Positions 1 to 39,625 of a stretch of 39,625 nt of DNA are shown piece by piece. This stretch comes from an uncultured Anaerolineae bacterium (GTDB taxonomy: Bacteria > Chloroflexota > Anaerolineae > Anaerolineales > Villigracilaceae). Each line of letters begins with the position of its first letter. Position 1 is the first letter of the stretch. A program made the position numbers and the translations under genes. The notes below the pieces were generated by a model. It was given only the letters and a program-made list of their open reading frames with translations, did no database searches and was not told the DNA's origin. The stretch spans positions 1 through 39,625 of the forward strand of contig CAIWAX010000157.1 in the NCBI GenBank assembly GCA_903910795.1, written 5' to 3'.

Positions 1-88
1 CACTCCCTATTCTGCCATTGCGAGCCTGCTCCTGGCGAAGCAATCCCCCAATTCACCTATGTTTCATATTTTCCAGGAGGAAAAGAAC

Positions 89-1843
89 ATGTTTGCAAGA
101 AAAAGTTTTGTCTGGATGCTCAGCCTGACAGTGTTGCTCAGCCTGCTGCTGGCCGCTTGCGCTCCAGCCGCCACGGCCACCCCGGTCGCCGTCACTTCGG
201 CTCCCGCCGCCACCCAACCACCGGCCGCTGCCAATACCGCCGTTCCAGCCGCCACGCAGGCTGCCCCGGCTGCCACCGCCACGACCGCTGCCCCAGCCGC
301 CCCGGCTGGTGGTGTCCTGCGCTGGAGCCTGGTAGGCATCAACGAACTCCCGGCTCTCGATCCGCCCCTGGCTGGCGCTTCCCAATCGGTGGGTGTCATC
401 AGCCTGGTCTTTGAAGGCCTGGTGCGTCTCGACAGCCAACTAAAAATTGCGCCCGCGGGCGCCGAATCGTGGGATATCAAAGATGGCGGCAAGACCTTCA
501 TCTTCCACATCCGCAAGGGTCTCAAATTCGCCAATGGCGACCCGGTCAGCGCTGATGATTTTGCCTATTCGCTCAACCGTGCCTTTGGCCCGGACTTTGC
601 CAACGGCAACGCTGGTTATTATCTCTCCAACATCGTCGGTTCGATGGATGTCACCAACGCCAAGGCCAAGACCATCTCGGGCGTCAAGGTCATTGATCCG
701 CAGACCCTCGAAATCGATCTGCAAACCCCCTCGGTTTACTTCCTGTACCAGTTGACCTTCCCGGCTTCTTTTGTGGTATCAAAGAAAGCCGTCGAAGCTG
801 ACCCAACCAAATGGACCGATACCGCCTTTGGCACCGGCCCATTCATGGTCAAGGAATGGAAACACAACGAGAGTATCAGCCTGGTGCCCAACCCCAATTA
901 CTGGCTGGGCAAACCGCAGATTTCCGAAATCGACATGCCTTTTATCCAGGATCCCGCCACTGCGCTCAAACTCTACCAGACCGGCGAACTGGATATCATG
1001 GGCTCCTATAACTTCCCCACCGATCAGATCTCGAGCGTTTCATCGCTGCCCGAGTTCAAACAGGTCAACCAGTTCTTTGTGGCCTATATTGGTTTCAACA
1101 ACGCCAAGGCGCCTTTCAAGGATGTGCGCGTGCGTCAGGCCTTTGCCAAGGCGCTTGATAAACCGACCCTGATCAACAAGGTACTGGAAGGCGCTGTGCT
1201 GCAGGCCGATACCATCATCCCGCCCGGTATGCCCGGTTTCAACCAGGCCGCCGCTGCTATCCAGCAGTTTAACGCCGCCGATGCCCAGAAGCTGCTGGCG
1301 GATGCCGGTTTCCCGGACGGCAAGGGCTTCCCGAAGGTCGCGCTCTCCATCAATAACCAGGACCCGAACTACGCCAAGATCGCGGCTACGCTGAAACAGA
1401 TGTGGAAGGAAAACCTGGGCGTCGATGTTGAGATCAACACCGAAGAGCTTGCCAAGTTCAATGATGATCTGACCGCCACGGCCAACAAGCCCGAAGACCC
1501 GGCCGCCTTCAGTATGTACATCAGCGTCTGGGGCGCGGATTATCCCGACCCACAGAACTTTGTATCCCAGCAGCTTCGCACCGGCGTGGGCAACAACAAC
1601 GGCCATTACTCCAATTCCCAGTTTGACAAGCTGGTCGACCAGGCCGATGTCGAAACCGATCAGGCCAAGCGGCTCGATCTATACCAGCAGGCCGAAAAGA
1701 TTGCCCTGACCGAAGTGGGCTGGCTGCCGCTCTTTTATGGCAAGGCCGACCTGTTGATCCGTCCGACGGTCAGCGGGCTGGTGGTGACACCCCAGGGCCT
1801 GTTTCCGCAGGGTGACTGGACCAAGGTTACCGTTGCAAAGTAA
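89..1843 (+). CDS. ABC transporter substrate-binding lipoprotein, peptide/oligopeptide family 5
   Basis: Signal peptide with lipobox LLLAAC, Ala/Pro/Thr-rich linker, then family 5 SBP body (FHIRKGLKFANGDPVSADDFAYSLNRA, GTGPFMVKEWKHNESISLVPNPNYW). Start ATG at 89 is preceded by a GGAGGAAAAG ribosome-binding site. Confidence 0.93.
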   Translation: MFARKSFVWMLSLTVLLSLLLAACAPAATATPVAVTSAPAATQPPAAANTAVPAATQAAPAATATTAAPAAPAGGVLRWSLVGINELPALDPPLAGASQSVGVISLVFEGLVRLDSQLKIAPAGAESWDIKDGGKTFIFHIRKGLKFANGDPVSADDFAYSLNRAFGPDFANGNAGYYLSNIVGSMDVTNAKAKTISGVKVIDPQTLEIDLQTPSVYFLYQLTFPASFVVSKKAVEADPTKWTDTAFGTGPFMVKEWKHNESISLVPNPNYWLGKPQISEIDMPFIQDPATALKLYQTGELDIMGSYNFPTDQISSVSSLPEFKQVNQFFVAYIGFNNAKAPFKDVRVRQAFAKALDKPTLINKVLEGAVLQADTIIPPGMPGFNQAAAAIQQFNAADAQKLLADAGFPDGKGFPKVALSINNQDPNYAKIAATLKQMWKENLGVDVEINTEELAKFNDDLTATANKPEDPAAFSMYISVWGADYPDPQNFVSQQLRTGVGNNNGHYSNSQFDKLVDQADVETDQAKRLDLYQQAEKIALTEVGWLPLFYGKADLLIRPTVSGLVVTPQGLFPQGDWTKVTVAK

Positions 1844-1872
1844 GCGCGGCTTGCCTGAACCTACCGTATAAT

Positions 1873-1903
1873 AGAAGGGCGACCGGTTGCCGGTCGCCCT
1901 TCT
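1873..1903 (+). terminator. Strong 14-bp hairpin between the SBP gene and the permease genes (attenuator or mRNA 3'-end stabiliser)
   Basis: AGAAGGGCGACCGG-TTG-CCGGTCGCCCTTCT perfect inverted repeat, without a good poly-U tract. Confidence 0.75.
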
Positions 1904-1917
1904 TGTTCAATAAACCT

Positions 1918-2853
1918 ATGTGGAAAATCCTCTCCCGGCGCGCTCTCTCCCTGCTTTTTGTGCTTTTCTCGGTCACCTTTCTCACCTTCTTTGTGAGCTA
2001 TTTGGCGCCGGGTGACCCGATTCTGAATATGATGGGCGGCCGCCAGGATCCGGTGCGCTATGCTTTTTTGCGGCACCTCTACGGTCTGGACCAACCCTGG
2101 CTCTTCCAGTATGGTTCCTACCTGAATAATCTGCTGCACGGCAACCTGGGCTACTCCTTCAAGTATCCCGAACGGCCGGTCTGGGCTCTCATCTCCAATG
2201 GCGTGCCAGTCTCCTTGCAGTTGGGGCTGCTGGCGCTGGTCTTCAGCCTGGGCATCGGTGTGCTGGCCGGTGTGCTGGCCGCCCTCTGGCAGAACACTTG
2301 GCGTGATACCGGTATCATGGCGGTCATGCTGGCGCTTTATTCGGTGCCGTCTTTTGTGATCATCCCGCTGGCCTGGGCTATCGACCTGGCGCTGTACAAG
2401 GCCGGGCTGCCATCCCTGCCGGTGGCCGGTTGGGGCAAGCCCGAGCAGGTTATCCTGCCAGTGCTGGTGTTGGCAGCCGCCAATGTTGGTTTTATCGCGC
2501 GCCTGATGCGCAACAGCATGCTGCAGGTCATGCGCGAGGATTTTATCCGTACCGCGCGCGCCAAGGGTCTGCCCTGGCGGGTGGTCATCCGCAAGCATGT
2601 GCTCAGCAACGCCCTGTTGCCGCTGCTGACTGTACTCGGCCCGGCAACCGCCTTCCTGGTGACCGGCGCCTTTGTGGTTGAGAACCTGTTTGCCATCCCG
2701 GGCATCGGATACCTGGCGGTGCAGTCCATCGGTCAGCGCGATTACCCGGTCATCCAGGCCACCACCCTGCTGCTGGCGCTGGCAGTAGTGGTTATGAACT
2801 TGCTGACCGATATCGCCTACACCATCGCCGATCCGCGGGTGAGGGTGGAATGA
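1918..2853 (+). CDS. ABC transporter permease, DppB/OppB family
   Basis: Hydrophobic segments and DppB-type motifs (MREDFIRTARAKGLPWRVVIRKHVLSNALLPLLTVLGP; VENLFAIPGIGYLAVQSI). The ORF track gives 1903 (TTG); ATG at 1918 is preferred. Confidence 0.92.
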   Translation: MWKILSRRALSLLFVLFSVTFLTFFVSYLAPGDPILNMMGGRQDPVRYAFLRHLYGLDQPWLFQYGSYLNNLLHGNLGYSFKYPERPVWALISNGVPVSLQLGLLALVFSLGIGVLAGVLAALWQNTWRDTGIMAVMLALYSVPSFVIIPLAWAIDLALYKAGLPSLPVAGWGKPEQVILPVLVLAAANVGFIARLMRNSMLQVMREDFIRTARAKGLPWRVVIRKHVLSNALLPLLTVLGPATAFLVTGAFVVENLFAIPGIGYLAVQSIGQRDYPVIQATTLLLALAVVVMNLLTDIAYTIADPRVRVE

Positions 2854-3782
2854 GCCTGAACGCTGCCGATCTGCCCACTGGTCAGACCCACGTTCAAAAT
2901 AACTGGTGGCGGCGTCTGTTCCACAACCGGGCTGCCTCGATCAGCGGCATATTTGTGCTTGCGGCGATTTTGCTGGCGCTGGCCGGGCCCGCGCTCTACC
3001 AGAACACGCTGCCTTCCGATCAGTCACGCACCCGCGATGGGGTCTACCAGGATTACAACGCCATCAATGCCGGCCCCTCCGCCCAGCACTGGCTGGGCGC
3101 CGACTACCTCGGCCGGGATATGCTCACCCGCCTGTTCGTGGCGGTGGGTGTCTCGCTGCTGGTGGCCTTTGTGGTGGAGTTCCTGAATATCTTTCTGGGA
3201 GGCCTGCTTGGGCTGCTGGCCGGTTATTTTGGCGGCTGGATTGACATGCTCATCTCGCGCGCCGCGGATATGCTGTTCGCCTTCCCCGGTCTGCTGCTGG
3301 CTATCCTGGTTTCAGCGGTCTTTGGCACGGCGGCCCGCGAAGCCTATGGCGGCATGGGACGCCTCATCCTGGTGGCGGGCGCCCTTAGCCTGGTTTCCTG
3401 GCCGTTGATGGCGCGCCTGGTGCGCAGCGAAACCCTCTCGGTCAAATCCCGCGATTTTGTGATGGCCTCGCGCGGTCTGGGCGCCTCGGATTTCCAGATT
3501 ATCGCTGCCCACCTGCTGCCGAATGTTGCCTGGCTGATCGCTGTGGCCGCCACGCTGGATGTCGCCAGTGTGATCGTCAACGAGGCCACCCTCAGCCTAC
3601 TGGGGTTGGGCATCGAAGAGCCGGGCGCCAGCCTGGGCTTGATGATCTTCCGTGCTGCGGGTAAGCTCGAGCGTTTTCCATTGCAGGTTTTCATCCCGGC
3701 CGCCGCCATCACGCTGCTCGTGCTGGCTTTTTCATTCTTGGGCGATGGTCTGCGCGACGCCTTCGACCCGCATTCAAGTTAA
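2850..3782 (+). CDS. ABC transporter permease, DppC/OppC family
   Basis: 4-nt overlap with the upstream permease; DppC N-terminus; EAA-loop motif RDFVMASRGLGASDFQIIAAHLLPNV. Confidence 0.92.
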   Translation: MSLNAADLPTGQTHVQNNWWRRLFHNRAASISGIFVLAAILLALAGPALYQNTLPSDQSRTRDGVYQDYNAINAGPSAQHWLGADYLGRDMLTRLFVAVGVSLLVAFVVEFLNIFLGGLLGLLAGYFGGWIDMLISRAADMLFAFPGLLLAILVSAVFGTAAREAYGGMGRLILVAGALSLVSWPLMARLVRSETLSVKSRDFVMASRGLGASDFQIIAAHLLPNVAWLIAVAATLDVASVIVNEATLSLLGLGIEEPGASLGLMIFRAAGKLERFPLQVFIPAAAITLLVLAFSFLGDGLRDAFDPHSS

Positions 3783-3807
3783 GACGATAAACACGAAATA
3801 CTTGAAT

Positions 3808-3835
3808 AAACACAAAAAGAGCCCTTTTTGTGTTT
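3808..3835. terminator. AT-rich hairpin between the OppC-like and ABC-2 ATPase genes
   Basis: AAACACAAAAAG-AGCC-CTTTTTGTGTTT, perfect 12-bp arms and 4-nt loop, in the intergenic gap. Confidence 0.55.
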
Positions 3836-3869
3836 TCCTGATGTTTTCCGCCAAGGATCGAACGCTCTT

Positions 3870-4853
3870 ATGCCCCAATCTGCCGCAATCACTGTCGAAA
3901 AATTAAGCAAAACCTATCAGGTGTCTGAACGCGAAGGTGGCTTTAGCGCGGCTGTGCGCAGCTTTTTCAAGCGCACCTACCGCGATGTGCGCGCCGTGGA
4001 CACCGTCAGCTTTCAGATCGAACCCAGCGAAGTGGTTGGGTTCCTGGGGCCGAACGGCGCCGGGAAAACCACCACCCTCAAGATGCTTTCCGGCCTGCTG
4101 CACCCCACCGGCGGGCAGGCGCGCGTGCTCGGGTACACTCCCTGGGAACTCAAGCGTGAGTACCTGTCTTCCATGACCCTGGTCATGGGCCAGCGCAACC
4201 GGCTATCCTGGGACATCCCCGCCGCGGATTCTTTCCTGCTCAACCAGGCCATTTACCGCCTGCCGGATGCGGATTTCAAACGCACCCTGGCTGAACTGGA
4301 TGAGCTGCTCGATCTCAAGGAGATTATCAAAAAACCGGTCCGCAACCTGTCGCTTGGCGAGCGTATGAAATGCGAACTGGCCGCCGGGCTGCTGCACCGC
4401 CCTAAAGTGCTCTTCCTGGATGAACCCACCATCGGCCTGGATATCACAGCCCAGGTGCGTATCCGCGAGTTCCTCAAGGAGTACAACCGCCGCAGCGGCG
4501 CCACCATCCTGCTCACCAGTCACTACATGGCGGATGTGACTGCCCTGTGTGAACGCGTCATCATCATCCATCAGGGTAAATTGAAATATGACGGCGGGCT
4601 GAACGACCTGGCGCGCAAAATCGCCCCCTTCAAACTGATTGGCGTCCGGCTGGGTGATTCTGCCGCCCATGACCTCTCGCGCTACGGCAAACCGGCCCAG
4701 GCGGATGAGGAAAGCGAAATGTCCTTTATCGAGGTGCGCGCTGACCAGGTCACCTTAGTCACAGCCCGGCTGCTGGCCGACCTGCCCGTGCACGATATCA
4801 CCATCACCGACCCGCCGATCGAATCCGTGATCGAGCAGGCTTTTAACGGGTAA
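3870..4853 (+). CDS. ABC-2 type exporter ATP-binding protein
   Basis: Walker A GPNGAGKTT, signature LSLGERMKCELAAGLLHRP, Walker B VLFLDEPTIGLD. Start ATG at 3870 (MPQSAAITVEKLSKTYQV). Confidence 0.93.
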   Translation: MPQSAAITVEKLSKTYQVSEREGGFSAAVRSFFKRTYRDVRAVDTVSFQIEPSEVVGFLGPNGAGKTTTLKMLSGLLHPTGGQARVLGYTPWELKREYLSSMTLVMGQRNRLSWDIPAADSFLLNQAIYRLPDADFKRTLAELDELLDLKEIIKKPVRNLSLGERMKCELAAGLLHRPKVLFLDEPTIGLDITAQVRIREFLKEYNRRSGATILLTSHYMADVTALCERVIIIHQGKLKYDGGLNDLARKIAPFKLIGVRLGDSAAHDLSRYGKPAQADEESEMSFIEVRADQVTLVTARLLADLPVHDITITDPPIESVIEQAFNG

Positions 4854-4857
4854 TCCC

Positions 4858-5655
4858 ATGTTAAAAATTTACCAGCGTCTCTGGCAGGTCACCTGGGCCG
4901 AACAGTGGCAGTACCGCGCCAACACTTTGATGTACCTGTTGTACTGGCTGGTTTCACCTGTCGTCTATCTGTCTGTCTGGACGACCATCGCGCGCAGCCA
5001 GGGCAGCGTCAGCGGCCTGACCGCCAATGATTTCGTCATCTATTACATGACCCTGCTGATCATAGATCAGCTCACCAGCGATATCACCATTTACAATTTC
5101 GCCTCTAAAGTCCAGGACGGCACACTTTCCAACGACCTGATCCGCCCGATCCATCCCATGCTGACCACCACCCTGGTCAATAACATGGCTTTCAAGGTGC
5201 TCACGCTCCTGGCGCTGCTGCCGGTCTGGGGCGTTTTATGGTTCCTGTTCCAGCCCGACTTTACGGGGGTGACCTGGCAGGGCATCCTGCTGGTGATCCC
5301 GGCCGTAGTGCTTGGTTTTTTGATCAACTTCCTCCTGAACGCGGCCCTGACCTGTGTCGCCTTCTGGACTACGCGCATCTGGGCCCTGCATGAATTTTTT
5401 ATGGCCCTCGGAACGCTCTTTTCCGGCCAGTTTGTGCCGCTGACACTCATGCCGCCCCTGATCCAGAGCATCGCGCGCTTTTTACCCTTCCAACTCACCA
5501 AGTATTTTCTGATTGAGCTGATCCTGGGCCGTTTGTCGCCTTCTGATATTGTGCAGGGCTATTTGATGGGCGTTTTTTGGCTGGTTGTGTCCCTGTTGCT
5601 CTTCCGTTGGGCCTGGCGCAATGGCGTGAAGAAGTTTTCGGCGGTGGGTGCGTAA
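4858..5655 (+). CDS. ABC-2 family membrane permease
   Basis: Multi-TM protein directly after the ATPase gene; ABC-2 family pattern (VQDGTLSNDLIRPIHPML). Confidence 0.85.
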   Translation: MLKIYQRLWQVTWAEQWQYRANTLMYLLYWLVSPVVYLSVWTTIARSQGSVSGLTANDFVIYYMTLLIIDQLTSDITIYNFASKVQDGTLSNDLIRPIHPMLTTTLVNNMAFKVLTLLALLPVWGVLWFLFQPDFTGVTWQGILLVIPAVVLGFLINFLLNAALTCVAFWTTRIWALHEFFMALGTLFSGQFVPLTLMPPLIQSIARFLPFQLTKYFLIELILGRLSPSDIVQGYLMGVFWLVVSLLLFRWAWRNGVKKFSAVGA

Positions 5656-6444
5656 ATGAAAAACACCCTGTGCCTGATCAAGGTTTTCCTGCAGGTCAAC
5701 CTGCAAATGTCGCTGGCCTACCGCGCCGACACAGTCATCAACCTGCTGCTCAACCTGATGTGGCTGGGCTGGGAACTGCTCAGCCTGAGTATCATCTTCA
5801 GCAACACCAAAACACTGGGCGGCTGGGGCGTTGGCGAGTTGATCACCCTGCTAGGCGTTTTCCGGCTGGTCAACACCCTCATGGCGGCCCTGCTCTGGCC
5901 AGCCACCGAAAAATTCAATGCCTCGGTGCGCGACGGCTCCATGGATTACACCCTGCTGCAGCCGGCCAACAGCCTGTTCCTGGTCACTTTTGCGCGCATC
6001 ACCGTCTGGCGTATCTGGGATCTGGTGCTGGCTGTGATCCTGGTAGTGGCTGGCACCTTCATGTCCGGGGCCGGCACCTCCCCGCTCAGCTTGTTGTACT
6101 TTGTCGTTCTCACACTTTCCGGGGTACTGATCATTTACAGCCTGTGGGTGGTGTTGATCGCGTTGACCTTCTGGTTTACCAAGTTTGACAACAACGTCAC
6201 CATCCTGGCGGCGCTTCTGGATGCAGGGCGCTACCCATCCACCGTCTATCCCGCCTGGCTGCGCATTATCGTCACTTTCGTCGTACCCATCGCGCTGGCC
6301 ACTACCGTGCCAGTGCAGGCCTTGCGTGGAGAGCTGGGCGGTCAGCAGGTTCTGATCTTCCTGGCCGTCAGCGCTGCCAGCCTTCTGGTCGCCTCCCAGG
6401 TCTGGAAATACGGTATCCGCCAGTATAGCGGCGCCAGCAGTTGA
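5656..6444 (+). CDS. ABC-2 family membrane permease
   Basis: Abuts the previous ORF; paralogous arrangement (VRDGSMDYTLLQPANSLFL) and multiple TM segments. Confidence 0.85.
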   Translation: MKNTLCLIKVFLQVNLQMSLAYRADTVINLLLNLMWLGWELLSLSIIFSNTKTLGGWGVGELITLLGVFRLVNTLMAALLWPATEKFNASVRDGSMDYTLLQPANSLFLVTFARITVWRIWDLVLAVILVVAGTFMSGAGTSPLSLLYFVVLTLSGVLIIYSLWVVLIALTFWFTKFDNNVTILAALLDAGRYPSTVYPAWLRIIVTFVVPIALATTVPVQALRGELGGQQVLIFLAVSAASLLVASQVWKYGIRQYSGASS

Positions 6445-6467
6445 AATTTTTCGTTATATAATGCCCT

Positions 6468-6519
6468 CGGTCACAAATTGCGGTTCTTCACTTAAGCAAA
6501 AAAGCGCAATTTGTGACCG
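6468..6519. repeat. 15-bp perfect inverted repeat, 22-nt loop, upstream of the AICARFT gene
   Basis: CGGTCACAAATTGCG (6468-6482) and CGCAATTTGTGACCG (6505-6519). Confidence 0.8.
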
Positions 6520-6611
6520 TGAATGGTATATCTACGCATTTGAGAACGGGTATTATATAATGTTTCCAAAAACCGTTTTTACATTTTAAAATTTGCAAAA
6601 GGAAGCCTCCC

Positions 6612-7787
6612 ATGCCAGCCTCCCTCCCCCTCCGCTACGGAACCAACCCACAGCAAGCGCCCGCCCGCGTCTATATGAAAGATGGCGCGGAATTGCCCAT
6701 CACCATCTTGGGCGGATCACCGGGTTATATTAATCTACTGGACGGTCTGAATGCCTGGCAGCTTGTGCGTGAGCTGAAACAGGCCGCCGGGTTGCCTTCG
6801 GCAGCTTCCTTCAAACATGTCAGCCCATCTGGCGCGGCCATTGCCGTACCGCTTGGCGATACTCTGCGGAAAATATACTTTGTAGATGATCTGGAGCTTT
6901 CACCGTTGGCCGAAGCCTACGCGCGGGCGCGCGGTGTGGACCGCATGTCTTCGTTTGGCGACTTCATCGCGCTATCCGATACAGTGGATGTTTCCACCGC
7001 GCGCCTGATTGCGCGTGAGGTTTCGGATGGCGTGATCGCCCCTGGTTACGAACCTGCAGCTCTTGATATCCTCAGAGCAAAAAAGGGCGGCAAGTATGCA
7101 GTTGTGCAGATTGACCCTTCTTATGAGCCGGATCAAAACGAAACCCGCGAGGTGTTTGGCGTCAGTTTTGAGCAGCGCCGGCATGACCGTCCTGTAACTT
7201 CCGCGGATTTTTCCAACATTGTCTCTCTTAAACGGGATCTGCCTGCCGAAGCCGTGCGCGATATGAGTGTGGCCTGGATCACACTCAAGTACACCCAATC
7301 GAATTCGGTTTGTTTTGTTAAGGACGGGCAGACTATCGGTGTGGGCGCGGGGCAGCAGTCGCGGGTGCATTGTGTACGCCTGGCCGGGGGTAAGGCGGAT
7401 TTGTGGTATTTGCGGCAGCATCCGCGGGTGATGGGTCTCCCTTTTATTTCCGGGATTAAGCGTCCGGATCGTGATAATGCCATCGATCAGTTCCTGCAGC
7501 CGGGTGTGACGGCTGCCGAAAAGGCTAACTGGAAGAATATCTTCGGCGAACTTCCAGCGCAACTTAGCGATGATGAGCGGCGCGCCTGGCTGGACGGTTT
7601 GAGCGGTGTAACTCTGGGTTCAGATGCGTTTTTTCCCTTCCGCGACAGCCTGGATCGAGCTGCCCAGAGCGGTGTGCGCTATGTGCTGGAACCGGGCGGA
7701 TCCAACCGGGATGAAGATGTCATGGCGGCCTGTAATGAATACAGTATGACGATGGTCTTCACTGGTGTGCGCCTGTTCCATCATTAA
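6612..7787 (+). CDS. purH: Stand-alone AICAR formyltransferase (PurH C-terminal domain, eukaryote-like type)
   Basis: LPLRYGTNPQQAPARVY, SFKHVSPSGAA, YTQSNSVCFVKDGQTIGVGAGQQSRVHC, SDAFFPFRDSLDRA and C-terminal RLFHH are characteristic AICARFT motifs. Confidence 0.93.
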   Translation: MPASLPLRYGTNPQQAPARVYMKDGAELPITILGGSPGYINLLDGLNAWQLVRELKQAAGLPSAASFKHVSPSGAAIAVPLGDTLRKIYFVDDLELSPLAEAYARARGVDRMSSFGDFIALSDTVDVSTARLIAREVSDGVIAPGYEPAALDILRAKKGGKYAVVQIDPSYEPDQNETREVFGVSFEQRRHDRPVTSADFSNIVSLKRDLPAEAVRDMSVAWITLKYTQSNSVCFVKDGQTIGVGAGQQSRVHCVRLAGGKADLWYLRQHPRVMGLPFISGIKRPDRDNAIDQFLQPGVTAAEKANWKNIFGELPAQLSDDERRAWLDGLSGVTLGSDAFFPFRDSLDRAAQSGVRYVLEPGGSNRDEDVMAACNEYSMTMVFTGVRLFHH

Positions 7788-7883
7788 ACAGACGTTTGAC
7801 TGCGCCATTCCCGAGGCATCCGCAAATCAGAAGGGGCCTCGCTTTGAATATGAGTTCGTTTTTCGACGGATTGTCAATACCGA

Positions 7884-7904
7884 ACGATTTGCTTAGCAAA
7901 TCGT
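7884..7904. repeat. Dispersed palindromic element, family 1, copy 1
   Basis: ACGATTTGCT-T-AGCAAATCGT, perfect 10-bp arms; related copies at 17009 and 17493. Confidence 0.85.
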
Positions 7905-7943
7905 GGGTACTTTCCATTTTCTTTCATTTCTCGGAGTGTATAT

Positions 7944-8513
7944 ATGCCAATTGCCATACTTTCTGTACATGATAAAACTGGGCTGGTGGATTTTGCCAGG
8001 GGCCTGGCCGAACTGGGTTGGACGCTGCTGGCTTCGGGTGGGACGGCCCAGGCCCTGCGTGAGAATCACGTCCCTGTCCGTGAGGTGGCTGATTACACCA
8101 AATCGCCAGAAATTCTGGGCGGGCGGGTGAAAACGCTGCACCCTGCCATTCACGGCGGGCTGCTGGCGCGCCCCACGCAGGCTGACCATCTGCAATTGCT
8201 CAACCTGGGCTGGGATTATATCGATCTGGTGGCGGTCAATCTCTACCCGTTTGAACAAACCATCGCCAGACCGGGTGTAAGTTATGCTGAAGTGATCGAG
8301 AATATCGATATCGGGGGGGTGACTTTGATACGCGCGGCTGCCAAAAACCATGAAAGGGTGGGGTTGATTTGTGATCCTGCTGATTACGGAATGGTACTGG
8401 CGGAATTGCGCGGGGGCAGCCTGAGCGCTGAAACACGTAAGCGGCTGGCTATCAAGGGCTTTGCGCGCACTGCGCAGTATGATACCCGTATCCACGATTA
8501 TTTGAACAAATAA
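7944..8513 (+). CDS. purH: Stand-alone IMP cyclohydrolase (PurH N-terminal, MGS-like domain)
   Basis: [71 protein letters not shown]; ends after [12 protein letters not shown]. Confidence 0.93.
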
Positions 8514-8666
8514 ATCAAATTCCCAGGGGAACGTCGCGCTAAAGCGCCTGCCCGGCGGCATTTTGAGCTCGGGAGGTTTCTCTCTGGCGCATAGCAGCAG
8601 GTTGGGGAAAGTATTTGTTTAGTTAATATGAGGGTAGATACTCATAATTATGGCAGTTTCGACAGG

Positions 8667-8694
8667 TATAATATTGTTACTGTGGTCCACAGTA
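8667..8694 (+). promoter_or_regulatory. Candidate -10 element followed by a palindromic operator upstream of the CpaE/pilin cassette
   Basis: TATAAT at 8667-8672, then TACTGTGG-T-CCACAGTA (8678-8694, perfect 8-bp arms). Confidence 0.5.
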
Positions 8695-8758
8695 TTTGTG
8701 TCCTTAGAAGCATTTCTATCCCTTTATCCAAATTTCGCCAATTTTTCTTAGCAGGGCT

Positions 8759-9991
8759 ATGGCTATTTCTATCCTTCTCGTTGATGATAGTGAAATAATG
8801 CTCAAGCTTGTTTCAAAAGCCTTGAAAGCGGAAGGTTATGAAGTCTATCCTGCTCTGAACGGGAAGGAAGCCCTGGAAACCATCCAACGTGTTGTACCCA
8901 ACCTGGTGCTGCTGGATGTTTTTTTGCCCGATATGGATGGGTACCAGATCTGTAAAACACTGCGCAGTGACCCACGTACCGCAAGAATTCCCATTATCAT
9001 GCTAACCGGTTTTAATGATCTGGATAACCGCTTGAAGGCTTTTGATGCTGGTGCGGATGATTTTATGGAGAAGCCGTTCCAGCTTGAGGAGCTGCAGGCG
9101 CGGGTTAAGGTACATTTACGCCGCGCTGCGCTGTCTGTCCCAGCCCCAGCGCCTCGCGTGGAAGTCGACATCCCGCTTTACAAAATTGCGGTCTTCTCGT
9201 TGCGCGGCGGGATTGGCGTATCTACGCTGGCGGTTAACCTCGCGACTGGGTTGTCACAGTTATGGGCCACACCCACATTGTTGATGGATCTGGCTTTGTT
9301 GAGCGGGCAGGCTGCTCTCATGTTGGATATCCCGCCTCGCAATAACTGGGCCAACCTGGGCGGCGTAAAGCCGGGAGATATCGATGCAGATATATTAGGA
9401 AAAGTGGTCATCCGTCACTCATCTGGCGTGGAGTTGCTGGCTGCGCCGCGCAAGGCCGAAGAAGCAGAGTTGATCGGTGATAAGCATGTGCATCGCGTGG
9501 TGGAGTTGTGTAAAAGCCGGTACAAATACCTGGTGATGGATTTGCCGCATGATTATTCGTTTGCAACTGTCGCCGCATTGGATGAAGCAGACAGCATTCT
9601 CTTGCTGGTTGCTCCAGACCTGGCTTCGGTGCACTGCGCTTCTAGTGCGCTCAGCACTTTCAAAGACTTGGGGTACCCGGATGAAAAAGTACAACTGGTC
9701 TTGAACTGGAACTTTAATACCAGTGGCCTGGCGCGCAAGGAAATTGAAAAGGCGCTGCAAAAACCTGTCTCTGTGGTTATCCCGAATATGCCGGATACGC
9801 TCGTGATGGCCATTACGATGGGGAAACCCGTGGTCTTGGAAACAGATAAGCCTGAAGCAGCCTTGTTTGAAGACCTGGCATATTTATGGAGCACCGAAGA
9901 ATATAAAAAGAAAGAACCGGCTGTTCCAAGTGCTGCCTGGCAGCGGGTAATGGAACGCGCCCGGCGACGACAGCAGCCAAGCAAACAATAA
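8759..9991 (+). CDS. Response-regulator receiver fused to ParA/MinD-like ATPase (CpaE/TadZ family)
   Basis: Receiver domain ILLVDDSEIMLKL...LVLLDVFLPDMDGYQICK...FMEKPF, then KIAVFSLRGGIGVSTLAVNLATGL and a MinD-like body. Confidence 0.88.
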   Translation: MAISILLVDDSEIMLKLVSKALKAEGYEVYPALNGKEALETIQRVVPNLVLLDVFLPDMDGYQICKTLRSDPRTARIPIIMLTGFNDLDNRLKAFDAGADDFMEKPFQLEELQARVKVHLRRAALSVPAPAPRVEVDIPLYKIAVFSLRGGIGVSTLAVNLATGLSQLWATPTLLMDLALLSGQAALMLDIPPRNNWANLGGVKPGDIDADILGKVVIRHSSGVELLAAPRKAEEAELIGDKHVHRVVELCKSRYKYLVMDLPHDYSFATVAALDEADSILLLVAPDLASVHCASSALSTFKDLGYPDEKVQLVLNWNFNTSGLARKEIEKALQKPVSVVIPNMPDTLVMAITMGKPVVLETDKPEAALFEDLAYLWSTEEYKKKEPAVPSAAWQRVMERARRRQQPSKQ

Positions 9992-10000
9992 GGAGTTCCC

Positions 10001-10714
10001 ATGAATACGAAAAAACCATCCGGACAGGGAAACATGGAATATGCTCTTATATTGTTGTTGATCGCGGTGGCTGCGATTATGATCATGCAAATCACGGGGG
10101 TTTCAGTTGAGAGTGTTTTCTGTCGTGTGGCAGGCGGACTGGGCGCCAAAAACTGCGGCTCGTCTACCATCTGCCAGGATGATTTCACTGACTTGAGCGG
10201 TTCGCTGGTTAAAAGTGGCACCTGGACTGTTTCGAATGGTCAGCTTTGCAACAGCGGCGGCGGTGGCATGGTATACAATAAATGTTCCATGGGAAACGGT
10301 AGTCTTCCTACTAACGATTACACAGCGTCGCTCAACGTGGCAAATTTGACAGCCGGCAACGGGTATGGGATTTACTTTCACGCCACGGATACTGGATCAG
10401 GGATCAACGGTTATGCTTTCCAATACGACCCCGGGCTGGGTGGGTTTGTGATTCGCAAATGGGTGAATGGATCCGAAATCTTTAATCCTGTCTTGGCTGT
10501 GGCTTACGTTTCCAACTATAACTGGTACTCGCAACCTCACAACCTGACTGTAAAAGTAGTTGGTAATACTTTCATAGGTTATGTGGATGGTCAGCAAGTT
10601 TTGACTGGAACGGATCCAAACAACACCTACCCCAGCGGAGGTTCTGCCATCCGTACTTGGGACAGCACGAATCTGTGTGTTGATCAGTTCACACTGAGCC
10701 CTAACTCGCCCTAG
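10001..10714 (+). CDS. Pilin-like protein (Flp/class III type N-terminus) with LamG/concanavalin-like C-terminal domain
   Basis: MNTKKPSGQGNMEYALILLLIAVAAIMIMQ pilin-like helix; C-terminus DYTASLNVANLTAGNGYGIYFHATD...VKVVGNTFIGYVDGQQVLTGTD resembles a LamG-like fold. Confidence 0.75.
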   Translation: MNTKKPSGQGNMEYALILLLIAVAAIMIMQITGVSVESVFCRVAGGLGAKNCGSSTICQDDFTDLSGSLVKSGTWTVSNGQLCNSGGGGMVYNKCSMGNGSLPTNDYTASLNVANLTAGNGYGIYFHATDTGSGINGYAFQYDPGLGGFVIRKWVNGSEIFNPVLAVAYVSNYNWYSQPHNLTVKVVGNTFIGYVDGQQVLTGTDPNNTYPSGGSAIRTWDSTNLCVDQFTLSPNSP

Positions 10715-10722
10715 GATTTTTG

Positions 10723-11439
10723 ATGAAAAGAAAGAGGCAGGCTGCACAGGGTAGCTTGGAGTACGCCTTGATATTACTGCTGATTGCGGTAGCTGCTATC
10801 ATTACCATGCAAATCATGGGGATTTCAGTACAGAGTGTTTACTGTCGTGTGGCTGGCGGATTGGGCGTCTCAAACTGTGCAGCCTCCGCCATTTGCCAGG
10901 ATGATTTCAACAATATTTCAAATGAACTCTTGAAGTATGGCACATGGCAATTTACCAACGGACAGATTTGCAATATTAACAACAATTATACCGGCGGGAT
11001 GTTGTATAACAAATGCTCGATGAACGGCAGCCTGTCCACCAGTGACTATACGGCATCCTTGAATGGAGCGGATTTGGCATCCGGGAACGGCTATGGAATA
11101 ATGTTCCGCACCTCAGATACAGGTTCTGGACTGAATGGGTATGCTTTTCAGTATGATCCCGGACTGGGTGGGTTTGTGATGCGCAAGTGGGTCAATGGGG
11201 CTGAAATCACTCCGCCGCTGGCCCAGAAATCTTATTCCGGTTACAACTGGTATGCTCAGACCCATAATCTCTCGGTCAAAGTGGTTGGAAACACATTTAC
11301 CGGTTATGTGGATGGCCAGGTGGTGCTGACCGGTACGGATCCAAACAATACCTATCCCAGCGGTGGCACAGCGATAAGAACCTGGGATAGCACCAATGTT
11401 TGTATAGATCAGTTCACATTAAACTCCAATACCCCTTGA
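10723..11439 (+). CDS. Tandem paralogue: pilin-like protein with LamG/concanavalin-like C-terminal domain
   Basis: KRKRQAAQGSLEYALILLLIAVAAIITMQIMGISVQSVYCRVAGGLG matches the preceding gene throughout. Start at 10720 or 10723. Confidence 0.75.
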   Translation: MKRKRQAAQGSLEYALILLLIAVAAIITMQIMGISVQSVYCRVAGGLGVSNCAASAICQDDFNNISNELLKYGTWQFTNGQICNINNNYTGGMLYNKCSMNGSLSTSDYTASLNGADLASGNGYGIMFRTSDTGSGLNGYAFQYDPGLGGFVMRKWVNGAEITPPLAQKSYSGYNWYAQTHNLSVKVVGNTFTGYVDGQVVLTGTDPNNTYPSGGTAIRTWDSTNVCIDQFTLNSNTP

Positions 11440-11449
11440 GGAAAAAACT

Positions 11450-11881
11450 ATGTCATTCGAAAAACCGCCTTCGTTGGATGATAATTTTTCGGCCACACCT
11501 GATCACGTAAGCGAGGCGACCCCCCAACAGAAACGAGTACGCATGCTGACTATCAGCCTTGCGGTACTTGTAATTATTCTTTTTATGGTAAATCTGTGGC
11601 AAAGCGATCTTTCGGCTTCCCTGCGCGGGATGGGGACTGTGCGTGGGGTGGCAATTGATGTGAATGGGCAGCCGTTTGCCGGTCAGATTTTTGTGGAGGG
11701 AACAAATTTGATCGCTCATCCCAACGCGGATGGGTCTTTTGAAGTAAAAAATGTTCCGGCCGGCAAGCGATTGATCGTTGTGGCCGATTCTTTGAGTGGG
11801 CGGGAATTTCCTGTACAGGTTATAGCCGGGCAGGTGACAGATATCGGCAAGGTTGTGTTTAAATCAACCGCGACGCCTTGA
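11450..11881 (+). CDS. Membrane-anchored protein with carboxypeptidase-regulatory-like beta-sandwich domain
   Basis: One TM helix (LTISLAVLVIILFMVNLW), then VRGVAIDVNGQPFAGQIFVEGTNLIAHPNADGSFEVKNVPAGKRLIVV. Confidence 0.65.
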   Translation: MSFEKPPSLDDNFSATPDHVSEATPQQKRVRMLTISLAVLVIILFMVNLWQSDLSASLRGMGTVRGVAIDVNGQPFAGQIFVEGTNLIAHPNADGSFEVKNVPAGKRLIVVADSLSGREFPVQVIAGQVTDIGKVVFKSTATP

Positions 11882-11974
11882 TATTTCAATAATTTGCACA
11901 AGAACAGCTCAGCGTGAATTTAACAGACATGGTGGTTGACTTTTTCGAAAATTGAACCGAAATTGAATTTTTCG

Positions 11975-11991
11975 GGTTGTAAATTACAACC
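11975..11991. promoter_or_regulatory. 17-bp perfect palindrome upstream of degV (candidate operator)
   Basis: GGTTGTAA-A-TTACAACC, about 20 bp before the degV ATG at 12012. Confidence 0.5.
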
Positions 11992-12011
11992 TTTCGCCCC
12001 AAGGAGAAACC

Positions 12012-12866
12012 ATGTCCAAAGTAGCCGTTGTTACAGATAGCAGTGCGTACATCCCCGATGAATTATGTAAAAGCCTGAATATCAGCGTTGTGCCCCTTTC
12101 GGTTATTTGGGGAGGGGAATCCTATTTCGATGGGCTGACGATCAAACCCAGCGAATTCTATACGCGCCTGAAAACCGCCAAAGTCATGCCGTCCACCTCC
12201 CAGGCAAGCCCGGTAGATATGCACAGGACCTTTTCTGGCTTGCTCGAACAGGGTTACGACATCATGGGGATTTTTATCTCCCAGAAGCTTTCGGGTACCC
12301 TGGCATCCGCTTTCCAGGCGCGCGAAGAACTTGTTTCAGCCAGAGACCGGATTTTCCTGTTTGATAGTGAGACTATTTCGATGGCGCTTGGTTTTCAGAC
12401 GCTTTTGGTGGCGCGGGCGGCCCAGGAGGGGGCTTCCCTGGCCGAATGCCAAAAGCTGGCGGAACAGATCATGCCCAACACAGGTGTGTATTTCGCGGTC
12501 GAAACTCTTGAGTTTTTGCATCGCGGTGGGCGGATCGGTGGCGCACAATGGCTATTGGGACAGGCACTTAACATGAAACCCATCCTGACGATTAAGGCTG
12601 GCATCGTGGATTCGGCTGACCGGGTGCGTACAACCAGCAAAGCGCTGGATCGGGTGATTGACCTGGTAGCTGAGAAGTGCGCCGGTAAATCAAATATTCG
12701 ACTGGCAACCCTACATGCCAATTCAGAAGCCAACGCCAGGTCGGTGCTCGAAACCGCCAGTGCAAAATTAGGGTCAGTGGAATCCATATTCTCTGAAGTC
12801 AGCCCGGCTATTGGAACGCACACTGGCCCTGGCACAGTCGGCCTGGCCTACTGCGTCGGCTTCTAA
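12012..12866 (+). CDS. degV: DegV family fatty-acid-binding protein
   Basis: VAVVTDSSAYIPDELCKSLNISVVPLSV, MPSTSQASP, LEFLHRGGRIG, GTHTGPGTVGLAY; AAGGAG ribosome-binding site. Confidence 0.95.
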   Translation: MSKVAVVTDSSAYIPDELCKSLNISVVPLSVIWGGESYFDGLTIKPSEFYTRLKTAKVMPSTSQASPVDMHRTFSGLLEQGYDIMGIFISQKLSGTLASAFQAREELVSARDRIFLFDSETISMALGFQTLLVARAAQEGASLAECQKLAEQIMPNTGVYFAVETLEFLHRGGRIGGAQWLLGQALNMKPILTIKAGIVDSADRVRTTSKALDRVIDLVAEKCAGKSNIRLATLHANSEANARSVLETASAKLGSVESIFSEVSPAIGTHTGPGTVGLAYCVGF

Positions 12867-12911
12867 AGTTCTCCGGAACTGGCGCATTTTCAACGCCAAA
12901 CCTGAATATTT

Positions 12912-12954
12912 CACCCAGGCTGAGCCCAATTTGGGGCAACCTGGGTGTTTTTTG
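12912..12954 (+). terminator. Rho-independent terminator after degV
   Basis: CACCCAGG ... CCTGGGTG stem followed by TTTTTT. Confidence 0.85.
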
Positions 12955-13160
12955 TGATGAGAAGCACGAGCGTGGGCGTATCGACGGTATATCGACGGAG
13001 AAAAGGTGGTTTAAGACCCTGCCCTGTGGCTGTGGAGCATACTATATTTGTCTTGGAGCAAAGTTTGAAGACGGCTGTTCAGAAAGCATAATAACCATGC
13101 CGTCAACCAACACTGGCAGAACGATCCTGTTCGCCAGACTAATCCCAGGAAAGGTAGCGC

Positions 13161-13454
13161 ATGAAACGTAACGAGGCAATCCGTATTTTGTGTGAACAGA
13201 AAAAAGAGTTAATGGAAAAGTACCATGTCATTTCGCTTTCTCTTTTTGGTTCTGTTGCGCGCGATGAAGCCCGTCCCGACAGTGATGTCAATCTACTTGT
13301 GAAATTTGCCCGACCGACCGGTTTGTTCCAGTTTTTAGATATGAAAAAACGGTTGGAGGCGCTGTTCGGATGTAAGGTCGATATGGGCAAGCCGCATTCC
13401 CTGCGGCCGCAGGTTAAAGACAGGGTGCTGCGGGAAGCCATTCGCGTTTTTTAG
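13161..13454 (+). CDS. MNT-type minimal nucleotidyltransferase domain protein
   Basis: SLFGSVARDEARPDSDVNLLVKF (GSxAR...DxD motif); 97 aa. Confidence 0.88.
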   Translation: MKRNEAIRILCEQKKELMEKYHVISLSLFGSVARDEARPDSDVNLLVKFARPTGLFQFLDMKKRLEALFGCKVDMGKPHSLRPQVKDRVLREAIRVF

Positions 13455-13535
13455 CAAATGGCAAATCAACCCGGGATTATCCCAGCGTGGGGGATTTTGA
13501 GGAGACGTGACAGATAAAAAGTGAATCAAAGAGAA

Positions 13536-13559
13536 CGCCCCGGAAATCGGGGCGTTTTT
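13536..13559 (+). terminator. Rho-independent terminator between convergent genes
   Basis: CGCCCCG-GAAAT-CGGGGCG followed by TTTTT. Confidence 0.88.
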
Positions 13560-13560
13560 G

Positions 13561-15240
13561 TCATAGCACTTCATTCTCGTATAGGATCTCGTATTTATAG
13601 CCCTGTTCGGTCAGGAATCTTTGCCGGTTGGCGGCGAAGGTCTGGTCAACCGTTTCGCGAGTGACGACCGTGTAGAAATGGGCGATGGCCCCATCGCTCT
13701 TGGGGCGCAGGATGCGTCCGAGGCGCTGGGCTTCTTCCTGGCGGCTGCCAAATGTCCCGGAAATTTCGATGGCAACGCTGGCATCCGGCAGGTCAATGCT
13801 GAAATTGGCGACCTTGGAAACCACCAGGATTTTCACCTGTCCGGTACGGAATTGTTCATAGAGTTTTTCTCGTTCTCGCACAGGGGTCTGTCCATTAATG
13901 AGCGGGGCCTGTATAAGCGTGGCGACTTCATCCAATTGGTCGAGGAACATGCCGATTACCAGTATGTTTTCACCGATGTGTCGTTCCAGGATGGCCTGCA
14001 TCACAGGGAGCTTGCGCGGGTTGTGCGCCGCTATCGAGTATTTCTCACGCTGCGCTGCTGTAGCGTACTCCATGCGGGCGCTTTCTGCCAGCGGCACGCG
14101 GATTTCATGACAAATGGCGGTAGCGATCCAGCCTTGCTTTTCCAAATCCCGCCACGGCACATTATATTTCTGCGGCCCAATCAGCGAGAAAACATCGCCT
14201 TCCATGCCATCTTCACGCACCAGCGTGGCGGTCAGCCCCAATCTGCGGCGGGCCTGAATTTCAGCGGTGATACGAAAAACGGGGGCGGGGAGCAGGTGGA
14301 CTTCATCATAGATGATCAAGCCCCAGTTGCGGGCGCTGAATAAGCCAAAATGCGGGTACTCATCAGCGGAGCCTCGTTTGCGATAGGTGAGGATCTGATA
14401 CGTGCTGACCGTGACAGGCCGGATATCTTTTTGTAAGCCCGAATATTCCCCCACCATATCTTCTGTCAGCGAGGTTTTATCCACCAGCTCGCTCATCCAT
14501 TGGCGGACGGCCACGGTGTTGGGAGTTAGAATCAACGTGGAAGTCTGTAACTGCGCCATGGTAGCCATACCCACAATGGTTTTTCCGGCACCGCAAGGCA
14601 GCACAATCACCCCACTGCCGCCGCTCGCCGCGCCGCCCGCGTGAAAGACTTCCGCAGACTCTTCCTGGTAGTGCCGCAAATGGAAAGGTTTCCCAGCGGT
14701 TGTTAACATGCGCAGCGAAATCGGTAAATCTTCACCCGCCACGTAACCGGCCAGATCTTCGGCGGGATAGCCGATTTGCAGCAGGGCCTGCTTCAGGTGC
14801 CCGCGCCGGCCAGGAGCTACCAGCGCGCGATGCTCATCCAGCCGCCCGTGCAGGTAGCGCGCGGTGGCTTTATGGGTTTGGATTTCCACCATCAAGGTAG
14901 TGTCTTCGCTGGTCACGATCAGGTTTTCGCCTTCGCGAATAAGTTTGACGCGCCCATAACGACCGATATATTCATCGATATCGCGCACCACGTTGGATGG
15001 CAATCCGTATTTGGAAAAATCCTCCAACTGTGCCAAAATCTCGGCGGCGGTCAGCCCGGATGAGGCCGCGTTCCACAGCGAAAGCGGCGTAATGCGGTAG
15101 GTATGGATGTATTCGGGGGATTTTTCCAATTCAGCAAAACGCGCCAGCGCATCGCGTGCGGCTTCGTAGCGCTCGTTTTGAACTTCGAGCAACAGACTTT
15201 TATCACCCTGAACGATCAATGGGTTAGATGGTGATGGCAT
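13561..15240 (-). CDS. XPB/Rad25-family DNA repair helicase
   Basis: Walker A VLPCGAGKTIVGMA, DEVH box IIYDEVHLLPAPVF, RED motif LTATLVREDGMEGDVFSLIGP, motif VI EAQRLGRILRPK. Confidence 0.93.
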   Translation of the reverse strand: MPSPSNPLIVQGDKSLLLEVQNERYEAARDALARFAELEKSPEYIHTYRITPLSLWNAASSGLTAAEILAQLEDFSKYGLPSNVVRDIDEYIGRYGRVKLIREGENLIVTSEDTTLMVEIQTHKATARYLHGRLDEHRALVAPGRRGHLKQALLQIGYPAEDLAGYVAGEDLPISLRMLTTAGKPFHLRHYQEESAEVFHAGGAASGGSGVIVLPCGAGKTIVGMATMAQLQTSTLILTPNTVAVRQWMSELVDKTSLTEDMVGEYSGLQKDIRPVTVSTYQILTYRKRGSADEYPHFGLFSARNWGLIIYDEVHLLPAPVFRITAEIQARRRLGLTATLVREDGMEGDVFSLIGPQKYNVPWRDLEKQGWIATAICHEIRVPLAESARMEYATAAQREKYSIAAHNPRKLPVMQAILERHIGENILVIGMFLDQLDEVATLIQAPLINGQTPVREREKLYEQFRTGQVKILVVSKVANFSIDLPDASVAIEISGTFGSRQEEAQRLGRILRPKSDGAIAHFYTVVTRETVDQTFAANRQRFLTEQGYKYEILYENEVL

Positions 15241-17045
15241 TATTCAATCTCAATGATAAATTTACTCGCCAGTTTTGCGACTGCCTGATCAAATTTTGGC
15301 TGTTCTTTTTGTTGGAAGCTGACCGCGCGTGTGACCGGGTCGGATTGGAAGGGGCAGCGCAACTCAGCCAACATTTTCTTGAAAGTATCGAAAGATTCGT
15401 TATCCGGGAATTGGTAGCTGACAGTGATAACGCGCCTGATCTTAATCTGGCGGGCGGGCTGCGTGGCTGCATCGAAAGCTGTTTCTTTTGAGAATATGCT
15501 TTGGGCGGTTTCAGCGACTGGGGTGAATTCATCCATTTTGTGCTTTACCCGCACCGGCACACGACTGAGATTTTCTAACATGGAAAAAACAGCGTCCGGA
15601 TTGCGAACCAGGAATAGGCCGGAAGAAATTCTCTCGGCTATGAATTTTTCGGCTTCAATCGGCGGGTCCGTCATTTCGAGCAGGGAAAAGCCTTCGTACA
15701 ACGTAAACTGATCGGCATGACCAGACCATTCATCCAATTCGATTTGCACATTTGGCGGCAGGTCGCGCCCGCTGAGTTTTCTTAGCAGGGAATTCACATC
15801 CAAATCCGGATTTTTCACCTGCGCGGCGGCAACCAGGGCTTTCTTGAGTTGAAAAATGCCAACGTAGGCCACCTGCCCGCTCTGAGGATTGGACATTTGC
15901 TCTCCGAGCATGGCTATCTGGCGGAGGACAACCGCCGGGTAGAAGTCTGATTCAATGATGATATCAAAGTTAGGCTGAATAGTGACTTTTGGGGTGGTTT
16001 CGAGCCCCTTAAATAAATTAATAAATCGTTCGTTGATGCGAAAAGCCTTGAGATAACCGAGTTTGGGCAGCAATCCGGTGTAGGGCGCGGGATCATAGGC
16101 CACATCCACGAACCCCATGATGAGCGGGATGTTTTCGAGGAAGCGCTCAATGTAGCGCCCCTCAACACGCTCGAAGCCATCCTGTATGTCATCAGGAATG
16201 GGTTTATTGTTATTGTCCCAGTGACCAGCGCCTTCGTAAAAATTGCCGTAACGGGTGATGATCTCACCCCATTTATTTTTAGGTTCGGGCAGCTTTTCGG
16301 GGATGAGGAAGTAGCGGTGGTTGTCTCTGAGGTGCTCGATCAGCGATTGCGTACTGAGCCATTGACCTGCAGGACAATTTTGGAGCGCGGCCAGCAAAAA
16401 CTTGCGAATTTCCGGGAATTTGATGGTGGGCATCACCCCGGTGCCTGAACCCCGTATATAAAACCCATCCAGTTCGCCAACCACACTGGTTTTATAAAAC
16501 TCATTATTGCTGGATTGATCATATTCAGAAGCTGCCTTGATATCAAGGAGCGCATCGATGATACGCTTTTCCTGCGCTTCAGGAGAAAGATTAAGAAATT
16601 TTCCAATATCCGCATCATTGGCGTTGATGTAGTTTTCGTTGAAGGATTCTTCGGAACTGGTATAGCCGCGGTATTCCCCTTTTAAGGTGTAATAAACCAA
16701 CTTCAGGTTGAGCGCAAGTTTGTCAATAAGATCAATCCACATGTGCCCTGCGGGTTGGACGGGGTCAATTTGACCTGCGTTAGGTTCAAAGGTCAGGTTG
16801 CCAAATAGTTTGGCCATGCGATTCAAATCAGCACGCGGGATTACATTGCTGCGTGCCATGCGTTTAACGCTGTGTTCGCTGACGTAATCGAGGTAAGTAA
16901 ACAGATCGCGCAAAATGTCACGGTTATTGGAGAAGATTCGCAGGGGCTTGGGGTCGATGGGTTGTAATTGCATATTTAAGGTGATTTTCAAAAAGCTGAA
17001 ACGCTTTCGTACGATTTGCTTAGCGAATCGTACCTGGATATTCAT
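15240..17045 (-). CDS. Helicase-associated protein (Helicase_C_3-like) coupled to XPB
   Basis: Immediately upstream of XPB on the same strand; VTIQPNFDIIIESDFYPAVVLRQIAMLGEQ resembles Helicase_C_3 domains. Alternative start at 16973 (MQLQPIDPKPLRIF). Confidence 0.65.
   Translation of the reverse strand: MNIQVRFAKQIVRKRFSFLKITLNMQLQPIDPKPLRIFSNNRDILRDLFTYLDYVSEHSVKRMARSNVIPRADLNRMAKLFGNLTFEPNAGQIDPVQPAGHMWIDLIDKLALNLKLVYYTLKGEYRGYTSSEESFNENYINANDADIGKFLNLSPEAQEKRIIDALLDIKAASEYDQSSNNEFYKTSVVGELDGFYIRGSGTGVMPTIKFPEIRKFLLAALQNCPAGQWLSTQSLIEHLRDNHRYFLIPEKLPEPKNKWGEIITRYGNFYEGAGHWDNNNKPIPDDIQDGFERVEGRYIERFLENIPLIMGFVDVAYDPAPYTGLLPKLGYLKAFRINERFINLFKGLETTPKVTIQPNFDIIIESDFYPAVVLRQIAMLGEQMSNPQSGQVAYVGIFQLKKALVAAAQVKNPDLDVNSLLRKLSGRDLPPNVQIELDEWSGHADQFTLYEGFSLLEMTDPPIEAEKFIAERISSGLFLVRNPDAVFSMLENLSRVPVRVKHKMDEFTPVAETAQSIFSKETAFDAATQPARQIKIRRVITVSYQFPDNESFDTFKKMLAELRCPFQSDPVTRAVSFQQKEQPKFDQAVAKLASKFIIEIE
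17009..17033. repeat. Dispersed palindromic element, family 1, copy 2
   Basis: GTACGATTTGCT-T-AGCGAATCGTAC, arms with one mismatch. Confidence 0.85.
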
Positions 17046-18439
17046 CAGGGCTTGATCGTTTTAATGACAAATCCTGTTTTTTTGAGAACTTTCTCCACAT
17101 TAGGGCGAGATTCTTTCGGAAAGGCAATGTATTGTTCGCTTAGGATCACGATATTATTTTTTAGTTCGCGCTCAAGTTGAACGCGCAGGCTTAAATCACG
17201 AACGCAGGCGACCAGCAGGTTGTCGTGCTGAAGGGTTTTCCCCCAGCGAGCGTTGACCGTTTCGAGAGCTTTGCCAAAGCTTGGAATATTTTCTGCCAGC
17301 CAGCGCGAGAGTGGCGCCCGACGTTGGGCAGGGCTGGCCTGTCCAAGCTTGACCAGGCTCGGCGAGGCCAACAGGACGTTATTTTCGATGGCGAGACGCG
17401 CAAGGCTGTTGAGCTGGGTGAGATCGTGGAAGGGGATCAGGCGCAAATCCACTATCAGGGAACCTGGTTTGGATGTGGTGTCTGCCCATTTCGTACGATT
17501 TGCTAAGTAAATTGTGCCGGGATATTTATTGGACGAGGCAGGGTCGGGGGTACTGGGCTCAATGGGTAAATGCACTGGAGCGAGGCGATAATGGGGAACG
17601 GAATCAATATCCAGCCGCGATAGCAAGCCCAAATCCCAGCCTTTTTTTAGTAATTTTTCGGCGGGCGGAATCATACCCCCAAAACAGTATATTTTCAGGG
17701 CAGGCTCGAGAGTTTTCGGGTTTGTCCAGTCTGTGCTGGATAATAACTTGAGCACAGCTTCGGTGGGTGAGATCGAGGCGGGTACGGTAGGTTTGGGGGC
17801 GCCCAAGGCATTTCGCCAGGCTTCGGTCTGCCAGATGGCGATGGTGGCAAGCGAGAATGGGAAATCTTTGATATAAAGGCTGCCGTGTTTTATGCGGATC
17901 GGCATCTGGTCATGGGAGATGGCCGGGCTGCCGCCAACCAGTTCGAGCAGTTTGCGGCGGACAGAGGTCTCATTTTCCAGGCCGGCTTTTTCATCCCGGA
18001 CGGCGGTTAAAAGTGGAAGATAGGGGGCGAATTCTGCAGGCATGGCAAAGCGCCAGCGTTCAAGCTGGACGGTATCGCCACGCATTTTGATTTCAGCCAT
18101 AATAACCAATCCGCGCCGGACGAGATTTCTTTTAACGGTTTCAAAAATAGGCTTATATTTTTGAGAATATGTGCCATGTTGGTTGCTGACAGGATAGAGT
18201 CTCTCGAAAAAGGAGATGTCCACTTCGCCGGTTTCATGCAGCAGGCGCAGAGTAATAGTTTCCTCTGGGGTGAGCGCGGCTATGTTTTCCGCCACGCCAA
18301 TGGATGAGACATAAAAACTGGCATAGGAAGTGCGCGAAACAGTTTCTTTGTCGCTGAATCCACGCGCTTTCCGGATGGCATTTAAATCGGCGTCAGGAAG
18401 TTCAGCGCACATGCTGTGAAGCAATTGAAGAATGGACAT
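17045..18439 (-). CDS. Hypothetical helicase-associated protein, first gene of the XPB operon
   Basis: ATGA overlap with the downstream gene. Start ATG at 18439 (MSILQLLHSMCAELPDADLNAIRKARGF) fits better than the track start at 18475. Confidence 0.6.
   Translation of the reverse strand: MSILQLLHSMCAELPDADLNAIRKARGFSDKETVSRTSYASFYVSSIGVAENIAALTPEETITLRLLHETGEVDISFFERLYPVSNQHGTYSQKYKPIFETVKRNLVRRGLVIMAEIKMRGDTVQLERWRFAMPAEFAPYLPLLTAVRDEKAGLENETSVRRKLLELVGGSPAISHDQMPIRIKHGSLYIKDFPFSLATIAIWQTEAWRNALGAPKPTVPASISPTEAVLKLLSSTDWTNPKTLEPALKIYCFGGMIPPAEKLLKKGWDLGLLSRLDIDSVPHYRLAPVHLPIEPSTPDPASSNKYPGTIYLANRTKWADTTSKPGSLIVDLRLIPFHDLTQLNSLARLAIENNVLLASPSLVKLGQASPAQRRAPLSRWLAENIPSFGKALETVNARWGKTLQHDNLLVACVRDLSLRVQLERELKNNIVILSEQYIAFPKESRPNVEKVLKKTGFVIKTIKP
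17493..17517. repeat. Dispersed palindromic element, family 1, copy 3, inside a CDS
   Basis: GTACGATTTGCTAAGTAAATTGTGC; on the minus strand it encodes GTIYLANRT in frame. Confidence 0.75.
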
Positions 18440-18588
18440 ACCGCGATTGTACGGTATGAATAGCAGGGCTGTCAAATATTAAGTGCCCCGATTGTGAAAA
18501 GCCCTGTGAGTTTGTGAGCGGGAATGGCTCGCGGCGCGGTGTTTGCCTGTGATCTTCTACTAAATGTCTCTAAATTGCGCCAAAGGTC

Positions 18589-18631
18589 TTGACGAAACTA
18601 ACGATTGAATGTATTATTAGAACAATTGTTC
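18589..18631 (+). promoter_or_regulatory. Sigma70-like promoter with operator palindrome for the XRE-Wadjet operon
   Basis: TTGACG (18589-18594), 17-nt spacer, TATTAT (18612-18617), then perfect palindrome GAACAATTGTTC (18620-18631). Confidence 0.7.
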
Positions 18632-18633
18632 AC

Positions 18634-18885
18634 ATGAATACGAAACTCTCTACCACCGGACGTATCACCATCCTTTTGGGAAAACAGCAGGCCGAAACTG
18701 GGCAGCGCATATCGCCGCGCAAACTGGCCGAGCAGGCGGGCGTGCCAAAGGATTTTATCTACAGGCTGGATGCGGGTCAGGCGCGGCATATCGATCTGGA
18801 GTCGCTGGCGAAATTGTGCACGGCGTTGAAATGCCAGCCACAGGATATTTTGGTTTGGGAAGCAAAGTATGCCGAATCCATTTGA
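18634..18885 (+). CDS. XRE-family helix-turn-helix regulator
   Basis: SPRKLAEQAGVPKDFIYRLDAGQARHIDLESLAKLCTALKCQPQDIL; overlaps the jetA start. Confidence 0.85.
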   Translation: MNTKLSTTGRITILLGKQQAETGQRISPRKLAEQAGVPKDFIYRLDAGQARHIDLESLAKLCTALKCQPQDILVWEAKYAESI

Positions 18886-20326
18886 TATTCTGCCGCTTAA
18901 CTTATTCAATCTGTTCAGTACAATGGGTTTTGGCTCCCTGCAGCGGCATTATATGGCGATTTTGCTGCGGATATATACCATGGCAGAGTTCAACCGCTTT
19001 GGACTGACAAGGGAAGTGGTAGTGGATGAAATCGTTCACTACTTGAAGGAGGCTAACGCCGAGGGGGAGATCGCCGCGGAAATGGCGAACGATGCTGTGA
19101 GGGCGGATTTGCCCGCCAGCATGGAAACCGAATCTGTTTCGATCACAGGACAAAAATCCGAGCAGTTGTACACCTCATATCTGATCCGTCGTTTGGCGGA
19201 TACCGGGTGGATTGAACGCGAGCAACATGCCGATTATTCTGAAACCATTATCCTGCCGGATTATGCCTTTACGCTGTTGGAAGCCTTGCGTACCATTCAG
19301 GAACAAAAACCGCGCGAATTTACTGGACAACTTTACGCCGCGCACCAATTGATTACCTCGGCAACCACCAACAAGGATTTTTCACCGGCACTGGCTGTTA
19401 CGCAAACATATGAAAATGTGCGACAGGTGGTGCGCGGGTTGAGCGAACTGAACCAGAACATACGCCGTTATGTGGAACGGGCCACCCGGCAAACCGAAGT
19501 TGCCACGCTTTTGCGCCTGCAATTTGATGATTACACCCAGACGCTGGGGCCTGCTTACCATGCCCTGAAGACATCCGATCATGTCTCGCGCTACCGGCGC
19601 GACATTATCAACCAGATCGAAAGCTGGCAGTTGGATGGCGACTGGCTGACCCATACCGCCGAAGAGCTGGCCGCGCAAAGCCGGCTTTCCCCAGCCCAGG
19701 CTGAGTCTGAAATCAGCCATTATCTGACGTTTATCTCCAATCAACTTGAGGGGTTGGATCCACTGCTGGCGGATATTGACAGCCGTCACGCCCAATACTT
19801 ACGCACATCCCTGCGCCAGGTACGTTACCAGCTTGGCAGCGCCGATGGAAGTTTCAAAGATAAACTGGTTTCGCTGGCCAAAGGTTTATCGGCTTTGCGT
19901 ACCAGTGGGCTGACTGAGCTTCCAGATGATGCACCGGGGCTGCGGCAAATGCCGGTGCGCTCGCCGGATGCACGCAGTTTTTACACTCCGCCCCAACGCC
20001 GCGCACCCTTCACTCCCGATGACATCATCCTGCCAGTCCTGCATCCCGATGACCTGCTGGCCTTGCATGCCGCCACCATGCAGGATGTAACCCAGGCTTT
20101 TTCACCCGAAAAAGTCAACCGCAAAGTGATGGGGTTTTTCAACGGTCAAAAACGCTTGAATATTATCGAAATCCCAACCGAAATTTGTCAGGATTTGCAC
20201 TGGCTGACCACTATTATCGCCTACGCCCACCATCCCGAAGTCAGTTACGGGCTGGAGACGGCAGCAGGTGAGCCGGTGCGAGTGGGCAATTACCGGGTGG
20301 CGCCTTTCGATTTAACGCGTAAATAA
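18869..20326 (+). CDS. jetA: Wadjet system protein JetA (kleisin/MukF-like)
   Basis: 485 aa with N-terminal winged-helix-like and long helical regions; first gene of a canonical JetA-B-C-D order. Confidence 0.83.
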   Translation: MPNPFDILPLNLFNLFSTMGFGSLQRHYMAILLRIYTMAEFNRFGLTREVVVDEIVHYLKEANAEGEIAAEMANDAVRADLPASMETESVSITGQKSEQLYTSYLIRRLADTGWIEREQHADYSETIILPDYAFTLLEALRTIQEQKPREFTGQLYAAHQLITSATTNKDFSPALAVTQTYENVRQVVRGLSELNQNIRRYVERATRQTEVATLLRLQFDDYTQTLGPAYHALKTSDHVSRYRRDIINQIESWQLDGDWLTHTAEELAAQSRLSPAQAESEISHYLTFISNQLEGLDPLLADIDSRHAQYLRTSLRQVRYQLGSADGSFKDKLVSLAKGLSALRTSGLTELPDDAPGLRQMPVRSPDARSFYTPPQRRAPFTPDDIILPVLHPDDLLALHAATMQDVTQAFSPEKVNRKVMGFFNGQKRLNIIEIPTEICQDLHWLTTIIAYAHHPEVSYGLETAAGEPVRVGNYRVAPFDLTRK

Positions 20327-20339
20327 CTCACAACCTGCC

Positions 20340-20364
20340 ATGGATATCCCGGTTTCAGTACGGG
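20340..20364 (+). repeat. Dispersed repeat, family 2, copy A (jetA-jetB gap)
   Basis: ATGGATATCCCGGTTTCAGTACGGG; CCCG...CGGG mini-stem. Confidence 0.7.
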
Positions 20365-20427
20365 TGCGTATCATAGGTAGCCCTATTTGCCGCAACCAAT
20401 CAATCTCAACCTCCCACGGAACCCAGC

Positions 20428-21054
20428 ATGCCTTTCTCGTCTGAAACTCTGCTTACTGACATCCCTGAAAAATCACGCCGCGATGTGCCGCGCATCGTCA
20501 ACCGCTTGCTCGGGCAGACTTTCCTCTACCAGGACGTGGATACCGACAAGGACGATTACTATTTTGTTCACCGGCATCGCCCGGTTTTTGAAGGACTGCT
20601 CGAACTGGCTGGTTTTAGCCTGCTGCATGATGATTATCACCGCATCTTTCAGGCTGTTTCTGATTTCAGTTACTGCCGCGCGCGCTACAAGCTTGATGAA
20701 AGCCTGATGATCGTTGTTTTGCGTAAACTGTACGAGGAGAAAATCGAGCACCTCAGCCTGGCCAACGATCCGGTGGTCACGATTGGCGAGGTACGCGAAG
20801 AATACCGTACCATTACAGGCAAGGAACGCGACCTGGGCGTAATCCAATACGAAGCTCTCTTACGTCGTTTGCGTTCGATCGGGTTGATTGACACCATCGA
20901 CGGCCGCTCGATCGATGTGCGTGACAGTGAATCCCGGCTTCGTCTGCGCGGTTCGGTCAGGCTGATCTTGCCGATCCAATCAGCCGATGAGTTGGAAGCC
21001 TGGCTGAGGAAATACAGGACTGGCGGCGATGAAAGTGAAAGCGAAGAAGAGTAA
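20428..21054 (+). CDS. jetB: Wadjet system protein JetB (MukE-like, DUF4194-type)
   Basis: 208 aa; LLGQTFLYQDVDTDKDDYYFVHRHRPVFEGLLELAGFSLLHDDYHRIFQA; directly precedes an SMC-like ATPase gene. Confidence 0.85.
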   Translation: MPFSSETLLTDIPEKSRRDVPRIVNRLLGQTFLYQDVDTDKDDYYFVHRHRPVFEGLLELAGFSLLHDDYHRIFQAVSDFSYCRARYKLDESLMIVVLRKLYEEKIEHLSLANDPVVTIGEVREEYRTITGKERDLGVIQYEALLRRLRSIGLIDTIDGRSIDVRDSESRLRLRGSVRLILPIQSADELEAWLRKYRTGGDESESEEE

Positions 21055-21117
21055 AAAGTCAAAAATATCTTCTGCCCATCTTTTCCGTGCGCTTTGCCAA
21101 CATCGTCCCGACACCTG

Positions 21118-21139
21118 CACTTGCGTTCCAGTGCAAGTG
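21118..21139 (+). repeat. Small hairpin in the jetB-jetC gap
   Basis: CACTTGC-GTTCCAGT-GCAAGTG; an alternative overlapping stem TGCACT/AGTGCA is possible. Confidence 0.5.
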
Positions 21140-21252
21140 TGCCCTGGCAGAGCCGGGAGCAAACCGCACCGGGATAATCCCATCCTCAGAATTGTTTGAC
21201 GAAACCAACAACAACGCTGCCCGGCAATTACTACGCAACAGGATAAACCTCC

Positions 21253-24200
21253 ATGAAACTTCTAACCCGAATCCGCCTTGTCAACTGGCATTTGTTTGAA
21301 AACACCACTATCAACTGCCAGGGAACCACTTATTTTATCGGCATTAATGGCGCGGGCAAGTCGACCGTGCTTGACGCCGTGCAGTTTGCCCTGGTAGGCG
21401 GGCAGCGGGATGTGCGTTTTAACCAGGCGGCGCTCAGCGGCGGCAAGCGTACGCTGGCAAGTTACGTGCGCGGCGAGCTGGGCACCGAAGGTCAGCGTTA
21501 CCTGCGCGCAGATGCCACGGGTGTGGTGGCGCTCGAATTCAAGAACCCGGATGGCACGTTCTTCACGCACGGAGCGGTCATCGATGCGTATGAGGATGGC
21601 CGCAACCCGGATGTGGCTTATTTTATTGTTCACAACGCAGCGATCAATGATGATTGGTTCTTCAAGTCACCCGGCCAGGTTTTCGATACGCGCAGTTTCA
21701 AGCGACATCTTGAAAACTTCGCTTTGCCTGCCGCAGGCCGCGCCCAGATCTTTTCGCGCCTGGAAGATTACCGGGTGCACCTGCTCAATCGTCTTGGGCA
21801 GCTTAAAGATACCTTTCCCGCCAAAATCGTCAAAGGCCTGGCATTCAGCCCATTGACCGATATTCGTTCCTTTGTGCATACCTACCTGCTCGATGAAAAC
21901 CTGGTGGATGTCAAAACCCTGCAAGCCCAACTTGAAACTTTACGACACTTTGAGAGCCTGGCTGTCAATGTCCGCGAGCGGATCGACTCTCTCAGCCGTA
22001 TTGAAGAGCTCGACAAAGAACGAACTGCTAATCGCCGCCGGCGCATTACCAATGCTTATGTCGCCCAGCGAGCGCAAGCGGATGTTTTTCTGGGCACCTT
22101 GAAAGCGCGCCGCCTGGAACTGGATGAAGTGAAACTGGCTCTCAGCCATGCTGAGCTTGAACGCGATGATCTGGCCCGTAACCTGGTGTTTGCCCAATCC
22201 GCGTTGACCGATGCGGAAGTTGCTCTGCGCACGGATCAGACTGCTGTGCACGAAAAAGACCTGCGCGAGAAAATAGCAGTTTTGAGCCACGAATTGGCTC
22301 TCCTGCAACAACGTAAACTTGAAATTGAGCGTTCGCTGGCGCGCGAACTGGCTGATGTAAAAAAGCTGCGCAATTATTTGCTGGCCGATAAAACCCCCAT
22401 TCCACCTGCCCTGAGTACATTTATCGCTGAAACCGTTGGGCGGATCACGCCCGAGGCAATCCGGGGGGTTCAAGAAGCCATCATGAGTCTCGCCCAAATT
22501 TTCTCCCGTTCAGAAACCCTGCTGATTGAAAAAGCTGCCGCTCTGCGTGAGGAAGCTTCAGGGCTCGAATCTGACATCCGCAAACTGCGGACCGGCGACC
22601 GCGATGCAAGCGTTGAGGTTGAAGCACCCAATACCGCAAAACTGCGGCGCATGATCCGCTCTGAACTTGGCCTGGGCGCCAACGAAGTCACATACCTGTG
22701 CAATGAGCTGATAATCCCAGATCTCACCTGGCAGGATGCGGTGGAAGGCATTCTTGGTATGAACCGCTTTGTCCTGCTGGTGCCGCCCGCGCAGTATGAG
22801 GCAGCCATGCAGCTTTATCGTCAAAATAAATCCGGTTTGCATGGCGCGATTTTGCTTGATAGCGATGCCATCATTCGCCACGGATCGCATAGTACAGCAT
22901 CTGAAAATGTCCTGGCATCCGAGGTTTCCACCAACGGGCCAGCCGCTCAGGCCTTCATTAACTTGATCCTGGGCAACTATACCAAATGCAATAGTATTGA
23001 AGAACTCCGACCCCACCGAACCGCCATCACGCGTGAATGCTTTGTGCGGCGCAACTATACCGACAGCCATCTAAACCCGCAGGTTTACAAGCGCTGGTTT
23101 ATCGGCGAACGCGCCATCCCACGTCAAATAGAACAACACCAGGCGCGGCTGGATGAAATTGCCAGCGAGATGATCCAACTTAATGAGCGTGCCAACGCGC
23201 TGCGCGAAAGATTGGCCCTGACACACGATAAAATCCGCCCGCTGGTGGAGCTCGAAGCGGCGCTGCCAACTTTGAGCCGGGTTGCGCCGCTCGAAGCGGA
23301 ACTCACCACTTTGAGGGATGAACTTTCCCGGCTGGATACCCGCTCGATCGACATACTCAAAGCCGAAGTGGAGCAGTGCCAATCGGTATTGCGAAAAGCG
23401 CAGGTTGAAGTTTCGTCCATCGAACGGAAACTTGGCAGTCTTGAAGGGGATGTCAAACATCTTGAAATGGAAGTTGTTCCCGGCCTGGAAAAATCTGCTG
23501 ATGATGCGCTGCAGAGCGCCGAGAATTTGCTTGTTCTGGAAAATGTTGACGAAAAGGGAGCGCAGGATTTGCGCTCCGATATTCAAAAAGAATACGAACG
23601 CCGCCGCGAACGCCAGCCGCTGGAAGTGATCCTCCAAAATGCAATCCACTACGAAAGCGATTACCAGACTGCTGAACAACGTTCGCGCGACCGCCTGAGG
23701 GAGGCCAAGCAGGAGTATTCGCTGCACTACGACTTCGGATACGATGAAACAGAATACGCAACACGCTATACGACCGAAAAAGAAAAGCTGGTGAATTCTG
23801 AGTTACCGGGCTATGAGACCCAAATCGCGCGCCAGCGCGGCCTGGCCGAGCAGGAACTGGTAGAAAATTTCATCCACCGCCTGCGCGAACAAATTGAGGA
23901 TGCCCGTCAGCAGTTGGCACATTTGAACAGTACCCTGGCTGGTCTGCGCTTTGGTGGTGAACGCTTTGAGTTTATCAACCAACCCGCTCCGCAGGTCAAA
24001 CAGGTTTATGACATGATCATGGACAGCCAGCAGGTCATGGGTATGGCGCTTTTTGATTCGGATTTTCGCCAGAAGCACCAGCAAGGTTGGGACCTGTTGT
24101 TTGAACGCCTGACCAGGAACGATGAGGAGAACATCGAACTGCGCGAACTGCAGGATTACCGCCGGTATTTACAATACGACATCCGCATTCATTATCCCAA

Positions 24201-24570
24201 CGGCGACCGGGCGCTGCTCAGCCAAATTAACGCCAAAAAGTCGGGCGGCGAAACCACCACGCCGTTTTACGTAGCCATGGCTGCTTCCTTTGCGCAGGCA
24301 TACAGGTTGAACCAGCCGCGCCCCTCAGATACCATCCGCCTGGCCCTTTTTGATGAAGCTTTTGGCAAAATGGATACAGCCCGCACTGCCAGCGCCCTGC
24401 AGTTTATGCGCCAGGCCGGGTTGCAGGTGCTGCTGGCTACCCCGCCTGATAAATCCGGGTCGCTGCTGCCGTATGTAGACAGCGTCTGCACCGTGGTTCG
24501 AAAGAATAACCACTCATTCGTGATTGAAATTGATAAAAGCGAGATGATCGCGGAGTTGGAAAAAGAGTAG
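21253..24570 (+). CDS. jetC: Wadjet system protein JetC (SMC/MukB-like ATPase)
   Basis: N-terminal Walker A FIGINGAGKSTVLDAVQFAL, long coiled coils, C-terminal signature KSGGETTTPFYVAMAASFAQ and Walker B LALFDEAFGKMD. Confidence 0.93.
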   Translation: MKLLTRIRLVNWHLFENTTINCQGTTYFIGINGAGKSTVLDAVQFALVGGQRDVRFNQAALSGGKRTLASYVRGELGTEGQRYLRADATGVVALEFKNPDGTFFTHGAVIDAYEDGRNPDVAYFIVHNAAINDDWFFKSPGQVFDTRSFKRHLENFALPAAGRAQIFSRLEDYRVHLLNRLGQLKDTFPAKIVKGLAFSPLTDIRSFVHTYLLDENLVDVKTLQAQLETLRHFESLAVNVRERIDSLSRIEELDKERTANRRRRITNAYVAQRAQADVFLGTLKARRLELDEVKLALSHAELERDDLARNLVFAQSALTDAEVALRTDQTAVHEKDLREKIAVLSHELALLQQRKLEIERSLARELADVKKLRNYLLADKTPIPPALSTFIAETVGRITPEAIRGVQEAIMSLAQIFSRSETLLIEKAAALREEASGLESDIRKLRTGDRDASVEVEAPNTAKLRRMIRSELGLGANEVTYLCNELIIPDLTWQDAVEGILGMNRFVLLVPPAQYEAAMQLYRQNKSGLHGAILLDSDAIIRHGSHSTASENVLASEVSTNGPAAQAFINLILGNYTKCNSIEELRPHRTAITRECFVRRNYTDSHLNPQVYKRWFIGERAIPRQIEQHQARLDEIASEMIQLNERANALRERLALTHDKIRPLVELEAALPTLSRVAPLEAELTTLRDELSRLDTRSIDILKAEVEQCQSVLRKAQVEVSSIERKLGSLEGDVKHLEMEVVPGLEKSADDALQSAENLLVLENVDEKGAQDLRSDIQKEYERRRERQPLEVILQNAIHYESDYQTAEQRSRDRLREAKQEYSLHYDFGYDETEYATRYTTEKEKLVNSELPGYETQIARQRGLAEQELVENFIHRLREQIEDARQQLAHLNSTLAGLRFGGERFEFINQPAPQVKQVYDMIMDSQQVMGMALFDSDFRQKHQQGWDLLFERLTRNDEENIELRELQDYRRYLQYDIRIHYPNGDRALLSQINAKKSGGETTTPFYVAMAASFAQAYRLNQPRPSDTIRLALFDEAFGKMDTARTASALQFMRQAGLQVLLATPPDKSGSLLPYVDSVCTVVRKNNHSFVIEIDKSEMIAELEKE

Positions 24571-24581
24571 GCTGTGGATAT

Positions 24582-24621
24582 ATGGATATCCCGGTTTATA
24601 TACCCTGAGGGCCAGTACGGG
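24582..24621 (+). repeat. Dispersed repeat, family 2, copy B (jetC-jetD gap)
   Basis: ATGGATATCCCGGTTT-[ATATACCCTGAGGGC]-CAGTACGGG; same core with a 15-nt internal insertion. Confidence 0.65.
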
Positions 24622-24632
24622 AGTAAGAGCTG

Positions 24633-25874
24633 ATGCAAATTTCTTTTAGCCCTTCGCCAGATGTTGCTTTTGTACTGAATACGCTGCTGGATACTTATGA
24701 ACGCCGCGCAACTCACAACGCTCTACGAAGCGGGGAGTATGCAGCGCGCGCCATTAAAGTTGATATTTCGGATGTGCCCATCCCGGCTTATTTCTCGCAG
24801 ACCGATCCCGGCCCGCGCATTTTAGCCAACGAACAATTCACAGCGCTTGAAAAGGCCGGTATGATCCATCTTGCTTGGCTGCCCGGCGAAACCGGTCATA
24901 TTCTACAGACCATTAAACTGGATGCGGAACAGGCCACCCGCCTTTATCCAGTGCTGAACCGCACGGCGTTGACCGCCCAGCGGGTGCGTCTCGAAGCCTT
25001 GCTTTTGGCTGATAAATTCCGCTTTGTCGATGACTGGCGGGCCAGGGCAATCCGGCAGATCCTGGCGAATCTGCGCGCCGGAAAATCTCCAATGCCCTTC
25101 AGTCTGACAGATAGCGAACTGGACAGCGACCTTCTGACAGTTTTGGAAGCCATCCCGGCGCTGCAGGCTGAAACGCCTTTCCGCGTTTTCAGTGTGCGTA
25201 TCTTCAATGACAGCAAGCGGCTGGAAGTGATCAAGGGCCAGCTTGTCAGCCTGGCGCGGATTGGGAATCCGGAATGGAAACGACTGCCAGCCGAGGAAGT
25301 TTTGCGGGAACTAAACCTGGTGCCCAACCCGAATTATCTACACCTCTCCGGGAACTGGCAACTTGGGCTGGAAAGCGGGGAAATTCTTTCGGTAGGCGGT
25401 TTCTTTCCTGCATTGGGGTTTCCCGCCGCTCAAACTGTTAACCTGCGGAGCGTGGCGGCTCACGCGAAGGCCATCCTGTCTATTGAAAATCTGACCACTT
25501 TCCACGAATTTATCCGTGCCCAGGATGGCAGTTATGCTGTCATCTGCACTTATGGAAATCCTGCGCCCGCAGTGCGGCGTTTGTTGCGCCTGGTTCCTGA
25601 TGAAACCCCGATCCTGCATTGGTCGGATCTGGATTACGGCGGTTTCAACATTCTCAGCCAGTTGCGGCGACTGGTCAGCGAGCGCATCCAACCCTACCGC
25701 ATGGATATCGCCACGTTGGATGGCAACTACGAGCGTTCCCGGCCGCTGACGCCCGCGGATAAGAGCAACCTCAAGAAACTGCTATTCCGGCCAGAACTGC
25801 GCGATATGCGCCCGGTGATTGAGCATTTACTCAAACGTGGGGTGAAATTGGAGCAGGAAGGCGTGGAAGTTTAG
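24633..25874 (+). CDS. jetD: Wadjet system protein JetD (DUF3322/DUF2220, TOPRIM nuclease subunit)
   Basis: TIKLDAEQATRLYPVLNR, VICTYGNPAPAVRRLLRLVPDETPILHWSDLDYGGFNILSQLRR (TOPRIM-like acidic motif); position after jetC. Confidence 0.88.
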   Translation: MQISFSPSPDVAFVLNTLLDTYERRATHNALRSGEYAARAIKVDISDVPIPAYFSQTDPGPRILANEQFTALEKAGMIHLAWLPGETGHILQTIKLDAEQATRLYPVLNRTALTAQRVRLEALLLADKFRFVDDWRARAIRQILANLRAGKSPMPFSLTDSELDSDLLTVLEAIPALQAETPFRVFSVRIFNDSKRLEVIKGQLVSLARIGNPEWKRLPAEEVLRELNLVPNPNYLHLSGNWQLGLESGEILSVGGFFPALGFPAAQTVNLRSVAAHAKAILSIENLTTFHEFIRAQDGSYAVICTYGNPAPAVRRLLRLVPDETPILHWSDLDYGGFNILSQLRRLVSERIQPYRMDIATLDGNYERSRPLTPADKSNLKKLLFRPELRDMRPVIEHLLKRGVKLEQEGVEV

Positions 25875-26006
25875 AACAGTCCCGGCCGAGTCGGCAGCTT
25901 GGGGTCGGGCTGTCCGCCAGTCCGGGTTGAAGTACAGCAGATACCTTCGCCATGTCGATCTTCATCCGTAAGTGCACCAGCGATATTCGCCTGGTTTTAG
26001 TTCCCT

Positions 26007-26065
26007 AAAAGTGCTATGAAAAACCCACCGCACCCCCTATCTATGGGGGCACTTTTCGGTTTTTT
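26007..26065 (+). terminator. Terminator-like nested hairpin after the Wadjet operon
   Basis: Outer AAAAGTGC (26007-26014)/GCACTTTT (26049-26056), inner CCCCC-TATCTAT-GGGGG, followed by TTTTTT. Confidence 0.6.
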
Positions 26066-26150
26066 CGTCTTGTATGAGCGGTTGTTGAGGGAGTAAAGCT
26101 GGAAACACGTTATTCTGCAAAACGGGGGTGCTGCGCAAGATTCAATCCGC

Positions 26151-26204
26151 CAGAAAAATGCCGGCTTTTTCTGTGATCATTTCGCCAATTCCAAGTTGGC
26201 GAAA
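26151..26204. repeat. Two consecutive hairpins with similar geometry upstream of the GntR gene
   Basis: CAGAAAAA-TGCCGGC-TTTTTCTG (26151-26173) and TTTCGCCAA-TTCCAAG-TTGGCGAAA (26180-26204), both with 7-nt loops. Confidence 0.65.
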
Positions 26205-26211
26205 ATTGTTA

Positions 26212-26263
26212 TTGCTTTTTAGGAGGGGAGCAGTATAATTATTAGAGCTTATTGGAATAAGCT
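26212..26263 (+). promoter_or_regulatory. Candidate promoter with operator upstream of the GntR regulator
   Basis: TTGCTT (26212-26217), 16-nt spacer, TATAAT (26234-26239), then AGCTTATT-GG-AATAAGCT (26246-26263) and further AATAAGCTAA half-sites. Confidence 0.6.
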
Positions 26264-26329
26264 AATAAGCTAATCAGCCCCCACCCTATTTCAACGCTAA
26301 TTCCATAAAAAACTATTCCTTAGATTGCC

Positions 26330-27070
26330 ATGCCAAACAGGCCGTTGAACCGTAATAGCTTTGAGCCGTTGTACTTCCAGCTAGCGGAGAAGATCAAATT
26401 GATGATCCATCAGCAGTTCGCGCCTGGCGATATTTTGCCCTCTGAAACGGACCTGATCACCCGTTATAACGTCAGCCGCAACACGGTCCGCAATGCCACC
26501 GAGCTGCTTGAACAGCAGGGTTACGTTGTTTCCCGCCAGGGAAAAGGTACCTTTGTAGCACCCAAGGGCAGCCGGTATCAGCTCCATAAACTGGTCAGTT
26601 TCAGCGAAGATATGCGCCGCCGTGGTCTGAAACCTGGCATGCGCCTGCTGGGTCTGGCACAGGTTCTACCTCCCGACCCGATTGCCTCCCAGCTCAATTT
26701 ACTGCCTGGCGAGTTGGCTTTCGAGATACGGCGTTTGCGTCTGGCGGATAGCGAACCGATGGCTATCAGCACCACTTATGTGCCTTGCTCTCTGATCCCC
26801 ATCGGCCTAAATGAAGACTCGTTTGCCTCGGGCTCTCTGTTTGATTTGATGGCCCACTTTTTACCGCCGATTGGCCACGCCGACCGTTCCATCCGTCCAA
26901 CCCTGTCCACGCCTGAACAGGCCGAACTGCTGCAGATTTCGGTAGGAAGTGCATTGATGCTGGTCGAAGGCCCGGCTTACCTTGAAAATGACCAGCCGGT
27001 TGAATACGTGATTACTTATTACCGCGGAGATCGCTATGATTTTGTGTTCCACGCGGTTCGCAACCAATGA
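26330..27070 (+). CDS. GntR-family transcriptional regulator, HutC/UTRA subfamily
   Basis: PLYFQLAEKIKLMIHQQFAPGDILPSETDLITRYNVSRNTVRNATELLEQQGYVVSRQGKGTFVA plus UTRA-like C-terminus. Confidence 0.95.
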   Translation: MPNRPLNRNSFEPLYFQLAEKIKLMIHQQFAPGDILPSETDLITRYNVSRNTVRNATELLEQQGYVVSRQGKGTFVAPKGSRYQLHKLVSFSEDMRRRGLKPGMRLLGLAQVLPPDPIASQLNLLPGELAFEIRRLRLADSEPMAISTTYVPCSLIPIGLNEDSFASGSLFDLMAHFLPPIGHADRSIRPTLSTPEQAELLQISVGSALMLVEGPAYLENDQPVEYVITYYRGDRYDFVFHAVRNQ

Positions 27071-27084
27071 TTTGTGGAGATTCT

Positions 27085-28449
27085 ATGAAAGTCGTTTTAA
27101 AGCACGTTCCCATGCCTCGCTTCGAGTTCCCGGAAGATATCCCGGCCGTTCCTACCTATCAATACGAGGCCAGACTGGCCGACCTGTACCAGGCCACTGG
27201 CGCGGACTGGGTGCTGGTTTTTGCCGATCGTGAACATTCCGCCAACCTCACCTGGCTGGTCAATTACGACCCGCGCTTTGAGGAAGCCCTGCTGGCGCTG
27301 GGTCCCAATGGCAAACGTACCCTGATTGTTGGGAACGAAGGCCTGGGCTATCTGCCCATTGTGCGCGTTCCAGTCGATGTGGAACTATGCCAGACCTTTA
27401 GTCTCAACTCCCAGCCACGCACTACTGCCGCCCGCCTTAAGGATGTATTATTCAAAATCGGTCTGTGTGCCGGTCAATCCGCCAGTCTGGTGGGTTGGAA
27501 GTACCTGGATGCCTACGAAACTGATGACCCGACCGCCCCGGCCTTCCTGCCGGCTTTCTTTGTGGATGTGGTGCGCGGCTTGCTGGGGCCTGCCGCCAAA
27601 ATAGTGGATGGCACTGCCCTGCTGATGCACCCCGAGACCGGTCTGCGCAATATCAACTCGGCTGAGCAGATTGCCGCTTTCGAATGGGCCGCTCGCACGG
27701 CTTCCGCGGCGGTCTTCAACATTCTCAAGAGTACCCGCCCGGGCATGAGCGAGATGCAGGCTGTTAGCCGGATGAACTATACCGGGCAGCCTTTCACTAT
27801 GCACCCCATCTTTGTTTCGGGCAAAAGCGAGGTCAATGGCCTGCGCAGCGCCAGCGCCAAGCTGATCGAATACGGCGATGGCGTCTCCGTCGGCCTGGGC
27901 TATTGGGGCAGCTTGTCCTGCCGGGCAGGCATGATGCTCGGTGAACCGGATGAAGCCTTCTTCCAGAACATCGCTGCGCCCTATTTCAGCGCGGTGACCA
28001 CCTGGCACCAGACTATGCGCATCGGCGTGACTGGCGCGCAAGTTTTCCAGGCCGTTTCTGCTGGTTTTGGCGCCAGCGGGTTGCACTCTATGCTGAACCC
28101 GGGCCATCTGACCTCTTACGAGGAATGGATCAGCTCTCCCATCCGCCCTGACAGTCAGGAGAAAATCCGCTCGGGCATGGTTTTCCAGGTGGATATCATT
28201 CCAACCCCGCTGCCGACCGGCAAACAGATGAACTGCGAGGACACCGTGGCCGTGGCCGATGCCTCTCTGCGGGCCGAGCTAAGTTCCCGCTATCCCGAGC
28301 TTTGGGCCCGCGTCCAAGCCCGTCGCAAACTGATGACTGAGGCGCTGGGCATCCAGTTGGCCGAAGAAATGCTGCCACTGACCGACGCCACCGCCTACCT
28401 GCCGCCCTTCTGGCTGGCCAGCGACCTGGTCTGTGTGCTGGAGGCTTAG
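27085..28449 (+). CDS. M24-family metallopeptidase (Xaa-Pro aminopeptidase-like)
   Basis: M24 (creatinase/prolidase) pattern: GMSEMQAVSRM, GDGVSVGLGYWG, VFQAVSAGFGASGLHSMLNPGHLTSYEEWISSPI, IRSGMVFQVDIIPTPL. Start ATG 27085 has an upstream GGAG. Confidence 0.75.
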   Translation: MKVVLKHVPMPRFEFPEDIPAVPTYQYEARLADLYQATGADWVLVFADREHSANLTWLVNYDPRFEEALLALGPNGKRTLIVGNEGLGYLPIVRVPVDVELCQTFSLNSQPRTTAARLKDVLFKIGLCAGQSASLVGWKYLDAYETDDPTAPAFLPAFFVDVVRGLLGPAAKIVDGTALLMHPETGLRNINSAEQIAAFEWAARTASAAVFNILKSTRPGMSEMQAVSRMNYTGQPFTMHPIFVSGKSEVNGLRSASAKLIEYGDGVSVGLGYWGSLSCRAGMMLGEPDEAFFQNIAAPYFSAVTTWHQTMRIGVTGAQVFQAVSAGFGASGLHSMLNPGHLTSYEEWISSPIRPDSQEKIRSGMVFQVDIIPTPLPTGKQMNCEDTVAVADASLRAELSSRYPELWARVQARRKLMTEALGIQLAEEMLPLTDATAYLPPFWLASDLVCVLEA

Positions 28450-28454
28450 TGGAA

Positions 28455-28479
28455 ATGGATATCCCGGTTCCAGTACGGG
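28455..28479 (+). repeat. Dispersed repeat, family 2, copy C
   Basis: ATGGATATCCCGGTTCCAGTACGGG, 5 nt after the M24 peptidase stop. Confidence 0.7.
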
Positions 28480-28588
28480 ACAGCCAATAAAGGAGGTGTG
28501 TTCTCAAATAAAAGAACCCATGGTCGTTTCAATTTTTCGTAGTTCACCCTATTCCTGATACTTGTTTCGATAGCATGAAGGAGAGAGA

Positions 28589-29704
28589 ATGCGCAAGATT
28601 TTGTTTGTCATGGTAATTCTGTCTGTTCTACTGGCTGCCTGCGCTCCGGCAGCCACCCCTGCCCCTGCTCCCGCCGCTACCACGGCGCCTGCTGCTGCTC
28701 CCGCCGCCACCGCGGCTACCGGCAACGCCGCTGTGAAACCCACCGGCTTCGGAGACATCCTGAAGGGTGTGCTGGCCCGTGGCAAGCTGAAATGTGGTAT
28801 CAACCCCTCCAACCCCGGTTTCTCTGTGATCGACTCCACTGGCGCTGCCTCTGGTCTCGATATTGACATGTGCCGCGCCGTAGCTGCGGCAGTTCTGGGT
28901 GACCCGAAACTGGTTGAGTTCGTTCCTACCACCGGCGACACACGCTTCACCATGCTGCAGACAGGCGACATCGATGTCCTGATCCGCTCCACCACCTACA
29001 CTTTCACCCGCGACACCGACCTGGGCCTGAACTTCGCGCCGCCCTATTTCTATGACGGACAGGGCATCATGGTCAAGAAGGCCAGCGGCTTTACCAAGCT
29101 CGAAGACCTGAACGGCGCTTCCATCTGCATGGGCCGCGGCGCCACCACCGAACTTAACCTGGCGGATGCCATGGCTGCCAAGAAACTGAAATACACCGCC
29201 AGCCTGTTCGATAACCCGGATGATGTCTTCTCGACCTTTGAACAAGGCCGCTGCGATGCCATGTCGAATGACAAGTCCGGCCTGATCGCCCAGCGCTCAA
29301 TGGCCAAGAATCCCGATGACTATGTCATCCTGGATGTGACCCTTTCCAAGGAACCGCTCGCACCAGTCGTCCGCCAGGGCGATGACCAGTGGTACGATAT
29401 CATCCGCTGGACCGAATTTGCCTTGTGGATTGCCGATGAAAAGGGCGTCACCCAGGCCAATGTCGATGACACCAAGGCCAAGAGCCAGGACGCTGAACTC
29501 CAGCGCTTGCTGGGCGTCAACGGTGAAATGGGCGCCAAGCTGGGCCTCAAGAATGAGTGGGCTTACAACCTGATTAAGTCCGTTGGCAACTTCGATGAGA
29601 TTTGGCAGCGCAACCTCGGCCCGACCACCAAGACTGCTATCCAGCGCGGTATTAACAACCAGTGGACCAAGGGCGGTTTGCTGTACGCCATGCCCCTCCG
29701 CTAA
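28589..29704 (+). CDS. General amino-acid ABC transporter substrate-binding lipoprotein (AapJ-like)
   Basis: Lipobox LLAAC with Ala/Pro/Thr linker; family 3 SBP body (RGKLKCGINPSNPGFSVIDSTGAASGLDIDMCRAVAAAVLGDP). Confidence 0.93.
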   Translation: MRKILFVMVILSVLLAACAPAATPAPAPAATTAPAAAPAATAATGNAAVKPTGFGDILKGVLARGKLKCGINPSNPGFSVIDSTGAASGLDIDMCRAVAAAVLGDPKLVEFVPTTGDTRFTMLQTGDIDVLIRSTTYTFTRDTDLGLNFAPPYFYDGQGIMVKKASGFTKLEDLNGASICMGRGATTELNLADAMAAKKLKYTASLFDNPDDVFSTFEQGRCDAMSNDKSGLIAQRSMAKNPDDYVILDVTLSKEPLAPVVRQGDDQWYDIIRWTEFALWIADEKGVTQANVDDTKAKSQDAELQRLLGVNGEMGAKLGLKNEWAYNLIKSVGNFDEIWQRNLGPTTKTAIQRGINNQWTKGGLLYAMPLR

Positions 29705-29722
29705 GCAATAACTGATACCAAC

Positions 29723-29756
29723 CCTGGCAGGCGGGCCTCCTGACTCGCCTGCCAGG
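29723..29756 (+). terminator. Strong hairpin between the SBP and permease genes
   Basis: CCTGGCAGGCG-12 nt-CGCCTGCCAGG, no clear poly-U. Confidence 0.7.
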
Positions 29757-29788
29757 CCCCTTCTTCAGCCGCATCCACAGGACGGCCT

Positions 29789-30985
29789 ATGAATGATCGC
29801 GTTGAAAAGAAAGTTTTAAAATGGAATCGTCAGAGTCTCGCGGCCTGGCTACTGGATGAGCGCTTCCTGCAGATTTTTGCCCAGGTTGTATTCGCCGGAA
29901 TTGTTGTGCTGGTAGGCTATACTCTTTACCAGAACATGGCCAATGCGTTGGCGAAGCAGGGCATGGTGCTGGGTTTCAACTTCCTGCGCCTGAATAGCGG
30001 CTTTGATATCGGCTTTACCCTCATCCACCAGACCTACGCCAGCAGCAATCTGACGGCCCTTGAAGTCGGCCTGCTCAATACCATCCTGGTTTCCATCATT
30101 TCCATCATCCTCTCCACAGTGCTGGGAGTGCTGGTGGGTATCATGCGCGTTTCGAATAACTGGCTGGTCAACCGGTTAGCATGGTTCTACATTGAAATCT
30201 TCCGCAACATCCCCCTGCTCCTGGTCATTGTCTTTTCTTATACGCTGTATGTATTCAACCTGCCGGATGTCAAGAATGCCGCGGTTCTGCCCGGGCCGTC
30301 CTTTCTAAGCAACCGTGGTTTGAACACTCCCAGTCTGGTGCCGACTGCCACCAATACCCCTTACTTGATCACGCTGCTGGTTTGCCTGTTTGCCACGATT
30401 TTCCTTGTGCGGCTGGTGGTCAAACGTTTCCGGTTGGATAACTTTATTGGCGGTCTGATCGGCCTGGGAATGATGATCATCCTGGGCGCCATCGCATGGC
30501 TGGTCATGCCGTCCGCGCCCTATAGCGTTGAAGTGCCGGTCAAGCTTGGTTTGAACTATACGGGCGGCAATGTCCTGCCACCCGAGCTGATGGGAATCGT
30601 CATCGGTCTGGTGTTGGGCAGCTCACCCTTCACTGCCGATACTGTACGGGCCGGGCTGCAATCAGTCTCCAACGGCCAGATCGAAGCCGCCCACGCCCTG
30701 GGGCTTTCCGGCTACCAGACCATGCGCCTGGTGATCTTCCCACAGGCCATGCGCGTGATCGTCCCGCCCATGACCAGCAACTACCTGAGCCTGACCAAGA
30801 ACTCCTCGCTGGCATCTGCCATCGCCTTCCCTGAAATCGTGCATATCGCCTCCAGCATCACCAGCCAGACCGGGCGCGCGGTTGAAATCATGACGATCGT
30901 TATGGGCATGTACGCTTGCCTCAGCCTGATCACCTCTTTGTTTATGAACTGGTACAACAACAAAGTCAAGATAGTGGAGCGCTGA
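29789..30985 (+). CDS. Amino-acid ABC transporter permease (AapQ-like)
   Basis: Long N-terminal region plus His/Glu/Gln-type permease motifs (SPFTADTVRAGLQSVSNGQIEAAHALGLSGYQTMRLVIFPQAMRVIVPP). Confidence 0.92.
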   Translation: MNDRVEKKVLKWNRQSLAAWLLDERFLQIFAQVVFAGIVVLVGYTLYQNMANALAKQGMVLGFNFLRLNSGFDIGFTLIHQTYASSNLTALEVGLLNTILVSIISIILSTVLGVLVGIMRVSNNWLVNRLAWFYIEIFRNIPLLLVIVFSYTLYVFNLPDVKNAAVLPGPSFLSNRGLNTPSLVPTATNTPYLITLLVCLFATIFLVRLVVKRFRLDNFIGGLIGLGMMIILGAIAWLVMPSAPYSVEVPVKLGLNYTGGNVLPPELMGIVIGLVLGSSPFTADTVRAGLQSVSNGQIEAAHALGLSGYQTMRLVIFPQAMRVIVPPMTSNYLSLTKNSSLASAIAFPEIVHIASSITSQTGRAVEIMTIVMGMYACLSLITSLFMNWYNNKVKIVER

Positions 30986-30986
30986 T

Positions 30987-32189
30987 ATGACTGCATCAAA
31001 CCAGATCCTTCCGCCCCCTACTGAACGTTACACCATTTTAAACTGGCTGCGCAAGAACCTGTTCCAGAACTGGCTGAGCAGTATTGTCACCCTGGTGATG
31101 TTGTATGTCATCTTTGTGTCTCTGCGTGGCATCCTGGTCTGGACCTTGACTGAGGGCCAGTGGCAAGTCATCATCGCCAATCTACGCCTACTGATGGTTG
31201 GGCAGTATCCCCTCCAGCAGATCTGGCGCATCTGGATCGCGGTCGGCATCTTTGGAGCCCTGATCGGGCTGTCCTGGGGGCTGTGGATCCGACAGAAGCT
31301 AGCGGCCACCCTCATCACGCTGGGCGGGCCGTTCCTGCTGGCCCTGCTGCCGGTGGACACCGCCACCCGCCTGACCTGGGTGGGGGTCGGCTTTATCACG
31401 GCGGCCGGATTTGGGTTGGCCAGGGTTTTCCCGAGGTTCTTGCGCCGGATTGTGCTGGTGGCCTGGCTGGTATACCTGCCGGTGGTGCTGTTGTTGGTGC
31501 GCGGCTGGACTGCCGAAAACGGCCCTATCCCAACGGTCGGCACCAACATCTGGGGCGGGCTGATGCTTTCCGGCCTGATCGCGGCGGTTGGAATTATCCT
31601 GTCCTTCCCGATCGGCGCCGCCCTGGCTATCGGGCGCATGTCGCGTTACCCATTGATCAGCGCCTTCTGCGTGGTCTATATCGAATTGATCCGCGCCGTT
31701 CCGTTGATCACGGTTTTCTTCATGTCGCAGACCATGCTGCCGCTCTTTCTGCCTTCGGGTTTCAACATTGATCCGTTGATGCGTGCCATGACCGCTTTTA
31801 CCCTCTTCAATGCGGCCTACATGGCCGAAAACGTGCGCGGCGGGCTGCAGGCCATTCCCAAGGGCCAACACGAAGCCGCCGCAGCCCTCGGGCTGAGCTC
31901 CTTCCAGAGCCTGCGTCTGATCATCCTGCCGCAGGCCCTGCGCAACATCCTGCCCATCCTGACTGCTTCGGTTATCGGCAGTTTCCGCGATACCTCGCTG
32001 GTCATGATCGTCGGCCTGCTGGACTTCCTCGGCATTGCCCGGGTAGTCCTGGCCCAACCGCAGTTCCTGGGCCGGCATATCGAAGTCTACATCTTCCTGG
32101 CATTTGTTTACTGGCTGATCAGCTACATCGTATCCTACATCGGGCAGATGATCGAAGCCCGCACAGGTGTGGATGCCACGCGGCGCTGA
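30987..32189 (+). CDS. Amino-acid ABC transporter permease (AapM-like)
   Basis: [47 protein letters not shown]; adjacent to the AapQ-like gene. Confidence 0.92.
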
Positions 32190-32208
32190 GCAACTTGGAG
32201 AAAATACG

Positions 32209-32991
32209 ATGGAAAACCAAACTCCTCAACCCAAATCTGAAGCTTTTGCGGCGGGGCAACCCATTATTTCCTGCCATGACGTGCATAAATGGTACGGGCA
32301 GTTCCACGCACTGCGCGGCATTAACATGGAGGTTCAAAAAGGTGAAGTAATCGTCATCTTTGGCCCCTCCGGCTCGGGCAAGTCCACCTTCATCCGTACC
32401 CTCAACCGCCTGGAAGAACACCAGCGTGGCCAGATTATGGTTGACGGTATCGAACTGACCCACAACCTGCGTAACATTGAGAAGGTGCGCACCGAGACTG
32501 GTATGGTCTTCCAATCCTTCAACCTGTTCCCGCACCTGACCGTGATCGACAACATCACTCTGGCTCCCATTCAAGTGCGCGGTTTAAACAAAAAGCAGGC
32601 CGGGGAATTGGCCATGCAGCTTCTCAAACGCGTCGGTATCCCGGAGCAGGCCGATAAATTCCCCGGTCAGCTTTCCGGCGGGCAGCAGCAGCGCGTGGCC
32701 ATTGCCCGTGCCCTGGCCATGCAGCCCAAGATCATGCTTTTCGATGAACCTACATCCGCGCTTGACCCCGAAATGATCAAGGAAGTTCTGGATGTGATGA
32801 TCGAACTGGCCCGCAGTGGTATGACCATGCTGGTGGTGACCCATGAAATGGGTTTTGCCCGGGCCGTTGCCAAGCGCATGTTTTTCTTTGACCAGGGTCA
32901 AATCGTGGAAGAAGGCAGCCCCGACCAGATTTTCAACAACCCACAATCGGACCGTACCAAGCTATTTCTCTCACAAATCCTGGAGAAATAG
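32209..32991 (+). CDS. Amino-acid ABC transporter ATP-binding protein (AapP/GlnQ-like)
   Basis: Walker [40 protein letters not shown]. Start ATG 32209 with GGAG upstream. Confidence 0.95.
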
Positions 32992-32995
32992 CCGA

Positions 32996-34147
32996 TTGAA
33001 TCAACGCCAGCGATTTAATGCCGCCCTGCATTACCAGCCGGTCGACCGCTGCCCCATCACTGATTTCGGATTTTGGGATGAGACGCTGGTATTCTGGCGT
33101 GAGCAGGGCCTGCCCATGTCGATTGACATGAGCAGCATCCGTGATTACCTAGGCATGGACTTCAGCATGACCGGTATCGATGAGACGACCGGCATCATTA
33201 ACAAGCTCGACCCGCTTTTTGATGAGCGTGTGCTTGAAGACCGCGGCGATCACGAAGTGATCCAGCAACCGGATGGGGTGCAGGTGCTGCGCCGTAAGTT
33301 TATGAGTTCCATTCCACATCCGGTCAAGCACTTGCTGACCGACCGCGAGAGCTGGCGAAAGTATTACAAACCGCGCCTTAACCCATCCACGACCGGGCGC
33401 TACCCGCTTGACTGGGCTGCGCGCGTGCCTAATTGGCGCGATGCCGAGCGATCCAATATTATCTTCCTGCGTGGCGGCGGGTTGTACGGATATTTGCGCG
33501 ATTGGATGGGCATGCAGAATCTGTCGCTGGTGTTGTACGATGATCCGGCCTGGTTTGAAGAGATGGTCGAAACGCTTTGCGATCTATTCGTTGGCATGCT
33601 TGAGTATGTCCTCTCCACTGGCGGCATCTTTGACGGCTGTCACATGTGGGAAGATATGTGCTATAACGCCGGCCCGCTTATCAGCCCAAAACATTTCCGC
33701 CAATTTCTGATGCCACACTACCGGCGCATTATCGATGTGCTGCACAAACATGGAGTGGATATCGTCTCGCTGGATTGCGATGGCCGCATCGACAAGCTGG
33801 CTCCACTCTGGTTGGAGGTTGGCATCAACGTCATGTTTCCGTTCGAAATCGGCTCATGGCATGCTGATCCTTATGACTTCCGGCGGCGTTTTGGCAAAGA
33901 CCTGCGCATCATTGGCGGCTTTGACAAAAACATCCTGCGCGGCGATCTGGCAGGGATCGCCGCCGAGGTTCGCCGCCTGGGCCCACTGGTCGAGGAGGGT
34001 GGTTTCATCCCGCACTGCGACCATCTTGTCCCCCCGGATGTGCCTCTGAAAAACTATCTTTTCTATCTACGCGAAGCCCGCGCCGTGTGGGGCCAAGGTT
34101 TTAGCCTGAGACCCTCCCCGGCCTTGCGCGAATTTGGTTTGGAGTAA
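32996..34147 (+). CDS. Uroporphyrinogen decarboxylase-like protein (URO-D superfamily), paralogue 1
   Basis: NQRQRFNAALHYQPVDRCPITDFGFWDE; no ATG in register, so a TTG start at 32996 is proposed by alignment with the paralogue (MNERQRFNATMHYQPVDRCP). Confidence 0.8.
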   Translation: MNQRQRFNAALHYQPVDRCPITDFGFWDETLVFWREQGLPMSIDMSSIRDYLGMDFSMTGIDETTGIINKLDPLFDERVLEDRGDHEVIQQPDGVQVLRRKFMSSIPHPVKHLLTDRESWRKYYKPRLNPSTTGRYPLDWAARVPNWRDAERSNIIFLRGGGLYGYLRDWMGMQNLSLVLYDDPAWFEEMVETLCDLFVGMLEYVLSTGGIFDGCHMWEDMCYNAGPLISPKHFRQFLMPHYRRIIDVLHKHGVDIVSLDCDGRIDKLAPLWLEVGINVMFPFEIGSWHADPYDFRRRFGKDLRIIGGFDKNILRGDLAGIAAEVRRLGPLVEEGGFIPHCDHLVPPDVPLKNYLFYLREARAVWGQGFSLRPSPALREFGLE

Positions 34148-34158
34148 AAAACCGCTCT

Positions 34159-35298
34159 ATGAACGAACGCCAGCGCTTCAATGCCACCATGCACTACCAG
34201 CCGGTCGATCGCTGTCCAATGGCAGACTACGGTTTTTGGGATGAGACCATCCCTGTTTGGCATGAACAAGGCCTGCCCCTTGAAATAAACAAGGCCAACA
34301 TTCACGCTTTCCTGGGAATGGATTACAACGTGGACGACCTCTACGACACGACCGGCGTGGATGTCAAATGGTATCCAAAATTTCCAGAAATCCAGCTCGA
34401 AGATCGCGGCGATCACGAAGTTATCCAGCAAGATGATGGCGTGCAGGTACTGCGGCGCAAATTTATGAGCTCAATTCCGCACCCCATCCGGCATTTACTC
34501 AGTGATCGCGAGAGCTGGGAAAAGCATTACAAACCGCGTCTTGACCCTGCTACTCCTGGGCGTTATCCCGCGGATTGGGAGGCACGTGTTTCTAACTGGC
34601 GCGACCCTGGGCGCTCCAACCTGGTGGTGGTGCGCGGCGGCGGGCTGTATGGCTACCTGCGCAACTGGATGGGGCTGGAAAATCTCTCGCTGGTGCTATA
34701 TGATGATCCGGCCTGGTTTGGTGAGATGGTTGAGACCCTGGCGGATTGTTCGATCGGCTCTCTGGAGCGCGTGTTGGGCACCGGCGGACATTTCGATGCC
34801 TGCGCCATGTGGGAGGATATGTGCTACAACGCCGGCCCTCTCATCAGTCCCAGGCACTTTCGACAGTACCTGATGCCACACTACCGGCGTATCACTGACT
34901 TGCTGCATAACCACGGGGTTGATATTGTGTTTCTGGACTGCGACGGTGACATTCGCAAGCTGGCTCCGCTCTGGCTGGATGTGGGGGTTAACACCATGTT
35001 CCCGTTTGAGGTTGGAACCTGGCACGCTGATCCATACGATTACCGTCGCCAATTCGGCAAGGACATGCGCTTCATCGGCGGTTTTGATAAGAATATCCTG
35101 ATATCCTCCAGGGAGGCAATTGCTGCTGAAGTCCGGCGGCTGGCTCCACTGGTTGAAGAAGGGGGTTTTATCCCGCACTGTGACCACCTGGTACCGCCTT
35201 ATGTGCCCTATGAAAATTATCTGTTTTATCTAAAAGAGGCCCGGCAGGTTTGGGGCCAGAATACGGAAAGGATTATAGACAAACCAAAATGCCCGTGA
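34159..35298 (+). CDS. Uroporphyrinogen decarboxylase-like protein (URO-D superfamily), paralogue 2
   Basis: MNERQRFNATMHYQPVDRCPMADYGFWDE; highly similar to the preceding gene along its full length. Confidence 0.83.
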   Translation: MNERQRFNATMHYQPVDRCPMADYGFWDETIPVWHEQGLPLEINKANIHAFLGMDYNVDDLYDTTGVDVKWYPKFPEIQLEDRGDHEVIQQDDGVQVLRRKFMSSIPHPIRHLLSDRESWEKHYKPRLDPATPGRYPADWEARVSNWRDPGRSNLVVVRGGGLYGYLRNWMGLENLSLVLYDDPAWFGEMVETLADCSIGSLERVLGTGGHFDACAMWEDMCYNAGPLISPRHFRQYLMPHYRRITDLLHNHGVDIVFLDCDGDIRKLAPLWLDVGVNTMFPFEVGTWHADPYDYRRQFGKDMRFIGGFDKNILISSREAIAAEVRRLAPLVEEGGFIPHCDHLVPPYVPYENYLFYLKEARQVWGQNTERIIDKPKCP

Positions 35299-35308
35299 AT
35301 AGGTTCCT

Positions 35309-36493
35309 TTATTTTCGAATCCAATAAGGGGTGTTGTGGAGCGGTTCTGAGCCGTTGGCTGTGATCAAATAGCCATTTTCAATCCGCAAACCACCCCAGG
35401 GGGCATTGAACATGGGGATATCAATGGAAATTATCATATCCTGCGCCAGCGTAGCCGGGCTGCTCGGCCCAAATATGGGGGCTTCAAACTCTATCACCCC
35501 GAGGCTGTGCACGCCCGAATAGAGAAAATACTGTCCCAAGTTTCCGTTTTCTACAATTTGCCGGCCAATAGCTTCTACCTGCCGGCCTTGGATGCCTGGG
35601 CGCAGGGCGCTGGCACAGGCCTGCTGGGCTTGAATGGCAATCTCCAGGGCACGGGTAATCTCGGGGTCTGGATTCCCGACCAGAACGACCCGGCCAATCG
35701 CGGCGTGATAGCCTTCGTAGCGTGGCGCAATCGTCAACAGCACCAGGTCATTGGCCGCAATCGGCCGGAAGGTGGAGCGGGCCAGGATTGGCCGAGTGTT
35801 GGGGCCGGAGGCGACAATGGTGTCAATGCCGGTGCCTTCAGAGCCTGCCCGCCGCATGGCTGCATCAATTTCGGCGGCAACCTGACGTTCCGTCACCCCA
35901 ACCTTGATCGTATCAGTTGCGGCCTGAAAACCCGTTTCGGCAATTTTATAGGCCTGCCGGATCACTTCAATCTCAGCAGGCGATTTGCATGCTCTGATAT
36001 CACACAGGGCGTTTTCCATATCCACCCAAACCAGGTTGGGCAGAGCTGCCTGCCAGGCGGCCATCAGGTCATTTCCAATTAATCCGCGCCCGGCCAGCCC
36101 GACTCTTTTGACTGATTGGGGAGTGTGTCCCATTTCGGACATGATCTCGTTCAGGCTCTGGATGCGGGAGTATGGATAATCTTCGTCTGGATGTGTGAAT
36201 TCGCGCATGACACGCACATCGGCTATCTGTCCAACCAGAAGGGCGTATTGGTCACTCTCTGGCCCAACCAGCATAACGGGGTCGCCATTCCTGGGTAGAA
36301 GAATGCAGACAGGTTCGAAATGAACTGGGAAATTAGCCAACCAGCGGGCATGTGCCGGGCCGAAAGTGGCGCGGTCATCCGCATAGGCAATTAAAAAATC
36401 AAGCTCAAATTTAGCCATGGCAGCCTGCAGCCTGCGCCAGCGCTGCGGGTATTCTGAAACCGGGATGATCGGGTGGGAAGATTGTGTGGTCAT
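35309..36493 (-). CDS. M24-family metallopeptidase (Xaa-Pro aminopeptidase/creatinase-like)
   Basis: IRACKSPAEIEVIRQAYKIAETGFQAATDTIKVGVTERQVAAEIDAAMRRAGSEG typical M24. Start ATG at 36493 with GAGGAG upstream. Confidence 0.85.
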   Translation of the reverse strand: MTTQSSHPIIPVSEYPQRWRRLQAAMAKFELDFLIAYADDRATFGPAHARWLANFPVHFEPVCILLPRNGDPVMLVGPESDQYALLVGQIADVRVMREFTHPDEDYPYSRIQSLNEIMSEMGHTPQSVKRVGLAGRGLIGNDLMAAWQAALPNLVWVDMENALCDIRACKSPAEIEVIRQAYKIAETGFQAATDTIKVGVTERQVAAEIDAAMRRAGSEGTGIDTIVASGPNTRPILARSTFRPIAANDLVLLTIAPRYEGYHAAIGRVVLVGNPDPEITRALEIAIQAQQACASALRPGIQGRQVEAIGRQIVENGNLGQYFLYSGVHSLGVIEFEAPIFGPSSPATLAQDMIISIDIPMFNAPWGGLRIENGYLITANGSEPLHNTPYWIRK

Positions 36494-36762
36494 TTTTTTA
36501 CGCTCCTCATTTTTTGATTTGAAAAACTGGCGCAAGTTGATTACCAGGGTTTTTATCCAAAAAATCGTAATTGCTCACGGGGTGGGTGCTGTTTGGCAGA
36601 AACCCATCCTCGCTAAGAGCGTGCGGGGTGAAAGAACCCTTCCCAAAATCGGGGAGGAGGAGACAGTACTTGCGAGGGAAGCCAGCGATTAGCATTTCAC
36701 TTGGGCAATTAAATCGTGATGGTTATGCCAAACCAAGACACGGGTGAGCAGTTACCTTAAAT

Positions 36763-37935
36763 TTATAACTTCTGAATGACACGGGTATACAATCCGCAGG
36801 CGTCCAGGATTTGCTGTATTTCACAGCTCTCATTGCGCATGTGAGCCAGTTTGTATTCACCTGGGCCAAAACCGATGGTGGGGATTCCCAGGCTGACAGG
36901 TGTGACGGCGTTCGTGCTGAAATCCCAGAAATCATACCCGGCGGGCGGCGCGCCAAATTGAGCCTGATAGGCAGCCAGACAGGTTTTTGAAAGTTCGTGA
37001 TCCAGGTCTATCTTCCAGGCCAGGTGGAAGGGTTCATATTTAATCGGCAGACCGGTCCAGCTTTTCCGGTAAAGCGTGCCAACTTCCCAGCTTGCGTTTT
37101 TCCCCGCGATGATTTGATCCATTTCCAACTGGATGGCTTCCTTCGTTTCACCGGGCACCAGCCTGCGATCCAGATAGACTTCACATTCAGAGGGGACGGC
37201 GTTCAACGATACGCTGACGCTCGAAATTTTGGACATCACCAGGGTGCCCCTCAATCCCGATTGCTTCATCAGGTCAAGGTTGGTCTTTTCAACCCGCTGG
37301 ATGATGTCGGCCATTTCGTAAATGGCATTCACCCCTTTTTCGGGCGCCGATCCGTGCGCGGAAACACCGTGGGTTTTAATTGATATTTGGGCTTTGCCCT
37401 TGTGACCGAGCGCTATAACATTGTTGGATGGCTCGCAGATGACCACGTTTTGGGGTTTGAGCTCAAACTCTGCGAACAGGTGCTTCAAATTCTCTCCGTC
37501 ACAATCTTCTTCAAAGACCGTGCAGGAGACATAAATGGTTTTGCCCCCGGCAAACCCCAGGTTTTTGGCGAGCGCGGCGGCGAAAATGGCGGCGGCGGCG
37601 CCGGACTTCATATCGACGGAGCCGCGGCCCTGCAGCCGCCCATTTACAACCTGGCCGCCGAAAGCAGGAAAATCCCAGAGATTTTCATCCTTGACTTCCA
37701 CGGTATCGACATGTGAATCAAACAAAATGCTTTTTGGGCCGCTGCCGATTCGGCCGAGGAGATTGCCCATCGCATCAATGCGAACTTCATCAAATTCGAG
37801 TGCCAGCATTTTTTGCTGGATGAATTTGATGATTTCCTCTTCCTGGCCTGAATAGCTTTTTAGCCTGACCAGGTTTTGTGTAAATTCGATCAGTTCCTGG
37901 CTTTGTTCCGGTGTCAGTAAATCGGAGGGTTTCAT
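36763..37935 (-). CDS. M20-family metallopeptidase (YgeY-like hydrolase)
   Basis: ILFDSHVDTVEV, GRGSVDMKSGAAAAIFAA, TVFEEDCDGENLKHL, GVSAHGSAPEKGVNAIYEMADII. Confidence 0.9.
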   Translation of the reverse strand: MKPSDLLTPEQSQELIEFTQNLVRLKSYSGQEEEIIKFIQQKMLALEFDEVRIDAMGNLLGRIGSGPKSILFDSHVDTVEVKDENLWDFPAFGGQVVNGRLQGRGSVDMKSGAAAAIFAAALAKNLGFAGGKTIYVSCTVFEEDCDGENLKHLFAEFELKPQNVVICEPSNNVIALGHKGKAQISIKTHGVSAHGSAPEKGVNAIYEMADIIQRVEKTNLDLMKQSGLRGTLVMSKISSVSVSLNAVPSECEVYLDRRLVPGETKEAIQLEMDQIIAGKNASWEVGTLYRKSWTGLPIKYEPFHLAWKIDLDHELSKTCLAAYQAQFGAPPAGYDFWDFSTNAVTPVSLGIPTIGFGPGEYKLAHMRNESCEIQQILDACGLYTRVIQKL

Positions 37936-38807
37936 CGCTTGAAAAATCCTTTCAGTCCGTTCAATATTCCATCCGCTGGCTGTGTGTTGGGTTGGACGGG
38001 TTTTAATCCTGGCTGCTCAAAAGAATTGGAAGCCATGACGATTGCAAATTTGACATCTTCGTATAATTCTTTTGTAACTTTTTCATATTCCTGGCGGGTT
38101 TGCGAATCTTTGAAGCCCAGGTCATTCCAGGAGCCCATGCCGCCAAAAACATAAGCCTGGGTCGCAGCAGCCAGCACCTGGCGCGCTTCCAGGCTGTAGC
38201 CTTCGGCAGGCAGCATATCCGAATGAAATGGGGCAGCGGGCGTGGATGAATCAAGCAGTTCCAAAGATTTTCCAAAGCAGGCAGCCCAATTTCCGGCATT
38301 TACATCCGGGCGTCTGGAAAAATTTTCAGCCAGTGAAAGGGTCTTCCTTAGTTGAGCCTTCACAAAATCCATTTTTTCCAGCGGCCGGATGTAGGAATTT
38401 GGAAACATCAGGCTGCGATATTCCACATTCCAGGGCTTTTTCTCGGGAGCGCCGGTTTTCCACTGCGGGTACCAGAGTTCAAACCCATCCGGCAGATCGA
38501 CCTGAATGGCCATGCTCACGCTGCCCGAGGAAGAAACAGCAATATATTCTGGAATATCCTTGCGCTGCCAGCCAAAAGCTATATTCCACAAACGGGTTGC
38601 CTTGATGGAACGCAAAAAAGCAAACCAATCAGAAACGCTGGCGGCTATTTCCAGGCCTTGTTTGTCTTGATTGGTTTTATAACGGGCAAATTTAAGCGCC
38701 GAGACAAATTGAAATGTGGAATTCGCGGAGAGGTCAGTCTTTCCGCCGTTCAGGAAGAAATTCCCGTGCGCTACCAATGCGACAATCTGTGCTAATTCAC
38801 CATTCAT
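37932..38807 (-). CDS. Hypothetical protein of unknown function, translationally coupled to the M20 peptidase
   Basis: Continuous 291-aa ORF; its stop overlaps the M20 start by ATGA; no recognised motif. Confidence 0.65.
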   Translation of the reverse strand: MNGELAQIVALVAHGNFFLNGGKTDLSANSTFQFVSALKFARYKTNQDKQGLEIAASVSDWFAFLRSIKATRLWNIAFGWQRKDIPEYIAVSSSGSVSMAIQVDLPDGFELWYPQWKTGAPEKKPWNVEYRSLMFPNSYIRPLEKMDFVKAQLRKTLSLAENFSRRPDVNAGNWAACFGKSLELLDSSTPAAPFHSDMLPAEGYSLEARQVLAAATQAYVFGGMGSWNDLGFKDSQTRQEYEKVTKELYEDVKFAIVMASNSFEQPGLKPVQPNTQPADGILNGLKGFFKR

Positions 38808-38882
38808 ATTTTTTTATATAGACCTGTTCATGATTTTGTAAAAGGCCAGCTCGGAAACAGACTTTTCCGCTAAAGGCACAGG

Positions 38883-39278
38883 TCATCCCATGCTGATGAC
38901 TTTTTCGGGTTCGATCACGATGATCACACGCACCTGGCTGCGCCCGCCGTACCAGCGGTAGGGCGCGCCGGTATATTTCTGCGCGAGTATCTCGATGTGT
39001 TCGGCGGCTCCATCTGTGGTGGTTTTGATTACCCGGCCGCGGATCTGGAAGTAACGTGTGGGGTTGTCTGGCGATGAAAGGGCCACCGCCACGCGCGGGT
39101 CACGCGCGATGTTCTTGAGTTTGACGTAGCCCTGCACGCTGTTGATGATGACGTTTTCACCATCCGTATCTACCCAGGTCTGGGTGATCTGGGGCGAACC
39201 GTCCGCCATTGTGGTTGCCAGGTAGCAGGTGCTTGGTTTGCGCAGCAACGCGAGCATGTCTTCAGAAAATTTGATCAT
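38883..39278 (-). CDS. PPOX-class (pyridoxamine 5'-phosphate oxidase-like / F420-dependent) flavoprotein
   Basis: STCYLATTMADGSPQITQTWVDTDGENVIINSVQGYVKLKNIARDPRVAVALSSPDNPTRYFQIRGRVI. Confidence 0.9.
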   Translation of the reverse strand: MIKFSEDMLALLRKPSTCYLATTMADGSPQITQTWVDTDGENVIINSVQGYVKLKNIARDPRVAVALSSPDNPTRYFQIRGRVIKTTTDGAAEHIEILAQKYTGAPYRWYGGRSQVRVIIVIEPEKVISMG

Positions 39279-39625
39279 GGTTTCCTTGTATTATTTGTAA
39301 TTAATGACGGATGTTGGTTTTTACCAAAATTGTCCTGATTTTTTGTGTGTACAGAGATACATTATCAATTGTTTTCCTCAAAAAACAAGCGGTCCGTGGG
39401 TCGTTATGGCGGCTCTTTTAAAAGACTCCGGTCTGGCCGCGTGGCTTGGTTGGCATTCTCGAATCCCACAGGAAAAGTATACAACAAATATAAATGTATG
39501 ATGATCGAAAGTGCCTCGAGGGTATAGCGCAAAACTGTTGGTAAATTTTTGGCAAACTTCCACGCACACCATTTCGGCGGGCTGACCCACAGGGCACACT
39601 TCGTGCGAGGCCCTTCCTCAGTACA

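What the first reader, a model, noticed from the sequence alone, without database searches (positions are those of the whole stretch)
18589..25874. Complete Wadjet (JetABCD) operon led by an overlapping XRE regulator
Seen: five same-strand ORFs: XRE HTH (18634-18885), 485-aa JetA-like, 208-aa JetB-like, 1105-aa SMC-like ATPase with N-terminal GAGKST, C-terminal SGGE and DEAFGKMD, and a 413-aa protein with a TOPRIM-like SDLDYGG motif. The XRE gene overlaps jetA by 17 bp. Known: JetABCD is an SMC-based plasmid-restriction system (Wadjet). Inference: the built-in repressor may time or limit expression. Wadjet subtype cannot be settled by eye.
Basis: partly seen in the sequence, partly recalled or inferred. 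Interest (0 to 1): 0.72.

Follow-up and report, generated by a model that had tools for sequence, protein, structure and literature searches.

The report
Anaerolineae Wadjet operon with SOS-type operator
This is a complete bacterial anti-plasmid system (Wadjet type I) from a Chloroflexota bacterium. In its whole lineage it is led by a small dedicated regulator gene and by a DNA site that matches the local DNA-damage (LexA/SOS) switch, which suggests that defence against plasmids is turned on by DNA damage or incoming DNA.

Summary
Window 18634-25874 holds an 83-aa XRE-type regulator gene and a complete Wadjet type I operon (jetA, jetB, jetC, jetD), each with its best PADLOC match to a type I model. 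The XRE gene is a real, co-conserved part of the operon: nearly all close relatives fetched (JetA at least 60% identical, Anaerolineae-like genomes; L051 is the exception) carry it, overlapping jetA by 17 bp in 20 of 27 loci. Distant Wadjet I operons of the same phylum lack it.

New finding: the promoter is a conserved sigma-70 type (TTGACA-17-TATAAT). Just after its -10 box lies a palindrome, GAAC-N4-GTTC, present in 27/28 loci with at most one mismatch and often overlapping the XRE start codon. The same motif lies in the lexA promoters and upstream of recA of these genomes. A matrix trained only on those sites ranks the operon's box first of 39,608 window positions. No Shine-Dalgarno precedes any XRE gene, so the mRNA is probably leaderless. 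A second conserved element abuts the -35 box and may be the XRE site.

Best reading: an ordinary Wadjet I machine under unusual control, by LexA (SOS) plus a dedicated XRE regulator. LexA binding is likely but unproven. No held paper links Wadjet to SOS.

The parts
18564..18583 (+). Conserved upstream element ATGTC-N10-GCCAA (consensus TTGTC-N10-G[AC]CAA, ending 5 bp before the -35); candidate XRE operator (inferred)
   Evidence: Within 2 mismatches and at the same 5-bp gap from the -35 in most of 28 loci; conserved columns; background about 0.09 per 100 positions
18589..18617 (+). sigma-70-type promoter TTGACG-17-TATTAT
   Evidence: conserved with the same 17-bp spacer in relatives
18620..18631 (.). 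Palindrome GAACAATTGTTC: GAAC-N4-GTTC box matching the LexA (SOS) box of Anaerolineae; lies at the predicted transcription start
   Evidence: same motif in lexA promoters and upstream of recA
18634..18885 (+). xre: 83-aa Cro/CI-type HTH (HTH_26) regulator, probably translated from a leaderless mRNA
   Evidence: no Shine-Dalgarno in any of 28 loci; AlphaFold2 model pLDDT 90
18869..18885 (+). 17-bp overlap of xre and jetA reading frames
   Evidence: 17 bp in 20 of 27 loci with a readable jetA start, 4-23 bp in the rest
18869..20326 (+). jetA (Wadjet type I; kleisin by family)
   Evidence: PADLOC JetA1 5e-85; PF18982 3e-79
20428..21054 (+). jetB (DUF4194, MukE/KITE-like)
   Evidence: PADLOC JetB1 7e-38; PF13835 2e-20
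21253..24570 (+). jetC (SMC-like ATPase, Walker A, SGGE signature, Walker B DEAFGKMD)
   Evidence: PADLOC JetC1 7e-264; PF13558/PF13555
24633..25874 (+). jetD (TOPRIM nuclease subunit)
   Evidence: PADLOC JetD1 2e-80; PF09983 JetD_C 3e-19
25485..25634 (+). JetD TOPRIM catalytic residues E285 (25485-25487), D332 (25626-25628), D334 (25632-25634)
   Evidence: invariant in 17 JetD sequences; region aligned to topoisomerase VI-A TOPRIM 2zbk

Best explanation
The locus is a Wadjet type I plasmid-restriction operon: JetABC is an SMC loop extruder and JetD a TOPRIM nuclease that cuts small circular DNA (function known for the family, not tested here). It is transcribed from one sigma-70-type promoter as a probably leaderless or nearly leaderless mRNA that starts at or just before the XRE start codon. 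A GAAC-N4-GTTC operator at that start site is most likely a LexA (SOS) box. LexA would hold the operon down in healthy cells, and RecA-filament-driven LexA self-cleavage, caused by DNA damage or by incoming single-stranded DNA, would release it. The first gene makes a dedicated small XRE regulator, coupled by overlap to jetA. It probably acts on the conserved element next to the -35 and sets or limits the level of the operon by feedback. Shown: gene content, co-conservation of XRE, conserved promoter and boxes, and identity of the box with the lexA/recA boxes of the same lineage. Inferred: binding by LexA, the sign of XRE action, induction by DNA damage or DNA entry.
For: Type I models and domains for all four subunits. 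XRE present in nearly all close relatives, overlapping jetA by 17 bp in 20/27. XRE and JetA distances correlate (Mantel r=0.71, 0 of 2000 permutations). XRE homologues (E<=1e-8) in only 4 of 201 phylum genomes, the three strong ones all at jet loci. GAAC-N4-GTTC box exact in 21/28 and within one mismatch in 27/28 loci. Box in the TTGACA-TATnAT spacer of the lexA promoters of Anaerolineae and a GCAC-N4-GTTC variant at a near-constant place upstream of recA in most. PWM from lexA/recA sites only: jet box ranks 1 of 39,608 in the window and 1 in each of the 28 loci. Right-half variants of jet boxes (ATTC) are also seen in lexA promoters. GAAC-N4-GTTC is the LexA motif of Gram-positive bacteria (PMC3323433). 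G000 encodes a LexA with LexA_DNA_bind and Peptidase_S24 domains.
Against: No binding or expression data. The XRE protein could itself bind the palindrome: the only close relative without XRE (L051) also lacks a clear box. G033 has a perfect jet box, but only weak LexA-domain hits were found in it, although its recA box is present. A genome scan with a 16-bp LexA-like pattern at one mismatch was not enriched over its control, although the exact AGAAC-N4-GTTCT pattern was (10 sites against 1), and few of those sites lie before textbook SOS genes. LexA of G000 has Ala-Ser where Ala-Gly is usual at the cleavage site (own reading).
Confidence: 0.62

Rival explanations
1. The GAAC-N4-GTTC palindrome is the XRE regulator's own operator. 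XRE represses its own promoter at the transcription start, LexA is not involved, and the similarity to LexA boxes is convergence.
For: The gene next to an operator often encodes its binder. Box and XRE are both present in the clade and both absent in L051 and in the distant jet loci. The palindrome is more symmetric at jet promoters (TTAGAAC-N4-GTTCTAA) than at lexA.
Against: A matrix from lexA/recA sites alone ranks the box first in every locus. The tolerated deviations resemble those of lexA boxes. A different conserved element next to the -35 is available as the XRE site.
Confidence: 0.2
2. The XRE is a C-protein-like timer: as in restriction-modification systems, it activates its own and the nuclease operon's promoter with a delay when the operon enters a new cell, and later limits it.
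For: Small XRE gene overlapping the first gene of a nuclease operon; no Shine-Dalgarno, so probably leaderless; conserved element just upstream of the -35; top Foldseek hits of the XRE model are C.BclI and C.AhdI.
Against: TM-scores are only about 0.52, and lambda cI, SinR and CapH score nearly as well. The element is TTGTC-N10-GMCAA, not the known C-box as I recall it. No methyltransferase is present. The promoter already has a near-consensus -35 and -10.
Confidence: 0.3
3. The XRE protein is not a transcription regulator but a DNA-binding accessory subunit or loader of the JetABCD complex, which is why it overlaps jetA and co-evolves with it.
For: Tight linkage, conservation equal to JetA (mean amino-acid distance 0.29 each) and correlated divergence.
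Against: Distant Wadjet I systems occur without it. Plain Cro-like fold of 83 aa with no extra domain. The promoter has conserved operator-like elements that need a binder.
Confidence: 0.07

Closest known systems
Wadjet type I (JetABCD; MksBEFG/EptABCD homologues)
   Same: Gene order jetA-jetB-jetC-jetD, best matches to type I profiles, intact Walker A/B and signature motifs in JetC, intact TOPRIM residues in JetD.
   Different: Led by a co-conserved XRE gene overlapping jetA and preceded by a LexA-type box; neither is seen in distant Chloroflexota loci or in three Bacillota plasmid loci.
LexA/SOS regulons with GAAC-N4-GTTC boxes (Gram-positive type)
   Same: Same 12-bp palindrome at a promoter; similar variants as in the lexA promoters of this lineage.
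   Different: The controlled gene set is a plasmid-restriction operon, and the box sits at the transcription/translation start instead of in the promoter spacer as at lexA.
C (controller) proteins of restriction-modification systems (C.AhdI, C.BclI)
   Same: Small single-domain XRE protein encoded before and overlapping a nuclease operon; closest solved folds; probable leaderless start.
   Different: No methyltransferase, different DNA element, additional LexA-type box; sequence relation below detection with phmmer.
CapH (CapH/CapP control of CBASS, DNA-damage linked)
   Same: XRE repressor attached to a defence operon; weak PADLOC match E=2e-4.
   Different: No CapP protease gene; here the damage signal would come through LexA.

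Membership tests
Wadjet type I | JetA, JetB, JetC and JetD encoded together, each best matched by type I profiles | tested here: met
Wadjet type I | JetC SMC ATPase motifs (Walker A, signature, Walker B) | tested here: met
   GINGAGKST, SGGE, DEAFGKMD in the translation; PF13555 and PF13558 hits
Wadjet type I | JetD TOPRIM acidic residues (E and DxD) | tested here: met
   E285, D332, D334 invariant in 17 sequences; region aligned to Top6A 2zbk
Wadjet type I | Restricts or cleaves small circular plasmids | not testable with these tools
   needs a transformation or cleavage assay
LexA/SOS regulon | Promoter box matching the LexA motif of the same organism group | tested here: met
LexA/SOS regulon | Host encodes LexA with winged HTH and S24 peptidase | tested here: met
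   L069 protein
LexA/SOS regulon | LexA binding and induction by DNA damage | not testable with these tools
   needs EMSA and a reporter assay
C-protein controllers | Small XRE protein preceding and overlapping the nuclease operon | tested here: met
C-protein controllers | Linked to a restriction endonuclease and methyltransferase | tested here: not met
   no methyltransferase among the operon genes
C-protein controllers | Canonical C-box operator | tested here: inconclusive
   a conserved element abuts the -35 but differs from the C-box as I recall it; no C-box model was run
CapH/CapP | Neighbouring CapP metallopeptidase gene | tested here: not met
   no such gene between 17045 and 26330

The most novel reading that the evidence does not exclude
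A whole Anaerolineae lineage has put its Wadjet anti-plasmid machine into the SOS regulon: LexA represses it at a leaderless start site and a dedicated C-protein-like XRE regulator shapes the response, so that entry of single-stranded plasmid DNA or DNA damage itself switches on plasmid destruction.
Probability: 0.45. Interest if true: 0.72.

Novelty: new variant of a known kind. Interest (0 to 1): 0.56.

Why it matters
[quoted passage not shown] A conserved LexA-type box and a dedicated XRE gene give a concrete, testable control circuit. They link plasmid defence to the DNA-damage response, which conjugation and replication stress are known to trigger (own knowledge). They also point to a regulator gene for which PADLOC has no Wadjet model (its only hit was weak, to CapH).

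Tried and rejected
Start at TTG 18589: rejected, it lies in the -35 box. The divergent XPB-helicase operon (13561-18475) as part of the system: rejected, it is not found beside jet operons of relatives apart from one weak helicase hit in L040. Phylum-wide jetA homologues at 24-28% identity: neither XRE nor box in those that could be read, so the arrangement is clade-specific. Plasmid-borne Wadjets of Bacillota: no GAAC-N4-GTTC box and no small XRE before jetA. Solved-structure search with single JetD, XRE and JetC sequences gave nothing; profile searches gave only weak Top6A and HTH hits. Loose genome-wide LexA pattern scan (one mismatch) was not informative. Centring a genome search on a Bacillota plasmid is not possible. 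Literature searches for Wadjet with LexA/SOS gave no paper that joins them.
Full report
What is there. On the + strand, 18634-25874 carries five genes: xre (18634-18885), jetA (18869-20326), jetB (20428-21054), jetC (21253-24570) and jetD (24633-25874). PADLOC profiles assign each Jet protein to type I (JetA1 E=5e-85, JetB1 7e-38, JetC1 7e-264, JetD1 2e-80). Pfam agrees: JetA PF18982 3e-79, DUF4194, AAA_29 and SbcC_Walker_B, JetD_C. JetC has GINGAGKST, SGGE and DEAFGKMD. JetD residues E285, D332 and D334 are invariant in 17 relatives, and the region aligns to the TOPRIM of topoisomerase VI subunit A (2zbk). Nothing in the proteins suggests an inactive system.

The XRE gene belongs to the operon. 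A search of genome contigs with JetA gave 25 loci, nearly all labelled Anaerolineae or Chloroflexi. Of these and the close loci from whole genomes (JetA at least 60% identical, operon start available), all but L051 carry an XRE orthologue of 57-88% identity directly before jetA. Twenty-eight such loci, the window included, were used for the promoter comparison. The overlap is exactly 17 bp in 20 of the 27 with a readable jetA start and 4-23 bp in the others. XRE and JetA diverge in step (mean distance 0.29 for both, Mantel r=0.71, 0 of 2000 permutations as high); this partly reflects shared descent of the host genomes. In 201 genomes of the phylum only four have an XRE homologue at E<=1e-8; the three strong ones are at jet loci. 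Jet operons of other classes of the phylum (24-28% JetA identity) lack it. So the gene is a stable, clade-specific fifth component.

The promoter. Upstream of xre is a conserved TTGACA-17-TATAAT promoter. In many loci the XRE start codon begins 6 nt after the -10, where transcription itself should start (16 nt in the window), and none of the 28 loci has a Shine-Dalgarno sequence within 20 nt before the start codon. A leaderless or nearly leaderless mRNA is therefore likely. Directly after the -10 lies a palindrome GAAC-N4-GTTC (18620-18631 in the window), exact in 21 of 28 loci and within one mismatch in 27. It overlaps the start codon in about half of the loci (for example TTAGAACATGAGTTCTAA). 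In others it lies 10 or more bases upstream, and in some it lies further from the -10, so it is kept as a unit of its own and not as a by-product of the start codon.

What binds it. GAAC-N4-GTTC is the LexA motif of Gram-positive bacteria (PMC3323433). To test this in the right lineage I fetched lexA and recA loci from 17 genomes of the same order. The lexA promoters carry TTGACA-taGAACNNNN(G)TTCG-TATnAT, and most recA genes have TAGCAC-N4-GTTCGAT-like sites at a near-constant upstream position. A weight matrix trained on 27 distinct sites from those promoters alone, with no jet sites, ranks the jet box first among all 39,608 positions of the window and first in each of the 28 jet loci. Deviations in the jet boxes (ATTC for GTTC) also occur in lexA boxes. 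The genome of the window has a LexA with HTH and S24 peptidase domains. I conclude that the box is most likely a LexA box. The main doubt is that XRE could share the specificity; the one XRE-less relative, L051, also lacks a clear box.

A second element. TTGTC-N10-G[AC]CAA lies exactly 5 bp before the -35 in most loci (18564-18583 in the window). It is not seen in the lexA promoters shown and is my candidate for the XRE site. The XRE model (pLDDT 90) is a plain Cro-type five-helix domain with short flanking strands. Its best solved matches are the controller proteins C.BclI and C.AhdI of restriction-modification systems, but with modest TM-scores and close competitors. A small XRE gene overlapping a nuclease operon with a probable leaderless start resembles C-protein control in design. 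Membership is not claimed: there is no methyltransferase and the element differs.

How it probably works. In resting cells LexA, and probably XRE, keep JetABCD low. Incoming single-stranded DNA or damage builds RecA filaments, LexA cuts itself, and the operon fires. XRE is translated first and coupled to JetA by overlap, and sets the level by feedback. The gene content, conservation and motif identity are shown; binding, induction and the sign of XRE action are inferred.

Known or new. The machine itself is a known kind. No held paper joins Wadjet with LexA or SOS, and term searches in a Wadjet review and in the Clostridium cellulovorans Wadjet paper showed no such regulator. The held library lacks most subscription papers, so absence there is not proof of novelty. 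The finding is best filed as a new regulatory variant of a known system.

Noticed in passing
window 13561-18475 (- strand): Divergent three-gene operon: bacterial XPB DNA-repair helicase (NF045503, 862 bits) with two large companion proteins of 601 and 476 aa that match no Pfam, NCBIfam or PADLOC family. Not found beside jet operons of relatives.
   Followed up: partly
L043 10166-10827, L045 6269-7130, L047 9432-10108, L048 5962-6551, L056 9438-10107: In five relatives a 23S rRNA-intervening-sequence-type four-helix protein gene (PF05635 in L045, the others similar by eye) is inserted between jetA and jetB or jetB and jetC, in operon orientation.
   Followed up: partly
L052 7020-7612: A GxxExxY/PDDEXK_3 protein gene (PF13366, 3e-43) lies between jetC and jetD.
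   Followed up: partly
L135 1500-1852 (G000 contig C63): An 86-aa protein of no Pfam family is preceded by two LexA-like boxes 50 bp apart; possible SOS gene of unknown function.
   Followed up: no
L069 (G000 contig C174), lexA: The LexA cleavage site region reads GRIGASLP, Ala-Ser where Ala-Gly is usual; catalytic Ser and Lys appear present.
   Followed up: no
L051 7000-8030: The single close relative without XRE has a different short ORF (MGMYDTIYAELDCPFCG...) ending at the jetA start and no clear GAAC-N4-GTTC box.
   Followed up: partly
L016, L018 (G063 contig C56) and L014, L017 (G076 contig C45): Divergent JetA-like genes (weak matches, 19-45 bits per piece) in genomes of the same order, G063 also having the main Wadjet locus; possibly another Wadjet-like system.
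   Followed up: no
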